Positions 1 through 64,000 of a stretch of 64,000 nucleotides of DNA are shown here, one piece after another (the stretch's first letter is position 1; every line of letters begins with the position of its first letter). The translations under genes and the position numbers were made by a program. This stretch comes from Microbacterium helvum (GTDB taxonomy: Bacteria; Actinomycetota; Actinomycetes; Actinomycetales; Microbacteriaceae). The notes beneath the pieces are model-generated. The model was not told where the DNA came from and ran no database searches. It worked only from the letters and a program-made list of their open reading frames with translations. The stretch covers positions 62,001-126,000 of the forward strand of contig NZ_JACXZS010000012.1 of the NCBI RefSeq assembly GCF_014779795.1. The letters run 5' to 3'.

Positions 1-446
1 GGGCGCACCGCGCGGCGCCACTCCTCGGCGTCGTCCTGGTTCTCGACGAAGGTGACCTCGATGCCGAGCTTGGCGAGCGTGTACTTGAACAGGTTGTACG
101 TGCCGCCGTAGATCGAGCTCGACGCGACGAAGTGGTCGCCCGCCTCGGCGATGTTGAGGATCGCGAACGTCGACGCAGCCTGGCCGCTGGCCAGCAGCAG
201 CGCCCCGGTGCCGCCCTCGAGCGCGGCGAGGCGCTCCTCGACGACCGCCTGGGTCGGGTTCTGGATGCGCGTGTAGATGTTGCCGAACTCGGCCAGCGCG
301 AACAGGTTCGCGGCATGGTCGGCGTTGTCGAACACGTACGACGTGGTCTGGTAGATCGGCGTGGCCCGAGCCTTGGTGACCGGGTCGGGCTGCGCGCCCG
401 AATGGATCTGCTTGGTCTCGAAACGCCAGTTCTCGGAAGCGGCCAT
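1..446 (-). CDS. metY: O-acetylhomoserine aminocarboxypropyltransferase (sulfhydrylase), N-terminal part
   Basis: PLP enzyme that makes homocysteine or methionine from O-acetylhomoserine and sulfide; cytosolic. Only the first 148 residues lie in the window; the gene runs off the left edge. The visible sequence opens [19 protein letters not shown] and carries the family signature YTRIQNPT at residues 58-65 and the [16 protein letters not shown] stretch that packs near the cofactor. The active-site lysine is outside the window. The ATG at 444-446 (complement) has GGAGAC just upstream. It is divergent from the SDR gene across 163 bases with two inverted repeats. Cystathionine gamma-synthase-type enzymes are close relatives, but the N-terminus fits MetY better. 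Confidence 0.87.
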
Positions 447-523
447 GGCTGTCTCCTGCGGGTCGTGTGCCGGGTCGGATTCCCGGTGGTGGATGCCGGG
501 TGCACATCCTCCCGACGCGTTCG

Positions 524-550
524 AGAGTACGGATCGCCCCCGCTTGTCAA
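524..550 (-). promoter_or_regulatory. candidate metY promoter
   Basis: On the minus strand a perfect TTGACA (545-550) is followed after 15 bases by TACTCT (524-529). The spacer is shorter than the usual 17, so this is a candidate only. The -35 box lies in the loop of the 537-561 inverted repeat. Confidence 0.35.
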
Positions 551-561
551 CAACGCGGGGG
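537..561. promoter_or_regulatory. 7-bp inverted repeat over the metY -35 box (candidate operator)
   Basis: CCCCCGC (537-543) and GCGGGGG (555-561) form a perfect inverted repeat with an 11-base centre that contains the putative -35 hexamer. The position suits a repressor of metY. The regulator is unknown. Confidence 0.4.
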
Positions 562-564
562 AAA

Positions 565-576
565 TGTGACGTCACA
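565..576. promoter_or_regulatory. 12-bp palindrome TGTGACGTCACA
   Basis: A perfect palindrome lies between the divergent metY and SDR starts, about 20 bases upstream of the SDR -10 box, where a dimeric regulator could bind. It resembles CRP/FNR-type half-sites (TGTGA/TCACA) without their usual spacer. Confidence 0.4.
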
Positions 577-596
577 CTCGCCGGCCCTCGCGCGGC

Positions 597-602
597 TAGC
601 GT
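597..602 (+). promoter_or_regulatory. -10 box TAGCGT of a leaderless promoter (SDR)
   Basis: TAGCGT ends 7 bases before the ATG at 610, so transcription should start at or next to the start codon. The GGAGGG in the gap is too close to the ATG to act as a ribosome binding site. Confidence 0.55.
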
Positions 603-609
603 GGAGGGC

Positions 610-1395
610 ATGACGACCAGACGTGCAGTGGTGACCGGGGCGAGCTCGGGGATCGGCGAGGCGGCAGCGCGCGCGTTGCGCGCGAGCGGCTGGGACGTGG
701 TGGCAGTGGCGCGGCGCGCCGACCGGCTCGCCGCGCTCGAGGCCGAGACCGGCGCCGTCGCGTTCGCGGCCGACCTCACCGCGGACGCCGACATCGCGGC
801 GCTCGCCGAGTTCCTGGCGGGATCGGGCGCCGTCCACGCCCTCGTCCACGTCGCCGGCGGCGCGCGCGGCACCGACAGGGTCGAGGACGGCCGCGTCGAG
901 GACTGGCGCTGGATGTTCGAGGCCAACGTGCTCTCGGCGCAGCGCCTCGTCGCTGCACTTCTGCCGCAGCTGCGGCGGGCGGCCGCTGCCGACGGTCACG
1001 CCGACACGCTGTTCGTCACCTCCACGGCCGCACAGGCCGCGTACGCGGGCGGCGCTGGCTACAACGCCGCGAAGGCGGGGGAGTCGATGCTCGCCCACGC
1101 GCTGCGGCTGGAGCTCAACGGCGAGCCGATCCGCGTGATCGAGGTCGCCCCGGGCATGGTGTACACGCCCGAGTTCGCGCTCAACCGCCTCGGCGGCGAC
1201 AGCGCGGCCGCGAGCCGCGTGTACGAGGGCGTCGAGAACCCGCTGACCGGCGAGGATGTGGCCGACGTCATCGCGTACGCCCTCAACGCCCCGGGGCACG
1301 TGAACCTCGACCTCATCACGATGCGACCCGTCGCGCAGTCCGCGCACTTCCTGCTCGCGCGCGGCGAGCTGCGCCCCCGACTCGACGAGGACTGA
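610..1395 (+). CDS. SDR family NAD(P)-dependent oxidoreductase
   Basis: Classical short-chain dehydrogenase of 261 residues. It has the nucleotide-binding TGASSGIG (9-16), the structural Asn in NVLSA (N106), and the catalytic set Ser138, Tyr151 and Lys155 (YNAAK). The region after strand beta-2 carries Arg residues (RRADR), which suggests NADP(H), as in serine/3-hydroxy acid dehydrogenases of the YdfG type. The substrate is not readable from sequence. The start is taken at 610 rather than further upstream because of the -10 box at 597-602. It is followed after 3 bases by ung, so the two are probably co-transcribed. Confidence 0.85.
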
Positions 1396-1398
1396 TCG

Positions 1399-2115
1399 AT
1401 GGCGATGACGCTGGCCGAGCTGGCCGAGGCCGGCCTCATGGATCCGGGGTGGTCGACCGCGCTCGAGCCCGTCGGGCCCGACATCGCGGCACTCGGCGAA
1501 CGGCTGCGCGGCGAGGTCGCCGCGGGCCGGCACTACCTTCCGGCAGGGGACCGCGTCCTGCGCGCCTTCCAACGGCCGCTGAGCGACGTCAAAGTGCTGA
1601 TCGTCGGGCAGGACCCCTATCCGACGCCCGGGCACCCGATCGGACTGTCGTTCGCGGTGGACGCGCACGTGCGTCCGCTGCCGCGCAGCCTGTCGAACAT
1701 CTACCAGGAGCTCGAGGCCGACCTCGGCATCCCCCGCGCACCGCACGGCGACCTGACGGCGTGGAGCGATCAGGGCGTCATGCTGCTGAACCGCGTGCTG
1801 ACGGTCGCGCCCGGGGCCCCGGCATCCCATCGCGGCTGGGGGTGGGAGAAGGTCACCGAGCACGCGATCCGCACCCTCGTCGCGCGCGACCGTCCGCTGG
1901 TCGCGATCCTGTGGGGGAGGGATGCCGCGAACCTGCGTCCGCTGCTCGGCCGGACGCCGATCATCGAGTCGGCGCATCCGTCGCCGCTGTCGGCCAGCCG
2001 GGGGTTCTTCGGCTCGAAGCCGTTCTCGCGCACGAACGAGCTGCTCGCGCGGCAGGGCGCCGCGCCGGTGGCCTGGGCGCTGCCGGCGATGACGACAACG
2101 GAGCTGCCGGCCTGA
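1399..2115 (+). CDS. ung: uracil-DNA glycosylase, family 1
   Basis: Removes uracil from DNA as the first step of base excision repair. The 238-residue protein has the water-activating loop [11 protein letters not shown] (70-80, catalytic Asp72), the FQRPL region, and the minor-groove loop HPSPLSA with His193. Length is normal for bacterial Ung. The start at 1399 is 3 bases after the SDR stop; an in-frame ATG at 1405 is a possible alternative. It sits in a three-gene unit with the SDR and the GNAT gene, but nothing else there suggests a shared DNA-repair role. Confidence 0.95.
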
Positions 2116-2131
2116 TCGGTCGGAGGACCGC

Positions 2132-2755
2132 ATGCTCGAAGAGGAATACGACAAGGACAAGCGGGTTCTGCCGCAGCATCTGCGCCGCCGGCCGGAGCCT
2201 GAGCGTCCGTTCGCGTACACGATCCGGCCCGTCGAGGACCGGGATCTGCCCGACATCCGCGAGATCTACAACCACTACGTCACCAACTCCGTCGTGACCT
2301 TCGACGAGGACATCTGGTCGGTCAAGCAGTGGCGCGCCAAGCGCGATCACCTCGCGAAGCTCGGCCTGCCGTTCCTCGTCGCCGAGTCGCCCGGCGGGCA
2401 GGTGCTCGGCTACGCGCTCGTGCAGCCGATGTCGAGCAAGTCCGCGTACCGCTACTCCGTCGAGAACTCGATCTACCTCGGCCAGGCGGCCACCGGCAAG
2501 GGGCTCGGCCGGGCGCTGCTCGAGGCGCTCATCGCCGCGAGCGAGGCGGCCGGCATCCGCCAGATGGTCGCGGTGATCAGCGACAAGGGCGCGGAGGGAT
2601 CGGTCGCCCTGCACGAGCGGCTCGGCTTCGTCGAGGTCGGGCGCATGGGCCGTGTCGGCTTCAAGTTCGGACGCTGGCTGGGTGTGATCTACCTGCAGAA
2701 AGCACTCACGCCGGTGAAGAAGGGTGGCGCGAAGAAGGGACTGTTCGGCCGCTGA
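2132..2755 (+). CDS. GNAT family N-acetyltransferase, phosphinothricin-acetyltransferase-like
   Basis: Predicted acetyl-CoA-dependent N-acetyltransferase of 207 residues. The GNAT fold starts near residue 29 (YTIRPVEDRDLPDI), and the acetyl-CoA pyrophosphate loop is QAATGKGLGRA (118-128). The segments IYNHYVTNSVVTFDE and ALHERLGFVEVGRMGRVGFKFGRW match the Pat/Bar branch that acetylates phosphinothricin or methionine sulfoximine-like amines. A charged 28-residue N-terminal tail and a Lys/Gly-rich C-terminal tail (KKGGAKKGLFGR) are extra to the family core. Last gene of the plus-strand unit, convergent with emfourin. Confidence 0.8.
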   Translation: MLEEEYDKDKRVLPQHLRRRPEPERPFAYTIRPVEDRDLPDIREIYNHYVTNSVVTFDEDIWSVKQWRAKRDHLAKLGLPFLVAESPGGQVLGYALVQPMSSKSAYRYSVENSIYLGQAATGKGLGRALLEALIAASEAAGIRQMVAVISDKGAEGSVALHERLGFVEVGRMGRVGFKFGRWLGVIYLQKALTPVKKGGAKKGLFGR

Positions 2756-2757
2756 TT

Positions 2758-2782
2758 CGGCGGGGCCGGTCAGCGCCCGCCG
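2758..2782. terminator. short hairpin between convergent genes
   Basis: CGGCGGG (2758-2764) and CCCGCCG (2776-2782) pair around an 11-base loop between the GNAT stop and the emfourin 3' end. It overlaps the last emfourin codons and has no U tract; it may serve both directions. Confidence 0.35.
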
Positions 2783-3198
2783 AGCCCGCTGCCGCGGGAC
2801 GCGCTGCCGTCGCCGCGGCGGTTCCAGTCGCGCACGGCATCGACGAGCTCGCGCCACGCGCCGACCAGCTCGTCGTCCACGAGCTCCGCTTCACGGGCGT
2901 CGGCGCCGGTCCAGGTCGCCCGGATCCACCACGTGAACCCGTCCGCGACCGGCGTGCGGTCGTCCGGGTGCGCCGGCGGAGCAGGCGGTGCGGCATCCCT
3001 GTCCTCGTCGGCGACCGATGCGCCGGCGCCGGCGTCGGCCCACGGGCAGCGGTCGATGAGCGAGATCCACTCCGACGCCTCGGTCTCGTCCGGCTGAGCC
3101 GACCAGCGACGAGTGATGCCGGCGATGCCGCCCGAGCGGGCGACATCGACCTCGACCGCGGGCTGCGCGGCGGGTTCAGGCAGGGGACTGTGCGTCAT
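2770..3198 (-). CDS. emfourin-like protealysin inhibitor
   Basis: A 142-residue cytosolic protein with no signal peptide. The N-terminal stretch [18 protein letters not shown] matches the signature of emfourin, the slow tight-binding inhibitor of protealysin-like M4 proteases. The middle (about 55-85) is Ala/Pro/Asp-rich linker and the C-terminal part ([13 protein letters not shown] onward) resembles the rest of the emfourin fold. Its ATG (3196-3198) lies inside the last codons of the upstream M4 protease gene, a 23-base overlap, so translation is probably coupled. Family knowledge: such pairs are found as two-gene operons in bacteria with protealysin-like proteases. Inhibition itself is inferred. 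Confidence 0.85.
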
Positions 3199-4249
3199 CC
3201 GGGATCACGCCGACGCCCGCCCACCCGGCGCGGACGGCGTCGACCTCCTCCGACTTCTCACCGTACTCCGCGGCTGCGGCGGTCAGGGTGGCGCGGGCGA
3301 ACGCGGCGAAGTCGGCGGTATGCGACAGCGTGCCTGCGGTGAGCGTCCGGTACCAGATCAGTCCGGCGCGTTCCCAGGCATGCCCGCCCAGAGTCATGGC
3401 GACGAGGTAGAACGCGTGGTTGGGGATGCCGGAGTTGATGTGCACGCCGCCGTTGTCGTCCCGGGTCTTCACGAAGCCGCTCATGTGCGCCGGCTGCGGG
3501 TCCTTGCCGAGCACGTCGTCGTCGTACGCGGTGCCGGGCGCCGCCATCGAGCGCAGCGCGGAACCTTGGACGGCGTCGGTGAAGATCCCCTCGCCGATGA
3601 GCCACGACGCCTGCGCGGCGGTGTGACCGGCCTGATGCTGCTCGGCGAGGGCGCCGAAGACGTCGGCGATCGACTCGTTGAGCGCACCGGACTGGTCGCG
3701 GTACACGAGCCCGCCCGAATCCTCGACGACACCGTGCGCGAGCTCGTGCGCGATGACGCTCAGCGACCCGGTGAACCCCGAGAAGACGTCGTCGTCGCCG
3801 TCGCCGAACACCATGCGCTCGCCGTTCCAGAAGGCGTTGTCATAGTCACGGCCGTAGTGCACGGTGGCCAGGAGCGACCCGCCCGTGCCGTCGATGCTGT
3901 CGCGCTGGTAGGCGTCCCACCAGAAGTCGAAGGTCGCGCCGAGCCCGTCGTATGCCTCGTCGACGGCGGAGTCGCCGCCGGCAGGGTCGCCTTCGCCCCG
4001 CACCCGCACGCCGGGCACGACCTCGCGATGCTGCGCGTCCGAGATCTCGCGGTCGGGCGCAGGCGTCGTCTCGGCGACCAGCACCCCCGGCTCTTCGATC
4101 GACAGTCGCAGCCGCGAGCGCACAGGGGTGTACTCCCGCGGCGCCGCGAGGGTGCGCTGCGCCGCGTCTGCCGCGCGCGCCCAACTGCCCTCTTGAACGG
4201 CCGCGATGCGGGCGAGCAGGTACGGCGGCACGATTCCGGGGCTCATCAT
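3176..4249 (-). CDS. protealysin-like M4 family zinc metalloprotease
   Basis: Thermolysin-family protease of 357 residues. It has the zinc motif HELAH (168-172), the third ligand in NESIADVFG (E192), and the transition-state His in [12 protein letters not shown] (H270). There is no signal peptide. Instead the N-terminus has the short protealysin-type propeptide with [11 protein letters not shown] (5-15), known in this subfamily to be cleaved off on maturation. The gene starts with two adjacent ATG codons; the first (4247-4249) is chosen because a TAGGTT -10 box ends 6 bases before it. Overlap with the emfourin gene implies the cell makes protease and inhibitor together. Confidence 0.92.
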
Positions 4250-4255
4250 GCTCTG

Positions 4256-4261
4256 AACCTA
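4256..4261 (-). promoter_or_regulatory. -10 box TAGGTT of a leaderless promoter (M4 protease)
   Basis: On the minus strand TAGGTT is followed by 6 bases and then ATGATG. No ribosome binding site is visible. Confidence 0.5.
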
Positions 4262-4300
4262 GCCCCGGCCGCCGACGTCGGCGCCGACCCGCGCCGATGC

Positions 4301-5104
4301 TCAGTCGCCCGTCGCGCCGGTCGCGTCGATGACCGGGATGGATGCGAGCAGCCGGCGCGTGTACGAGACCTGGGGCTGCAGCAGGACCTTCTCGGTCGGA
4401 CCCTCTTCGACGATGCGGCCGTCCTTCATGACGACGACCTCGTCGCACAGGCTCTGCACGACGCCGATGTCATGCGACACCATGACGAATGTGAGGCCGT
4501 CGCGGACGCGCAGTTCGCCGAGCAGCTCGAGGATCTGCGCGCGCACCGTGACGTCGAGGGCCGACAGCGGCTCGTCGCCCACGAGCACACGCGGCCGGTG
4601 GACGATGGCGCGGGCGAGGGCGATGCGCTGGCGCTGCCCGCCCGAGAACTCGTGCGGGAAGCGGTCCGCCATGTCGGCGTCGAGACCGACGTCCACCAGC
4701 ACGTCGCGCACCCGCGCGCGGCGGTCGCCGTCGATCCCGAGCGCCCACAGCGGCTCGCCCACGAGGCGGCCGACGCTCATGCGCGGGTCGAGCGAGGCGT
4801 AGGGGTCCTGGAACACGATGCCCGTCTCGCGGCGCAGCCAGTGCAGCGCACGCGCCGAGGCGCGCGCGTCGACCGGCCGGCCGTCGAACTCGACGGTCCC
4901 CGACGTCGGGGCGTCCAGCCCCAGCAGCAGCCGCACGAGCGTGGACTTGCCCGAGCCGGACTCGCCGATGATCCCGACCGACGTGCCCTCGCGCACGTCG
5001 AGGTCGGCGTCCTCCAGCCCCGTCGTGAAGCTCTTCTTCTCGAAGAGATGGGTTCTGGGCACGGGGTAGCGGCGAGTCAGTCCGCGCGCCTGGATCAGCG
5101 TCAT
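4301..5104 (-). CDS. ABC transporter ATP-binding protein (DppF/NikE type)
   Basis: ATPase subunit of a peptide/nickel-type importer, 267 residues, cytoplasmic face of the membrane. Walker [10 protein letters not shown] (47-55), Q-loop [12 protein letters not shown] (98-109), signature FSGGQ (153-157), Walker B VLVGDEP (173-179) and switch His211 are all present. The ATG at 5102-5104 overlaps the stop of the upstream ATPase gene by ATGA. The protein is short for DppF (about 330) because the C-terminal oligopeptide-transport extension is missing; this is the size of NikE. It is the last gene of the five-gene operon. Confidence 0.88.
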
Positions 5105-5889
5105 GGCCGGCCTCCGGGTCGCCAGAGTGTGGCGGTCGCGTCGCGCAGCAGTCCCTGCGTGACGGGGGATGCCGGCGCCGTGAGCAGCTGTGAGACCGGC
5201 GCCGCCTCGACCACGCGCCCGTGCTCGAGCACGACGCCGTGCGTCGCGATCTGCGACAGCACGGCCAGGTCGTGCGTGATGAACACGAGCGACATGCCGT
5301 CGTCGCGCACGAGTCCGCGCAGCAGGTCGAGGATCTCGGCCTGGATCGTCACATCGAGGGCCGTGGTGGGCTCGTCGGCGATGAGCAGGCGCGGCCGGCA
5401 GGCGAGCGCCATCGCGATGGCGACGCGCTGCCGCTGGCCGCCCGAGAGCTGGTGCGGGTAGCGGCCCACGATGCGGTCGGGGTCGGGCAGCGCCACCCGT
5501 GCCGCCTCCGCGACCGCGCGCGCCGCGGCATCCCGCTTCGACAGTCCCTCGTGGATCCGCACCGACTCGGCGATCTGCCGGCCGACGGTACGGATGGGGT
5601 TGAGCGCGGTGCGCGGCTCCTGGAACACGATGCCGATCTCGTCGCCCCGCAGCTCGGCGAGCTCGCGATCGGGCAGCCCCAGGATCTCGCGCCCGTTCCA
5701 GCGGACGCTGCCCTGGGCCTCGGCGCCGTCGGGCAGGAGCCCGAGGATCGCCAGCGCGGTGAGCGACTTGCCCGAGCCGGACTCGCCGATGAGTCCCACC
5801 CGTGCGCCGTCGGGCACCGCGAACGTCACCCCGTCGACGACGCGACGGCCGTCGATGTCGACCGTCAGCTCCTGCACTTCGAGGCTCAT
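5101..5889 (-). CDS. ABC transporter ATP-binding protein (DppD/NikD type)
   Basis: Second ATPase of the importer, 262 residues. Walker A GESGSGKS (35-42), Q-loop [10 protein letters not shown] (89-98), signature LSGGQ (148-152), Walker B LLIADEP (168-174) and switch His206 are intact. Like its partner it lacks the C-terminal domain found in DppD/OppD (some with an Fe-S site), matching NikD in length. The ATG at 5887-5889 overlaps the permease stop by four bases. The pair is expected to form a heterodimer driving the DppB/DppC permeases. Confidence 0.88.
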
Positions 5890-6848
5890 GCGACGACCTC
5901 CGGCACGTGCAGCCGCGCACGACGAGTGGCGAAGGGGCTGCGCGAGAGCGTCGGGTCGGTCGCCTCGCGCAGCGCGTCGCCGAGCAGGTTCAGGCCGAGC
6001 ACGGTGAACGTGATGGCCAGGCCAGGCCACACCACCGACAGCGGATGCAGCTGGATGAACTGCTGCAGCTGCGCCAGCAGCAGACCCCATGACGGCTCGG
6101 TCACGGGGGCGCCGAACCCGAGATACGACAGCCCCGCCTCAGCGAGCACGGCGACCGCCATGCCCCACGACAGCTGCACGATGAACACCGGCGCCACGTT
6201 GGGCAGCAGGTGCCGCCACAGGTTCTGCGCGGGGGTGAGTCCGGACGCGCGCCCCGCGAGCACGAAGTCGCTGTGCAGGACCCGTCGCAGCTCGGGTCGG
6301 GTCACGCGCGCGATGTTGACGCCGAACCCGATGCCGACCGCCCAGATGACCACCCACAGCGAGCCGCCCCAGACGGCCGAGATCATCATGGCGATGAGCA
6401 GCACCGGGAACGCGATCAGGATGTCGACGAGCACCGCCACCGACTCGCGCACCCACCGCACGGTCAGCGCGCCCAGCGCCGCCAGCGCGATCCCGATCAC
6501 CGTCGCGACGACCCCGGCGCCGACCGCGACGAACACCGTCGTGCGCGCCCCCGCCATGAGCAGCGAGAGGATGTCGCGTCCCGTCGCGTCGGTGCCCAGC
6601 AGGTGCGGCCAGCCAGGGGGCGCCCACCGGTTCGCGATGTCGACCTGCTGCGGGTCGAACGGCGTCCAGAACCGCGCCACGAGGGCGGTCAGCGCCACCA
6701 CGATCACCACGATGAGGCCGAAACGCCCCGTCGACAGGGCCCACAGCCGGGCCAGCCAGGCCCAGCGTGAACGACGTCGGGACGACGTGGATGCCGCGCG
6801 CACAGCATCCATCGCCGTCTTGGTCGCGGGGGTCGTCGAGGGGCTCAT
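5886..6848 (-). CDS. ABC transporter permease (DppC/NikC type)
   Basis: Inner-membrane permease of 320 residues. A basic cytoplasmic N-terminus (about 1-42) precedes the first helix (about 44-62), then HLLGTDATGRDILSLLMAGART, which is the conserved periplasmic-loop sequence of DppC, and five further hydrophobic helices. The EAA coupling loop is ASGLTPAQNLWRHLLPN. It overlaps the upstream permease gene and the downstream ATPase gene by four bases each, so the operon is tightly coupled. Confidence 0.9.
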   Translation of the reverse strand: MSPSTTPATKTAMDAVRAASTSSRRRSRWAWLARLWALSTGRFGLIVVIVVALTALVARFWTPFDPQQVDIANRWAPPGWPHLLGTDATGRDILSLLMAGARTTVFVAVGAGVVATVIGIALAALGALTVRWVRESVAVLVDILIAFPVLLIAMMISAVWGGSLWVVIWAVGIGFGVNIARVTRPELRRVLHSDFVLAGRASGLTPAQNLWRHLLPNVAPVFIVQLSWGMAVAVLAEAGLSYLGFGAPVTEPSWGLLLAQLQQFIQLHPLSVVWPGLAITFTVLGLNLLGDALREATDPTLSRSPFATRRARLHVPEVVA

Positions 6849-7795
6849 GCGGCCTCCCGCTGCCGGGGATCGATGAGGCGGTGGACGAGGTCGACCACGA
6901 AGCCGACGATCAGCACGAACCCCGTGAGTGCGAGCAGCTCGCCCTGCACCTTCGGCAGGTCGCGCGCGGCGACGTCGGCGACGAGCATGCGCCCGATGCC
7001 GGGGAGCGAGAACAGCTGCTCGATGACGACGGCGCCCACGATGATCCCGGCGACCTGCAGGCCCAGGACGGTGATGACCGACAGCCCGACGACCGGAAGG
7101 CCGTGGCGGATGAGTGCCGCGTCACGAGTGAGGCCCTTCGCCGCGGCGGTGCGCACGAAATCCTGGCCGACCGCCTGCAGCGTCGCACTGCGCACGAAGC
7201 GCAGGAGCATGGCGCCCTCGACGATGCCGATCGTGAGGGCCGGCAGGATGAGCGACTGGAACGCCGTCGCGGGGTCGCTCCACCCGGCGCGGGGGAAGCC
7301 CTGCGCGGGAAGCCACCCGAGCCACACCGCGAACACCACGACGAGCATCATGCCCGCCCACACCACCGGGACCGCGGCGAGGGTCTGCGAGCCGACGCTC
7401 AGCGCCGTCCCGTCGGCGTGCCCGCGACGCATCGCCGACAGCACGCCGAGCGGCACGCTGATGACGATCGCGACGATCAGCGACATGACGCCCAGGGGCA
7501 CCGTCACCTGCGCCTTCTGCGCCAGTTCGTCGATGACGGGGGTGCCCGTCAGCAGCGACGTGCCGAGATCGCCGCGCAGCACGCCGCCGAGCCACTCCAG
7601 GTACTGCACCGGCAGCGGACGATCCAGTCCGAGATTCTCGCGGATCGCGGCGATCTGGTCAGGGCTGCTGTTGACGCCGCCGATCAGCTGCGCGACGTCG
7701 CCGGGCAGCACCCGCAGGGTGAGGAAGATGAGCACGCTGGCCACGAGCAGCCCGAGCAGAAGCAGGGCGAAGCGGGTCAGCGTGTACCGGATCAC
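6845..7795 (-). CDS. ABC transporter permease (DppB/NikB type)
   Basis: Inner-membrane permease of 316 residues with six predicted helices. It shows the DppB N-terminal pattern (MIRYTLTRFALLLLGLL, then LRVLPGDVA) and the LGLDRPLPVQYLEWLGGVLRGDLG segment typical of the family. The coupling loop is AAAKGLTRDAALIRHGLPV. Partner of the DppC-like protein. Start at 7793-7795 overlaps the stop of the binding-protein gene by four bases. Confidence 0.9.
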   Translation of the reverse strand: MIRYTLTRFALLLLGLLVASVLIFLTLRVLPGDVAQLIGGVNSSPDQIAAIRENLGLDRPLPVQYLEWLGGVLRGDLGTSLLTGTPVIDELAQKAQVTVPLGVMSLIVAIVISVPLGVLSAMRRGHADGTALSVGSQTLAAVPVVWAGMMLVVVFAVWLGWLPAQGFPRAGWSDPATAFQSLILPALTIGIVEGAMLLRFVRSATLQAVGQDFVRTAAAKGLTRDAALIRHGLPVVGLSVITVLGLQVAGIIVGAVVIEQLFSLPGIGRMLVADVAARDLPKVQGELLALTGFVLIVGFVVDLVHRLIDPRQREAA

Positions 7796-9342
7796 CCGTT
7801 GCTCTTGGCGATGTCGGCGAGGTCGAGGCGCTCGTTCACGTTGATCGAGGGCATACCGGTGATGTTAGTGCCGACCGCGACGACGGATGCGCCGTTGTAC
7901 AGCCAGTCGGCGCCGGCGTCCTCGGACACGATGCGTGCCGCCTGCGAGAGCAGGTCGGCCGCCTTGGCCTCGTCCGTCGCCGCCAGCGACTTCTCGTACA
8001 GTGACTGCACCTCGGGGTTGTCGTAGGTGAAGTAGTAGTCCGGGTCCGCCCAGTTCTCGAAGTCGCGGGCCTCGGTGTGCAGCACGAAGCTGAGCTCGTA
8101 GTCGTGGTTCGTGTACACGTCCGTGAGCCATGTCGAGAAGTCGACCGAGTTGACCTCGAGCGTGATCCCCACCTCGTTGAGGTCCGACACCAGGATCTGC
8201 GGGATCGTCGTCGAGTAGAAGTTGGGGATCGTGAGCGTCAGCTCGAGGTCCTCTTCGCCGGCCTCCTTCAGGAGCTTCTTGGCGGCATCGGGGTCGTAGG
8301 GCGCGACCTCCGACAGGTCGCGGTAGCCGGGGTCGAGCGACGGGATGGGCCCGTAGAGTGTCTCGCCCGACGCCATCGCCTCGATGAAGGCGTCGTGGTC
8401 GATCGCCTGGCGGATCGCCTGCCGCACGCGCTTGTCGGCCAGCGGGCCGGTGGTCTGGTTGAAGGCGAGGGTGCCCTTGTCGGTCGACTTGCCGAGCACG
8501 AGCGAGAAATCGCCGCTCTTCTCGACCTGGTCCTTGAGATTCGCGTCGAAGCCGGTCACGACGTCGACCTCGTTCGCGAGCACGGCGTTGAGGGCGGCCT
8601 GGTTGTCGGGGATGTAGTCGAACACGACCTCGCCGACCTGCGCCTTGTCGCCCCAGTACGCGTCGTTGCGGGCGAAGGTGATGCTGTCGCCCTGCGACCA
8701 GTTCTTCAGCACGAACGGACCGGTGCCGTTCGCCTTCGTCTTGTAGTCGACGGTGTCGCTCTCTTTGAGGATGATCCCGGCACGGCCGGTGAGGTTCCAC
8801 AGCAGGCTCGAATCCGGCTCCGAGAGCGTCAGGGTGACGTTCTGGCCGTCGGCGGCGATGGTCGACACGTGCGAGAGGGCACCGCCGATGATCTCGCCCG
8901 TGGTCGGATCGGTCACGTCGGCGTCGACCCAGCCCGGCGTGCTCTTGTGCGCGGTGAGCGACCACACGACGTCCTGCGGCGTCAGCGGCTGGCCGTCGTG
9001 GAACGTGACGCCCTCGCGCACCGTGAAGGTGTAGGTGAGGCCGTCGGGCGAGACGGTCCAGTCGCTCGCGAGCGAGGCGACGATGTCCTGCTCGGGCGTG
9101 CGCGCCACGATGCCCTGGTAGATGTTGTCGACCAGGATCTGATCCAGTGCCGAGCCCGCCGTCTGACGGATGTCGAGGTTTCCGGGCTCGAGGACGAGGC
9201 GGATCGCCACCGACGCATCGGGATCGGGCTTGCCGGTCGCGGTGGGGGTCGAGTCGCCGCCGCCGCCCGCGGTGCAGGCGGTGAGGGCGAGGGCGCCGGC
9301 GGCGATGAGGGCTGCTGCGGCGAGAGCGGTACGGCGGAGCAT
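7792..9342 (-). CDS. ABC transporter substrate-binding lipoprotein (SBP family 5)
   Basis: Extracytoplasmic solute-binding protein of 516 residues and first gene of the importer operon. The signal peptide MLRRTALAAAALIAAGALA ends in the lipobox LTAC with Cys23 as the lipid-modified residue, then a Gly/Ser/Thr linker. The mature part is a family 5 binding protein (LASDWTVSPDGLTYTFTV, GTGPFVLKNW, ADKRVRQAIRQAIDHDAFI). Family 5 members bind oligopeptides, nickel chelates, opines or sugars; the ligand cannot be read here. AAAGGA precedes the ATG by a few bases, so this gene is translated from a leader. Confidence 0.9.
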   Translation of the reverse strand: MLRRTALAAAALIAAGALALTACTAGGGGDSTPTATGKPDPDASVAIRLVLEPGNLDIRQTAGSALDQILVDNIYQGIVARTPEQDIVASLASDWTVSPDGLTYTFTVREGVTFHDGQPLTPQDVVWSLTAHKSTPGWVDADVTDPTTGEIIGGALSHVSTIAADGQNVTLTLSEPDSSLLWNLTGRAGIILKESDTVDYKTKANGTGPFVLKNWSQGDSITFARNDAYWGDKAQVGEVVFDYIPDNQAALNAVLANEVDVVTGFDANLKDQVEKSGDFSLVLGKSTDKGTLAFNQTTGPLADKRVRQAIRQAIDHDAFIEAMASGETLYGPIPSLDPGYRDLSEVAPYDPDAAKKLLKEAGEEDLELTLTIPNFYSTTIPQILVSDLNEVGITLEVNSVDFSTWLTDVYTNHDYELSFVLHTEARDFENWADPDYYFTYDNPEVQSLYEKSLAATDEAKAADLLSQAARIVSEDAGADWLYNGASVVAVGTNITGMPSINVNERLDLADIAKSNG

Positions 9343-9418
9343 GGGGGTCCTTTCGGGCGGGGTCCCGAGTGGGGTGCAGGGCGTCGGCCGTGAAGTGGGC
9401 TCGGCCGTCGCGGGTTAC

Positions 9419-9449
9419 AGCCTAGGGATATCGCGGTGCCTCGCGACAA
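9419..9449 (-). promoter_or_regulatory. candidate promoter of the ABC importer operon
   Basis: On the minus strand TTGTCG (9444-9449) and TAGGCT (9419-9424) are separated by 19 bases, giving a leader of about 70 bases before the binding-protein gene. Spacing is a little long. Confidence 0.4.
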
Positions 9450-9494
9450 CCCACTACCCGGAACGCAACAGAACCGTGAAGGCTTCCCGTTCGG

Positions 9495-10454
9495 TCATCC
9501 CGCGGTCGCGATCGTGCGCAGCCGTGCGCCGAGGTCGAGCGGGACGTCCTCCTGCACGTTGTGTCCCGAATCGACCTCGACGAGGGCGGCAGCGGGCACC
9601 CGACGGGCGAACTCGGCGGCATCCTCGTCGGTCAGATAGCCGCGCGAGCCCCGGATCAGCGTCGTCGGGGCGGTGATCCCCGCGAGATCCTGCCAGCCGG
9701 ACTCGCCGAGCACCGCGGCGACGGCGTCCTGCTGCCTGCCCGCAGCGGCGGCCGCCACGGGATCGCTCGACAGCGCGTTGGCGAGGTGGGCGAAGTGGTG
9801 CTTCCACTCGACGCGCCCGTCGGGGCGGATGCGCGAGTTGAAGAACACGCCCCGCGCAGCCTTGCGTCGTGTGCCGCCGCCGAGGCCGAACGAGATCGCC
9901 CGGTCGACCAGTTCGTCGCGCGACGCCCAGTCGACGGGACCCGCGAAGAACCGGCGGATCTGGCTGGCGCCGCCGTCGGGGTCCAGGCCGGGCGTGATGT
10001 CGATCACGACGAGCTCGCGGACGAGATCCGGACGGGATGCCGCCACCGCCGCCGCGGTGAGACCGCCGAGCGACTGCCCCACCAGCACCTGCGGGCTCTC
10101 GGTCCATGCGTCGATGCCCGCGGCGACATCTGGCGCCATCACCCGGGCCACGTACGCGACGTCGTCGCGCCAGGAGGAGTCGCCGTGGCCGGGCAGGTCG
10201 ATCGCGAGCGCCGGAAGACCGAGCGCGAGGATCGTCGTGTCCCAGGTGTGGGCGTTGAGGCCGGCCCCGTGGAGGAAGGTCACGACCGGCGCCGTGTCCG
10301 GCGCATCCGCCGGGGCGTAGCGCAGTGCGCTCAGCGCGCGGCCGTCGTCGAGCGTGAGCGTGAGGCGCTCGCCGCGGGGGACGGCGGCGATGTCGAGCCC
10401 GGCCTCTTCGGCCTGCTCCGGAAGGAAAGAGAACTCGTCGATGGGGTCGCTCAC
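9495..10454 (-). CDS. alpha/beta hydrolase
   Basis: Serine hydrolase of the alpha/beta fold, 319 residues, no signal peptide. Oxyanion-hole HGAG at 62-65, nucleophile Ser128 in VGQSLGG, and the catalytic His298 in DSGHNVQED near the C-terminus are visible. The acid is probably in the RGSRGYLTDED segment. The sequence DLPGHGDSSW is typical of esterase, lactonase and haloperoxidase-like members; the substrate is unknown. The GTG start (10452-10454) is chosen because CATGAT lies 6 bases upstream, the leaderless spacing seen in neighbouring genes. Divergent from the AhpD-like gene. Confidence 0.82.
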   Translation of the reverse strand: MSDPIDEFSFLPEQAEEAGLDIAAVPRGERLTLTLDDGRALSALRYAPADAPDTAPVVTFLHGAGLNAHTWDTTILALGLPALAIDLPGHGDSSWRDDVAYVARVMAPDVAAGIDAWTESPQVLVGQSLGGLTAAAVAASRPDLVRELVVIDITPGLDPDGGASQIRRFFAGPVDWASRDELVDRAISFGLGGGTRRKAARGVFFNSRIRPDGRVEWKHHFAHLANALSSDPVAAAAAGRQQDAVAAVLGESGWQDLAGITAPTTLIRGSRGYLTDEDAAEFARRVPAAALVEVDSGHNVQEDVPLDLGARLRTIATAG

Positions 10455-10460
10455 CCGCTC

Positions 10461-10466
10461 ATCATG
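10461..10466 (-). promoter_or_regulatory. -10 box CATGAT of a leaderless promoter (hydrolase)
   Basis: On the minus strand CATGAT, six bases, then the GTG start. It decides the start codon over longer in-frame alternatives. Confidence 0.4.
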
Positions 10467-10509
10467 CCGCACCGCCCGTGCTGCAGGTCGCGCGGACGGT
10501 GGCCGTCGG

Positions 10510-10515
10510 TAGTCT
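10510..10515 (+). promoter_or_regulatory. -10 box TAGTCT of a leaderless promoter (AhpD-like gene)
   Basis: TAGTCT is followed by GGCGTC and then ATG at 10522. Confidence 0.5.
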
Positions 10516-10521
10516 GGCGTC

Positions 10522-11031
10522 ATGACGGCAGAACACCGCGTGCACCTCTCGCGAGCGGCCCGGCCCGCCTACCAGTCGCTCGCGGCCTTCTCGAAGACCG
10601 TGGGCGACATCGCGGCAGAGAACGGCATCGACGACCGCCTCAAAGAGCTCGTGCAGATCCATGCGTCGCAGCTCAACGGGTGCGCGTACTGCGTGCGGGT
10701 GCACGTGGAGCGGGCGGTGGCCGCCGATGTCTCGGCGGATGTCATCGCCCAGCTCGCGGTGTGGCGCGATTCCGGCGTGTTCACCGACCGGGAGAGGGCC
10801 GCGCTCGAACTGGCCGAGGCGTACGTGTTCATCCACGACGAAGGCGTGCCCGACGAGGTGTACGACCGCGTCGGCAGCGTGCTGAGCGAGAAGGAGTACG
10901 TCGCGCTCAGCTGGATCCTCGTCTCGATCAATGCGTTCAACCGCATCGCGATCGCGGGCCGCTACGGCGTCCCGCCCCGCGACGACCTCGCCGGCGAAGA
11001 CAAGGACGCCGCGCGAGGCAAGGCCTGGTGA
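10522..11031 (+). CDS. carboxymuconolactone decarboxylase / AhpD-like protein
   Basis: Small all-helical protein of 169 residues of the CMD/AhpD family. It has the redox motif CAYC followed by His (C54, C57, H61 in NGCAYCVRVH), which in AhpD supports alkylhydroperoxidase activity. Family members include peroxidase partners and decarboxylases, and the CxxC pair favours the redox type. It overlaps the downstream phosphatase gene by four bases (GTGA), so the two are translationally coupled. The leaderless promoter at 10510 serves both. Confidence 0.85.
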   Translation: MTAEHRVHLSRAARPAYQSLAAFSKTVGDIAAENGIDDRLKELVQIHASQLNGCAYCVRVHVERAVAADVSADVIAQLAVWRDSGVFTDRERAALELAEAYVFIHDEGVPDEVYDRVGSVLSEKEYVALSWILVSINAFNRIAIAGRYGVPPRDDLAGEDKDAARGKAW

Positions 11032-11765
11032 CGTCACCGGCGCCCGGGCCCGACCCGGTCGTCCCCGGGGCCGTCAACCTGCGCGACGTCGGCGGCCTGC
11101 CCGCGGGCGCAGCCGTCACGCGGCACGGCGTGCTGTTCCGGTCGGGCAATCTCGCACGGCTCGACCCCGGGGGCACCAGAGCCCTCGCCGAGTTGCGGCT
11201 GCGCCGCATCATCGATCTGCGCGCCGACGACGAGGTGCTCCGCGAGCCGAGCCGCCTCGACGGCGTCGAGGCGGTCACGCAGCGTGTGCCGCTGTTCCTC
11301 GGCTCGGTCGAGTCGTTCTTCCGTGACGATCTGAGCCTCGACGAGATGTACCGGCACCTGGTCGACGACTCGTCCGGGGGAGTCGTCGACGTCGTGCGCG
11401 GCATCCTCGCTGATCAGCCGGTGCTGGTGCACTGCACTGTCGGCAAGGATCGCACCGGCGTGACGGTGGCGCTGACCCTCGCGGCGGCCGGTGTCGACAC
11501 CGATGCCGTGGTGTCCGATTACGCCCGCACCGAGGGGCTGCTTCCCGAGTACCGCAACCGGCGCGTGGTCGAGATGCTGCGGGCGATGCATCCCGAGGCG
11601 CGGCACCTCGAAGACCTCGCGACGCGGTCGCCCGCGCCCGTGATGCGCGCGCTCCTCGACGACGTGACCCGTCGCTACGGCTCTGCCGCCGAGTACCTGC
11701 GCGCGCACGGCATGACCGGCGACGAGCTCGACGAGCTGCGGCGGGTGCTGCTGCGGAGATCCTGA
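11028..11765 (+). CDS. tyrosine/serine protein phosphatase (DSP-like)
   Basis: Predicted phosphatase of 245 residues in the bacterial tyrosine/serine phosphatase family that includes mycobacterial PtpB. The opening NLRDVGG (17-23), RSGNLARL and the catalytic loop HCTVGKDRTG with nucleophile Cys136 and phosphate-binding Arg142 (CX5R) are present. No signal peptide is visible, so it acts in the cytosol unless exported unconventionally. The GTG start overlaps the stop of the AhpD-like gene. Substrate is unknown: protein Tyr/Ser/Thr, or phosphoinositides as reported for PtpB. Confidence 0.87.
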   Translation: MTSPAPGPDPVVPGAVNLRDVGGLPAGAAVTRHGVLFRSGNLARLDPGGTRALAELRLRRIIDLRADDEVLREPSRLDGVEAVTQRVPLFLGSVESFFRDDLSLDEMYRHLVDDSSGGVVDVVRGILADQPVLVHCTVGKDRTGVTVALTLAAAGVDTDAVVSDYARTEGLLPEYRNRRVVEMLRAMHPEARHLEDLATRSPAPVMRALLDDVTRRYGSAAEYLRAHGMTGDELDELRRVLLRRS

Positions 11766-11801
11766 GGACGCGGCATCCCTTGGTGTCACCGTGTTTCGCG
11801 G

Positions 11802-11820
11802 TGAGGTAAGGCAACCCTTG
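11802..11820. promoter_or_regulatory. IdeR/DtxR-type iron box
   Basis: The 19-base site starting TGAGGTAAGGCAACCC matches the DtxR/IdeR consensus (TTAGGTTAGGCTAACCTAA) at 13 of 19 positions by hand comparison. It lies across the -35 region of the SIP-domain gene, where iron-loaded repressor would block transcription. Confidence 0.55.
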
Positions 11821-11828
11821 CTATGGGG

Positions 11829-11834
11829 TATCCT
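11829..11834 (+). promoter_or_regulatory. -10 box TATCCT (SIP-domain gene)
   Basis: TATCCT ends 9 bases before ATG 11844. An earlier in-frame ATG (11823) lies upstream of this box and would not be transcribed. Confidence 0.45.
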
Positions 11835-11843
11835 GAAGGGGTC

Positions 11844-12320
11844 ATGCCCCACATCTCCCCGTCGCAGCCGGCCGTGCACAACGCATCGGCGTGCCGTGCG
11901 TCCCGTCACACGCGCGTGCAGCACCTGATCACGGCCGACGAATCGTCGCTGGCCGAGCTCGAGGCCGTGCTGGCGACGCTGCCGATCTGCTCGACGGGTC
12001 GCGTCTTCATCGAGATCCCGGATGCCTCGTGGCGGGCCGACATCGTCGCCCCGAGCCGCATGGTCGTGACGTGGCTGGACCGCTCGCAGCGCTCCGGCGC
12101 TCCGGGCACGGGCCGCAGCTGCGCGTCGGGCGAGGCGCTCACGCGCGCCGTCACCGCCTGGGCCGACGAGATGCTGTGCGCAGCGGACGACCAGACCCGC
12201 ATCCACCTGCTGGGCGGCTACCTCGGCACCGCAGACATCGTCGACCACCTCGTGGGTCTCGGCATCCGGCCCGAGTCGATCCACGCCCCCGAGCAGTACG
12301 GCCTGACGACCGCCCGCTGA
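11844..12320 (+). CDS. stand-alone siderophore-interacting protein (SIP) domain protein
   Basis: A 158-residue protein matching only the C-terminal NAD(P)H-binding-like half of siderophore-interacting ferric reductases (RVFIEIPDASWRAD, HLLGGYLGTADIVDHLVGLG). The N-terminal FAD-binding domain is absent, so it cannot be a complete ferric-siderophore reductase by itself. Such single-domain SIP proteins are known in actinobacteria. The start is set at 11844, not 11823, because the -10 box sits between the two ATGs. The upstream iron box suggests production under iron limitation. It ends in a C-rich tract and a long hairpin. Confidence 0.78.
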   Translation: MPHISPSQPAVHNASACRASRHTRVQHLITADESSLAELEAVLATLPICSTGRVFIEIPDASWRADIVAPSRMVVTWLDRSQRSGAPGTGRSCASGEALTRAVTAWADEMLCAADDQTRIHLLGGYLGTADIVDHLVGLGIRPESIHAPEQYGLTTAR

Positions 12321-12376
12321 CCGTCCGGCCGCACGCCCGTCCCTCACCCCTCCCGCATCGCTCCCACCTTTTCCTC
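12321..12376 (+). terminator. C-rich, G-poor tract after the SIP gene (Rho-utilisation-like)
   Basis: The 56 bases after the stop codon hold 33 C and 8 G by hand count, unlike the surrounding coding sequence. C-over-G single-stranded RNA is what Rho binds. It leads directly into the hairpin at 12377. Confidence 0.4.
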
Positions 12377-12437
12377 GTTCATCCGTCACAGATGCACGCG
12401 GAAGCAGCGAAACGGCGTACATCTGTGACGGATGAAC
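12377..12437 (+). repeat. long hairpin, 18-bp perfect arms
   Basis: GTTCATCCGTCACAGATG (12377-12394) and its exact reverse complement (12420-12437) surround a 25-base centre. Inside the arms, one C/A mismatch is followed by another 4 bp (ACGC/GCGT), so the full stem is about 22 bp. It lies 20 bases upstream of the next gene's -10 box. No U tract follows. Confidence 0.8.
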
Positions 12438-12457
12438 CATGGGGGCAGTGCGCTCGG

Positions 12458-12463
12458 TACAGT
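12458..12463 (+). promoter_or_regulatory. -10 box TACAGT of a leaderless promoter
   Basis: TACAGT ends 7 bases before the ATG at 12471 and decides that start over an upstream in-frame ATG at 12432. Confidence 0.5.
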
Positions 12464-12470
12464 CGTGCGC

Positions 12471-13025
12471 ATGACGCAGACCGCCGCCGTGCCCGCCGCC
12501 TCGACCGTCGACCCGCGCGATCTGCGCATGCCGGTGTGGGTCGTCGTGTGGCTCACGATCTCGGCCGTGATCCAGACCTACGACGCCTGCTACGTGCTGC
12601 TCGGGCCCCTCTCGCACGCCGGGGGACCGCTCGCGGGATTCTGGCCTGGTCACGTGTTCTACGGCACGTTCGATCACCGCTACGGCCAGTTCGACGCGTT
12701 CGGCAGCGCGCAGAGCTGGGCGAACCTCATCGAGGTCGTCTTCATCGTGTGGGCGCTGTTCCACGCCAAGAAATGGTCGGGCGTCGTCGTCGGCCTGATC
12801 GTGACGGTCGCGACGTTCTGGAAGACGGTCATCTACTTCCTCGTCGAGGCCTCCAGCGGATTGGAGATGACGCGACAGTCGCTCGAGCGCGGTGATCTCG
12901 TCGGCTTCCTCATGGTCGCGGTGCTGCCGAACCTGTTCTGGATCGTGTTCCCGCTCGCGGTCGTGATCGTGCTCGGGCGCCAGGTCTACCGCGTGGGCCG
13001 AGCGGCGGTGGCGCCGGCGGCGTGA
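12471..13025 (+). CDS. unknown membrane protein, EXPERA-like layout
   Basis: Not recognised with certainty. The 184-residue protein has about four membrane segments (near 22-44, 84-98, 104-126 and 145-168). Between the first two is an aromatic and charged stretch, FYGTFDHRYGQFDAFGSAQSW, and the second helix opens ANLIEVVFIVW. The order of helices and the FDHRY segment recall EXPERA-domain proteins (emopamil-binding/sterol isomerase-like), but key residues cannot be checked here. It stands alone between the SIP gene and a convergent gene that begins one base after its stop. Confidence 0.6.
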   Translation: MTQTAAVPAASTVDPRDLRMPVWVVVWLTISAVIQTYDACYVLLGPLSHAGGPLAGFWPGHVFYGTFDHRYGQFDAFGSAQSWANLIEVVFIVWALFHAKKWSGVVVGLIVTVATFWKTVIYFLVEASSGLEMTRQSLERGDLVGFLMVAVLPNLFWIVFPLAVVIVLGRQVYRVGRAAVAPAA

Positions 13026-13026
13026 C

Positions 13027-13485
13027 TCAGACCGCGCCGCGCGGCACGTAGTTGCCGTCTTCGAGCCCGGCCTCGATCTCGAACCGGTTGCGCAGCGGGT
13101 CGCGTCCGGCGAACAGGTACAGCAGCGGCATCAAGAAGCCGTACCGCTGCCACTGGCGCTTGTGCACGGCCTCGTGCCGCAGCAGCGCCGGGGTGAGCGT
13201 GTTGTCGCCGGTGAGGAAGCATCCGCCCACGCACGATCCGCCACGGGGGAACGTCCAGGCGGGCATCCCGCGGAACACCCAGAGCCCCTCGCGCTGATCG
13301 ACGCGCCCGACGCTCCACAGCGATCCCCAGACCCAGCCGACGGTGCAGCCGTACCAGTAGCCGACGCGGCTGATCGGCGAGTCGAGCAGGAACGACGGGA
13401 TGAGCCGGTCGATCCGCCGCCCTCGGATCACCGCGCGTTCGGCTGCGGCGCGCCAGCCGACGGGCGGCGTCGGGATCGGGCTCAC
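13027..13485 (-). CDS. unknown protein with an HEAVH motif
   Basis: Not recognised. A 152-residue protein with a GTG start. Its most telling feature is LLRHEAVHKRQWQRYG (102-117), an HExxH zinc-peptidase-type motif, followed by a hydrophobic stretch (GFLMPLLYLFAG) and NRFEIEAG, where a Glu could be a third ligand. The N-terminal half is rich in Trp, Tyr and Gly (YWYGCTVGWVWGSLW) and contains three Cys. It may be a small metal-dependent hydrolase or a relic of one. It overlaps no other gene and is convergent with the membrane protein. Confidence 0.65.
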   Translation of the reverse strand: MSPIPTPPVGWRAAAERAVIRGRRIDRLIPSFLLDSPISRVGYWYGCTVGWVWGSLWSVGRVDQREGLWVFRGMPAWTFPRGGSCVGGCFLTGDNTLTPALLRHEAVHKRQWQRYGFLMPLLYLFAGRDPLRNRFEIEAGLEDGNYVPRGAV

Positions 13486-13516
13486 GCGGTCACCCCGATC
13501 ACGCTCGTGACCCCGT

Positions 13517-14353
13517 TCATGCCAACACCGAGATGACGCGCAGGATCGCGCCGAGGTCGTCGTTCGCGGCGGACGCCGACGCAGGGGAGTACCCGGCGAG
13601 CGAGGCTCCGACCAGCGGCACGCGTGCCCGCAGCGCCGACACCGCGGCGGTGAGCTCTGCGACCGTCACTCCGAACGGCTCGGGGTGGGCGTTGCCGGCG
13701 ATCTCGGCCGGGTCGAGCGCATCGATGTCGACGTGGACGTAGACGGCGTCGGCGCCGGTGGCGAGCACCGCGTCGGCGAGGGCCTCCGCGTCGCGCAGCG
13801 CCTCGACGGTGAGCGCCGAGATGCCGCGCTCGGTCACGACGTCGAGCTCGGGGTCGTCGAACGAGCGCGCGCCGCCGACGACCACGCGCCCGGGGGCCAC
13901 GGTGCCCTCCGGCAGCGAGAGGCCGGGCTCGCCGTCGCCGATGACGGCGCGCAGCACCATGCCCGCGAACGCGCCGGAGGGCGAAGAGTCGGGCGAGTTG
14001 AGGTCGGGGTGGGCGTCGATCCACACGACCGCGAGCCCCGGGGCGCGTCGTGCGGCGTGGGCGATCGGCGCGAGTGCGATGCCGCAGTCGCCGCCGATCG
14101 TCAGCACGGCCTCGTCGGGGGCGGCGGCGTGGTGCGCGTCCAGCGCTTCGGCCACGAGCCCGTGCACCCGCTGCAGGGCGCTGAGCCGATGGATGCCGCT
14201 TCCCAGCGACTCTCCGGCCTCCATCGGCACCTCGAGCACCGTGGTGGCCGCTCGCGGCAGGTCGCCGGCGATGGCCTGTGCGCCGTCGATCAACTGCATC
14301 GCCCGCGACGAGGGACTGCCCTGCCACTGCGGGACCACGAGGTATCGCGTCAT
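13517..14353 (-). CDS. arginase/agmatinase family protein with a Cys in the first metal motif
   Basis: Ureohydrolase-fold protein of 278 residues. The Mn-binding motifs are DAHPD (113-117) and DIDALDP (209-215). The first motif, normally GGDH(S), reads GGDC (87-90), so the His ligand of the first manganese is replaced by Cys. The protein may therefore use a different metal site or substrate than arginase (agmatinase, formiminoglutamase or guanidino-acid hydrolases are related). The ATG at 14351-14353 is preceded by GAAGAT and six bases, compatible with a leaderless start. Confidence 0.8.
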   Translation of the reverse strand: MTRYLVVPQWQGSPSSRAMQLIDGAQAIAGDLPRAATTVLEVPMEAGESLGSGIHRLSALQRVHGLVAEALDAHHAAAPDEAVLTIGGDCGIALAPIAHAARRAPGLAVVWIDAHPDLNSPDSSPSGAFAGMVLRAVIGDGEPGLSLPEGTVAPGRVVVGGARSFDDPELDVVTERGISALTVEALRDAEALADAVLATGADAVYVHVDIDALDPAEIAGNAHPEPFGVTVAELTAAVSALRARVPLVGASLAGYSPASASAANDDLGAILRVISVLA

Positions 14354-14430
14354 CCCCTCATCTTCCCGCAGACCACGGCCGCCGGCATCCGAATCCCGCC
14401 ACGCCGACGGCGAACGCGCGAGACGCGGAA

Positions 14431-14460
14431 GGGCGCCGGGCCCAGACGGACCCGGCGCCC
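14431..14460 (-). terminator. terminator hairpin downstream of pspA
   Basis: GGGCGCCGGG (14431-14440) and CCCGGCGCCC (14451-14460) form a perfect 10-bp stem with a 10-base loop, 18 bases past the pspA stop. On the minus strand it is followed by TTCC only, so the U tract is weak. Confidence 0.6.
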
Positions 14461-14478
14461 TCTCGCGTCACGGCAGGA

Positions 14479-15219
14479 TCACTGGCCGATGGCGGCCTGC
14501 GACGACGAGCCGCCGGTCTTCAGCGCGGCCAGGCGCGCCTCGACCTCGGTGAGCTCGCCGACGTCCTCGAGGGCGTTGAACTGTGCGTCGAGGGTGGATG
14601 CCGCGAGCTCCTGCTTGCCGGCGGCGAGGGCCTCCTGGCGGCGGACCTTGTCTTCGAAGCGGCCCAGCTCGCTGGTCGGGTCGAGCACGTCGATCGACTT
14701 GACCGCGTCGTGGACCTTGTTCTGGGCCTCGGCCGTCTTGGTACGGGCGAGAAGCTCGGAGCGCTTGGCCTTCAGCTGCTCCAGCTTCTGCTTCATGCCA
14801 TTGAGGCCCTCCTTCAGCTTGTCGACGACCTCGTTCTGCGTCGCGATGGTCGGCGCGATCGCCTTCGCCTCGTTCTCTTCCGAGATCTGGCGCTGCAGCG
14901 CGATCTTGGCGAGGTTGTCGAACTTGTCGGCGTCGGTCGTGTTGCCGGCCGTGCGCAGCTCGTCGGCCTTGCGGCTGGCCGCGAGAGCCTTGTTGCCCCA
15001 CTCGGCGGCCGCCTGCACGTCCTCCTGGTGGTCGCGCTCGAGAAGGCGCAGGTTGCCGATCGTCTCGGCGATGGCCGACTCGGCGTCGGCGATCGAGTTG
15101 GTGTAGTCGCGGACCAGCTGGTCGAGCATCTTCTGCGGGTCCTCGGCGGAGTCGAGGAGCGCGTTGATGTTCGCCTTCATGAGGGTCGAGATGCGACCGA
15201 AGATGGACTGCTTCGCCAT
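14479..15219 (-). CDS. pspA: PspA/IM30 family membrane-stress protein
   Basis: Coiled-coil protein of 246 residues that binds membranes and oligomerises to protect them under envelope stress. The sequence is almost wholly helical (SIFGRISTLMKANINALLDS at the N-terminus, then MLDQLVRDYTNSIADAESAI and long heptad stretches) and ends in a Ser/Gln tail. The start is the ATG at 15217-15219: AAAGGAAAA lies at the right distance upstream, whereas an ATG 15 bases earlier would place that site inside the gene. Encoded downstream of a TPM-domain protein on the same strand, a pairing often seen in actinobacteria. Confidence 0.9.
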   Translation of the reverse strand: MAKQSIFGRISTLMKANINALLDSAEDPQKMLDQLVRDYTNSIADAESAIAETIGNLRLLERDHQEDVQAAAEWGNKALAASRKADELRTAGNTTDADKFDNLAKIALQRQISEENEAKAIAPTIATQNEVVDKLKEGLNGMKQKLEQLKAKRSELLARTKTAEAQNKVHDAVKSIDVLDPTSELGRFEDKVRRQEALAAGKQELAASTLDAQFNALEDVGELTEVEARLAALKTGGSSSQAAIGQ

Positions 15220-15305
15220 CGGTTTTCCTTTCATCGGACTTCAGGTCAGGTCAGTGAGGATCAGGGATGCCGCGGCCTCTGCCGCCGGCAGGTCGAGCGT
15301 GCGGG

Positions 15306-17336
15306 TCAGAAGCGCCCACCCCCTCGTCGTGCGCGGGTGCCTCCGCCGCCGAAGCTGCCGGGGCGCATGCCGCCGCCACCGCCGCGGGAGCCGCCGCCGA
15401 ACATCCCGCCCATGCCGCCCATCCCGCCGGAGGAGCGTCCGCCGCCCCCGCCGCTGAGCAGCGAGTTGATGACGATGCCGCCGAGCACCGCTCCCAGCAT
15501 GCCGTTGCCGCCGCCGGACTGTCCGCCACCCATGCCGCCCATGCCGCCGAACGAGCCGACGTCGTTCTGCGCGAGCTGGATCGCCTGCGCGGCGAGCTGG
15601 TCGGCGCGCTGCGCCTGCTGCATCGCCTGCTGCGGGTCGGACGCCTGCAGCGCCTGCGCCCGGGCGAGCGAGGCGCCGGCCTCGGCGAGCCGGGTGCGCG
15701 CGTCGGCGCCGACCGCGCCGCGTCGGGCGGTGATGTAGTCCTCGGCTGCCGAGACCTGCGCCTGGGCCTGCATCATGACCTGGCCGACCATCTGGCGTGC
15801 GCGCTCGGCCTGGGCCGCGGCATCCCGCACGCCCTTCATGAGCGCGTCGATCTGCTCGTTCGCCGCCTCGAGGGTCTGCAGCGCGACGAGGGGCCGCTTG
15901 GCGGTGCCGACGAGCTGGGTGCGGGCGGTCTCGAGCTGCTGCTTCGTCGAGGCGACCACGCCGGCGACGCGGCCGTCGGCGTCCGGCAGCGCCGAGGCTG
16001 CGGCGATGTCGGCCTCGAGCTCGGTGACCAGGGCGGCGGCGTTGCGCTCGCCGGCCGCGAGGTCGTCGGCGAGCTTGTCGATCGCGTTCTCGAGCAGTGT
16101 CGCCTGCGCGACGGCCTCTTCCGCCGCGCGGATGCCGACCGCGGCCTCGCCGCCGTCGCCCGCGCCGATCGCCGCCTGCGCGGCGGTCAGCTGCTCGTCC
16201 GCGAAGGCGAGGCGCTGCTGCGCCTGGGCCGGGTTGTCGGCGATGGTCGCGAGAGCCTCGGGCGCGTACGAGCTCTGCAGCTCGCGCAGGCGTGCGGTGG
16301 CCTGATCGAGGGATGCCGCGGCCGTCGACCGCTCGTCCTGCACGCGTCGCAGCGCCTCGGGGGCGTTCTGCTCCAGCTTGCGCAGCTCGTCGAACGCGGC
16401 GGCCTTCTCGTCGAGCAGGGCGTTGGCGGCCTCGCACAGCGCGATGATGCGCTCGTTCCAGGCGCGCGTCTCTTCCGGCGAGTCGGGGATCTCGTCATCG
16501 AGCTTCTGCTTGAGGCCGAACGCCTCGTCCAGACCCTGCTGCGAGCTGGCGATGGCTGCCTCGAACTCGGTGGTGGCGGCATCCCCGAACTGCGCCTTGG
16601 CGAACCCGAGCTCCTGCGCACTGGTCTTGAGGGCGTCGTCGGTCTGCACGAGCAGCGACGAGGCGTGCCGCTGGAGTTCTTCGATGCTCACCTGCGGGGC
16701 GCCGGCGGGGCCGCCGTTGGCGCCCGTGACAGCGCCCTTCTTGCGGCGCCGCAGGAACATCACCAGCAGCAGGATCGCGACGCCCACGACGACGATGACG
16801 AGCAGCCACGTGAACCAGGAGGCTCCGCCGCTCGCCTCGCCCGAACCGGCGCCGGACCCGCCGGCCTTGGCGTCGGTGAGACCGTCGGCGGCAGCATCCA
16901 CCGCTCCCACCCAGTCGTCGTCGCGCAGGGCGGGCTGGATCTGCGACTGCTCGATGGTGCCGAGCTGCTCTTCGGTGATGGGCCCCGCGGAATCGCCGGA
17001 GAGGTAGAACTGCCGGCCCTCGGTCGCGACGGCGAGCAGGTACTGGGTCGGACCGAGCCCGTTGTCTTTCGCGGTCTGATTGGCCCAGTCCGCCGAGCTC
17101 GAAGGGTCGGTGAACTCGTCGACGAAGACCACCCACATGTCGAGTCCGGTCTCGCTCTTGAGCTGTTCGAGGCGGCTCTCCGCCTCGGCCTCTTCGGACG
17201 ACGAGAGCACATCGGCGTCATCGAGCACATAGGTGTTGCCGAGAGTGACCGGGGCCGTGGCCGCCGCTGCTCCGCCGATCGCCGTGACCGCGATGACCGC
17301 AGCTGACACGAGCGCTGCAGTCCATCGCAGACGCAT
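15306..17336 (-). CDS. TPM-domain membrane protein with long coiled coil
   Basis: A 676-residue envelope protein. An N-terminal signal peptide (1-25, ending AAAATA) precedes a TPM/YgcG-type domain (about 33-155: TYVLDDADVLSSSEE, GLDMWVVFVDEF, AVATEGRQFYLSGD). A single membrane helix (about 174-195) and a basic stop-transfer RRRKK follow. About 330 residues of coiled coil face the cytosol, and the end is a Gly/Met-rich tail finishing in RARRGGGRF. The layout places the TPM domain outside and the coiled coil inside, next to PspA, which suggests a membrane partner of the Psp response. This role is inference. Confidence 0.85.
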   Translation of the reverse strand: MRLRWTAALVSAAVIAVTAIGGAAAATAPVTLGNTYVLDDADVLSSSEEAEAESRLEQLKSETGLDMWVVFVDEFTDPSSSADWANQTAKDNGLGPTQYLLAVATEGRQFYLSGDSAGPITEEQLGTIEQSQIQPALRDDDWVGAVDAAADGLTDAKAGGSGAGSGEASGGASWFTWLLVIVVVGVAILLLVMFLRRRKKGAVTGANGGPAGAPQVSIEELQRHASSLLVQTDDALKTSAQELGFAKAQFGDAATTEFEAAIASSQQGLDEAFGLKQKLDDEIPDSPEETRAWNERIIALCEAANALLDEKAAAFDELRKLEQNAPEALRRVQDERSTAAASLDQATARLRELQSSYAPEALATIADNPAQAQQRLAFADEQLTAAQAAIGAGDGGEAAVGIRAAEEAVAQATLLENAIDKLADDLAAGERNAAALVTELEADIAAASALPDADGRVAGVVASTKQQLETARTQLVGTAKRPLVALQTLEAANEQIDALMKGVRDAAAQAERARQMVGQVMMQAQAQVSAAEDYITARRGAVGADARTRLAEAGASLARAQALQASDPQQAMQQAQRADQLAAQAIQLAQNDVGSFGGMGGMGGGQSGGGNGMLGAVLGGIVINSLLSGGGGGRSSGGMGGMGGMFGGGSRGGGGGMRPGSFGGGGTRARRGGGRF

Positions 17337-17371
17337 CGAAACCCCCTTCGGGACGCCGTCCCCTTGCGGCG

Positions 17372-17377
17372 AGTCTA
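17372..17377 (-). promoter_or_regulatory. -10 box TAGACT (TPM gene)
   Basis: On the minus strand TAGACT precedes a leader of about 30 bases with AAGGGGG before the ATG at 17336. No clear -35 box. Confidence 0.4.
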
Positions 17378-17429
17378 TTCAGCCGCGCCGACGTGACGGT
17401 AGCCGAGAGCCCCGTCCCCACGTGTGTGT

Positions 17430-17455
17430 TCGCCGAGAACGTACGTTCTCGGCGA
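17430..17455. repeat. 26-bp perfect palindrome between divergent genes
   Basis: The sequence reads the same on both strands over 26 bases; its core is GAGAACGTACGTTCTC. It lies between the TPM and DUF3097 promoters. It could be a strong operator or a hairpin/cruciform element. A second hairpin follows at 17476. Confidence 0.75.
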
Positions 17456-17475
17456 GCGACCACGGTATCCGCGCA

Positions 17476-17510
17476 GACGACGGGGTCGTTCGGCGAGAAC
17501 CCGCGTCGTC
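17476..17510. repeat. hairpin next to the palindrome
   Basis: GACGACGGGGT (17476-17486) pairs with ACCCGCGTCGTC (17499-17510) with one bulged G. Its loop contains CGGCGAGAA, which shares CGAGAA with the neighbouring palindrome arm. Confidence 0.6.
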
Positions 17511-17579
17511 GATGCCGGTAGACGAGGTCGGGTGGGCGAAGGGGCCGGGTCGCTCCCGGCCGGAGCGGGCGGGACCGGG

Positions 17580-17585
17580 TAGCGT
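17580..17585 (+). promoter_or_regulatory. -10 box TAGCGT (DUF3097 gene)
   Basis: TAGCGT precedes a 20-base leader with GGAGG at a good distance from ATG 17606; this gene is leadered, unlike many neighbours. Confidence 0.45.
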
Positions 17586-17605
17586 TTCGGCTTCGGAGGA
17601 CGACG

Positions 17606-18448
17606 ATGGACGATCGCTACGGCGCCGACGTGCTGGCCAAGGGGTGGAAGGGCCACGGGGTGCGCGAGCTGCCTCGGGTGGCGGCATCCCGCGATCTGGT
17701 CGTGGAGGTCGCCGACGACGGCTTCTGCGGCGCCGTGGTCGACGTCACCGGCGGCATGGTCGAGTTGGAGGACCGCCTCGGCCGGCGCCGGATGTTCCCG
17801 CTGGGCGCGGGGTTCCTCATCGACGGTCGCGACGTCGTGCTCGGGCCGCCCGCCGCGGCACCGGTCGCGAAGGGACCGCAGCGCACCGCCTCGGGCTCGT
17901 ACGCCGCAGCGGACGCGCGTGCCCGCACGGCGCGTGCGAGCCGCATCTTCGTCGAGGGCAGGCATGATGCCGAGCTCGTCGAGAAGGTGTGGGGCGACGA
18001 CCTGCGCGCCGAGGGCGTCGTCGTGGAGTACCTGCAGGGCATCGATCTGCTCGATGCCGCACTCGACGAGGAGCCGCCGTCCGCGACCCGACGCTACGGC
18101 GTGCTCGTGGACCACCTCGTACCGGGATCCAAAGAGACCCGCATCGCGGACACCATCAGGCGAGGCCGCCACGGCGCCCACCTGCTGATCGTCGGACACC
18201 CCTGGATCGACGTCTGGCAGTGCGTGACGCCCCGCGCGATGGGCATCGAGCGCTGGCCCGATGTCCCGCGCGGCATCGAGTTCAAGGTCGGCGTGTGCCG
18301 CGCCCTGGGCTGGCCGGCGCGCGACCAGGCCGACCTCGCCCGCGCGTGGCAGCGCATCCTGTCGCGTGTGACGACCTATCGCGACCTCGAGCCCGCATTC
18401 CTCGGCCGCGTGGAAGAGCTGATCGACTTCGTCACCGCCCCGGCGTGA
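17606..18448 (+). CDS. DUF3097 family protein
   Basis: A 280-residue actinobacterial protein of unknown function matching DUF3097. The N-terminal part (about 1-90) looks like a small beta domain (VVDVTGGMVELEDRLGRRRMFPLG). The second half has a Toprim-like pattern: RIFVEGRHDAELVEKVWGDDLR, then GVLVDHLVPGSKE and LIVGHPWIDVWQC, with acidic residues where Toprim folds bind metal. The C-terminus ends in a helical segment with LEPAFLGRVEELIDF. A nucleic-acid role is plausible from the Toprim resemblance but unproven. Divergent from the TPM gene and followed by trmB. Confidence 0.82.
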   Translation: MDDRYGADVLAKGWKGHGVRELPRVAASRDLVVEVADDGFCGAVVDVTGGMVELEDRLGRRRMFPLGAGFLIDGRDVVLGPPAAAPVAKGPQRTASGSYAAADARARTARASRIFVEGRHDAELVEKVWGDDLRAEGVVVEYLQGIDLLDAALDEEPPSATRRYGVLVDHLVPGSKETRIADTIRRGRHGAHLLIVGHPWIDVWQCVTPRAMGIERWPDVPRGIEFKVGVCRALGWPARDQADLARAWQRILSRVTTYRDLEPAFLGRVEELIDFVTAPA

Positions 18449-18513
18449 GGTGAGGGATGCCGGCGGTCTGGGACCGGCGACGGGCACGGCTCAACGAGCA
18501 GGGGCGGGCTGGG

Positions 18514-18519
18514 TAGCCT
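18514..18519 (+). promoter_or_regulatory. -10 box TAGCCT of a leaderless promoter (trmB)
   Basis: TAGCCT, six bases, then GTG at 18526. Confidence 0.5.
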
Positions 18520-18525
18520 GGAGGG

Positions 18526-19272
18526 GTGACCGAAGCCGCCACGCCCTCTCCTGAACCCCGCACCTTCCGCGACAAGCCGGTGTCGTTCGTGCGCCGCAGC
18601 GGCCGCATGTCGGAGGCGCAGGAGCGCGCCTGGAGCGAGCTGGCGCCGCAGTACGTGATCGAATCGCCGCGCGACCGGGCGTCCACCAGCATCCGTCCGG
18701 GCTCGGCCATCGAACCCGCCGAGGTGTGGGGGCGCGCGGCGCCCCTGATCGTCGAGATCGGCTCGGGCCAGGGTCACGCCATCGTGCACGCCGCGACCTC
18801 GCGTCCGGACACCGACTTCCTGGCCATCGAGGTGTTCCGGGCGGGGCTCGCCCGCACGATGCTCGACGCCGACCGTGCCGGGGCGCGCAACCTGCGCCTG
18901 GTCGAGGCGAACGCGCCCGAGGTGCTCCAGCACCTGCTGCCGGCGGCATCCATCGACGAACTGTGGGTCTTCTTCCCTGACCCGTGGCACAAGACCAAGC
19001 ACAACAAGCGCCGGCTGGTGACCCCCGAGTTCGCGGCGCTCGCGGCCGCCGCACTCAAGGACGACGGCGTGCTGCGGCTCGCGACCGACTGGGAGGACTA
19101 CGCCCTGCAGATGCGCGAGGTCATGTCGGCTGCGCCAGACTTCTCGGCGACGTTCGAGGGGGAGTGGGCGCCGCGGTTCGACGGGCGCGTGCTCACGGCG
19201 TTCGAGCGCAAGGGCGCGGCGAAGGGCCGCGACATCCGCGACCTCTCGTACCGTCGCCGCGCACGGACATGA
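18526..19272 (+). CDS. trmB: tRNA (guanine(46)-N7)-methyltransferase
   Basis: SAM-dependent enzyme forming m7G46 in the variable loop of tRNAs. The 248-residue protein has the SAM motif VEIGSGQGHAIVHAA, the acidic second-strand residue in LAIEVFRAGLARTM, and the diagnostic TrmB segment WVFFPDPWHKTKHNKRRLV. An N-terminal extension of about 60 residues (RDKPVSFVRRSGRMSEAQ) is usual in actinobacteria. The GTG start is supported by the -10 box 6 bases upstream. Its stop overlaps the ATG of the MFS gene (ATGA). Confidence 0.95.
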   Translation: MTEAATPSPEPRTFRDKPVSFVRRSGRMSEAQERAWSELAPQYVIESPRDRASTSIRPGSAIEPAEVWGRAAPLIVEIGSGQGHAIVHAATSRPDTDFLAIEVFRAGLARTMLDADRAGARNLRLVEANAPEVLQHLLPAASIDELWVFFPDPWHKTKHNKRRLVTPEFAALAAAALKDDGVLRLATDWEDYALQMREVMSAAPDFSATFEGEWAPRFDGRVLTAFERKGAAKGRDIRDLSYRRRART

Positions 19273-20630
19273 CCGGCGCGCCCGGACCGGTGACGGGACC
19301 GGTTCCGCTGCCGCAGCCCGGGGCAGGATCGCAGTCGCAGACCGGGCCGGACCAGGCGTCGCACCGGCGCGACCCGTGGCGCTTCGTGCGTCCGCTGTCG
19401 CACCGCGACTTCCGCATGCTGTTCGGAGCGGTCGTGCTGTCGATCTTCGGCGCCGGCATGTGGGCGGTCGTCATGGTCTACACCGTGATCGGCGCGGGCG
19501 GCGGGCCGATCGAACTGTCCGTCGTCGCCGCGGCGAACGCTGTGGGGCTGCTCGCGTGCGCCATCCCCGGCGGCATCGCGGCCGACCGCATCCCGCGCCG
19601 ACTCATCCTGCGCGTCGTCGAGCTGCTGAACCTGCTCGCCATCACCTCGGTCGCCGTCGCCGGCGTGTTCGGCGCGGTGACCGTCCCGCACCTGACGATC
19701 GTGGCATTCGTGCTGGGCGCGGGCGCGGGCTTCTTCTTTCCCGCGTACAGCGCGATCCTGCCGCGCATCCTGCCGCCCGCGCAGCTGCTGGCCGCCAACG
19801 GCCTCGAAGGTGCGATCCGTCCCGCGCTCCAGCAGGCGGCCGGGCCCGCCGCGGCGGGTGTCGTGGTCGCTGCGGTGCTCGCGCCGGCCCATGCAGCGTG
19901 GGGTGTCGTCGCCGCGCACGCGCTCGCCCTCGTGCTGCTGCTGTTCGTGCGGCCGGAGCCGGCCGCGGACCCCGGTGAGGCGCGCGAGGCGCCGGAGGGC
20001 GTGCGTGGTGTGCTGCACGACCTGCGCGAGGCGGTCGGGTTCACGGTCCGCACGCCCTGGCTGCTGTGGACGCTGCTGTTCGCGACCGGTTGGGTGCTGG
20101 TGTTCCTCGGACCCGAAGAGGTCCTGCTGCCGTTCGTGACCCGCGAGCGCGTCGGCGAGGATCCGCGCCTGTTCGGCTTCCTGCTCGCGATCTACGGCGT
20201 CGGCGGCGTGCTGGGCTCGATCGTGGTGTCGTCGCTGAAGCTGCCGCGCCGGTACCTCACGGTGATGATGGGCGTCTGGGGCGTGGGCACGCTGCCGTTC
20301 GCGGTCGTGGGGATCACGCACGAGTACTGGCTGATGGCCGTGTGCCTGTTCCTCGTCGGCTTCGCCTTCAGCTACGGCAACGTCATCTGGGGCACGCTGC
20401 TGCAGCGCCGCGTGCCGCGCCACATGCTCGGGCGCATCTCGAGCCTCGACTTCTTCGTATCGCTGGCACTGATGCCGCTGTCGATGGCGCTCGCGGGGCC
20501 GCTGGCGGCCGTCGTGCCGGTCGAGGCGATCTTCGTCGCGGCGGGCGTCATCCCGCTGATCCTCGGCACGATCGCGTACCTCGTGGCGCGCATGCACCAG
20601 GACGAACTCGCCCACCCCCTCGACCACTGA
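19269..20630 (+). CDS. MFS transporter
   Basis: Major facilitator superfamily protein of 453 residues with about twelve hydrophobic segments after a 40-residue Pro/Gly/Gln-rich cytoplasmic N-terminus. The start of the fold (FVRPLSHRDFRMLFGAVVLSIFGAGMWAVV) and the loop GGIAADRIPRRLILR after the second helix match the enterobactin-exporter/MFS_3 branch. Substrate is not predictable. The ATG overlaps the trmB stop by four bases, so it shares that promoter. Followed after 17 bases by the CPBP gene. Confidence 0.87.
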   Translation: MTGAPGPVTGPVPLPQPGAGSQSQTGPDQASHRRDPWRFVRPLSHRDFRMLFGAVVLSIFGAGMWAVVMVYTVIGAGGGPIELSVVAAANAVGLLACAIPGGIAADRIPRRLILRVVELLNLLAITSVAVAGVFGAVTVPHLTIVAFVLGAGAGFFFPAYSAILPRILPPAQLLAANGLEGAIRPALQQAAGPAAAGVVVAAVLAPAHAAWGVVAAHALALVLLLFVRPEPAADPGEAREAPEGVRGVLHDLREAVGFTVRTPWLLWTLLFATGWVLVFLGPEEVLLPFVTRERVGEDPRLFGFLLAIYGVGGVLGSIVVSSLKLPRRYLTVMMGVWGVGTLPFAVVGITHEYWLMAVCLFLVGFAFSYGNVIWGTLLQRRVPRHMLGRISSLDFFVSLALMPLSMALAGPLAAVVPVEAIFVAAGVIPLILGTIAYLVARMHQDELAHPLDH

Positions 20631-20647
20631 CGCCGCAGGAGCCGCAC

Positions 20648-21619
20648 GTGCCCGCACACCCTGACGCCGCATCCGTCGCCGCCCCGACGGCGTGGTCGTG
20701 GCGCCTGGCCCCGGCTCTCGTGGTGTGCCTGGCCGCCCCGGCGTTCTTCGTGGCGCGCCTGCCGTGGCTCGGCTGGTCGCTGCTGGCCGTCGGCCTCGTC
20801 ATCGCCTGGCTGATGGAGCGAGGGGATGCCGCCGGCCACCCGCTCCCGTCGGCAGCGCCTGCGACACCGCACGACAGCACCGCCCGCGTCCGTTCCTCGG
20901 TGCTGTCGCGCGGTCTCGACCCGGGGATCGCGACCGGCCCGGCCGCCGGCATCCGATCGCCCTCCCTCACCCGCGACCTGTCGCTGATCGCGGCGGGACT
21001 CCTCGTGGTGAGCGCGATCTCGCTGAAGGCCGAGCTCGACGATCTCGCGATGGTTCGCTTCGCGCTCGCCCTCGGGGGCGCGGTGGCCGTGCCGTACGTG
21101 CTGACGCGGTGGGTGTACCGAGACCGCGCGATCCGGTTCCCCTGGCGCGGCGGCGGCCGGTGGACGACCTTCCAGTGGGTGTGGCTGGCGGCGGTGCTGG
21201 TGCTCGGCTGGCTGATCCTGCCGTTCTACTTCATCACCTCCGGCGTGTACCTCAACTGGCCCGTCGTCGACACGCCCGAGCTGATCGCGCGGCTGTTCGT
21301 GGGCGTCGGGGCGGTCGGCATCTGGGACGAGCTGTTCTTCATCTGCACGTGCTTCGCGCTGCTGCGGCGGCACTTCCCGTTCTGGCAGGCCAACGTGCTG
21401 CAGGCGGTCGTGTTCGTGTCGTTCCTGTGGGAGCTCGGCTACCAGGCGTGGGGTCCGCTGCTCACGATCCCGTTCGCGCTGCTGCAGGGGTTCATCTTCA
21501 TGAAGACGCGCTCGCTCGCCTACGTCGTGACGGTGCACCTGCTGTTCGACGCGGTGGTGTTCCTGGTGCTCGTGCACGCGCACAACCCCGGTCTGCTCGA
21601 CCGGCTGTTCCTCGTGTGA
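20648..21619 (+). CDS. CPBP-family membrane protein, incomplete active-site motif
   Basis: Integral membrane protein of 323 residues with about eight helices. The C-terminal half (WDELFFICTCFALLRRHFPF, then FVSFLWELGYQAWGP, and VHLLFDAVVF) follows the CPBP/Abi (Rce1-like) intramembrane protease pattern. The usual first motif EExxxR is D-E here, and the second and third motifs are only partly matched, so protease activity is doubtful. The GTG start is preceded by AGGAG at six bases. The third gene of the trmB-MFS-CPBP unit. Confidence 0.7.
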   Translation: MPAHPDAASVAAPTAWSWRLAPALVVCLAAPAFFVARLPWLGWSLLAVGLVIAWLMERGDAAGHPLPSAAPATPHDSTARVRSSVLSRGLDPGIATGPAAGIRSPSLTRDLSLIAAGLLVVSAISLKAELDDLAMVRFALALGGAVAVPYVLTRWVYRDRAIRFPWRGGGRWTTFQWVWLAAVLVLGWLILPFYFITSGVYLNWPVVDTPELIARLFVGVGAVGIWDELFFICTCFALLRRHFPFWQANVLQAVVFVSFLWELGYQAWGPLLTIPFALLQGFIFMKTRSLAYVVTVHLLFDAVVFLVLVHAHNPGLLDRLFLV

Positions 21620-21654
21620 GCGGGACTGCCCAGGCCCTGCCCAGGCCCGTCGGC

Positions 21655-21660
21655 TAGGCT
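21655..21660 (+). promoter_or_regulatory. -10 box TAGGCT (gdx riboswitch transcript)
   Basis: TAGGCT lies 25 bases upstream of the guanidine-III aptamer, so transcription would start about 20 bases before the aptamer. Confidence 0.45.
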
Positions 21661-21685
21661 GGCACGCGGATCCCCGACAGGATCC

Positions 21686-21726
21686 CCGGACGACGGATCA
21701 GTACCCGGTGAGCGACAAGACTGGCC
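21686..21726 (+). promoter_or_regulatory. guanidine-III (ykkC-III) riboswitch
   Basis: The sequence holds the conserved blocks of the guanidine-III aptamer in order: CCGGACGACGG, then GTACCCGGT, then ACAAGACTGGCC. This compact pseudoknot class senses free guanidinium, and the gene behind it is a Gdx-type guanidinium exporter, the expected target. The AGGAGG ribosome binding site (21727-21732) starts right after the aptamer, so control is probably at translation initiation: ligand binding would free the site. Confidence 0.88.
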
Positions 21727-21739
21727 AGGAGGCACAGTC

Positions 21740-22060
21740 ATGTCGTGGGTCATCCTCATCCTCTCGGGCGTCCTCGAAGCCGTGTGGGCGACCGCGCTGG
21801 GCAAGTCCGAGGGCTTCACGAAGCTCTGGCCGAGCGTCGTCTTCGGCGTCGCGCTCGTGGCGAGCATGGGCGGTCTCGCGTGGGCGATGCGCGACATCTC
21901 CACCGGCACCGCCTACGCGGTGTGGGTCGGCATCGGGGCGGCGCTGACCGTCGCGTACGCGATGATCACGGGCGCCGAGCCGTTCTCGATCGTCAAGCTG
22001 CTGCTGATCCTGGGCCTCGTCGGCTGCGTCGTCGGCCTCAAGCTCGTCGGCCACGAGTGA
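21740..22060 (+). CDS. gdx: guanidinium exporter Gdx (SugE-type SMR protein)
   Basis: Small multidrug resistance family protein of 106 residues with four membrane helices; works as an antiparallel dimer exchanging guanidinium for protons. It has the central Glu13, with Gly10 and Trp16, in the first helix (LSGVLEAVWATALG) and the GKSEGFTKLWPS loop that marks the Gdx/SugE branch rather than EmrE-type drug pumps. AGGAGG lies 7 bases upstream of the ATG. The guanidine-III riboswitch directly upstream supports the substrate. Confidence 0.95.
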   Translation: MSWVILILSGVLEAVWATALGKSEGFTKLWPSVVFGVALVASMGGLAWAMRDISTGTAYAVWVGIGAALTVAYAMITGAEPFSIVKLLLILGLVGCVVGLKLVGHE

Positions 22061-22153
22061 GGCCGCCGCCGCGCGCGGGCGTGCGGCATCCCTCCCGCGC
22101 CGGTGGCGGGCCGCGCCTGCGCGCCGCAAGCGTCCTCGCGTGCGGCGGTGCGC

Positions 22154-22159
22154 CATGAT
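22154..22159 (+). promoter_or_regulatory. -10-like CATGAT (ClC gene)
   Basis: CATGAT lies upstream of a short leader with GAGAGAGGAA, five bases from ATG 22186. Confidence 0.3.
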
Positions 22160-22185
22160 GGGAGCGCCCTGAGAGAGGAACCGGG

Positions 22186-23460
22186 ATGCCTGAGACCAGC
22201 GCCGCGCCGTCGCCCAGCGTGAAGAGCCTTCTCATCATGTCGGTGCCGGCGCTGCTGATCGGCGCCGTGTCGGCCATCGTGCTGTGGCTGCTCGACGAGG
22301 CGTCAGGTCTGCTGCAGGACCTGCTGTGGACGACCATGCCCGGCTGGTTCGGCGCGACCGAGGCGACGCCGTGGTGGATCTTCACGGTGCTGACGCTCAC
22401 CGGTGCGATGGTCGGCCTCGTCGTGTGGCTCGTGCCCGGGCACGGCGGGCCGGACTCCGCCACGACGGAGCTGGCGGAGACCCCGCCGCCGCTCGGCGCC
22501 CTGCCGAGCATCCTGCTCGCCGTCGTCATCGGCCTGGCCGGCGGGGTGAGCCTCGGCCCCGAGAACCCGATCATCGCGGTGAACGGCGCGATCGCCGTCG
22601 CCGCGATGGCCCGGTTCGCCAAGGCGGTGCCGCCGACGGCGGTGATGACGCTCGCGACGTCGGCGACGATCGGCGCTCTGTTCGGGACCCCGGTGGCCGC
22701 CGCGCTCCTTTTCACGGGGGCCGTCGCGGCGGTGAAGGGCGGGGGAGCGCTGTGGGACAAGCTCTACCTGCCGGTCGCGGCCGCCGGCGCCGGCGCGGTG
22801 ACCATGCACCTCCTGGGGGGCAGCTCGCTCGCCTTCCACATGACGCCCATCGGCCAGGCCGACGGGCTGATGCTGCTGGAGGGGCTGCTCGTGGCCGCCG
22901 TCTCGGCCGCCGCCGGGATCTTCGCGGCCTGGGCGCTGCCGCACGCGCACCGGCTGTTCCACAGTCTGCGCAACCCGCTGCTCATCAGCCTCGCGGGCGG
23001 TGTCGTGCTGGGCCTGCTGGGCATGCTGGGCGGCCCGATGACCCTCTTCAAGGGCCTGGAGCAGACCGGAGAGCTGATCAACAACCCCGAGGACTACACG
23101 GCCGGGCAGCTCGCGCTGTGGGCGGGCGTCAAGGTCCTCGCCCTCGTGATCGCCGCTGCGGCGGGATTCCGCGGCGGACGGATCTTTCCCGCCGTCTTCG
23201 TGGGCGTGGCGATCGGGCTGCTCGCGCACGCGCTGCTGCCCGGCATCCCGGTCTCGCTCGCCGTCGCGTGCGGAGCCCTGGGCATCGTGCTCGTCGCGAC
23301 CCGGGACGGCTGGATGGCGATGTTCGTCGGCGCTGCCCTGGTCGGCGACCCGATCGTGCTGCCGATGCTGTGCATCATCGTGCTGCCGGTGTGGCTGATC
23401 GTCACGAAGGCGCCTGAGCTCGTCGTCAAGAAGCCGGCCGCTGCGGCCGCCGCACCCTGA
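22186..23460 (+). CDS. ClC-family ion channel/transporter
   Basis: Membrane protein of 424 residues and about ten helices of the chloride channel family. Conserved anion-path motifs are visible in divergent form: PGHGGPD (GSGIP-like), GVSLGPENP (GxEGP-like, with the gating Glu position inside GPE) and GFRGGRIFPAVFVG (GxFxP-like). Divergence from classical ClC motifs means the ion is uncertain (chloride or fluoride). A Pro/Ala/Lys-rich cytoplasmic C-terminus ends the protein. Followed by an independently transcribed MscS-type channel. Confidence 0.85.
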   Translation: MPETSAAPSPSVKSLLIMSVPALLIGAVSAIVLWLLDEASGLLQDLLWTTMPGWFGATEATPWWIFTVLTLTGAMVGLVVWLVPGHGGPDSATTELAETPPPLGALPSILLAVVIGLAGGVSLGPENPIIAVNGAIAVAAMARFAKAVPPTAVMTLATSATIGALFGTPVAAALLFTGAVAAVKGGGALWDKLYLPVAAAGAGAVTMHLLGGSSLAFHMTPIGQADGLMLLEGLLVAAVSAAAGIFAAWALPHAHRLFHSLRNPLLISLAGGVVLGLLGMLGGPMTLFKGLEQTGELINNPEDYTAGQLALWAGVKVLALVIAAAAGFRGGRIFPAVFVGVAIGLLAHALLPGIPVSLAVACGALGIVLVATRDGWMAMFVGAALVGDPIVLPMLCIIVLPVWLIVTKAPELVVKKPAAAAAAP

Positions 23461-23512
23461 GGCGCGTCGGCCTCGGACCGGCGAGGCGCGGCCTTGCGGC
23501 GGCATCCCCTCG

Positions 23513-23518
23513 TAGTCT
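23513..23518 (+). promoter_or_regulatory. -10 box TAGTCT of a leaderless promoter (MscS-type gene)
   Basis: TAGTCT, six bases, then GTG at 23525. Confidence 0.5.
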
Positions 23519-23524
23519 GGCGCC

Positions 23525-24361
23525 GTGGATTTCAGCCAGTTCCTGAGCACGTCGTCGATCACGTGGTGGGAGCTGCTGCTCGCGGTGATCGCGGTCGTCG
23601 CCGGCTGGATCTCATCGCGCTACGCCAAGAGGGGCGTGGCCGCGATCATGGCACGGGTGCCCAACGCCACACCGGCGATGACGCGGTTCGCGGCGCGGTT
23701 CGCGCAGTACACGCTGCTGCTGTTCGGCATCGGCGTGGGGCTCGCCTTCCTCGGTGCGAACATCCAGCCGCTGCTGGCGGTGGTGATCATCGTCGCGATC
23801 GTGGGCTTCCTCGTGCTGCGCGGCGTCGCCGACAACTTCGCCGCCAGCGTGCTCATCGCCACGCGACGGCCGATCGTCGTCGGCGAGCTGATCACCGTCG
23901 AGGGCCCTGACGGCGAGCTTCTCTCGGGCACGGTGAGCGAGCTGAACTCGCGCAGCGTCGTGCTGCTCACCGCGGACGGGCGCACCGTCCATGTTCCGAA
24001 CGCGAAGCTGCTGGGCGACACGCTCGTCAACGACTCGCGCCACGGCGCGCGGCGCAGCGTGGTGCAGGTGCGGGTGCAGCGTGCCGGCGCGAGTGTCGAC
24101 GAGGTCGCGAAGACGTTGGTGGATGCCGCCACCGCCGTCGACGGCGTCCACGAGATCCCCGTGGTCGGCGTCGTGGTGACCGGCGTCTCACCCGAGCGCA
24201 TCGTCGCGAGCGTGCAGTTCTGGCACTCGCCGGCCGAGGGCGTCACGGTCACCTCGGCGGTCGTGCGCGCCGTCGCCGATGTGCTCGCCGAGCGGCACGG
24301 CGCCTCGGTGGTCTCGAGCGACGTCCCCGCGGCGCCGCTGACGCCGGCCGACCCGGTCTGA
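23525..24361 (+). CDS. mechanosensitive ion channel, MscS family
   Basis: Small-conductance mechanosensitive channel of 278 residues. Three N-terminal helices (about 18-35, 58-78 and 80-105) include the pore-lining TM3 pattern VVIIVAIVGFLVLRGVADNFAAS. They are followed by the beta domain (PIVVGELITVEGPDGELLSGTVSELNSR, VHVPNAKLLGDTLVN) and an alpha/beta C-terminal domain. Opens under osmotic downshift. GTG start supported by the -10 box six bases upstream. The stop is about 100 bases before the SulP start. Confidence 0.9.
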   Translation: MDFSQFLSTSSITWWELLLAVIAVVAGWISSRYAKRGVAAIMARVPNATPAMTRFAARFAQYTLLLFGIGVGLAFLGANIQPLLAVVIIVAIVGFLVLRGVADNFAASVLIATRRPIVVGELITVEGPDGELLSGTVSELNSRSVVLLTADGRTVHVPNAKLLGDTLVNDSRHGARRSVVQVRVQRAGASVDEVAKTLVDAATAVDGVHEIPVVGVVVTGVSPERIVASVQFWHSPAEGVTVTSAVVRAVADVLAERHGASVVSSDVPAAPLTPADPV

Positions 24362-24459
24362 CACGCGCCGCGCCTGCGTGCGCGCCGGTCGGCACCCGTG
24401 CCAGGGTGGAGGAGATTCGCCGTCTCGCGAATCCGCACGTCGTCATCACAGGAGCCGGA

Positions 24460-26118
24460 ATGCAGCGACCGCTTGCGGGTCTGACCGCGAAGAACCTCGT
24501 CCGGGAGCTGACCGCGGGCGTCACGCTCCTCGCGATCGCGATCCCGCTCAACATCGGCTACGCGCAGATCGCCGGGCTGCCCGCGACGGCAGGGCTCTAC
24601 GCGCTCATCGTGCCGACGCTCGTGTACGCGCTGGTCGTGTCGTCGCGCCAGCTGGTGGTGTCTCCGGATGCCGCGGCCGCCGCGCTCGTCGGGTCGTCGC
24701 TCGGCGGTCTGGCGACGGCCGGCAGCGCCGACTACTCCACGCTGGCCCTCGCGCAGGCGATCATCTGCGGCGTGATGTTCCTGCTGATGTCGGTGTTCAA
24801 GCTCGGCTTCCTCGCGAACTTCCTCTCCAAGCCCATCCTGGTCGGCTTCGTCGGCGGCCTCGCGCTCGACATCCTCGTCAGTCAGATCGCGAAGATGCTC
24901 GGGGTCAAGATCAACTCCGGCGGCGAGTTCGTCGAGAAGGTCGGCGACCTGGTGAGCGGGATCGGGACGCTCAACGGCTGGTCGCTGCTGATCTCGGCGG
25001 GATCCGTCGCGGTACTCATGGTCGGCGCACGCCTCCTGAAGGCCGTGCCGTGGGCGCTCATCGTGCTCATCATCTCGACCGTCGTGGTCGTGCTGACCGC
25101 GCTCGACGAGCAGGGCGTCGACGTCCTCGGAGAGGTGCCCGCCGGGGCGCCTGCGCTGACGTGGCCGATCATCGACTGGTCGATGTGGCTCGCGCTGATC
25201 CCGTCCGCGATGGCGCTCACCCTCGTGACAACTGCCGAGGGCCTGCTCGTTTCGCGTTCGTACGGCGAGAAGCACCGGTACCCGTTCCACGCCAACCGTG
25301 ATCTGTTCGCCTTCGGTCTGGGCAACATCGCCGCGGGCGTGCAGGGGAGCTTCGCGATGGGCTCGTCGACGTCGCGCACGGCGGCCATGGACTCCGCCGG
25401 CTCGCGGACGCAGCTGCCGTCGATCGTGCTCGCCGTCGGCACGCTGCTGCTCCTGCTGTTCGGGACGGCGCTCCTCGCCGACATCCCTTCGCCCGCGATC
25501 GGGGCGGTCGTCGGCGTGGCCGTCCTGCCGCTGCTGGGGATCAAGGAGTTCCGCGAGCTCTGGAAGCAGGACCGCTTCGAGTTCGCCGTCGGCGCCGTGT
25601 GCTTCCTCGTCACACTGTTCGTGGGTGCGATCCCCGGCATCCTCGTCGCGTTCGTCCTCGCGCTCATCAACCTCGCGAAGCGGGCCGCCAACCCGGCCAT
25701 CGACGTGCTGGAGTCCGACGGCGACCCGAAGCAGTCGCTCCTGGAAGAGGCGACGACCGGCGAGAGCACGGCACCGGGCGTCGTGGTCGTGCGCCTCGCC
25801 GCCCCGCTCTTCTTCGCCAATGGCGCCGTGTTCGCCTCGGCGGTCAAGAAAGCTGTGACCGAGGCATCCGATCCCGTCCACCACGTCGTGATCGACCTCG
25901 AGGCGGTCACCGACGTGGACGTGACGGGGGCCGAGGCGTTCGCGTCGCTGGAGGAATGGCTGGCGGGCGAGGGAGTGAGCCTGGCGTTCAGCCGCGCGCG
26001 CCCCCGCACGAGGGCGCGCCTGCAGAAGCTCGGGCTCGTCACGGACCAGAGATTCTTCGACACCAACCGCGCGGCCGTGACCGCGCTCACCGGGCCGGCC
26101 CCGGCGACGGATGACTGA
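24460..26118 (+). CDS. SulP family anion transporter with STAS domain
   Basis: Membrane transporter of 552 residues. The N-terminal two thirds hold the SulP membrane domain (VTLLAIAIPLNIGYAQIAGLPATAGLYALI is the diagnostic start). The C-terminal part from about residue 440 is a cytosolic STAS domain (HHVVIDLEAVTDVDVTGAEAF). SulP proteins carry sulfate, bicarbonate or other anions. The start is set at 24460 because AGGAG lies five bases upstream. Only 38 bases separate it from an alkylsulfatase gene, which makes sulfate the likely substrate. Confidence 0.88.
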   Translation: MQRPLAGLTAKNLVRELTAGVTLLAIAIPLNIGYAQIAGLPATAGLYALIVPTLVYALVVSSRQLVVSPDAAAAALVGSSLGGLATAGSADYSTLALAQAIICGVMFLLMSVFKLGFLANFLSKPILVGFVGGLALDILVSQIAKMLGVKINSGGEFVEKVGDLVSGIGTLNGWSLLISAGSVAVLMVGARLLKAVPWALIVLIISTVVVVLTALDEQGVDVLGEVPAGAPALTWPIIDWSMWLALIPSAMALTLVTTAEGLLVSRSYGEKHRYPFHANRDLFAFGLGNIAAGVQGSFAMGSSTSRTAAMDSAGSRTQLPSIVLAVGTLLLLLFGTALLADIPSPAIGAVVGVAVLPLLGIKEFRELWKQDRFEFAVGAVCFLVTLFVGAIPGILVAFVLALINLAKRAANPAIDVLESDGDPKQSLLEEATTGESTAPGVVVVRLAAPLFFANGAVFASAVKKAVTEASDPVHHVVIDLEAVTDVDVTGAEAFASLEEWLAGEGVSLAFSRARPRTRARLQKLGLVTDQRFFDTNRAAVTALTGPAPATDD

Positions 26119-26156
26119 CGGACGCGATCGCGTCCCGCCACGAAAGGAAGACCGAC

Positions 26157-28028
26157 ATGCAGCAGCGTGAACCCGAGGCATCGATCCGGGAGGCGCAGGC
26201 CAAGCTCCTGGCGTCGCTGCCGTTCGACGATGTCGACGATTTCGCCGCCGCGGACCGAGGATTCATCGGGACGCTCGACGACCCGAAGATCCTGGGTGCC
26301 GACGGAGAGGTGGTGTGGGATGCCTCGACCTACGACTTCATCCGGGGCGATGCGCCCGACTCGGTCAACCCCAGCCTGTGGCGGCAGTCGAAGCTCGTGG
26401 CCAAGCACGGCCTGTTCGAGGTCGTCGAAGGCCTGTACCAGGTGCGAGGGCTCGACCTGGCGGTCATGTCGATCGTCGAGGGCGACACGGGCATCATCGT
26501 CATCGACCCGCTGATCTCGAAAGAGACCGGAGCGGCGGCGTTGGCCCTCTATCGCAAGCATCGCGGCGATCGCCCCGTCGTCGCCGTGATCTTCACCCAC
26601 AGCCACATCGACCACTTCGGCGGGGTGCTGGGCCTGGTGAGCGCCGACGACGTGACGTCGGGCCGCGTGCAGATCCTCGCGCCGGAGGGGTTCCTGGAGC
26701 ACTCGGTGGCCGAGAACGTCTACGCGGGCGTCGCGATGGGCCGTCGCGCAGGCTACATGTACGGCGCAGCGCTCGCCCGAGGGCCGCAGGGCGCGGTGGG
26801 CGCGGGTCTCGGTCAGACCACGTCGACGGGCGAGGCGACGATCCTGCCGCCGTCGCGCGAGATCACCACCACCGGCGAGAAGCACACGGTCGACGGCGTC
26901 GAGTTCGAGTTCCAGATGGCGCCGGGCACCGAGGCGCCGTCCGAGATGCACTTCTACATTCCGCGCTACCGGGCGCTGTGCATGGCCGAGAACGCCACGC
27001 ACACGCTGCACAACCTGCTCACCCTGCGCGGTGCGGTCGTGCGAGACCCGCATGTGTGGTCGCACTATCTCACCGAGGCACTGGAGCGCTTCGGCGGCGA
27101 GGCCGAGGTCGTCTTCACCTCGCATCACTGGCCGACGTGGGGCAACGCCGAGATCCGGAAGTTCCTGGGGATCCAGCGCGATCTGTACGGGTACCTGCAT
27201 GACCAGACGCTGCGTCTGCTGAACAAGGGGTACACCGGCGCCGAGATCGCCGAGATGATCCAGATGCCGCCGGCGCTGGAGGCGTCGTGGAGCACGCACG
27301 GCTATTACGGTTCGGTCAGCCACAACGTCAAGGCGATCTATCAACGCTACATGGGCTGGTTCGACGGTAACCCGGCCCGGCTGTGGCCGCACCCGCCGAA
27401 GCCCCTCGCCGAGAGGTACGTCGCCGCGATCGGCGGTGTCGACCGGGTCGTCGAACTCGCACAGGAGGCCTTCGACGGCGGCGACTACCGGTGGGCGGCC
27501 ACGCTGCTCGACCATGCGGTGTTCGCCGACGAGGACCACGCCGCCGCCCGTGCGCTCTACGCCGACACCCTGGAGCAGCTCGCCTACGGCGCCGAGAACG
27601 GCACGTGGCGCAACTTCTTCCTGTCGGGCGCGACCGAGCTGCGCGAGGGCAGCTTCGGCACGCCGACCACGACGAACGCCCCGCTGATCCTTGCTCAGCT
27701 GACGCCCGAGCAGCTGTTCGACGCGGTGGCGATCCAGGTCGACGGCCCGAAGGCGTGGGACCTGTCGCTCGCGATCGACGTCACGCTGTCGGATCTCGGC
27801 CGCAGCTTCCACGTGTCGCTCGGCAACGGCGTGCTGGTCTACGTCGAGCGCGAGCCCGACGAGTCCACACCGCTCGCCCTGACCCTGACCAAGCCGCGCC
27901 TCATCCGGCTGGCCGGCGGTGACACCGAGTCCGAGGGCATCGAGGTCCGGGGCGACATCGCGGTGCTGAAGCAGCTACTGTCGGTTCTCGACCCGGGCGA
28001 TCCGAACTTCAACATCGTCACCCCGTAG
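26157..28028 (+). CDS. alkyl/aryl-sulfatase, metallo-beta-lactamase fold (SdsA1-like)
   Basis: Enzyme of 623 residues that hydrolyses alkyl sulfates to alcohol and sulfate. The zinc motif THSHIDH (147-153) is the first metal site. The second is met by the conserved stretch with MHFYIPRYRALCMAENATHTLHNL. The middle holds the helical dimerisation domain (LWPHPPKPLAERYV, then AALLYADTLEQLAYG-like repeats) and the C-terminus an SCP2-like sterol-carrier domain. No signal peptide is visible, although SdsA1 of Pseudomonas is secreted, so this one may act inside the cell. AAAGGAAG precedes the ATG. Likely operon partner of the SulP gene. Confidence 0.93.
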   Translation: MQQREPEASIREAQAKLLASLPFDDVDDFAAADRGFIGTLDDPKILGADGEVVWDASTYDFIRGDAPDSVNPSLWRQSKLVAKHGLFEVVEGLYQVRGLDLAVMSIVEGDTGIIVIDPLISKETGAAALALYRKHRGDRPVVAVIFTHSHIDHFGGVLGLVSADDVTSGRVQILAPEGFLEHSVAENVYAGVAMGRRAGYMYGAALARGPQGAVGAGLGQTTSTGEATILPPSREITTTGEKHTVDGVEFEFQMAPGTEAPSEMHFYIPRYRALCMAENATHTLHNLLTLRGAVVRDPHVWSHYLTEALERFGGEAEVVFTSHHWPTWGNAEIRKFLGIQRDLYGYLHDQTLRLLNKGYTGAEIAEMIQMPPALEASWSTHGYYGSVSHNVKAIYQRYMGWFDGNPARLWPHPPKPLAERYVAAIGGVDRVVELAQEAFDGGDYRWAATLLDHAVFADEDHAAARALYADTLEQLAYGAENGTWRNFFLSGATELREGSFGTPTTTNAPLILAQLTPEQLFDAVAIQVDGPKAWDLSLAIDVTLSDLGRSFHVSLGNGVLVYVEREPDESTPLALTLTKPRLIRLAGGDTESEGIEVRGDIAVLKQLLSVLDPGDPNFNIVTP

Positions 28029-28050
28029 GTCTGATCAGCCGCACACATCA

Positions 28051-28081
28051 GAGAAGGCCGGTCCTTGCGGACGGCCTTCTC
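28051..28081 (+). terminator. terminator after the alkylsulfatase gene
   Basis: GAGAAGGCCG pairs with CGGCCTTCTC, and the stem continues through GTCC/GGAC with one unpaired base around a TTGC loop. It begins 22 bases after the stop. It also lies just past the 3' end of the convergent tRNA gene. Confidence 0.65.
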
Positions 28082-28086
28082 GCGTC

Positions 28087-28162
28087 TGGTGCCCCCGACA
28101 GGAATCGAACCTGCGACCTTTGGTACCGGAAACCAACGCTCTATCCCCTGAGCTACGGAGGC
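28087..28162 (-). tRNA. tRNA-Arg (anticodon CCG)
   Basis: A 76-base cloverleaf on the minus strand with encoded CCA end. Acceptor GCCTCCG pairs with CGGGGGC (one G-U), D arm GCTC/GAGC, anticodon stem TTGGT/ACCAA with loop TTCCGGT giving anticodon CCG (reads CGG), and T arm GCAGG-TTCGAAT-CCTGT. All invariant positions look intact. argS lies about 2 kb away. Confidence 0.95.
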
Positions 28163-28206
28163 GTGCCGATCGAGGTTACCATCCCGGCGCGGTCGCTCCC
28201 GCCAGG

Positions 28207-29007
28207 TCAGGGGGCGTCGGCGGCGACGGCGGGCTGCTGCTCCAGTCGCTCGAGGTCGTCGGCGAGGCGACCGGCGAGGTAGGCGTGACCAGCGGTCGAC
28301 GGGTGGTTCCGGCCTACCGGCCCCGTGTCGATGGCGTCGAGATAGTTCGCCTCGGTGATCCACCCCTCGGCGATCGGCGACACGTACCACCAGCCGCGGG
28401 CGGCGGCGAGCTCCGCCAGATCCGCGTCGATGGCCGCGGTCGGCTTCTGCACCGGCAGCACCTGAGGCGCCGGTCCGAGGATCACGATCGCAGCGTCGGG
28501 GTAGCGCGTCTGCAGGGCGTCCCACGCCGACGTGACGGCATCCCGGTATCCGCTCGGATAGAGATTGCGGTCGTTGATGGACCCTTCGACGATGATGACG
28601 TCGGGGTCGAGCGCCGGATCGAGGGCTGCGATGCGTTCGCCGTACGCGGGGCCGTCGATGCCGGGCTTGAGGTAGCCGCTGCCGCGGACGCCGTCGACCA
28701 CGGTCTCGACGCCGAGCTCGTCGGCCAGCAGATAGGCGAATCCCAGGCTCGGGTCGCTCGCCGCCGATCCGTACACCCACGAGTCCCCGAACACGAGCAC
28801 ACGGGCGCCGTCCTCGATCGCCAGAGGCGTGGGAGGAATGGATGCCGCCACCGCCGTGTGGTCGTCGGCCGCGGTCGCCGGAGCCGCCGGTTCGGCCATG
28901 CCCCACGGACGCACGAGCGCCACCGTGCACACCGCGGCGACGGCCAGCGCGGCGCCCGCGAGGGGCAGCCACAGTCGTCGGGCTCGGGAGCGATCGGGCG
29001 CGTGCAT
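28207..29007 (-). CDS. SGNH/GDSL hydrolase, membrane-anchored
   Basis: Esterase/lipase-type hydrolase of 266 residues. A basic N-terminus and one hydrophobic helix (about 13-33) anchor or export it. The catalytic blocks are VFGDSWVYG (Ser), the Gly in VRGSGYLKPG, Asn in EGSINDRN, and Asp/His in NHPSTAGH near the end. The substrate is unknown; many actinobacterial members act on acyl groups of wall polymers. The ATG at 29005-29007 is chosen because TACCCT ends six bases upstream. Confidence 0.82.
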   Translation of the reverse strand: MHAPDRSRARRLWLPLAGAALAVAAVCTVALVRPWGMAEPAAPATAADDHTAVAASIPPTPLAIEDGARVLVFGDSWVYGSAASDPSLGFAYLLADELGVETVVDGVRGSGYLKPGIDGPAYGERIAALDPALDPDVIIVEGSINDRNLYPSGYRDAVTSAWDALQTRYPDAAIVILGPAPQVLPVQKPTAAIDADLAELAAARGWWYVSPIAEGWITEANYLDAIDTGPVGRNHPSTAGHAYLAGRLADDLERLEQQPAVAADAP

Positions 29008-29013
29008 GCACAG

Positions 29014-29019
29014 AGGGTA
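29014..29019 (-). promoter_or_regulatory. -10 box TACCCT of a leaderless promoter (SGNH hydrolase)
   Basis: On the minus strand TACCCT, six bases, then ATG. The TTGACG touching it upstream is too close to be its -35 box. Confidence 0.45.
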
Positions 29020-29168
29020 CGTCAAGACTCCGCGAACGTTCGCATCGGCTCGTGAACCGCAGAAAAGACCTGGTCGGCGCGGACGCTCCGCGTGCCGTGC
29101 GGGAGACTCACGGCGGACCTCCGGCGGCCCCGCACGGAGGCACCTCGGCGGCATGCGAGGATACTTCG

Positions 29169-30032
29169 GTGCAACGCGTCGTGACCGCTCAGATGGACCT
29201 CGAACTAGGGGCTTCCGTCGACCTCATCCTGCAGCTGGCGGCGGCTCAGGGAGTGCCCGTCTCGCACGAGTCGCTGACGTTCACACAGGGCGATCGCGTG
29301 TACACGCCGACCGAGATCGTCGACCAGCAGGGGAGCCGTCTGCACCGCCTCACCGGCGAGCCCGGCCGCCTCGAGATCCGCTACGAGGCGACCGTCGACG
29401 GGCGGGCTGCGACGGGCCGCACCAGCGACCTCGAAGCGATCACCTATCTGCGTCCGAGCCGCTACGCGCAGTCCGACGAGGTGTTCCAGCAGGCGCGCCG
29501 CCAGTTCAAGGGGCTGTCCGGCCACGACCTCATCGCGGCGGTGTCCGAGTTCGTCTCGACCAGCACGACCTACACCCCAGGACTCAGCCACGGCACCGAC
29601 AGTGCCGTGACGACGCTGATGACCGGACAGGGCGTGTGCCGCGACTACGCGCACGTCGTGATCGCCCTGCTGCGCGCGATGGACATGCCCGCGCGCTACG
29701 CCGCGTGCTATGCGCCCGGCCTCAACCCGATGGACTTCCACGCGGTGGCCGAGGCGTACCTCGACGGCGCCTGGTACGTCATCGACGCCACGCGCCTGGC
29801 AAACCGCAGCGGCCTCGTGCGCATCGCGACGGGGAGGGATGCCGCCGACTGCGCCTTCCTCAGCTACTACGGCGGCTATGTCGGCCTGAAGCGCCTGCGC
29901 GTGGACGCGTGGGTGGTGCCGGATGCCGTCACGGAGGGCCTGGAGATGCTGCCCGGGCTGACGGAGGATGCGCTGTCGCCGGCTGCGGACGCGTCGCTCG
30001 ACGACTTCGGCGCCCTCGTCCAGATCGCCTGA
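29169..30032 (+). CDS. transglutaminase-like protein
   Basis: A 287-residue protein with an N-terminal beta domain (VVTAQMDLELGASVDLILQLA) and a transglutaminase-like cysteine protease fold. The catalytic triad is Cys157 in GQGVCRDYAH, His191 in MDFHAVAEAYLDGAW and Asp206 in YVIDATR. Homologues act as peptidases or in peptide cross-linking; the real reaction is unknown. The GTG at 29169 follows a GATACT box by only three bases, so the GTG at 29181 or the ATG at 29193 are possible true starts. Last stretch before argS, from which it is separated by a dispersed repeat. Confidence 0.83.
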   Translation: MQRVVTAQMDLELGASVDLILQLAAAQGVPVSHESLTFTQGDRVYTPTEIVDQQGSRLHRLTGEPGRLEIRYEATVDGRAATGRTSDLEAITYLRPSRYAQSDEVFQQARRQFKGLSGHDLIAAVSEFVSTSTTYTPGLSHGTDSAVTTLMTGQGVCRDYAHVVIALLRAMDMPARYAACYAPGLNPMDFHAVAEAYLDGAWYVIDATRLANRSGLVRIATGRDAADCAFLSYYGGYVGLKRLRVDAWVVPDAVTEGLEMLPGLTEDALSPAADASLDDFGALVQIA

Positions 30033-30044
30033 GCACCGGTCGTC

Positions 30045-30067
30045 GAGCGAGCGAAGCGAGACGAAAC
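30045..30067 (+). repeat. dispersed GAGCGAGCGAAGCGAG repeat, copy 1
   Basis: A 23-base intergenic copy that begins with GAGCGAGCGAAGCGAG. The reverse complement of the same core occurs at 45800-45826. Both copies are intergenic. Confidence 0.5.
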
Positions 30068-30083
30068 GCAGAGGCCTGCGAAC

Positions 30084-30089
30084 TAGACT
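30084..30089 (+). promoter_or_regulatory. -10 box TAGACT (argS)
   Basis: TAGACT ends 9 bases before ATG 30099; at most a few untranslated bases are expected. No ribosome binding site is visible. Confidence 0.5.
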
Positions 30090-30098
30090 GGTGCGTCT

Positions 30099-31766
30099 AT
30101 GAATCCTGAAGCCCTCTCCGCCGCTCTGCTCGCCGTCGTCGCCCCGCTCGCCGAGGCGCGACGACCCGGTGCGGCCGAGGGACTCTCCGCCTCCGACTTC
30201 GTGCTCGACCGGCCGAAGAACCGCGACCACGGCGACTGGGCGTCCAACGCCGCGCTGAAGCTCGCGAAGGCGGTCGGGGCGAACCCGCGGGAGTTCGCCG
30301 CCGAGATCGCCGCGGGCCTGTCGCAGGTAGACGGTATCGCCGACGTCGAGGTCGCGGGGCCCGGGTTCATCAACATCCGGCTGGACGCCGCCGCCGCCGG
30401 CGCTCTCGCCCGGACGATCGTCGAGGCCGGCGCCGCGTTCGGCACGAACGAGTCGCAGCGCGGCAACACGATCAACCTGGAGTTCGTCAGCGCCAACCCG
30501 ACCGGGCCGATGCACATCGGCCACACCCGCTGGGCGGCCCTCGGCGACTCGATGGCGCGCCTGCTGCTCGCCAGCGGCGCGACGCTCGTGCGCGAGTTCT
30601 ACGTCAACGACGCCGGCGCGCAGATGGAGCGCTTCGGACGCTCGGTGCTCGCGGCGGCCAAGGGCGAACCGACTCCCGAAGACGGCTACCCGGGTTCGTA
30701 CATCGACGACCTCGCGCAGCGCGTGCTGGCGGTACAGCCGGATCTGCTGTCGTTGCCGGCCGACGAGCAGATCGTCGTCGCGCGCGACCGGGCGTACGCG
30801 TTCCAGCTCGGCGACCTGCAGGCCTCGCTGGAGAAGTTCAACGTCCATTTCGACGTCTTCTTCAGCGAGCGCACGCTGCACGCCAAGGGCTCGAACGGCG
30901 AGCCGAGCCTCGTCGACGAGGCCGTCGACCGCCTGCGCCAGCAGGGTCACGTGTTCGACGACGAGGGCGCGGTGTGGGTACGCACCACCGACTTCGGCGA
31001 CGACAAAGACCGGGTGATCCGGCGCTCGAACGGCGAATACACCTACTTCGCCGCGGATGCGGCCTACTACCTCAACAAGGGCGATCGCGGCTTCGCGCAC
31101 AAGGTCTATCTGCTCGGTGCCGACCACCACGGCTACGTGCACCGGCTGAAGGCGCTCGCGGGGGCCGCCGGCGACGACCCGGAGAAGGACATCGAGGTGC
31201 TCATCGGGCAGCTGGTGTCGGTCAACGGCGCGCGGCTGTCCAAGCGCGCGGGCAACATCATCGAGCTCGACGACCTGCGCGAGTGGCTCGGCACCGACGC
31301 GCTGCGCTATTCGCTGGCGCGGTACCCCGCCGACTCGCCGCTGACGCTCGACCCCGAGATCCTGCGCAAGCGCACCAACGACAACCCGGTGTTCTACGTG
31401 CAGTACGCGCACGCGCGCACCCACAACGTCGCGCGCAACGCGGCCGCCTCGGGCGTGGACCGCTCCGAGTTCGCCCCCGAGCTGCTGACGCACGAGACCG
31501 AGTCGGCGCTCCTGGGAGCGCTGCAGGAGTTCCCGCGGATCGTGGCCTTCGCCGCCGAGGTGCGCGAGCCGCATCGTGTCGCGCGCTACCTCGAGGAGCT
31601 CGCCGGCCTGTATCACCGCTGGTACGACAACTGCCGCGTGATCCCGCTGGGCGACGAGCCTGTCGAGTCGGTGCACCGCACGCGTCTGTGGCTCAACGAC
31701 GCCACCGGCCAGGTGCTGCGCAACGGCCTCGATCTGCTGGGCGTCGCCGCGCCGGAACGGATGTAG
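30099..31766 (+). CDS. argS: arginyl-tRNA synthetase
   Basis: Class I aminoacyl-tRNA synthetase that charges tRNA-Arg. The 555-residue protein has the Arg-specific N-terminal domain (about 1-110), the HIGH signature as HIGH at 139-142 in GPMHIGHTRW, a KMSKS-equivalent ARLSKRAGN near residue 380, and the C-terminal anticodon-binding DALR domain (AALLGALQEF onward to LNDATGQVLRNGLDLLGV). Followed two bases after its stop by an LmeA-like gene. tRNA-Arg(CCG) lies 2 kb upstream on the other strand. Confidence 0.97.
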   Translation: MNPEALSAALLAVVAPLAEARRPGAAEGLSASDFVLDRPKNRDHGDWASNAALKLAKAVGANPREFAAEIAAGLSQVDGIADVEVAGPGFINIRLDAAAAGALARTIVEAGAAFGTNESQRGNTINLEFVSANPTGPMHIGHTRWAALGDSMARLLLASGATLVREFYVNDAGAQMERFGRSVLAAAKGEPTPEDGYPGSYIDDLAQRVLAVQPDLLSLPADEQIVVARDRAYAFQLGDLQASLEKFNVHFDVFFSERTLHAKGSNGEPSLVDEAVDRLRQQGHVFDDEGAVWVRTTDFGDDKDRVIRRSNGEYTYFAADAAYYLNKGDRGFAHKVYLLGADHHGYVHRLKALAGAAGDDPEKDIEVLIGQLVSVNGARLSKRAGNIIELDDLREWLGTDALRYSLARYPADSPLTLDPEILRKRTNDNPVFYVQYAHARTHNVARNAAASGVDRSEFAPELLTHETESALLGALQEFPRIVAFAAEVREPHRVARYLEELAGLYHRWYDNCRVIPLGDEPVESVHRTRLWLNDATGQVLRNGLDLLGVAAPERM

Positions 31767-31768
31767 TC

Positions 31769-32596
31769 ATGAGCAGCGCCGACACGCAGCCGACGCTGCC
31801 CCTTCCGGACGACACGGTGCCGGTTGCGCCCGAGCCGGCCCGCCGTCGGGTGTGGCCGTGGATCGTCGGCTTCGCGATCGTCGCGGTGCTCGCCGTCGCG
31901 GCGTGGTTCACGGCCGAGGCGATCGCCCGCCAGGTGATCAGCGGCGTCGTCCAGGACGAGGTCCGCACGCAGCTGTCGCTGCCGGACGACCACCCGATCG
32001 ACGTCGAGGTGGCGGGATCCGTGCTGCCGCAGCTCATCGGCGGCACGATCGGACAGCTGACAGTCGCGTCCGATGACGTGCCGCTGGGCGACAGCGGTGT
32101 GTCCGGCGACGTGTCCGTCGTCGCGACCGACATCCCGGTCCGCGGCGAAGCGGGGCTGGGGGGAGCGACGGCGACGGTGTCGCTGGACGAGGCCGAGCTG
32201 AGGACGCTGCTCTCGTCCGTCGACGGGTTCCCGGCCGACACCGTGGGTCTGGCCGCCCCCGATCTGACGATGTCGACCGAACTGACCTTCTTCGGCGCGA
32301 AGGTGCCGATCGGCGTCGCCCTGACACCGTCGGCCTCGAACGGCGACATCGTACTGACGCCGGCATCCCTCACCCTCGGCTCGGCCGTCGTCACCGCCGA
32401 CGCCCTGCAGAAGCGGTTCGGCAGCCTCGCCGACGCCGTGACGCGCGACTGGGACATCTGCATCGCCGACCAGCTGCCCGCGGGTGCCACGCTCACCGAC
32501 GTCGCGGTGGACGGCAGCCGCCTCGTCGCGGACTTCGCCGTCGACGGCGCCATCGTGACGGACCGCGCGCTGCAGCAGAACGGCACGTGCACCTGA
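31769..32596 (+). CDS. LmeA-like (DUF2993) envelope lipid-binding protein
   Basis: A 275-residue protein with a Pro-rich cytoplasmic N-terminus, a single membrane helix (about 31-52, WPWIVGFAIVAVLAVAAWFT) and an extracytoplasmic DUF2993 domain (ISGVVQDEVRTQLSL, VEVAGSVLPQLIGGTIGQLTV). Mycobacterial LmeA binds phospholipids and acts in lipomannan maturation, so a role in envelope lipids is likely but inferred. The ATG is two bases after the argS stop; probably co-transcribed. Confidence 0.8.
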   Translation: MSSADTQPTLPLPDDTVPVAPEPARRRVWPWIVGFAIVAVLAVAAWFTAEAIARQVISGVVQDEVRTQLSLPDDHPIDVEVAGSVLPQLIGGTIGQLTVASDDVPLGDSGVSGDVSVVATDIPVRGEAGLGGATATVSLDEAELRTLLSSVDGFPADTVGLAAPDLTMSTELTFFGAKVPIGVALTPSASNGDIVLTPASLTLGSAVVTADALQKRFGSLADAVTRDWDICIADQLPAGATLTDVAVDGSRLVADFAVDGAIVTDRALQQNGTCT

Positions 32597-32646
32597 GCGC
32601 GTGCCGCCCGACGTCACACGGCGCGGGGGCGGGATGCCGCGTGCCC

Positions 32647-32652
32647 TAGACT
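32647..32652 (+). promoter_or_regulatory. -10 box TAGACT (lysA operon)
   Basis: TAGACT gives a leader of about 120 bases before the GTG of lysA. The leader shows only a small CCGA/TCGG stem and no recognised riboswitch. Confidence 0.4.
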
Positions 32653-32779
32653 TCTAGCACTGCCCGGGGCCGATGTCACCGCACACTCGTGAACGTCCGG
32701 CCGCAGCACACGCAGACACCCCTCGCCCGACCGAAGCGTCGGATCTGCAAGCGTCGAAGCTCCCACTGATTGGTCCACC

Positions 32780-34228
32780 GTGTCCGCCGACCCGCATTCC
32801 CGTTCCCTCGCTCCGGCATGGCTGCAGCGACCCGCCGAGGCGAACGGGCTCGCCCCGGCCGTCTGGCCTGAGACGGCGCGGCGCGACGCGGACGGAGTGG
32901 TCGAGCTCGGCGGCATCCCTGCCACCGCGCTGCGTGCGCGGTTCGGAACGCCGCTGTACGTGGTCGACGAGGACGAGGTGCGCCGCACCGCCCGTCGCAC
33001 GCTCGAGGCGTTCCGTGCGGCGGCCGCTCTGCACGGCGCGCAGGCGCGCGTCTACTACGCCGGCAAGGCGTTCCTCAGCACCGAGATCGTGCGCTGGGTG
33101 ACCGAAGAGGGGCTCGCCGTCGACGTGTGCAGCGGGGGAGAGCTGGCGGTCGCTCTCGCCGCCGGTGCCGACCCCGCGCGCCTGGGCTTCCACGGCAACA
33201 ACAAGTCCGTCGCCGAGCTCGAACGGGCCGTCGAGGTGGGGATCGGCTCGATCGTCATCGACAGCCTGATCGAGATCGAGCGGCTCGCGGCCATCGTGGA
33301 GCGACGCGGCGTGACGCAGGCGGTGCTGCTGCGCGTCAACAGCGGCGTGCACGCCGAGACGCACGACTTCCTCGCGACGGCGCACGAGGACCAGAAGTTC
33401 GGCTTCACGCTGCAGGATGCCCCGGCTGCCGTGGCGCGGATCCGCGAGCTGCCCGGACTGGAGTTCGTCGGGCTACACTGCCACATCGGCTCGCAGATCT
33501 TCGGCACCGCGGGCTTCGAGGAGTCGGCCGCCCGTCTCGTCGAGCTCCACGCCGAGCTGCGCGAAGGCGGTGAGCTGCCGGTTCTGAACCTCGGCGGCGG
33601 TTTCGGCATCGCCTACACGTCGGTCGACGATCCGACGCCCATCGAGGCGCTCGCGCTCGGCATCGCCGATGCCGTGGCGCGGCAGTGCGAGGTGCGCGGC
33701 ATCCCGATGCCGAACCTGGCGTTCGAACCCGGGCGCGCCATCGTCGGCCGCGCCGGCGTGACGCTGTACGAGGTGGGCACGATCAAGCCCGTGGAGCTCG
33801 ACAGCGGCGACACGCGCCTGTACGTGAGCGTCGACGGCGGCATGAGCGACAACGCGCGTCCCGCCCTGTACGGTGCGGAGTTCTCGGCCCGCATCGCCTC
33901 GCGCACGAGCGACGCCGACCCCGCGCTCGCACGCGTGGTCGGCAAGCACTGCGAGTCCGGCGACATCGTCGTGGACGCGGAGTACCTCCCCGGCGATGTC
34001 GCGCCCGGTGACCTGCTCGCCGTGCCGGCGACCGGCGCCTACTGCTTCTCGCTCTCGAGCAACTACAACTACGTCCCCCGCCCGCCGGTCGTGGCGCTGC
34101 GCGGGGGAGAGGCGCGTGTCATCGTGCGCGGCGAGACGATCGACGATCTGCTCGCCCGCGATGCGGGCCTCGCCACCGTGCGCGAAGGGCGCGAGTTCGC
34201 CGCCGCACCGACGGAAGGGACTGCATGA
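32780..34228 (+). CDS. lysA: diaminopimelate decarboxylase
   Basis: PLP enzyme that makes L-lysine from meso-diaminopimelate, the last step of lysine synthesis. The 482-residue protein has the PLP lysine in YYAGKAFLS (K96), HCHIGSQIF, a Gly-rich phosphate loop NLGGGFGIAYT, and the active-site CESGDIV near residue 393. The N-terminus is about 50 residues longer than in E. coli, usual for actinobacteria. First gene of the lysA-hom-thrC-thrB cluster; its stop overlaps the hom ATG by four bases. Confidence 0.96.
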   Translation: MSADPHSRSLAPAWLQRPAEANGLAPAVWPETARRDADGVVELGGIPATALRARFGTPLYVVDEDEVRRTARRTLEAFRAAAALHGAQARVYYAGKAFLSTEIVRWVTEEGLAVDVCSGGELAVALAAGADPARLGFHGNNKSVAELERAVEVGIGSIVIDSLIEIERLAAIVERRGVTQAVLLRVNSGVHAETHDFLATAHEDQKFGFTLQDAPAAVARIRELPGLEFVGLHCHIGSQIFGTAGFEESAARLVELHAELREGGELPVLNLGGGFGIAYTSVDDPTPIEALALGIADAVARQCEVRGIPMPNLAFEPGRAIVGRAGVTLYEVGTIKPVELDSGDTRLYVSVDGGMSDNARPALYGAEFSARIASRTSDADPALARVVGKHCESGDIVVDAEYLPGDVAPGDLLAVPATGAYCFSLSSNYNYVPRPPVVALRGGEARVIVRGETIDDLLARDAGLATVREGREFAAAPTEGTA

Positions 34229-35538
34229 CCGACTACCGCCGCCTCCGCGTCGCACTGCTGGGAGCCGGAGCCGTGGGCTCCCAGGTGGCCTCGCTGCTGC
34301 TCCGGCACGCCGACGAGCTCGCCGACCGGGCGGGCGCACGGCTGGAGCTGGCCGGCATCGCGGTGCGCGACGTCGGCGCCAAGCGCGACGTCGACCTTCC
34401 GCGCGAGCTGTTCACGACCGATGCCGAGTCGCTCATCGTGGGCTCGGACATCGTGATCGAGCTCATGGGCGGCATCGAGCCGGCACGGGCCTACCTGCTG
34501 CACGCGATCAACTCCGGCGCCGACATCGTGACCGCCAACAAGGCGCTGCTGGCCACGCACGGCCCCGAGATCTTCGACGCCGCCGACCAGGTCGGCGCGG
34601 AGGTCTACTATGAGGCCGCCGCCGCCGGCGCGATCCCCATCATCCGCCCGCTGCGCGACTCGCTCGCCGGCGACCGCGTGCAGCGCATCATGGGCATCGT
34701 CAACGGCACGACGAACTACATCCTCGACCGTATGGACACCGAGGGCGCCGAGTTCGCCGACGTGCTCGCCGACGCGCAGCGCCTGGGGTACGCCGAAGCC
34801 GACCCGACGGCCGACGTCGAAGGCTACGACGCCGCGCAGAAGGCCGCGATCCTCGCGAGCCTCGCATTCCACACCACGGTGCCGCTGGACGCCGTCCACC
34901 GCGAGGGCATCACCTCGATCGACAAGTCGATGATGGATGCCGCACGCCACGCGGGCTACGTCATCAAGCTGCTGGCGGTGTGCGAGCGTCTGGTCGAGGC
35001 ATCCGGCGAGTCCATCTCGGTGCGGGTCTACCCGGCGCTCGTGGATCGCAAGCATCCGCTCGCGAGCGTCCACGGCGCCAACAACGCCGTGTTCGTCCAG
35101 GCCGAGGCCGCCGGCAACCTGATGTTCTACGGCGCGGGCGCCGGCGGCGTGCAGACGGCGTCGGCCGTGCTGGGCGATGTCGTGTCGGCCGCGCGCCGCC
35201 ACATCGCCGGCGGCGTGGGCGTGGGCGAGTCGACGCTCGCGAACCTGCCCATCGTCCCGATCGGCCGCGTCACGACCCGCTACCAGATCACGCTCGAGGT
35301 CGACGACCAGCCCGGCGTGCTCGCGACGGTCGCGGGCACCCTGAGCGACGGCCGCGTCTCGATCGCGACCGTCGAGCAGACCGTCGTCTCGGACGGGAAC
35401 GGCGAGCCGGGCGTGGCCCGGCTCGTCATCGGCACGCACAAGGCGGTCGAACAGGATCTCAGCGACACCGTGGCGCGCCTTGCCGCCAGCGGCGTCGTGG
35501 AACGCGTCGTCTCGGTGCTCCGGGTCGAAGGCGATTGA
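34225..35538 (+). CDS. hom: homoserine dehydrogenase
   Basis: NAD(P)H-dependent reduction of aspartate semialdehyde to homoserine, the branch point to threonine and methionine. The 437-residue protein has the Rossmann GAGAVG (13-18), the catalytic-domain segments MGGIEPA and NGTTNYILDRM, and a C-terminal ACT domain (from about 350: TRYQITLEVDDQPGVLATVAG), which in this family gives feedback inhibition by threonine. ATG overlaps the lysA stop (ATGA), so translation is coupled. Confidence 0.97.
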   Translation: MTDYRRLRVALLGAGAVGSQVASLLLRHADELADRAGARLELAGIAVRDVGAKRDVDLPRELFTTDAESLIVGSDIVIELMGGIEPARAYLLHAINSGADIVTANKALLATHGPEIFDAADQVGAEVYYEAAAAGAIPIIRPLRDSLAGDRVQRIMGIVNGTTNYILDRMDTEGAEFADVLADAQRLGYAEADPTADVEGYDAAQKAAILASLAFHTTVPLDAVHREGITSIDKSMMDAARHAGYVIKLLAVCERLVEASGESISVRVYPALVDRKHPLASVHGANNAVFVQAEAAGNLMFYGAGAGGVQTASAVLGDVVSAARRHIAGGVGVGESTLANLPIVPIGRVTTRYQITLEVDDQPGVLATVAGTLSDGRVSIATVEQTVVSDGNGEPGVARLVIGTHKAVEQDLSDTVARLAASGVVERVVSVLRVEGD

Positions 35539-35574
35539 ACTTCTCTGGCAGATGAGGGTGTGAAGGAGAGCGAC

Positions 35575-36663
35575 ATGGCTCATGTTTGGCGCGGAGTCCT
35601 CCGCGAGTACGCAGATCGACTGGGTGTCACCGACACCTCGACCGTGGTCACGCTCGGCGAGGGCGGCACCCCGCTGCTGCCGGCGCCGGCGCTGTCGCGC
35701 CGCACCGGCACCGACGTGTGGGTGAAGTTCGAGGGCATGAACCCGACCGGGTCGTTCAAGGACCGCGGCATGACCGTCGCCGTCTCGCGAGCGATCGAGC
35801 ACGGCGCGAAGGCGGTCATCTGCGCCTCCACCGGCAACACCTCGGCCTCGGCCGCCGCGTACGCCGCGCACGCCGGCATCACCGCCGCCGTGCTCGTGCC
35901 CGAGGGCAAGATCGCGATGGGCAAGCTCAGCCAGGCGGTCGCGCACAACGGTCGCCTCATCCAGATCCGCGGCAACTTCGACGACTGCCTCGAGATCGCG
36001 CGCGAGCTCGCCGACAACTACCCGGTGCACCTCGTCAACTCGGTCAATCCCGACCGCATCGACGGTCAGAAGACCGCGGCGTACGAGATCGTCGAGCAGC
36101 TGGGCGACGCCCCGGACTTCCACTTCATCCCGGTCGGCAACGCGGGCAACTACACCGCGTACACCCGCGGCTACACCGAAGAGGCGCAGGCGGGCGTCTC
36201 GACCCGCGTCCCGCGCATGTTCGGCTTCCAGGCCGAGGGGTCGGCGCCGCTCGTGCGCGGCGAGGTCGTGAAGAACCCCGACACGGTCGCCAGCGCGATC
36301 CGCATCGGCAACCCCGCCTCGTGGGACCTCGCGATCGACGCGCGCGCAGCGACCGACGGCTACTTCGGCGCCATCGACGACGACCGCATCCTCGCGGCGC
36401 AGAAGCTGCTGTCGAGCGAGGTCGGCATCTTCGTCGAGCCGGCGTCGGCGATCAGCGTCGCCGGCCTGCTCGACCGCGTCGAGGCCGGTGTCGTGCCGCA
36501 GGGCGCGCGCGTCGTGCTGACGGTCACCGGTCACGGACTCAAGGACCCGCACTGGGCGCTGCGCAACGCCGACGGCTCGCAGGTCGAGCCCACGGTGGTC
36601 GACGCGACCACGTCCGAAGTGGCATCCGTCCTCGAGCTCGCTCCCGCGGCGGCCTCCGCGTGA
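35575..36663 (+). CDS. thrC: threonine synthase
   Basis: PLP enzyme that converts O-phosphohomoserine to threonine. The 362-residue protein has the PLP lysine in PTGSFKDRG (K62), the [13 protein letters not shown] phosphate loop region, and the FQAEGSAP and VTGHGLKDP segments of the family. The short form without the long N-terminal domain is typical of actinobacteria. The ATG at 35575 is chosen over a GTG at 35560 because AAGGAGAG lies between them at the right spacing. Its stop overlaps the thrB GTG. Confidence 0.96.
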
Positions 36664-37607
36664 ACGCACCCGTCGTCCCGGCACCGGGGCGCCGCGTCCT
36701 GGTCCGGGTTCCGGCGACGAGCGCGAACCTCGGGCCCGGCTTCGACACGCTCGGCCTCGCGCTGAGCGTGTACGACGAGCTCGACGTCACGGCGCTGCCC
36801 GAGGGCGAGCTCGAGATCGAGGTCGAGGGCGCCGGCGCGGCCGACGTGCCGCGCGACGCGTCGCACCTCGTGGTGCGCTCGATCGCGTACGCGTACGAAT
36901 CGGTGGGACGACGGATGCCGGGCCTCAGGCTCGTCGCGAAGAACGTGATCCCGCACGGGCGCGGCCTCGGCTCGTCGGGCGCTGCGGTGGTATCGGGACT
37001 GCTCGCCGCGAAGGGGCTCCTCGAGGGCGATGTGGAGTTCGGCCCCGATGCGCTGCTGCGCCTCGCGACCGAGCTGGAGGGGCATCCCGACAATGTCGCT
37101 CCCGCGCTGTTCGGCGGGCTGACGATCGCGTGGGTCGACGAGGACGGACCTCAGCACAAGAAGCTGCTGGTGCATCGCGGCGTGTCGCCGCTGGTCTTCG
37201 TGCCGGAGTTCACGATGTCGACCGCGCTCGCGCGCAGTCTGCAGCCCACGCAGGTGCCGCGCGAGGACGCCGTCTTCAACGTGTCGCGGTCGGCGCTGCT
37301 CATCGCGGCGCTCACGCAGAGCCCCGAGCTGCTGCAAGCGGCGACGGAAGACAAGCTGCACCAGAGTTACCGGGCCAGTGCCATGCCCGAGACCGACAAG
37401 CTGGTGCGCGCGCTGCGCAGCGCGGGGTTCGCCGCCGTGGTGTCGGGGGCGGGACCGAGCGTGCTCGTGCTCGCCGACGGGCCGGGGCGTCGCCTCGAGG
37501 CGGCGGCGCTGGCGACGGCGGCGACCGACACCCCGTGGGAGTCGCTTATGCTCGCCGTCGACTTCAAGGGTGGTACAGTGAGGGAGTACGCGGAGGGTTC
37601 CACGTAA
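36660..37607 (+). CDS. thrB: homoserine kinase
   Basis: GHMP-family kinase that phosphorylates homoserine; supplies ThrC. The 315-residue protein has [15 protein letters not shown] at the N-terminus, the ATP-binding loop [12 protein letters not shown], and the C-terminal [12 protein letters not shown] motif. The GTG overlaps the thrC stop by four bases (GTGA). Its last codons contain a TACAGT box that probably starts the rho transcript. Confidence 0.96.
37574..37579 (+). promoter_or_regulatory. candidate rho promoter -10 box TACAGT, inside thrB
   Basis: TACAGT lies 28 bases before the thrB stop and would give a rho leader of roughly 215 bases. The leader contains a small GGACTGAGTCC hairpin. 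A -35 box is not clear. Confidence 0.35.
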
Positions 37608-37800
37608 ACCCGTGAATCTGGCCTCCGTCGCAAATCTGCGAAACCACCGCACGGCATTCTGACCTGCCGACGTCCGCTGAGACCCCTCGCGGTTCCTCAC
37701 CCCGTCGGCCGGGACTGAGTCCTGCCGAATGGCTGGACAGCTGCCCTATGCAGCGCCGTGCGATCGTGCACAACCGTTCGTTTTTCACAAGGGAGAACTC

Positions 37801-39948
37801 GTGGAGTCCATCTCCGAGATCCACACCGACGTTCCGGCCGACGAGCGCGCCGAGGCGCCCGAAGGCGTCGAGAACGTCGACACCGCCGGCGACCTCGTCG
37901 CCCAGGCGGAGGCAGCTGACGTCGTCGCCGAGGCGGCTGTCGTCGAGGCCGAGGTCGCCGAGGTCGTGGCCGAAGAGGCCGTCGCCGAGGCTGAGGCCGA
38001 CCCCACCGCGCAGGCGGAAGAGGCGGCAGAAGAGGCCGTCGTCGAGGCCGTCGTGGCCGAGGCTGTGGCCGAAGAGGCGGTCGTCGAGGCCGTCGTGGCC
38101 GAGACTGTGGCCGAAGAGGCCGTCGTGGCCGAAGAGGCCGTCGCCGAGGCGCCGGCCGAAGCCCCGGTCGAGCCCGCGCCGCCGGTCAAGGCGCCGCGCA
38201 AGCGTGCGCCCCGTCGCGCCAAGAGCACCGCCGCCGAGGCGGCGCCGGCTGAGGAGGCACCTGCCGCAGAGGCCCCCACCGCCGACGCTGCTCCCGCCGA
38301 GGCTGCGCCCGCCGATGAGGCAGTCGCACCCGCCGAGGAGTCGGCGCCGGCTGCCGACGACGCCGCTGCAGCCGTCGAGGTCGCGGATGAGGCATCCACC
38401 GACGCACCCGCCGCCGACGCAGCCGTCACCGACGCGCCCGCCGAAGGTGAAGCCGCCGAGGCCGCAGGCGCCGTCGCGCCCGCCGAGGGCGAGAGCGAGA
38501 CGCCGTCGCGCAGCCGGAGCCGCAGCCGCAGCCGCAGCCGCAACCGCAACCAGAACGCGCAGAACGGCCAGGCCCAGAACAACCAGGCCCAGAACGCGGC
38601 CGCTGAGGCGCCTGCAGCCGAGCCTGCCAAGACGGAGCCTTCCAAGACCGACGCCGCGGACGAGCAGCAGGGCCAGGGCAACGGCCGCGGCCGTCAGCGC
38701 AACAAGCGCCGCGGCACGCAGGCGGTCGGCGACGAGTTCGAGACCGAGATCGGCGAGGACGACGTCCTCATCCCGATCGCAGGCATCCTCGACGTTCTCG
38801 ACAACTACGCGTTCGTGCGCACCTCGGGCTACCTGCCCGGCACGAGCGACGTCTACGTCTCGCTCGGCCAGGTCAAGAAGTACAACCTGCGCAAGGGCGA
38901 CGCCGTCGTCGGCGCCATCAAGCAGCCGCGCGAGGGCGAGCAGTCCAGCCGTCAGAAGTACAACGCGCTGGTCAAGGTCGACGCGATCAACGGCCTGTCG
39001 GTCGAGGACGCCGCGACGCGTGTCGAGTTCGGCAAGCTGACGCCGCTGTACCCGCAGGAGCGCCTGCGCCTGGAGACCGCGCCCGAGAAGCTGACGCAGC
39101 GCATCATCGACCTCGTCGCCCCGATCGGCAAGGGTCAGCGCGGTCTCATCGTCGCGCCCCCGAAGGCGGGCAAGACGATCGTGCTGCAGCAGATTGCCAA
39201 CGCGATCGCGATCAACAACCCCGAGGTGCACCTCATGGTCGTGCTCGTCGACGAGCGCCCCGAAGAGGTCACCGACATGCAGCGCACCGTGAAGGGCGAG
39301 GTCATCGCCTCGACCTTCGACCGCCCCGCCGAGGACCACACCACGGTCGCCGAGCTCGCCATCGAGCGTGCCAAGCGCCTGGTCGAGCTCGGCCGCGACG
39401 TCGTCGTGCTGCTCGACTCGATCACGCGCCTCGGCCGTGCCTACAACATCTCGGCCCCCACCTCGGGCCGCGTGCTCACCGGCGGCGTCGACGCGTCCGC
39501 GCTGTACCCGCCCAAGCGCTTCTTCGGCGCCGCGCGCAACATCGAGAACGGCGGATCGCTCACGATCCTCGCGACGGCTCTCGTCGAGACCGGCTCCAAG
39601 ATGGACGACGTCATCTTCGAGGAGTTCAAGGGCACCGGCAACAGCGAACTGCGCCTGAACCGCCAGCTCGCCGACAAGCGCATCTTCCCGGCGGTCGACG
39701 TCAACGCGTCGTCCACGCGCCGCGAAGAGATGCTGCTGTCGCCCGACGAGGTCAAGATCACCTGGAAGCTCCGCCGCGCGCTCGCCGGCCTCGAGCCCCA
39801 GCAGGCCCTCGAGGTCGTGCTCGGCAAGCTCAAGGAGACCAGCTCGAACGTCGAGTTCCTGGTGCAGATGCAGAAGTCGATCCCGGCGCCGGCCCGTGAC
39901 AGCCACGGCGGCGGTCACAGCCACGCGCACGACAACAGCATCCGCTGA
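37801..39948 (+). CDS. rho: transcription termination factor Rho, with long low-complexity N-terminus
   Basis: Hexameric RNA-dependent ATPase that terminates transcription. The core starts near residue 320 (DDVLIPIAGILDVLDNYAFVR, the cold-shock-like RNA domain), with Walker A APPKAGKT near 452-459, the Q-loop/R-loop segments and YPPKRFFGAARN. The first 300 or so residues are low complexity: Glu/Ala/Val repeats, a Lys/Arg patch (PPVKAPRKRAPRRAKS), Ala/Pro/Glu, an RS/RN run and an Asn/Gln-rich stretch. I do not see the usual N-terminal helical Rho_N subdomain. The C-terminus is His-rich (HGGGHSHAHD). Start at GTG 37801, with GGGAG five bases upstream; an ATG at 37729 lacks a binding site. Confidence 0.95.
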   Translation: MESISEIHTDVPADERAEAPEGVENVDTAGDLVAQAEAADVVAEAAVVEAEVAEVVAEEAVAEAEADPTAQAEEAAEEAVVEAVVAEAVAEEAVVEAVVAETVAEEAVVAEEAVAEAPAEAPVEPAPPVKAPRKRAPRRAKSTAAEAAPAEEAPAAEAPTADAAPAEAAPADEAVAPAEESAPAADDAAAAVEVADEASTDAPAADAAVTDAPAEGEAAEAAGAVAPAEGESETPSRSRSRSRSRSRNRNQNAQNGQAQNNQAQNAAAEAPAAEPAKTEPSKTDAADEQQGQGNGRGRQRNKRRGTQAVGDEFETEIGEDDVLIPIAGILDVLDNYAFVRTSGYLPGTSDVYVSLGQVKKYNLRKGDAVVGAIKQPREGEQSSRQKYNALVKVDAINGLSVEDAATRVEFGKLTPLYPQERLRLETAPEKLTQRIIDLVAPIGKGQRGLIVAPPKAGKTIVLQQIANAIAINNPEVHLMVVLVDERPEEVTDMQRTVKGEVIASTFDRPAEDHTTVAELAIERAKRLVELGRDVVVLLDSITRLGRAYNISAPTSGRVLTGGVDASALYPPKRFFGAARNIENGGSLTILATALVETGSKMDDVIFEEFKGTGNSELRLNRQLADKRIFPAVDVNASSTRREEMLLSPDEVKITWKLRRALAGLEPQQALEVVLGKLKETSSNVEFLVQMQKSIPAPARDSHGGGHSHAHDNSIR
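38029..38130 (+). repeat. in-frame 42-base tandem repeat in rho
   Basis: Units at 38029-38070 and 38071-38112 differ at only a few bases and encode EEAVVEAVVAEAVA and EEAVVEAVVAETVA; a shortened third unit follows. Length variation between strains is likely. Confidence 0.8.
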
Positions 39949-39954
39949 CCCTCG

Positions 39955-41034
39955 ATGTTCGAGTCAGTCAAGGGGCTGATCGACGAGCACCGCGCGGTCC
40001 AGGAGGAGCTCTCCGACCCCGCGGTGCACGCCGACGCGGCACGCGCCAAGCGGGTGAACCGGCGCTACGCCGAGCTCTCGCGGATCGTGAAGGCCCACGA
40101 GGACTGGGTGGCGGCATCCGATGATCTCGACGCCGCTCGCGAGCTCGCACGCGAGGACGACGCATTCGCCGCCGAGATCCCGGCCCTCGAGGCCGGGCTC
40201 TCGGAGGCGCAGGAGAAGCTGCGGCGTCTGCTGATCCCGCGCGACCCCGACGACGCGCGCGACGTGATCATGGAGATCAAGCAGGGCGAGGGCGGCGCCG
40301 AGTCGGCGCTGTTCGCCGCCGACCTGCTGCGGATGTACCTGCAGTACGCCGCGTCGAAGGGGTGGAAGACCGAGCTGCTCGAGCGCAACGAGTCCGACCT
40401 CGGCGGCTACAAGGACGTCCAGGTCGCGATCAAGGGCTCTTCGTCGGATCCGGCGCAGGGCGTGTGGGCGCACCTCAAGTACGAGGGCGGTGTGCACCGC
40501 GTGCAGCGCGTGCCGGCGACCGAGTCGCAGGGGCGCATCCATACCTCGACGACCGGTGTGCTGGTGTTCCCCGAGGTCGACGAGCCCGAGGAGATCCACA
40601 TCGACCCGAACGACCTGAAGATCGACGTCTTCCGCTCGTCGGGTCCCGGCGGGCAGTCGGTCAACACGACCGACTCCGCGGTGCGTATCACGCACGTTCC
40701 GACAGGGATCGTGGTGTCGATGCAGAACGAGAAGTCCCAGCTGCAGAACCGCGAGGCCGGCATGCGCGTGCTGCGTGCGCGCCTGCTCGCGAAGCAGCAG
40801 GAGGAGCTGGATGCCGCGGCCTCCGACGCCCGTCGGTCGCAGATCCGCGGCATGGACCGCTCCGAGCGCATCCGCACCTACAACTTCCCCGAGAACCGCA
40901 TCGCCGACCACCGCACCGGCTACAAGGCGTACAACCTCGACCAGGTCATGGACGGCGCTCTGGATCCGATCATCGAATCGGCGATCCAGGCCGACGAAGA
41001 GGCGCGCCTGGCCGCCCTCGGCACCGAGTCCTGA
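39955..41034 (+). CDS. prfA: peptide chain release factor 1
   Basis: Terminates translation at UAA and UAG. The 359-residue protein has the GGQ motif (232-234 in [17 protein letters not shown]) that triggers peptide release and the anticodon-mimic loop region ([14 protein letters not shown]). Normal length for RF1. Starts six bases after the rho stop. The GGQ Gln is the substrate of PrmC, whose gene usually follows directly; here it lies 7.5 kb downstream. Confidence 0.97.
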
Positions 41035-41155
41035 CAGCTCGCCCTCCCCGCACTCCCGCCCGCCTACGCTCGCCCGCGCCACCGCGCCACCACGCCCCGC
41101 GCCCCCGCCGCCACGCCTCGCCTCGCGCCCGCGCCACCGCGCCCCGCCCGCCTTT
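41035..41155 (+). terminator. C-rich, G-poor tract after prfA (Rho-utilisation-like)
   Basis: From 41041 to 41150 I count about 72 C and 25 G in 110 bases with very few T. The tract carries no plausible gene and runs into the hairpin at 41161. It is the most C-skewed stretch in the window and suits Rho-dependent termination. Confidence 0.45.
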
Positions 41156-41160
41156 TGGAT

Positions 41161-41225
41161 CGTTTCACTTGCGCTGTTCGTACGCGAGAACGCTGTTCTG
41201 GCGTACGAACAGCGCAAGTGAAACG
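41161..41225 (+). repeat. long hairpin C1, 25-bp perfect arms
   Basis: Arms 41161-41185 and 41201-41225 are exact reverse complements; the left arm begins CGTTTCACTTGCGCTGTTCG. The 15-base centre is itself self-complementary (AGAAC-gct-GTTCT) after one G/G mismatch, so the full stem is about 30 bp. The right arm shares 22 bases with the right arm of hairpin C2 at 42352. Confidence 0.9.
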
Positions 41226-41300
41226 TTCTCTCGACCATCTGAAAGCACGGGGCGCAGGGGCAGCTGTGGATAGTTTCAACGGCGCCGCCGCCGAACATGG

Positions 41301-41306
41301 CAGAGT
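41301..41306 (+). promoter_or_regulatory. -10-like CAGAGT of a leaderless promoter (DUF559 gene)
   Basis: CAGAGT, six bases, then GTG at 41313. Confidence 0.4.
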
Positions 41307-41312
41307 GCCCGC

Positions 41313-42266
41313 GTGCCTCTCGACGACAAGCCCGCCTTCCGCGTCGCCGATGCGCTGCGTGCGGGAACGCCACGGCGTGCGGTCGACAGTGCGGATCTGG
41401 ATCGTCCGTTCACCGGCCTCCGCGCGGAGCGCGTGGCCGACAGCGCCGATGACGACCGGCATCCCCTGGAGCGGGAGCGTGACGCGCATTGCCGCGCAGC
41501 ACGACAGTTCGTCGTGCATATGCATGCGCACGAGTTCTTCTCGCACGTGACGGCCGCGCTGCTATGGCAGCTTCCGCTGCCCTCCGTCGATCTGGACCGC
41601 ATCGATGTGTCGGTGCGCGCTCCGCACCGTGCCCCGTCCGGACGCGGCGTGCGCGGCCATCAGCTGGCGACCAAGCAGGTCAGCACCGTCGCCCACGATG
41701 AGGGGTTCGAGATCACATCGCCGGCCTCGACCTGGGCTCAGCTGGGCGGCGTGGTGCGGCATCCATACGATCTCGTGGCGATTGCGGACGCGATCGTCCT
41801 CCGGCCCCGCATCCCCGGCCCGCGTGGACGAGTCCTGCGCGAGGCCCATGCCACCGTCGAAGAACTCGCCGCCGAGCTGCGGCGGGGGAGGCGGGTCGGG
41901 ATCCGTGCGCTCGAGGAGGCGCAGCGGCGAACGCGTCCGGGAGCCGTATCGCGTGGCGAGACGTGGACGCGCCTGACGATCGTCGATGCGGGACTGCCCG
42001 AGCCTCTTCTCGACGTCGAGGTGTACGACGAGCACGGCGACTTCGTCGGCTGCGTGGATCTCGCCTACGTCGCGCAGAAGATCGCGATCGAGTACGAAGG
42101 CGACCACCATCGCGTGAGCGCAGCGCAGTGGCGCCGCGATATCGAGAAGCACGACCAGTTGGCTGCGCTCGGGTGGCGGGTCGTCCGAGTGACCAAGGAC
42201 GAGGTGTTCAACCACCCCGGTGTTCTCATCGGACGCGTGCGCGAAGCGCTCCGTACCCGGTCCTGA
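41313..42266 (+). CDS. DUF559 (Vsr-like) nuclease-domain protein
   Basis: A 317-residue protein of a family common in actinobacteria. The N-terminal part includes SHVTAALLWQLPLP (77-90) and a middle module like AbiEi-type antitoxin-associated regions (STVAHDEGFEITSPASTWAQLG). The C-terminal domain (about 215-312) is DUF559: GETWTRLTIVDAGLPEP, D249 in GCVDLAY, E260 and E262 in IEYEGDHHR, then RRDIEKHDQLAALGWRVVRVT. This is the layout of the Vsr/PD-(D/E)XK nuclease fold. Cellular role is unknown. The gene has its own promoter and is flanked by two sibling hairpins (41161, 42315). Confidence 0.85.
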   Translation: MPLDDKPAFRVADALRAGTPRRAVDSADLDRPFTGLRAERVADSADDDRHPLERERDAHCRAARQFVVHMHAHEFFSHVTAALLWQLPLPSVDLDRIDVSVRAPHRAPSGRGVRGHQLATKQVSTVAHDEGFEITSPASTWAQLGGVVRHPYDLVAIADAIVLRPRIPGPRGRVLREAHATVEELAAELRRGRRVGIRALEEAQRRTRPGAVSRGETWTRLTIVDAGLPEPLLDVEVYDEHGDFVGCVDLAYVAQKIAIEYEGDHHRVSAAQWRRDIEKHDQLAALGWRVVRVTKDEVFNHPGVLIGRVREALRTRS

Positions 42267-42311
42267 CACCTCGCCTCACCTCTCCGCCGCACGCCCGCAC
42301 GTCTGTTCAAC
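42267..42311 (+). terminator. C-rich, G-poor tract after the DUF559 gene
   Basis: About 24 C and 7 G in 45 bases after the stop, leading into hairpin C2. Same arrangement as after prfA and after the SIP gene. Confidence 0.4.
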
Positions 42312-42314
42312 GCT

Positions 42315-42375
42315 GTTCACTTGCGCTGTATGTACGCCAGATTCGCCCTGAGGCGTACGAACAGCGCAAGTGAAC
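42315..42375 (+). repeat. long hairpin C2, sibling of C1
   Basis: Arms 42315-42338 and 42352-42375 pair over 24 bp with two adjacent mismatches (AT against TC), around a 13-base centre. Both arms are near-copies of the C1 arms. Confidence 0.88.
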
Positions 42376-42469
42376 CGATTCACGGCGCGCGACGCGGCGG
42401 CGGCGGCGGGGGCGGCGGCGGGGGCGGACACACGGCGCCTCATGCGGTGGGCGGGGGATGCCTCGGCAC

Positions 42470-42475
42470 TAGGCT
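42470..42475 (+). promoter_or_regulatory. -10 box TAGGCT of a leaderless promoter
   Basis: TAGGCT, six bases, then GTG at 42482. A run of GGCGG/GGGGG (42395-42427) lies upstream. Confidence 0.5.
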
Positions 42476-42481
42476 TCGAGC

Positions 42482-42880
42482 GTGCTCACGTTCCTCATCC
42501 GCGCCCTGATCTTCCTCGTGTCGGCGGCGCTCGGCCTCATCGCGGCCGACCTGATCCTTCCGGGCTTCTACTTGCACTGGAACGACTGGTGGGGGATCCT
42601 GCTGGCCGTCGTGATCTTCGCGGTGCTCCAGAGCATCCTGGCGCCCTGGCTGCTGAAGATCACGCGCCGTCACGCGAACGCCCTGATCGGCGGCGTCGGC
42701 CTGCTCTCGACGTTCGTGGCCTTGCTGATCGCCGTGCTGATCCCGGCCGCGGGCATCGGAATCGACGGGGCCGTCGCCTGGATCATCGGCACGCTGATCG
42801 TGTGGCTCGTCACCGCGCTGGCCACATGGCTGCTGCCGCCGCTGTTCATCAAGGACCAGGCGCAGAAGCGCCGCAGCTGA
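42482..42880 (+). CDS. phage holin family (DUF360/Mycobacterial 4TM-type) membrane protein
   Basis: A 132-residue protein with four membrane helices (about 2-24, 34-55, 66-90 and 98-120), a WNDWWG loop after the first, and a basic tail (KDQAQKRRS). It matches the small four-helix proteins annotated as phage holin family IV in actinobacteria; there is no phage context here, so a lytic role is unlikely. Function unknown. Independently transcribed from a leaderless promoter. Confidence 0.75.
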   Translation: MLTFLIRALIFLVSAALGLIAADLILPGFYLHWNDWWGILLAVVIFAVLQSILAPWLLKITRRHANALIGGVGLLSTFVALLIAVLIPAAGIGIDGAVAWIIGTLIVWLVTALATWLLPPLFIKDQAQKRRS

Positions 42881-42929
42881 CCCGCGTCGTACCGGCTCGG
42901 CACCGCGCGCCGGTGTCGGAACCGGATGG

Positions 42930-42935
42930 AATGAT
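42930..42935 (+). promoter_or_regulatory. -10-like AATGAT (LAL regulator)
   Basis: AATGAT ends 7 bases before ATG 42943. It favours that start over the in-frame ATG at 42931 and 42934, which fall inside the box. Confidence 0.35.
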
Positions 42936-42942
42936 GGATCGT

Positions 42943-45753
42943 ATGCAGGTCGGCAGGGTTCCGCTCGTCGGTCGTCAGGCGGACCTCGACGCCCTGCGAG
43001 GAGAGGTCGCCGCCGTCGCCGAGACGGGTCGTGCCGTGGTCGTGTCCGGCGACGCCGGCATGGGCAAGACGCGGCTGCTGCGCGACTTCGCCGCCGAGCT
43101 GCAGGCGCGTGATTCGCCGCGGGCTCCCGTCGTGCTGCGCGGCGCGTGCGTGGACTCCGGATCGGGTCCCGCGCCGCTGACGGCCGTCACGGATCTCGTT
43201 CGCGGGCTCGTCGATGCCATCGGTGCCGATGCCGTGCGCGCGGCCGCCGGGCCGGGCGCGGACGCGCTGGGCGTGCTCGTGCCGACTCTCGCCGACGGCA
43301 CGGCCGACAGCGAGCGGCTCGCCGACGTGGTCGTCGAGCTCTTCTCGGAGCTCGCGCGCACGCGGCAGCTCGTCATCATCGTCGAAGACCTGCACTGGGC
43401 CGACGGCACCACGTGCGAGATCGTGTCGAGACTCGTGCGCCGCACGGCCGCACTGCCCCTGTTCGTGCTGCTCACCTATCGCACCGACGACGTCGGACGA
43501 CGGCATCCGCTTCGTCCCGTGCTCGCGGAGCTCGAGCGGTCGCGGCTGCTCGCGCACCGACCGCTCGCCCGCCTCAGCCCGGTCGAGGTGGGCGCGCTGG
43601 CCAACGCCGTCTCCGGTGAGACGCTGGCCGCAGGGGTGCTGCACGATATCGCGGCGCGCAGCGACGGCATCCCGTTCTATGTCGAAGAGCTCGCGAGCTT
43701 CTCGGACGAGAGACTGCCGACGTCGCTGCGCGACGTGCTGCTGCTGCGATACGAGCGGATGGATGCTGCCACCCGCCGTTTCACCCGCATCCTCGCCACG
43801 GGCGGGGTCGAGGTCGCCCATCCCGTGCTGCGCGCGGTGTTCGACGGCGATGAGGACTCCCTCGAGTCGGCGGTGCGCGCCGCGGTGGACGCGCAGATCG
43901 TGGTGATCCGCGACGACGCCTACGCATTCCGGCACGCGCTCATGCAAGAGGCGGTGTACGACGAGCTGCTGCCGACGGAGCGCACGCGTCTGCACACCGC
44001 CTACGCGGTGGCGCTCGAGGCCCTGCCTCCGACACCCCGCGTGCTCGCAGACATCGCGCATCACTGGCGCGCCGCGCATGTGCCGGGTCGTGCCCTGGCC
44101 GCGGCCGTCGCCGCGCAGGCTGCGGCGAGCGGCGCGTCGGCGTGGACGACCGCCGCCGAGACGGGGGAGCGCGCGCTGGAGCTGTGGGATGTCGTTCCCG
44201 ATCCCGAGCAGGTGAGCGGGGTGCCGCGGGCCGAGGTGCTGCGCCGCACGGCCGCGGCGCTGGTGTCGGCGAACCGTCTGGAGCGTGCCGTCGAGTTCGC
44301 GCGCGACGCCGTCGACATGTGGCCCGCCGACGATCCGATCGGCAAGGCGGCGATGCTGGGCGAGCTGGCGACGACCGAGTTCCAGTCGGGCGCGTCGGAC
44401 GGCATGTCCAGCATCGCGAGGGCGCTGGACCTGCTGGGCGACGATCCGCGGCACGACGTGCAGCGCGCAGGCCTGCTGGTGACGTCCGCGCGGGTGCAGA
44501 TGATGAGCGGCGATCAGCGCGTGGGGCGAGAGATCGCCCTCGTTGCCCTGGCGACCGCCGAGTCCGCCGCCGCGGACGGCGATCCGGTCGCGGCCGAGCT
44601 CGTCGCGCACGCCATGCTCATCGCGGCCACCTGCGGCACGAGCGGCGGCGATCCCCGCGCTGTCGAGGACTTCGAGAAGGCACGTCCGTACGCCGAGGGC
44701 TTCGTGCGCGCGATGATGCGCTACTTCATCAACTACTCCAACTCGCTCATGCTGGTCGGCCGCTACGACGACGCCGTGGCCGTCGCGCGCGAGGGCATGG
44801 ACTACGCGCGGACCCACCGGTCCGACCGCGGGGCGCAGGTGATGGTCGAGGCGAATGCGATCGAGGCGCTCATGTACGCGGGGCGCCTGACGGCCGCCGC
44901 CGAGCGTGGCGCGGGTCTGCTGCCGCTCATCGAAGCCAGCCTGTACTCCGCGTTCCTGCGTGAGCGCCTGCTGTGCCTGGCTCTGTGGTGCGGTCGGCTC
45001 GACGAGGCCGAAGAGGCCCTGAGCGGCGCGCGCGAGGAGCTCGGCGCATTCGGCGCGTACGAGTTCCAGACCCGCCTCGGCATGGCGTACGACCTCGGGC
45101 TGCTCGCACTGGAGCACGGCGACCCGCACCGTGCTCTCGAGCACGCGTCGGCAGCGCTGAAGACCGCCGGCTCGGCGGCGCTCGCCCTGCCGCTGGCGGC
45201 GATCGCGGCCCGCGCGGCTGCGGTGCTGCGCGAGCGCGGTGACGACGTCGACATCGAGCCGTACCGCGAGCTCGTGGAACGCTGGCGCGGATGGGAGATC
45301 ACGCCGCTGTGGGCGGCGGTGTTCGCCGCCGAGCTCGGCGAGGGCTCCTGGGGTGCGGCGACCTCCGGCGTCGGCCCGGCGTACGTCCGTGCCTACGCGC
45401 GGGTGCGCTACGCCGAAGAGCTGCTTGCGGCGGGTGACCGCGCGGCGGCTCGCGACGCGTTCGCCGGCGCCGCCGTGTACGCGGACGAACTGGGCGCGGA
45501 AGGACTCGCCGAGCGAGCACGGGAGCGGATGACGGATGCCGGGCTCAGCGGCACTCCGTCCGCCTCCGTGCTGACCTCCCGAGAAGAACAGGTGCTCGAG
45601 CTGGTCGCGGAGGGCCTCAGCAACGGCGAGATCGCCGCACGCCTCTACATCAGCGCCAAGACCGTTTCGGTGCACGTCTCTGCGGTGCTGCGCAAGCTCG
45701 ACGTGCCGTCGCGCACGGCCGCCGCCGCGGCGTACCGCCGCGGGGCGGCGTGA
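42943..45753 (+). CDS. LAL-type LuxR family transcriptional regulator with AAA ATPase
   Basis: Large ATP-binding regulator of 936 residues. VGRQADLDALRGE leads into Walker A SGDAGMGKTR (35-44) and Walker B LVIIVEDLHWAD (142-153). A long helical TPR-like sensor region (about 300-860) follows, then a C-terminal LuxR helix-turn-helix (LTSREEQVLELVAEGLSNGE and ISAKTVSVHVSAVLRKLDVP). LAL regulators bind inducer sugars or lipids and activate nearby genes; no obvious target operon lies beside it except the holin-like gene upstream and the convergent cys genes. Confidence 0.9.
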   Translation: MQVGRVPLVGRQADLDALRGEVAAVAETGRAVVVSGDAGMGKTRLLRDFAAELQARDSPRAPVVLRGACVDSGSGPAPLTAVTDLVRGLVDAIGADAVRAAAGPGADALGVLVPTLADGTADSERLADVVVELFSELARTRQLVIIVEDLHWADGTTCEIVSRLVRRTAALPLFVLLTYRTDDVGRRHPLRPVLAELERSRLLAHRPLARLSPVEVGALANAVSGETLAAGVLHDIAARSDGIPFYVEELASFSDERLPTSLRDVLLLRYERMDAATRRFTRILATGGVEVAHPVLRAVFDGDEDSLESAVRAAVDAQIVVIRDDAYAFRHALMQEAVYDELLPTERTRLHTAYAVALEALPPTPRVLADIAHHWRAAHVPGRALAAAVAAQAAASGASAWTTAAETGERALELWDVVPDPEQVSGVPRAEVLRRTAAALVSANRLERAVEFARDAVDMWPADDPIGKAAMLGELATTEFQSGASDGMSSIARALDLLGDDPRHDVQRAGLLVTSARVQMMSGDQRVGREIALVALATAESAAADGDPVAAELVAHAMLIAATCGTSGGDPRAVEDFEKARPYAEGFVRAMMRYFINYSNSLMLVGRYDDAVAVAREGMDYARTHRSDRGAQVMVEANAIEALMYAGRLTAAAERGAGLLPLIEASLYSAFLRERLLCLALWCGRLDEAEEALSGAREELGAFGAYEFQTRLGMAYDLGLLALEHGDPHRALEHASAALKTAGSAALALPLAAIAARAAAVLRERGDDVDIEPYRELVERWRGWEITPLWAAVFAAELGEGSWGAATSGVGPAYVRAYARVRYAEELLAAGDRAAARDAFAGAAVYADELGAEGLAERARERMTDAGLSGTPSASVLTSREEQVLELVAEGLSNGEIAARLYISAKTVSVHVSAVLRKLDVPSRTAAAAAYRRGAA

Positions 45754-45799
45754 CGCGGCATCCCTCGTCCGCCCTCAGCCGACGAGTCGGCGAGGGTGG

Positions 45800-45826
45800 G
45801 TTTCGACTCGCTTCGCTCGCTCAACC
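45800..45826 (-). repeat. dispersed GAGCGAGCGAAGCGAG repeat, copy 2
   Basis: Intergenic copy between the LAL gene and cysE, in the opposite orientation to the one at 30045. The two share about 22 bases with one or two differences. Confidence 0.5.
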
Positions 45827-45879
45827 TTGACCCGGTTCGCGTCAACGCTCCTTCGTCGCATTGACCACCGCGCGTCAGG

Positions 45880-46464
45880 TCAGATGAAGTACTCGGGGGT
45901 CGTCAGCAGGGCTCGCGTGTCATCGCCGATGCGGCGCGCGCGGGGCTTGGCTGGCACCCCCACCAGCACACTGTCGGCCGGGGCGTCCTTCGTCACGACC
46001 GCGTTGGCGCCGATCACGGAGCCCTCTCCGATGGTGATCGGGCCCAGCACTTTCGCGCCGGCGCCGATGGCCACGCCGTCCTCGATCGTGGGGTGGCGCT
46101 TGCCGCCCTCACGCTGACGGCCGCCGAGAGTGACGCCGTGGTACAGCATGACGTCGTCGCCGACCTCGGCGGTCTCGCCGATCACGACGCCCATGCCGTG
46201 GTCGATGAAGAAGCGGCGACCGATCGTCGCGCCGGGGTGGATCTCGATGCCGGTCAGCCAGCGTGTCACCTGCGAACCGGCGCGCGCGACGAACCGGAGG
46301 TCGCGCACCCACAGCGCGTGCCACACGCGATGCGCCCAGATGGCGTGGAGCCCGGGGTAGAGGACGGCGATCTCGACGCCGGAGCGGGCGGCGGGGTCGC
46401 GGAGCTTGGCCGCGGCGACGTCTTCGCGAACGCGCGCGAAGAATCCGAGACGGACCTGGGTCAC
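45880..46464 (-). CDS. cysE: serine O-acetyltransferase
   Basis: Acetylates serine with acetyl-CoA to give O-acetylserine, the CysK substrate. The 194-residue protein has a short N-terminal helical domain and a left-handed beta-helix of hexapeptide repeats ([56 protein letters not shown]). The catalytic His/Asp lie in FIDHGMG and the YHGVTLGG loop. Shorter than E. coli CysE at the N-terminus, as in other actinobacteria. The ATG overlaps the cysK stop by four bases. Confidence 0.95.
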
Positions 46465-47414
46465 TTCGCACCCGCCTCAGGATCGCGCAGGTGGTCGTAC
46501 AGCGCGGTCGACAGATAGCGCTCGCCCGAATCCGGCACGATCACGACGAACCGCTTGCCGGCCGACTCCGGCCGTGCGGCGATCTGCAGCGCCGCCGCGA
46601 CGGCGGCACCGGCTGACATCCCGGCGAGGATGCCCTCGCGGGTGGCGAGGTCGCGGGCGACGCGGATGGCGTCGTCGAACTCGGCGTCGAACACCTCGTC
46701 GACCACCGAGCGGTCCAGCACGTCGGGCACGAAGTTGGGGCCGATGCCCTGGATGCGGTGACCGCCCGCGCGGCCTTCGGTGAGCACGGGGGAGTCCTTG
46801 GGCTCGACGAGCACGATCTTGACGTCCGGGTTGCGCTGCTTGAGCACCTGTCCGACACCGGTGACGGTGCCGCCGGTGCCCGAGCCGGCCACGAACACGT
46901 CGACGTGTCCGTCGGTGTCGCGCCAGATCTCCTCGGCGGTCGTTCTGCGGTGGATGGCGGCGTTCGCCTCGTGCTCGAACTGGCGCGCGAGCACGGCGCC
47001 GGGGCGTTCTGCCGCGATGCGCTGCGCCGTCTCGACGGCCTCGGTCATGCCCTTGTACGGGTCGGTGAGGACGAGTTCAGCGCCGTACGCCTTCAGCAGC
47101 GTGCGACGCTCCTTCGACATCGACGCGGGCATCGTCAGCACGACCTTGTAGCCGCGCGCCGCGCCGATCAGGGCGAGGGCGATACCGGTGTTGCCGCTCG
47201 TCGACTCGACGATCGTGCCGCCCGGCCGCAGCTCGCCCGACTGCTCGGCCGCCTCGATGAGCGCGTAGCCCAGGCGGTCCTTCACCGACGAACCCGGGTT
47301 GTAGAACTCGAGCTTGACCAGCACCTCGGCATCGAGGCCCTCGGTGAGAGCGTTCAGACGCACCAGCGGCGTGTCGCCGAACGCTGACGTGATGTCGGAA
47401 TGGATGCCGGGCAC
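46461..47414 (-). CDS. cysK: cysteine synthase (O-acetylserine sulfhydrylase), copy adjacent to cysE
   Basis: PLP enzyme that makes cysteine from O-acetylserine and sulfide. The 317-residue protein has the PLP lysine in NPGSSVKDR (K45), the phosphate loop STSGNTGIA (71-79) and the [13 protein letters not shown] loop. The GTG start has GGGAG five bases upstream. It is coupled to cysE by a four-base overlap, so the two products are made together and could form the cysteine synthase complex; the C-terminal residues of CysE end in ...EYFI, the Ile-ending tail that binds CysK. Confidence 0.93.
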
Positions 47415-47458
47415 GGGTGCTCCCAGTTCTCGAGGTGAGCGCAGCTCAGATGAAAAGG

Positions 47459-47514
47459 CGACGACGGCGCGACGGTGCGCGGCCGAGGCCGGTCACGCTG
47501 TCGCGCCGTCGTCG
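47459..47514 (-). terminator. intrinsic terminator between the two cysK genes
   Basis: CGACGACGGCGCGAC (47459-47473) and its exact complement (47500-47514) form a 15-bp stem. On the minus strand it is followed by CCTTTTCA, a short U tract. It ends the upstream cysK transcript 8 bases past that gene's stop. Confidence 0.8.
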
Positions 47515-47521
47515 TGACGGG

Positions 47522-48460
<939 letters not shown>

Positions 48461-48497
48461 GTCGGGCCTTTCGCAGGGTTCACGGCAGATCGGACCC

Positions 48498-48503
48498 AGC
48501 CTA
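48498..48503 (-). promoter_or_regulatory. -10 box TAGGCT (second cysK)
   Basis: On the minus strand TAGGCT leads into a leader of about 30 bases with GCGAAAGG before the ATG at 48460. No good -35 box. Confidence 0.4.
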
Positions 48504-48548
48504 GGACCAGGCGTCGGATGTGAGTCCTTGTATGACGGGTGTGCGAAA

Positions 48549-48554
48549 TAGAGT
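48549..48554 (+). promoter_or_regulatory. -10 box TAGAGT (prmC)
   Basis: TAGAGT ends 9 bases before ATG 48564. Confidence 0.45.
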
Positions 48555-48563
48555 GGATCGGTC

Positions 48564-49442
48564 ATGACTTCCGCCACCCCCGCCACGCCTCTCGCTGAGG
48601 CCGTCCGCCGTGCCGTCGACCGTCTCGCTGCCGCCGGGGTGCCCGATCCGGCCGTCGACGCCGAGCTGCTCGTCGCGTTCGTGCTCGGCACCGGGCGCGG
48701 GGGAGTGCAGGCGGCCGCGATCCGCGGCGACATGCTCCCGCCCGCCGATATCGAGCGGCTCGACGAGCTCGTCACGCGCCGCGCGACGCGTGAGCCGCTG
48801 CAGCACCTGACCGGCGTGGCGCCCTTCCGCCATCTCGAGCTGCAGGTGGGGCCGGGCGTGTTCGTGCCCCGGCCGGAGACCGAGGTCGTCGCACAGCTGG
48901 CGATCGATGCACTGCGGGCGGCGGCATCCCCCTCTCCGATCGCGGTGGATCTCGGCACCGGATCCGGCGCGATCGCCCTCGCGATGGCCACCGAAGTGCC
49001 GCACGCGGAGGTGTACGCGGCCGAGAACTCCGTCGACGCGTTCGTCTGGACCACGCAGAACTTCGCGGCCGTGGGCGCCGACAACGCACACCTCGCGTTC
49101 ATCGATCTGGCGCACGCCTTCCCGGAGCTGGACGGCACCGTCTCGGTCGTGGCGTCCAACCCGCCCTACGTCCCGGACGCCGCCATTCCGCGCGATCCCG
49201 AAGTGCGGTTCTTCGACCCGGCCGCCGCGCTGTACGGCGGCGAGGACGGGCTCGACGTCGTGCGCGTGCTGAGCGGCGTGGGCCTTCGGCTCGCGCATCC
49301 GGGCGGCGTGATCGTCATCGAGCACGGCGAGTGGCAGGGGGAGGCCGTCCGCGGCATCCTCGAGGCCGATGGATGGTGGGCCGCGGCGACCCATCCCGAC
49401 CTCACGATGCGCGACCGCGCCACCACGGCACTGCATCCGTGA
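48564..49442 (+). CDS. prmC: peptide chain release factor N5-glutamine methyltransferase
   Basis: Methylates the Gln of the GGQ motif in release factors, using SAM. The 292-residue protein has an N-terminal helical domain that binds the release factor, the SAM loop [15 protein letters not shown] (128-142) and the catalytic NPPY (199-202). Normally directly after prfA; here a 7.5-kb block separates them and it has its own promoter. Confidence 0.95.
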
Positions 49443-49482
49443 GGGCCGACGTCGTTGCGAGGGGTTCCTGACCTCGCGCGGC

Positions 49483-49488
49483 TAAACT
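49483..49488 (+). promoter_or_regulatory. -10 box TAAACT (tsaC operon)
   Basis: TAAACT ends 10 bases before ATG 49499; no ribosome binding site is visible. It may drive tsaC, the WecA-like gene and the following membrane protein. Confidence 0.4.
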
Positions 49489-49498
49489 ATCCGGCGAT

Positions 49499-50224
49499 AT
49501 GTCCCCCATCTTCGACTGCCGTGATGAGGCGCAGCTGCTTTCGGGCATGCGCCAGGCCCGCCAGGCCATCGGCCGCGGCGAGCTCGTCGTCATCCCCACC
49601 GACACCGTCTACGGCGTCGCCGCCGACGCCTTCGACCATCAGGCGGTCGCGCGACTGCTCGCGGCGAAGGGGCGCGGACGCCAGTCACCGCCGCCGGTGC
49701 TCGTCGCCGGCGTAGCGACGCTGCGTGCGCTCGTCGCCGAGGTGCCCGAGCCCATCGAGCGTCTCGTCGAGGAGTTCTGGCCGGGCGGCCTCACGATCGT
49801 GCTGCCGGCGCAGCCGTCGCTGTCGTGGGACCTGGGTGAGACGCGCGGCACCGTCGCGGTGCGGATGCCGGCGCACCGGATCGCCCTCGAGCTGCTCGAA
49901 GAGACCGGCCCGCTCGCGGTTTCCAGCGCGAACCTGACCGGCATGGCCGCCGGCATCACGGCAGAGGACTCCCGCGACATGCTGAAGGACGCCGTCGCGG
50001 TGTATCTCGGCGACGGGCCGTCCAAGGACGGCATCCCCTCGACGATCATCGACGCCACTCGCCTCGTCGGCTCGGCTGCGGCGGCCGACGACGCGCAGGC
50101 GGGCGCCGGACCGCGCGTCACCGTGCTGCGGGAAGGCGCGGTCAGCCGCGCCCAGCTGCGCGGCGTGCTGGGCGACCTGCTCGAGGCCGACCCCGACGCG
50201 CAGCCGGAGCCCGACGGCTCGTGA
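49499..50224 (+). CDS. tsaC: L-threonylcarbamoyladenylate synthase (YrdC/Sua5 family)
   Basis: Makes threonylcarbamoyl-AMP from threonine, bicarbonate and ATP for t6A37 modification of ANN-decoding tRNAs. The 241-residue protein has the YrdC fold (GRGELVVIPTDTVYGVAADAF, KGRGRQSPPPVLV, SSANLTGMAAG). It is longer than TsaC of E. coli by a C-terminal linker but lacks the full Sua5 domain. Its stop overlaps the GTG of the WecA-like gene. Confidence 0.93.
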   Translation: MSPIFDCRDEAQLLSGMRQARQAIGRGELVVIPTDTVYGVAADAFDHQAVARLLAAKGRGRQSPPPVLVAGVATLRALVAEVPEPIERLVEEFWPGGLTIVLPAQPSLSWDLGETRGTVAVRMPAHRIALELLEETGPLAVSSANLTGMAAGITAEDSRDMLKDAVAVYLGDGPSKDGIPSTIIDATRLVGSAAAADDAQAGAGPRVTVLREGAVSRAQLRGVLGDLLEADPDAQPEPDGS

Positions 50225-51441
50225 AACAGTACGTCTTCACGATCATCCTGACGGCCGCCGTCACCTTCATCCTGTCGTGGGCCGTGTGGCGGCTCAGCCT
50301 CAAGTACAAGCTCTATCCCGGCATCCGCGAGCGCGACGTCCACAAGACCCCGACGCCGCGCCTGGGCGGCATCGCCATGTTCCTGGGTGTCCTGGCTGCC
50401 TTCGCGGTGTCGTCGCAGCATCCCTTCTTCGCCATCGTGTGGGCGCAGCCGCAGCAGATCTACGCGCTGCTGGGCGCGACGGCGCTGATCGTGATCGTGG
50501 GCGTCGCCGACGACCTGTGGGACCTGGACTGGATGATCAAGCTCGGCGCGCAGTTCCTCGCCGCCGGAGTCATCGCGTGGTTCGGCCAGCTGCAGATCTA
50601 CTCGCTGCCCATCGGGGGACTGGCCATCGGGTCGAGCTGGGTGAGCTTCACGCTCACGGTGTTCTCGATCGTCGTGGTGATGAACGCCGTCAACTTCATC
50701 GACGGCCTGGACGGGCTGGTCGCGGGCGTCTGCCTGATCGCCAACGGCGTGTTCTTCGCGTATTCGTACATGGTCGTGCGCGACACCGGCGCCAGCACGT
50801 TCTTCAACCTCGCGTCGTTCATCGCCGCCGTGCTGGTGGGTGCGTGCATCGGCTTCCTGCCGCTGAACTGGAGTCCCGCGAAGCTGTTCATGGGGGATGC
50901 CGGGGCTCTCATGCTCGGGCTGCTCATGGCCTGCTCCGCCATCGCCCTGACAGGGAACTTCACGCCCGCCATGGTGGGCGACAACGACGAGTTCGGACGC
51001 TCGCAGCTGCTGGGTGCCTTCATCCCGATCCTGCTGCCGGTGGTCGTCGTGCTGCTGCCGCTGCTGGACTTCGGGCTCGCCGTCGTGCGGCGCATGAGCA
51101 AGGGCAAGTCGCCGTTCTCGCCGGATCGCAAGCACCTGCACCATCGCATGCTCGACATGGGGCACTCCGACCGCGACGCCGTGCTGATCTTCTACGCGTG
51201 GACGGCGCTGGTGAGCCTGTCGGTCCTGCTGATGTACATCGGCACCACCCTCGAATGGCCCGGCGACTACCTCTTCGGCGTCCTCTACGGCGTGCTCGGC
51301 ATCGCCGCCTGCCTCGTGGTGACCTTCACGCCGTCGCGCCGGCGGCCGGTGGCCGCGGCATCCGATCCCGGACCCGCCCCCGACGCGACGCCCGACCACC
51401 CGATCCCGCCCGTTCCCGCGACCGAGGAGGCCGCCCGATGA
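50221..51441 (+). CDS. polyprenyl-phosphate HexNAc-1-phosphate transferase (WecA/MraY family)
   Basis: Integral membrane enzyme that moves GlcNAc-1-P (or a similar sugar phosphate) from UDP-sugar onto undecaprenyl or decaprenyl phosphate, the first step of a wall glycopolymer. The 406-residue protein has about eleven helices and the family motifs HKTPTPRLGG (41-50), VADDLWDLDW (Asp97/98), NAVNFIDGLDGL (154-165), FMGDAGALMLG and HLHHRMLDMGHS. The His-rich loop is of WecA rather than MraY type. GTG start overlaps the tsaC stop. The Pro-rich C-terminal tail is extra. Confidence 0.9.
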   Translation: MKQYVFTIILTAAVTFILSWAVWRLSLKYKLYPGIRERDVHKTPTPRLGGIAMFLGVLAAFAVSSQHPFFAIVWAQPQQIYALLGATALIVIVGVADDLWDLDWMIKLGAQFLAAGVIAWFGQLQIYSLPIGGLAIGSSWVSFTLTVFSIVVVMNAVNFIDGLDGLVAGVCLIANGVFFAYSYMVVRDTGASTFFNLASFIAAVLVGACIGFLPLNWSPAKLFMGDAGALMLGLLMACSAIALTGNFTPAMVGDNDEFGRSQLLGAFIPILLPVVVVLLPLLDFGLAVVRRMSKGKSPFSPDRKHLHHRMLDMGHSDRDAVLIFYAWTALVSLSVLLMYIGTTLEWPGDYLFGVLYGVLGIAACLVVTFTPSRRRPVAAASDPGPAPDATPDHPIPPVPATEEAAR

Positions 51442-51923
51442 ACGCCAGTCCCGTCTCCAGCACCCCGATCCTGCGCACCGTCCTGGTGTGGTCGGGTTCG
51501 GTCACCGCGATCCTGGCGGTCGTCGGCGCCGTCGTCGGCTTCCTGGTCGCCGGCGTCGACGGGTTGTGGAGCGCCCTGGCCGGCGTGCTCATCGCGGCGC
51601 TGTTCCTCGGCATCACGGCCGCCAGCATCCTCATCGCCAACCGGTGGTTCGGCGACGCGCTGTACGTCCCGATCTTCTTCGGGATCGTGCTCGGGGGCTG
51701 GATCCTCAAGTTCGTGGTGTTCCTGATCGCGCTGTTCGTGCTGCGCGGTCAGCCCTGGATCGAACCGCCGGTCTTCTTCGTCGCGCTCGTCGTGAGCGTG
51801 CTGGCCTCGCTGGCGATCGACGTGATCGCGCTGGTGCGGATGCGGGTGCCGGTGGTCGATGTGGAGCTCCCGAGCGACCCGGATGCGGGGGAGCGCACCG
51901 ACGATTCCGGCGCGGGTGCTTGA
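51438..51923 (+). CDS. unknown membrane protein at the AtpI position
   Basis: A 161-residue protein with four membrane helices (about 13-35, 38-62, 76-98 and 103-128) and an acidic C-terminal tail. Not recognised by motif. It lies directly upstream of the ATP synthase genes, where many bacteria encode AtpI, a small membrane protein helping c-ring assembly, so a comparable role is possible. Its ATG overlaps the WecA-like stop (ATGA), which ties it to the upstream gene rather than the atp operon. Confidence 0.65.
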   Translation: MNASPVSSTPILRTVLVWSGSVTAILAVVGAVVGFLVAGVDGLWSALAGVLIAALFLGITAASILIANRWFGDALYVPIFFGIVLGGWILKFVVFLIALFVLRGQPWIEPPVFFVALVVSVLASLAIDVIALVRMRVPVVDVELPSDPDAGERTDDSGAGA

Positions 51924-51960
51924 CGTCTGACGGATGCAGGCGTAAAAGGGGCGGAACGGA

Positions 51961-51988
51961 TTCAGCGAGCTCTCAAGTTTGATAGGCT
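51961..51988 (+). promoter_or_regulatory. candidate atp operon promoter
   Basis: TTCAGC (51961-51966) and TAGGCT (51983-51988) are separated by 16 bases. The leader to atpB would be about 120-180 bases depending on the atpB start. Confidence 0.45.
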
Positions 51989-52102
51989 GAACACGCGCCC
52001 GCCCGCGTGCCCCTCTCCTGCCTGAAACGGATGGCGAGTGGTGGCGGCGGAGTGACGCTCACCGACCATCGTCGCAACGGTTCTCACCGGTGCCCCGAAG
52101 CT

Positions 52103-52115
52103 GGAGCCAGCGCTG
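52103..52115 (+). promoter_or_regulatory. ribosome binding site and possible CTG start of atpB
   Basis: GGAG (52103-52106) lies six bases before a CTG (52113-52115) that is in frame with atpB and would add 18 residues (starting SIHAATLIAPFATDEPP). No ATG, GTG or TTG exists in this frame between the upstream stop (52053) and GTG 52167. Confidence 0.4.
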
Positions 52116-52166
52116 TCTATTCATGCTGCGACCCTGATCGCCCCCTTTGCCACGGATGAACCGCCC

Positions 52167-52928
52167 GTGTTCCACGGCCCGTCGATCGACGAGTTCTTCC
52201 CTCCGGTCCTGTTCGACGCGTTCGGGGTCATCCCGGTCACCCGCGTGCACCTGATCCAGTTCGTCGCGGTGATCGCCGTCGTCCTGGTGTTCTGGATCGG
52301 CACGCGCCGGATGAAGGTCGTGCCGGGCCGCTTCCAGAGCCTCACCGAGATGGGCCTCGACTTCGTGCGGGTCAACATCGCCGAGGACCTGCTGGGCAAG
52401 AAGGACGGCGCCCGCTTCCTGCCGATCCTCACGACGATGTTCTTCATGATCCTGTTCATGAACCTGACGGGCATCATCCCGTTCCTGAACCTCGCCGGCA
52501 CCGCGATCATCGCGGTCCCGCTGCTGCTCGCGGTGGTCAGCTACGTGACGTTCATCTACGCGGGCGTCAAGAAGAGCCCGAAGAACTTCTTCAAGAACTC
52601 GCTGTTCCCCTCGGGGGTCCCGCCGTTCCTCTACATCATCGTGACGCCGCTCGAGTTCATCTCGACCTTCATCATCCGGCCGATCACGCTGACCCTGCGA
52701 CTCCTGATGAACATGATGGTCGGGCACCTCATGCTCGTCCTGTTCTTCTCGGCGACGCAGTTCTTCCTCATCACGATGGGCGGCTGGTGGTCGGTGCTCG
52801 CCGCCGGCAGCCTGGCCTTCGGCCTCGCCTTCACCGTGTTCGAGATCCTGGTGGCCGTCCTCCAGGCCTACGTCTTCACCATCCTCACCGCGGTCTACAT
52901 CCAGCTCGCGGTGGCAGAAGAGCACTGA
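52167..52928 (+). CDS. atpB: ATP synthase F0 subunit a
   Basis: Membrane subunit that forms the proton half-channels beside the c-ring. The 253 residues from the first standard start (GTG 52167) include the essential Arg in TLRLLMNMMVGHLM and the helical hairpin LFFSATQFFLITMGG onward. The GTG has no good ribosome binding site. The open frame continues upstream, with GGAG six bases before a CTG at 52113, so the real protein may be 271 residues. First gene of the atpBEFHAGDC operon. Confidence 0.93.
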   Translation: MFHGPSIDEFFPPVLFDAFGVIPVTRVHLIQFVAVIAVVLVFWIGTRRMKVVPGRFQSLTEMGLDFVRVNIAEDLLGKKDGARFLPILTTMFFMILFMNLTGIIPFLNLAGTAIIAVPLLLAVVSYVTFIYAGVKKSPKNFFKNSLFPSGVPPFLYIIVTPLEFISTFIIRPITLTLRLLMNMMVGHLMLVLFFSATQFFLITMGGWWSVLAAGSLAFGLAFTVFEILVAVLQAYVFTILTAVYIQLAVAEEH

Positions 52929-53210
<282 letters not shown>

Positions 53211-53238
53211 TCCGCCCAACCAGTCATAAGGAGACAGG

Positions 53239-53793
53239 ATGCTGAACGCTCTTGTCACGTACGCCGCCGAGGAGGCAGAGGCTCACAACCCTCTGATCCC
53301 CGCGTGGTACGACATCATCTGGTCGGCGGTGTGCTTCGTCATCATCCTCTTCGTGTTCTGGAAGGTCGCCCTTCCCCGCATGAAGAAGATGCTCGACGAG
53401 CGCTCCGCGGCGATCGAGGGCAACATCGCCAAGGCCGACGAGGCCCAGCGCAAGGCCGAGGCCGCGCTCGAGGAGTACACCTCGCAGCTCGCCGAGGCCC
53501 GCAAGGAGGCCGGTGAGATCCGCGATGCCGCCCGTGAGGACGGCAAGAAGATCGTCGCCGAGGCGAAGGACACCGCTTCGGCGGAGGCCGCACGCCTGAC
53601 CGCCACCGCGCACGCCCAGATCGAGGCCGAGCGCCAGACCGCGCTCGTGTCGCTGCGCAGCGAGGTGGGCACGCTCGCCCTCGACCTCGCGGGCGGCGTC
53701 ATCGGCGAGACCCTCTCGGACGACGCGAAGGCGCAGGCCGTCGTCGACCGCTTCCTCGCCGAGCTCGAAGAGTCCGAAGGGGCCAAGGCGTAA
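53239..53793 (+). CDS. atpF: ATP synthase F0 subunit b
   Basis: Peripheral stalk subunit, 184 residues. One membrane helix (about 22-44, WYDIIWSAVCFVIILFVFW) is followed by a long charged helix (LPRMKKMLDERSAAIEGNIA to the C-terminus) that dimerises and reaches up to subunit delta. AGGAGA lies six bases before the ATG. Its stop overlaps the atpH start (TAATG). Confidence 0.95.
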   Translation: MLNALVTYAAEEAEAHNPLIPAWYDIIWSAVCFVIILFVFWKVALPRMKKMLDERSAAIEGNIAKADEAQRKAEAALEEYTSQLAEARKEAGEIRDAAREDGKKIVAEAKDTASAEAARLTATAHAQIEAERQTALVSLRSEVGTLALDLAGGVIGETLSDDAKAQAVVDRFLAELEESEGAKA

Positions 53794-54584
53794 TGGGCAG
53801 CGCGACCACTCAGGCCCTCGCGGCGACGACCGCGGCGCTCGGCGCCGCGACCGGCGTCGACCTCGACGTCGCCCGCGAGCTCTTCGCCGCGGCACGCGCC
53901 GTGGGCGACTCGTCGCAGCTGAGCGGCGCGCTGGCCGACTCCGCCGCGCCGGCGGAGGCTCGCCGGCAGGTCGTCGCCGCCGTCTTCGGCGCTGCTGTGA
54001 AGCCCACGACGGCGTCGCTGCTGACGACCGCCGTCGCGCAGCGCTGGTCGACGCCCGACGACCTGGTCGACGCCATCGAAGAGCTGGCGGTGCGCGCGGC
54101 GGCCGTCGCGGACGCCGACGCGGACGTCGAGGCGGAACTGTTCTCGTTCTCTCGGACAGTCGCAGACAACCCCGAGCTCGAGCTCGCGCTCGGCAGCCGC
54201 CTCGGCGACGCCGCAGCCAAGGGCACGCTCGTCGAGTCGCTGCTGAAGGGCCGCGCGAGCGAGGGAGCGACGCTGATCGCGGCATCCCTCATCCGTCAGC
54301 CCCGGGAGCGTCGCGTGCGCCAGCTGCTGTCGCGTGCGACCCGGCTGGTCTCCGACCAGCGCGGCCGTGCGGTCGCGACGGTCGTGGCAGCGACCCCTTT
54401 GAGCGATGCGCAGCGCGACCGGCTCACCGCCGCGCTGAGCAAGCGCTACGGCACGAGGGTGTCGCTCAACACGATCGTCGACCCGACGGTCGTGGGCGGC
54501 CTGCGCGTGCAGATCGCGGACGACGTGATCGACGCGAGCGTCTCGTCGCGTCTGGCCGACCTCCGTCAGCGGCTCGCCGGCTGA
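53793..54584 (+). CDS. atpH: ATP synthase F1 subunit delta
   Basis: Connects the peripheral stalk to the alpha3beta3 head. The 263-residue protein is longer than the E. coli subunit (177). An N-terminal region of about 75 residues precedes the usual helical domain, which starts around DVAR and runs to [11 protein letters not shown]. The C-terminal domain ends [34 protein letters not shown], the conserved OSCP segment. Longer delta subunits are usual in actinobacteria. Start overlaps the atpF stop by one base. Confidence 0.94.
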
Positions 54585-54645
54585 CACAGACTTCCCGCCA
54601 CGCGCGGAGATTTCGGGGCCGAGGCCCCATGAACGAAGGAAAACA

Positions 54646-56283
54646 ATGGCAGATCTCTCTATCAGCCCCGACGTCATCCGTGACGCGCTGAAGGACTTCG
54701 TCGCCGCCTACGAGCCCACGGGGGCTGCGGCCACCGAGGTCGGCACCGTCATCGACGCCGCGGACGGCATCGCGCACGTCGAGGGCCTGCCGGGTGTCAT
54801 GGCGAACGAGCTCGTGACGTTCGCGGACGGCACTCAGGGCCTCGCACTGAACCTCGACGAGCACGAGATCGGTGTGGTCGTCCTCGGCGACTTCGCCGGC
54901 ATCGAGGCCGGCCAGCAGGTCACCCGCACCGGCGAGGTGCTCTCGGTCGCCGTCGGCGACGGCTACCTGGGCCGCGTCGTCGACCCCCTGGGCAACCCGA
55001 TCGACGGTCTCGGCGAGATCGCGACGACGGGCCGCCGTGCCCTCGAGCTGCAGGCGCCCGGCGTCATGCAGCGCAAGTCGGTGCACGAGCCGCTGCAGAC
55101 CGGCATCAAGGCGATCGACGCGATGATCCCCGTCGGCCGCGGCCAGCGCCAGCTCATCATCGGCGACCGCCAGACCGGCAAGACGGCGATCGCGATCGAC
55201 ACGATCATCAACCAGAAGGCCAACTGGGAGTCGGGCGACGTCAACAAGCAGGTCCGCTGCATCTACGTCGCCATCGGCCAGAAGGGCTCGACGATCGCGG
55301 CCGTGAAGGGCGCCCTCGAGGACGCCGGCGCGCTGGAGTACACCACCATCGTCGCCGCCCCGGCCTCCGACCCCGCCGGCTTCAAGTACCTCGCTCCGTA
55401 CACCGGATCGGCCATCGGCCAGCACTGGATGTACGAGGGCAAGCACGTCCTGATCATCTTCGACGACCTGTCGAAGCAGGCCGAGGCCTACCGCGCCGTC
55501 TCGCTGCTCCTCCGCCGCCCGCCGGGCCGCGAGGCGTACCCCGGCGACGTCTTCTACCTGCACTCGCGTCTGCTCGAGCGCTGCGCGAAGCTGTCGGACG
55601 AGCTGGGCGCCGGTTCGATGACGGGTCTGCCGATCATCGAGACGAAGGCCAACGACGTCTCGGCGTACATCCCGACCAACGTGATCTCGATCACCGACGG
55701 CCAGATCTTCCTGCAGTCCGACCTGTTCAACGCCAACCAGCGTCCCGCTGTCGACGTCGGCATCTCGGTCTCGCGAGTCGGCGGTGACGCACAGGTCAAG
55801 TCGATCAAGAAGGTCTCGGGCACGCTCAAGCTGGAGCTCGCCCAGTACCGCTCGCTCGAGGCGTTCGCGATGTTCGCTTCGGATCTCGACGCCGCGTCGC
55901 GTCGTCAGCTGGCCCGTGGCGCGCGCCTGACCGAGCTGCTCAAGCAGCCGCAGTACTCGCCGTACCCCGTCGAGGAGCAGGTCGTCTCGATCTGGGCCGG
56001 CACGAACGGCAAGCTGGACTCGATCGAGGTCGAGGACGTCCTGTCGTTCGAGCGCGAGCTGCTGGACTACCTCCGTCGCAACACGACGATCCTCGACACC
56101 CTGCGTGAGACGAACGTCCTGGACGACGACACGGTCGCCGAGCTCGGCAAGAAGACGGACGAGTTCATCCTCGAGTTCCGCGCGGGCAAGGGCCAGGCGA
56201 TCGGCAAGCCCGGCCACGAAGAGGTCGCGGCGGCCGAGGCCGAAGACGTGAACCAGGAGAAGATCGTCAAGGGCCGCCGCTAA
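54646..56283 (+). CDS. atpA: ATP synthase F1 subunit alpha
   Basis: Non-catalytic nucleotide-binding head subunit, 545 residues. N-terminal beta barrel, Walker A GDRQTGKT (173-180), arginine-finger region [10 protein letters not shown], and a C-terminal helical domain. The last 25 or so residues ([20 protein letters not shown]) are a charged extension, as in other actinobacteria where it limits ATP hydrolysis in mycobacteria; whether this shorter one does so is unknown. AAGGAAAA precedes the ATG. Confidence 0.97.
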
Positions 56284-56303
56284 GGCGGGCCGGGGCTAAC
56301 ACA

Positions 56304-58683
<2,380 letters not shown>

Positions 58684-58684
58684 C

Positions 58685-58945
58685 ATGCCGCTCAACGTCA
58701 GCCTCGTCTCCGCGGACGCGGAGGTCTGGTCGGGTGAGGCCTCGCTCGTGGTCGCCAAGACCGTCGAGGGCGAGATCGGCTTCATGAGCGGTCACGAGCC
58801 GGTGCTCGCGATCCTCGCCGAGGGTCAGGTGCGCATCACCGAGACCTCGGGAACCAAGATCGTTGCGAACGCGCAGGACGGCTTCCTCTCGATGGAGGGC
58901 GACGTGCTCACCATCGTGGCGGGCAACGCCGCGCTGATCTCCTGA
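58685..58945 (+). CDS. atpC: ATP synthase F1 subunit epsilon, short form
   Basis: Binds gamma and the c-ring. Only 86 residues: the N-terminal beta sandwich (PLNVSLVSADAEVWSGEAS to DVLTIVAGNAALIS) is complete, but the C-terminal two-helix domain that inhibits ATP hydrolysis in other bacteria is absent. The stop is followed at once by the operon terminator, so this is the natural end and not a truncation by rearrangement. Starts one base after the atpD stop. Confidence 0.95.
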   Translation: MPLNVSLVSADAEVWSGEASLVVAKTVEGEIGFMSGHEPVLAILAEGQVRITETSGTKIVANAQDGFLSMEGDVLTIVAGNAALIS

Positions 58946-58960
58946 CGCCTGTCTTCGTCT

Positions 58961-58997
58961 GAAACGCCCCGAGCCGTTCATCGGCTCGGGGCGTTTC
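58961..58997 (+). terminator. terminator of the atp operon
   Basis: A 16-bp perfect stem (GAAACGCCCCGAGCCG, 58961-58976, with 58982-58997) and a 5-base loop, 15 bases after atpC. The left arm starts with AAA and the right arm ends TTTC, giving a short U tract. Confidence 0.85.
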
Positions 58998-59055
58998 TTC
59001 GCCTGCGCCACCTCTTCGTTCCTCCTCTGTTCGTCCTCGACCCGGAAGGCTCGTC

Positions 59056-59805
59056 ATGCTGATCCTGCTGCCGCCGTCCGAGACCAAGCGCGCCGGGGGA
59101 GCGGCCCGTCCGCTCGACGCTTCACGGCTCGCGCTGCCCGAGCTCGCCGGCCGGCGCGAAGCGGTCGTCACCGCTCTCGTCGCCCTCTCGGCCGACGACG
59201 ACGCCGCTGCTCGCGTCCTCAAGCTCGGGCCGAAGCAGCGTGGCGAGATCGCCGTGAACGCGGCGCTGCGCGACGCGCCGACCATGCCGGCCGTGGACCG
59301 CTACACCGGCGTGCTCTACGACGCGCTGGGTGCGGCATCCCTCCCTTCCGCATCCCGACGGTGGCTGGGAGCGCACGTGCTCATCCACTCGGCCCCGTTC
59401 GGACCGGTGGGCGCGCTCGATGCGATCCCCGCGTACCGGCTGGGTGCAGGCGCCTCCCTCCCCGGCTCGCCCCCGTTGCGGCGGGTGTGGGCCGAGGCCG
59501 TGTCGGCGGCGCTCGAGGCGCTCGACCCGCGTTTCGTTCTCGACCTGCGGTCCGAGGCCTATGTCGCGCTCGGACCCGTGCCTGACGGTATCGCGAGCCG
59601 CTACCTGCGCGTCGTCGACGAGGGGCCCGACGGGGCTGTGCGCGCCCTCAACCACTTCAACAAGCACGCCAAGGGCGCGTTGGTTCGGCGCCTCGCCGAC
59701 GAACGCCCGCGGATCTCGTCGGCCGCGGGGCTCGTGCGGTGGGCGGATGCGGCCGGCCTGCGAGTGCGGGAGTCGGCGGCCGGCGAGCTCGAGCTGTTCG
59801 CCTGA
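59056..59805 (+). CDS. yaaA: YaaA family peroxide-stress protein
   Basis: A 249-residue DUF328/UPF0246 protein. The family signatures LLPPSETKRAGG at the N-terminus, RYTGVLYDALG, LDLRSEAYVALG and HFNKHAKGALVR are all present. In E. coli, YaaA lowers free iron and limits oxidative damage to DNA during peroxide stress; it has DNA-binding activity. GGAAGG lies upstream of the ATG. Convergent with the DUF4282 gene. Confidence 0.9.
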   Translation: MLILLPPSETKRAGGAARPLDASRLALPELAGRREAVVTALVALSADDDAAARVLKLGPKQRGEIAVNAALRDAPTMPAVDRYTGVLYDALGAASLPSASRRWLGAHVLIHSAPFGPVGALDAIPAYRLGAGASLPGSPPLRRVWAEAVSAALEALDPRFVLDLRSEAYVALGPVPDGIASRYLRVVDEGPDGAVRALNHFNKHAKGALVRRLADERPRISSAAGLVRWADAAGLRVRESAAGELELFA

Positions 59806-59835
59806 CCCGTCGGCGTCCGCGGACGAAGGCCGGTC

Positions 59836-60312
59836 TCAGCGCTTCGTGTGCTGCGCGGTGCGCTCGGTGTTCTCGGCGATCGCGATCAGGGCGACGACGC
59901 CTTCGATGATGAACCTGAGCAGGATGACCGCGAGGAACGTCAGCACCGGCACCACGATGATCGTCGCGATGAGCGCGCTGATGCCGGCTCCCGGGTTGAA
60001 CCACAGCATCGAGATGCCGCTCAGGATGCCGCCCACGAAGTAGACCACGAACCCGATGCCGATGGCGATGAGGCCGACCAGGTAGAAGACGCTCGCCAGT
60101 CGGCGCGTGATGAACGTGCGGAAGGACAGGTCGAACAGGGCGCCGAAGAACCCCTTGCCGACGTCGGCCACTTCGCCGACGACGGGCGGGACTCCGGTGT
60201 CGTCCGGGTCTGTCGTGGAGGGGGCGGATGCTGCGGCGTTCGCGGCAGCGGCAGCCGCCGTCTGATCGGGCAGCGGTGGGGGTGTGGGTGCGGACGGTGT
60301 CGGGTCGGTCAT
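59836..60312 (-). CDS. DUF4282 domain membrane protein
   Basis: A 158-residue protein. The first 50 residues are Pro/Ala/Thr/Asp-rich. From GFFGALFDLSFRTFITRRLASVFY onward it matches DUF4282, with two membrane helices (about 74-100 and 108-137) and a charged end. Function unknown. It is divergent from another small membrane protein gene that also carries a Pro-rich tail. Confidence 0.8.
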   Translation of the reverse strand: MTDPTPSAPTPPPLPDQTAAAAAANAAASAPSTTDPDDTGVPPVVGEVADVGKGFFGALFDLSFRTFITRRLASVFYLVGLIAIGIGFVVYFVGGILSGISMLWFNPGAGISALIATIIVVPVLTFLAVILLRFIIEGVVALIAIAENTERTAQHTKR

Positions 60313-60342
60313 GGGTGGCCCTTCGGTCGGGGAATTGTGCTC

Positions 60343-60348
60343 AGGTTA
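60343..60348 (-). promoter_or_regulatory. -10 box TAACCT (DUF4282 gene)
   Basis: On the minus strand TAACCT lies 30 bases before the ATG, with GAAGGGCC in the leader. Confidence 0.35.
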
Positions 60349-60417
60349 TCCACCGCCGCCGACGGGGGCCATCCCCCCGTTGCGGCGCGAATGCTGACAG
60401 GACGCTGTGAGCGTCGA

Positions 60418-60423
60418 TAGCAT
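60418..60423 (+). promoter_or_regulatory. -10 box TAGCAT
   Basis: TAGCAT precedes a leader of about 60 bases ending in GGAGGA before ATG 60490. Confidence 0.35.
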
Positions 60424-60489
60424 GTGTCGAGCGGAGCCGGGCTCCGCGGCAGCGCCCCACATTTCCATCGACTCTGCGGAGGACGACTC

Positions 60490-61344
60490 ATGGGTTATGA
60501 CGACGGCAGCGGTTTCGGCGCGCTCATCGCGTGGCTGATCATCGCCCCCTTCCTGTTCCTGCTCGCGATCGCCGGCTACGTGATCGGCTCGTGGTTCCTG
60601 ATGAAGGTCTTCGACAAGGCCGGCGTGCAGGGCCGCTGGCGGGCGTGGGTTCCCGTGTACAACTCGATGGTCGCGGCCAAGCTCGGCGACCTGTCGCCGT
60701 GGGTGATGCTGGGTGCCATGGTGGCGGCCGGCCTGCTCGGGCAGATCCCGGTCATCGGCTGGATCCTCAGCCTCGTCGGCGTGGCAGCCTGGGTTCTCGC
60801 GGGCTGGCGGATCGGGGTCAAGCTCGGGAAGGACTGGCCGCTGCTGCTGCTGTGGCTGATCCCGGGCATCGGCACGATCATCTGGGTCGGCATCCTGGCT
60901 TTCGACAGCTCGCGCTGGAACCCGAACGTCGCCCCGGCCCCGTGGCGCAACTCGTTCCTCGCCGACAACACCGTGTGGCAGGGCGTGCCGGTGCAGCCGG
61001 GTGCCCCCGTGCCGCCCGGAACGCCGGGCGCACCCGGCGCGCCCGCCGGCTACCAGCCGCCCGCGGGCTACGCGGCGCCGCCTGCCCCGCCCGCCGGGTA
61101 TCCGGCTCCGCCCGCTCCGCCTGCCGGCTACACCGCCCCGCCCGCCGCGCCGGGCGCTCCGGTCCCGCCGCCGGCTCCGGTTCCGCCGGCCGCACCCGGG
61201 CCTGCGGCCGCCGAGCCCCCCGTGACGCCTCCGGCACCGCCTGCCCCTCCGGCGACCGAGCCGCCGGCCGCGCCGCCCGCGACGGAGCCGCCCACGACCG
61301 AGCCGCCGGCCGCGCCGGAGCCTCCCGAGGCCCCCAGGCAGTGA
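60490..61344 (+). CDS. DUF5684-like membrane protein with Pro-rich tail
   Basis: A 284-residue protein. The N-terminal 145 residues hold four or so membrane helices, with the segment KVFDKAGVQGRWRAWVPVYNSM between the first and second, typical of DUF5684-type proteins and related signal peptidase-associated proteins. From about residue 175 the chain is a Pro/Ala/Gly-rich tail with PPAGY repeats and TEPP blocks, probably disordered. Function unknown. ATG at 60490 with GGAGGA seven bases upstream. Confidence 0.75.
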   Translation: MGYDDGSGFGALIAWLIIAPFLFLLAIAGYVIGSWFLMKVFDKAGVQGRWRAWVPVYNSMVAAKLGDLSPWVMLGAMVAAGLLGQIPVIGWILSLVGVAAWVLAGWRIGVKLGKDWPLLLLWLIPGIGTIIWVGILAFDSSRWNPNVAPAPWRNSFLADNTVWQGVPVQPGAPVPPGTPGAPGAPAGYQPPAGYAAPPAPPAGYPAPPAPPAGYTAPPAAPGAPVPPPAPVPPAAPGPAAAEPPVTPPAPPAPPATEPPAAPPATEPPTTEPPAAPEPPEAPRQ

Positions 61345-61351
61345 CGGCACC

Positions 61352-61382
61352 GCAGCCCCTCGCCTGCCCGGCGAGGGGCTGC
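61352..61382 (+). terminator. terminator hairpin after the DUF5684-like gene
   Basis: GCAGCCCCTCGCC (61352-61364) pairs perfectly with 61370-61382 around a TGCCC loop; no U tract follows. Confidence 0.65.
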
Positions 61383-61432
61383 TGCGTGTCCGCGCACCGT
61401 GCTCGCGTGGAAGGGGTGTCCGGCCGCGCGAC

Positions 61433-61438
61433 TAGCGT
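61433..61438 (+). promoter_or_regulatory. -10 box TAGCGT of a leaderless promoter (aldo/keto reductase)
   Basis: TAGCGT, six G/C bases, then ATG at 61445. Confidence 0.5.
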
Positions 61439-61444
61439 GGGGGC

Positions 61445-62428
61445 ATGACCTCCTCTGTTCCGCTGCGCCGTGTGGGCGCCTCCGGCCTGCTCGTGTCCGC
61501 CGTCGGCCTGGGCTGCAACAACTTCGGTCGCGAGGGCACCCGCACCGAGACGCTGCAGGGCACCCGTGATGTGCTCGACGCGGCGATCGATGCCGGCCTC
61601 ACGTTCCTCGACACCGCCGACATGTACGGCGGCGACCCGGGACTCTCCGAGATGCTGATGGGCGAAGCGCTGGAGGGTCGGCGCGACCAGGTGATCCTGG
61701 CGACGAAGTTCGGGCACCCCGGTCGCGACATGGGGTACCCGGCGTCGGGCGCGAAGGGCTCGAGGTCGTACATCCGGCGAGCGGTCGAGGCATCCCTCAC
61801 CCGCCTGCGGACGGACTGGATCGATCTCTACCAGCTTCACGTCCCCGACAACGCCACGCCGATGGAGGAGACGCTCGACACGCTCGGCGACCTCGTGCGC
61901 GAGGGCAAGGTGCGCTACATCGGGCACTCGAACTTCTCGGGCTGGCAGATCGCCGAGGCCCACTTCACGGCGCTGATGCGTCGCGGGGTGCCGTACATCT
62001 CGGCGCAGAACCAGTACAGTCTGCTGTCGCGCGGCTCGGAGCGCAATGTGCTGCGCGCCGTCGAACGGTACGGCCTCGGCTTCTTCCCGTACTTCCCGCT
62101 TCACAACGGACTGCTCACCGGCAAGTTCACCCGCGACGACGCTCCGGCCGACTCGCGCATCATGCGGCAGCGCGCGAACCTGTACTACCAGGCGCCCTGG
62201 GACGCGCTGGAGGCCTACCAGGCGTTCTGCGACGACCGCGGCATCACGATGCTGCAGGCGACGTTCGGCTGGTTGCTGTCGCATCCGGCGCTCTCGAGCG
62301 TGATCGCCGGAGCGACCACCCCGGAGCAGGTGCGCGCGAACGCCGACGCGGCCACCGCGTGGACGCCGACGCCGGCGGACCTGCAGATCCTGGACGGCCT
62401 CTTCCCGCCGCCCGAAGCCGCCGCCTGA
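61445..62428 (+). CDS. aldo/keto reductase
   Basis: NADPH-dependent TIM-barrel oxidoreductase of 327 residues. The catalytic tetrad is Asp56, Tyr61 (DTADMYGG), Lys88 (ATKFG) and His132 (QLHVPD). The cofactor-binding C-terminal segment reads VIAGATTPEQVRANADA. It belongs to the voltage-channel beta-subunit/YghZ-like group by the loop with RDMGYPASGAKGSRSYIRRAVEASLTRL. Natural substrate not predictable. Single-gene unit followed by a tandem repeat. Confidence 0.9.
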   Translation: MTSSVPLRRVGASGLLVSAVGLGCNNFGREGTRTETLQGTRDVLDAAIDAGLTFLDTADMYGGDPGLSEMLMGEALEGRRDQVILATKFGHPGRDMGYPASGAKGSRSYIRRAVEASLTRLRTDWIDLYQLHVPDNATPMEETLDTLGDLVREGKVRYIGHSNFSGWQIAEAHFTALMRRGVPYISAQNQYSLLSRGSERNVLRAVERYGLGFFPYFPLHNGLLTGKFTRDDAPADSRIMRQRANLYYQAPWDALEAYQAFCDDRGITMLQATFGWLLSHPALSSVIAGATTPEQVRANADAATAWTPTPADLQILDGLFPPPEAAA

Positions 62429-62440
62429 GCTGCCCGCCGT

Positions 62441-62473
62441 CGGCCGAGACGCGGCCGAGACGCGGCCGAGACG
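62441..62473. repeat. three tandem copies of CGGCCGAGACG
   Basis: Exact 11-base units at 62441, 62452 and 62463, followed by a decayed copy starting CGGTCGACC. Between the aldo/keto reductase stop and the ABC exporter promoter. Confidence 0.75.
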
Positions 62474-62534
62474 CGGTCGACCGCGGCTCCTGCGGTCATC
62501 GCGGGCACAGTTCGCCGACGGCGTACGCGCCGGG

Positions 62535-62564
62535 TTGTCGACGGCGCGCGGGCAGGCGTAGCGT
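62535..62564 (+). promoter_or_regulatory. promoter of the ABC exporter gene
   Basis: TTGTCG (62535-62540), 18 bases, TAGCGT (62559-62564). The leader of about 50 bases contains AAAGGA before the GTG at 62621. Confidence 0.5.
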
Positions 62565-62620
62565 CGCTTCTCGTGCGCGGTCCGCTATGCCCGGGGCCCG
62601 CGCCACGGAAAGGATCCGCC

Positions 62621-64000
62621 GTGCTCGGGAAGCTCCTGTGGCGATATCTGCGCCCTGCCTGGCCGCTCATCGTGGCCGTCGTGGTGTTCCAGCTGGCCCA
62701 GTCGATCGCATCGCTGTGGCTGCCGACGCTGAACGCCGACATCATCGACGAGGGCGTCGTCAAGGGCGACATCCCGTACATCTGGCAGACGGGCGGCGTG
62801 ATGCTGCTGGTGAGCCTCGCGCAGGTGATCTGTTCGATCATCGCGGTGTACTTCGGCTCGCGACTGGCGATGGGCATGGGACGTGACCTGCGCGGTGACC
62901 TGTTCCACCGCGTCGTCGCCTTCTCGCAGCGCGAGGTGGGTCAGTTCGGGGCGCCGTCGCTCATCACGCGCAACACCAACGACGTGCAGCAGGTGCAGAT
63001 GCTGGTCCAGGTGTCGGCGACGCTCATGGTCTCGGCACCGATCCTGGCGATCGGCGGCGTCATCATGGCGATCCGGCAGGATGTCGGTCTTTCCTGGCTG
63101 ATGGCCGTGTCGATCCCGGTGCTGCTGATCATCGTCGGGCTGATCGTGACGCGCATGGTGCCGGCCTTCACGCAGATGCAGACGCGCATCGACCGGGTCA
63201 ACCAGATCATGCGCGAGCAGCTGTCGGGCATCCGCGTCGTGCGCGCCTTCGTGCGCGAGCGGCAGGAGCGGGAGCGCTTCGCGAAGGCGAGCGACGACGT
63301 GAAGGACACCGCGCTGCGGGCCGGCAACCTGATGGCCCTGATGTTCCCGGCGGTCATGCTGGTGATGAACCTGTCGAGCGTCGCCGTCATCTGGTTCGGC
63401 GCCTTCCAGGTGCAGGACGACGGGGTGCAGATCGGCACGCTGTTCGCCTTCCTCAACTACCTCATGCAGATCCTCATGGGCGTCATGATGGCGACCTTCA
63501 TGTTCGTCATGATCCCGCGCGCCGCGGTCTGCGCGAACCGGGTCGGCGAGGTGCTCGACACCCAGCCGTCCGTCTCGGCTCCCGCGGTGGCGGCCTCCGC
63601 TCCCGCGCCGGCGGGCCGGATCGAGTTCGACCACGTCGACTTCGCCTACCCGGGCGCCGAAGAGGCCGTGCTGCACGAGCTGACCTTCACCGTCGAGCCG
63701 GGCACGACGACCGCCGTCATCGGCTCGACCGGATCCGGCAAGACGACGCTGGTGAGCCTGGTGCCGCGCCTGTTCGACGTGACCGCGGGCGCGGTGCGCG
63801 TCGACGGCGTCGACGTGCGTGAGTACGACCCCGACGAGCTGTGGACCCGCGTCGGCCTCGTGCCGCAGCGCGCGTTCCTGTTCTCGGGCACCGTCGCGTC
63901 GAACCTGCGCTACGGCGATCACGACGCGACCGACGAACAGCTGTGGCAGGCTCTCGAGCTCGCACAGGGCGCCGACTTCGTGCGCGCCATGCCCGACGGC
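62621..64000 (+). CDS. ABC exporter half-transporter (membrane plus ATPase), 3' end outside window
   Basis: Multidrug/lipid-type ABC exporter; 460 residues visible, open at the right edge. Six membrane helices span about 17-305 (LIVAVVVFQLAQSIASLWL; coupling-helix region around REQLSGIRVVRAFVRERQER). The ATPase domain starts near 335 (RIEFDHVDFAYPG) with Walker A GSTGSGKTT (368-376) and the Q-loop LVPQRAFLFSGTVASNL. The signature and Walker B lie beyond the window. The GTG start has AAAGGA upstream. Genes of this type usually come in adjacent pairs forming a heterodimer; the partner would lie to the right. Confidence 0.92.
   Translation, partial: MLGKLLWRYLRPAWPLIVAVVVFQLAQSIASLWLPTLNADIIDEGVVKGDIPYIWQTGGVMLLVSLAQVICSIIAVYFGSRLAMGMGRDLRGDLFHRVVAFSQREVGQFGAPSLITRNTNDVQQVQMLVQVSATLMVSAPILAIGGVIMAIRQDVGLSWLMAVSIPVLLIIVGLIVTRMVPAFTQMQTRIDRVNQIMREQLSGIRVVRAFVRERQERERFAKASDDVKDTALRAGNLMALMFPAVMLVMNLSSVAVIWFGAFQVQDDGVQIGTLFAFLNYLMQILMGVMMATFMFVMIPRAAVCANRVGEVLDTQPSVSAPAVAASAPAPAGRIEFDHVDFAYPGAEEAVLHELTFTVEPGTTTAVIGSTGSGKTTLVSLVPRLFDVTAGAVRVDGVDVREYDPDELWTRVGLVPQRAFLFSGTVASNLRYGDHDATDEQLWQALELAQGADFVRAMPDG

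Follow-up and report, generated by a model that had tools for sequence, protein, structure and literature searches.

A guanidine-III riboswitch upstream of a Gdx-type exporter gene in Microbacterium helvum, and a possible start-codon complement within its core strand

Guanidine-III (ykkC-III) RNAs were first reported upstream of emrE and speB (PMC2864571), and PMC5696562 and PMC12186494 describe the mechanism of the class as less well established, or as predicted at the level of translation. Among the exporters, Gdx-Clo surrounds its substrate with five residues, of which W16 separates Gdx from Qac proteins, where the position is Gly or Ala (PMC7695847). The locus described here lies in a 64,000-nucleotide stretch of the M. 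helvum genome (the window). Like the T. fusca guanidine-III RNA (5NWQ), the window RNA gives a full-length Rfam match and has a P1/P2 H-type pseudoknot with equivalents of C6, G7 and G17, and it stands upstream of an SMR exporter gene as in the first report of ykkC-III. It departs from the Rfam consensus and the crystallised 41-mer in a shorter third strand, a P2 mismatch and an extra 5' hairpin. The Shine-Dalgarno sequence (SD) of the window lies directly after P2, whereas the T. fusca ribosome binding site is placed 16 nt from the riboswitch 3' end (PMC5696562). We read the element as a guanidine-III riboswitch that acts as a translational ON switch for a Gdx guanidinium/proton antiporter, with a probability of roughly 0.93. 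It is a guanidine-III riboswitch of a kind known since 2010–2017 and is ordinary for its class.

The aptamer and the exporter gene

A cmscan of the whole window returned two Rfam matches above gathering thresholds, one tRNA and RF01763 (Guanidine-III) at 21665–21729 on the plus strand (53.0 bits against a gathering threshold of 36, E = 3.9e-8), the latter complete over model positions 1–67 of 67. The first-pass annotation had proposed a guanidine-III riboswitch upstream of a Gdx exporter and had named a covariance-model search as the check; the match is significant and, together with the ligand-contact positions and the Gdx residues in the next gene, bears the proposal out. Its start at 21686 coincides with the 5' end of the crystallised core, and its span covers core, SD and ATG but leaves out the 5' hairpin, which Rfam includes and because of which the Rfam element begins 21 nt earlier. 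Its placing of AGGAGG at the last aptamer base is correct to within 1–3 nt, as the SD occupies 21727–21732 (+), P2 ends at 21726 and the Rfam model at 21729.

The 5' hairpin, GGAUCC-CCGACA-GGAUCC (21668–21685, +; arms 21668–21673 and 21680–21685 in the predicted fold), lies 5' of the crystallised core and is covered in part by Rfam stem 1. The pseudoknot helix P1 (21686–21708, +) pairs CCGG at 21686–21689 with CCGG at 21705–21708 and is present in the window though outside the Rfam structure line. P2 (21696–21726, +) pairs GAUCAGU at 21696–21702 with ACUGGCC at 21720–21726, interrupted by a single A/C mismatch (21697/21725), and a gap in the alignment leaves the third strand one base short of the Rfam consensus. 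P1, P2 and the equivalents of C6, G7 and G17 were placed on the window from their positions in the T. fusca structure. The equivalents of the three bases fall inside the conserved core, C21691 (C6) and G21692 (G7) within the ACGA at 21690–21693 (+) and G21701 (G17) within P2, and all three correspond to ligand contacts (PMC5696562). The core strand together with the start of the P2 3' strand forms GACAAGAC (21714–21721, +), the commonest core and the proposed OFF-state partner of the start-codon region. Across 172 distinct aptamers, drawn from 214 loci with the core pattern of which 4 did not parse, all four P1 pairs are kept in 168 (137 CCGG/CCGG, 30 GCGG/CCGC), and the third pair of P2 reads A-U in 109 of them and C-G in 61. 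Both-sided changes are thus seen at the first pair of P1 and the third pair of P2. From its family membership the ligand of the window RNA would be guanidinium. Guanidine-I gave no match in the genome, and a Rfam scan of the window found no class II or IV.

Downstream, gdx (21740–22060, +) encodes a 106-aa Gdx-type SMR protein and predicted guanidinium exporter (PF00893, 71.7 bits against a cut-off of 23.7). Its reading frame holds the Gdx substrate-site residues E13, W16, S42, Y59 and W62, as in Gdx-Clo and unaltered in 6 aligned genus sequences; E13, W16 and the GKSEGF motif (residues 21–26) are where the first-pass annotation had them. Among solved structures the closest sequence is that of the SMR protein in 6wk5 and four other entries, aligned over residues 1–102 with 1–102, and 6wk5 is presumably Gdx-Clo. 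The best NCBIfam match is the SugE equivalog NF008512, yet at 79.6 bits it falls under the curated cut-off of 126, so we do not name the gene SugE. The genome has one SMR (PF00893) match and one guanidine-III match, and the single SMR gene means that the product is probably a homodimer. Guanidinium/proton antiport and export specificity are what family membership would predict for it. Directly downstream of gdx lies a gene for a CLC-family ion channel protein (22186–23460, +; NF002971, 427 bits), followed by MscS-like, SulP and alkyl-sulfatase-like genes, and an arginase-family match (PF00491, 111 bits) is found about 7.5 kb from the riboswitch at 13568–14182 on the minus strand.

The association of RNA and exporter extends across the genus. 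Guanidine-III RNAs were found in 38 of 59 genus genomes, in 100 of 199 family genomes (E <= 0.001; 93 above the cut-off) and in 51 of 396 phylum genomes sampled, in searches whose filters lose some weak matches. Within the genus, 38 genomes have both the RNA and a Gdx relative, three have only SMR genes (G164, G224, G253, where these are paired), none has the RNA only and 18 have neither. Two loci named as Microbacterium, L269 and L278, carry the aptamer core with no SMR gene downstream, and tblastn with Gdx across 8 kb at each found no match; they are possible orphan riboswitches and argue against a perfect association. Another, L246, has a leader almost identical to that of the window. G328, a genome of the class, carries a pair of guanidine-III RNAs (loci L160 and L207), of which one precedes an arginase-family gene and the other an SMR gene.

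Signals and predicted fold of the leader

P2 is separated from the ATG at 21740 by 13 nt. A pattern scan of 21500–22300 found no terminator-like site, and terminator-based control was dropped on that result. The position of the SD immediately after P2 and the lack of a terminator-like site in this interval make translation the likely level of control. No sigma-70 consensus promoter was found in the same interval; a -10-like hexamer, TAGGCT (21655–21660, +), would have transcripts begin close to where the aptamer starts, and in 114 upstream regions 89 of 112 TANNNT matches occupy the same six positions. Upstream of TAGGCT are two copies of CTGCCCAG 11 nt apart (21626 and 21637; 21626–21644 in the window), and across the family CTGNNCAG turns up upstream of gdx riboswitches near these two positions. 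A YTGNNCA pair spaced by 11 occurs in 17 of 114 upstream regions, against a shuffle mean of 0.02, and the tandem repeat is a possible operator or activator site. A genome-wide regulon marked by tandem CTGNNCAG was rejected, the strict pattern giving 2 matches in the genome against 1 when reversed.

In the predicted ligand-free fold, 21712–21726 pairs with 21731–21746 in a hairpin of -21.5 kcal/mol, tied for third strongest among 192 parsed leaders (median -12.9). Its 3' side, the proposed masking arm GGCACAGUC-AUG-UCGU (21731–21746, +), holds the start codon, with U and G paired and A mismatched, and the last two SD bases; the other four of the six SD bases are unpaired. Within the 5' side, GACAAGAC is complementary, at 7 of its 8 bases, to the GUC-AUG-UC that spans the start of gdx. 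The free fold is predicted at -49.1 and a constrained ON-like fold at -27.2 kcal/mol, energies that leave out pseudoknot, triplex and ligand, and in the ON-like fold the SD is still mostly paired by prediction. These energies gave no support to an equilibrium switch. With the OFF fold favoured by more than 20 kcal/mol and the SD paired in the ON-like fold, switching would need to be kinetic and to occur during transcription.

A model for the switch may be drawn from this fold. Going by the solved T. fusca relative, guanidinium would sit between G21692 and G21701 and lock P1 and P2. In its absence GCGACAAGACUGGCC (21712–21726) would pair with GGCACAGUCAUGUCGU (21731–21746), and this OFF pairing would mask the start codon along with the final two SD bases. 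Ligand bound while the RNA is being transcribed would keep GACAAGAC within the pseudoknot and leave the start codon free, upon which Gdx would be made and guanidinium exported. We rate at a little under even odds the central part of this model, that the sensing strand hides the gdx start codon when guanidine is absent.

GUC before the start codon across leaders

GUC stands directly before the start in 85 of 114 family and genus leaders (71 of 100 distinct), 40 of 66 leaders outside the family (38 of 64 distinct) and 18 of 33 SMR leaders from 39 further loci. The start codon was placed by the position of E13, independently of its context. The first set derives from 129 loci, of which 11 fall outside the aptamer pattern and three lack a parsed SMR start (an SMR gene missed by the parser in L014, another protein in L049 and L069), leaving 115 and, with one long leader removed, 114. 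The second derives from 128 further loci (the phylum sample and 80 named), 29 outside the pattern, 10 without an SMR parse and 89 parsed; from these were taken out six arginase-family leaders wrongly caught by the pattern and 17 Microbacteriaceae, the latter presumed such from their names or from kinship among the matches. By named genus or group, at least one leader has GUC in 31 of 41, and 21 of 41 have only GUC leaders. In 173 dereplicated leaders the conserved columns are -3 (G, 140), -2 (T, 140), -1 (C, 158), +4 (T, 103) and +5 (C, 154), while columns -6 to -4 lack conservation and -6 is close to random (47/46/41/39). Although the spacer differs between leaders (17–27 nt in all but one of 115), the conserved columns keep their place at the start codon.

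Background starts carry GUC in 4 of 75 and 1 of 76 cases, a crude comparison in which some candidate starts come from spurious ORFs. Among SMR genes lacking the aptamer pattern upstream (16 from 20 examined of 21 listed) GUC is found in one (L339), although 8 of the 16 are second members of SMR pairs whose starts overlap the partner's stop, which makes them a weak control. GUC is also absent from all three readable aptamer-bearing leaders of paired SMR genes (L342, L343, L346).

The same trinucleotide precedes genes of other kinds. In eight loci the gene after the aptamer encodes a small membrane-like protein (82 aa in L069, for which a Pfam search gave no match), with GTC before the start in five (L040, L049, L069, L096, L099) and not in L076, L085 or L086. 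In three others the downstream protein begins VELTFEAG/MELSFEAG..WWSY, with GTC in L165 and L190 and not in L182. In L243 (Streptomyces musisoli) the aptamer lies directly before a metallo-beta-lactamase-superfamily gene (PF00753) with GTCATG, and the downstream gene of L309, likewise unrelated, also starts after GTC. GUC was found in none of six arginase-family leaders (L160 assigned by PF00491, the other five by related N-termini), in four of which the gene is more than 120 nt away.

On the aptamer side the main parser demanded a GACANGAC core, so the constancy of the core strand in the 173 leaders is by construction. Going by Rfam match coordinates, those cores that could be read among 40 loci outside the pattern differ from it, examples being GCAAAGAC, GAAAAGAC and GACGAC, which rules out invariance of GACAAGAC. 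Thirty of these loci have an SMR gene, six others encode the small membrane-like protein, and L202, a match below the cut-off, has no readable gene. GUC accompanies the GACANGAC core in 134 of 198 leaders and other cores in 10 of 30 (Fisher p = 4.5e-4, relatedness not controlled). The lower rate with other cores is in the direction that the start-codon model predicts. However, most other cores keep the GAC that faces GUC, so that the model by itself leaves part of the difference unexplained.

The predicted pairing probability between start codon and core averages 0.587 in family leaders, exceeding 0.5 in 87 of 114; shuffling the flanks lowers the mean to 0.205 and the share above 0.5 to 19%. 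In outside leaders it averages 0.399, exceeding 0.5 in 32 of 66, and after shuffling 0.177 (18%). The main register on GACAAGAC is -3:C8, -2:A7, -1:G6, +2:A4, +3:C3, +4:A2 and +5:G1. Swapping platforms between genomes barely lowers the pairing (0.573 against 0.587), as would be expected when neither arm varies much. Two edge pairs alone rise above the swaps, 9:-4 (the observed value reached in 6 of 500 swaps) and -1:+6 (2 of 500), with relatedness not controlled. With swaps near-neutral and these two pairs only, a proof of the OFF helix by covariation failed.

Alternative readings and significance

That the RNA match arose by chance or is degenerate and senses no guanidine would fit the P2 mismatch and the third strand one base under model length, but is highly improbable given a score of 53 against 36 bits, the ligand contacts, the conserved neighbour and the genus-wide co-occurrence. 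A guanidine-III riboswitch might instead be turned off by SD masking through less conserved structures, or act on mRNA stability, with GUC serving another role. This would accord with the published view, in which the RNA, on folding with its ligand, frees the ribosome binding site (PMC5696562), and with the protection against RNase E scanning that a 2025 review adds (PMC12186494), as well as with the leaders that have no GUC (26 of 66 outside the family, 15 of 33 in the further set and 20 of 30 with other cores). Against it, GUC forms a sharply delimited block at the start codon and follows the start over variable spacers, and it is rare both at other starts (4/75 and 1/76) and before aptamer-less SMR genes (1/16, with 8 overlapping their partner). 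We consider this reading a real possibility, somewhat short of even odds.

Alternatively, GUC-AUG may have been kept through common ancestry of gdx starts alone and have no pairing with the aptamer. Most of the downstream genes are orthologous and the swap tests reveal little covariation, both of which would be expected from shared descent. Yet the adjacent columns -6 to -4 are without conservation, and GTC also precedes unrelated genes (membrane-like 5/8, VELTFEAG-type 2/3, L243 and L309), but in none of the six arginase-family leaders; we therefore regard descent alone as unlikely. Start-codon masking by the sensing strand is the reading we propose, and its general form is that many gdx-linked guanidine-III riboswitches share one platform in which GACAAGAC doubles as an anti-start-codon for GUC-AUG-UC, so that the sensor is also the switch strand and the second gdx codon is partly fixed by regulation. 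Its chances we place close to one half, on the lower side.

The start-codon complement may be the new part of an element that is otherwise known. Among the passages covered by the literature search, which come from papers other than Sherlock and Breaker 2017 or Richards and Belasco 2021, none described a pairing of GUC-AUG with GACAAGAC. For M. helvum, the element and its gene together yield a prediction at the level of the ligand for this genome. The GUC-AUG complement names the exact bases to change and, if true, would explain how one short strand can both bind guanidinium and silence a start codon.
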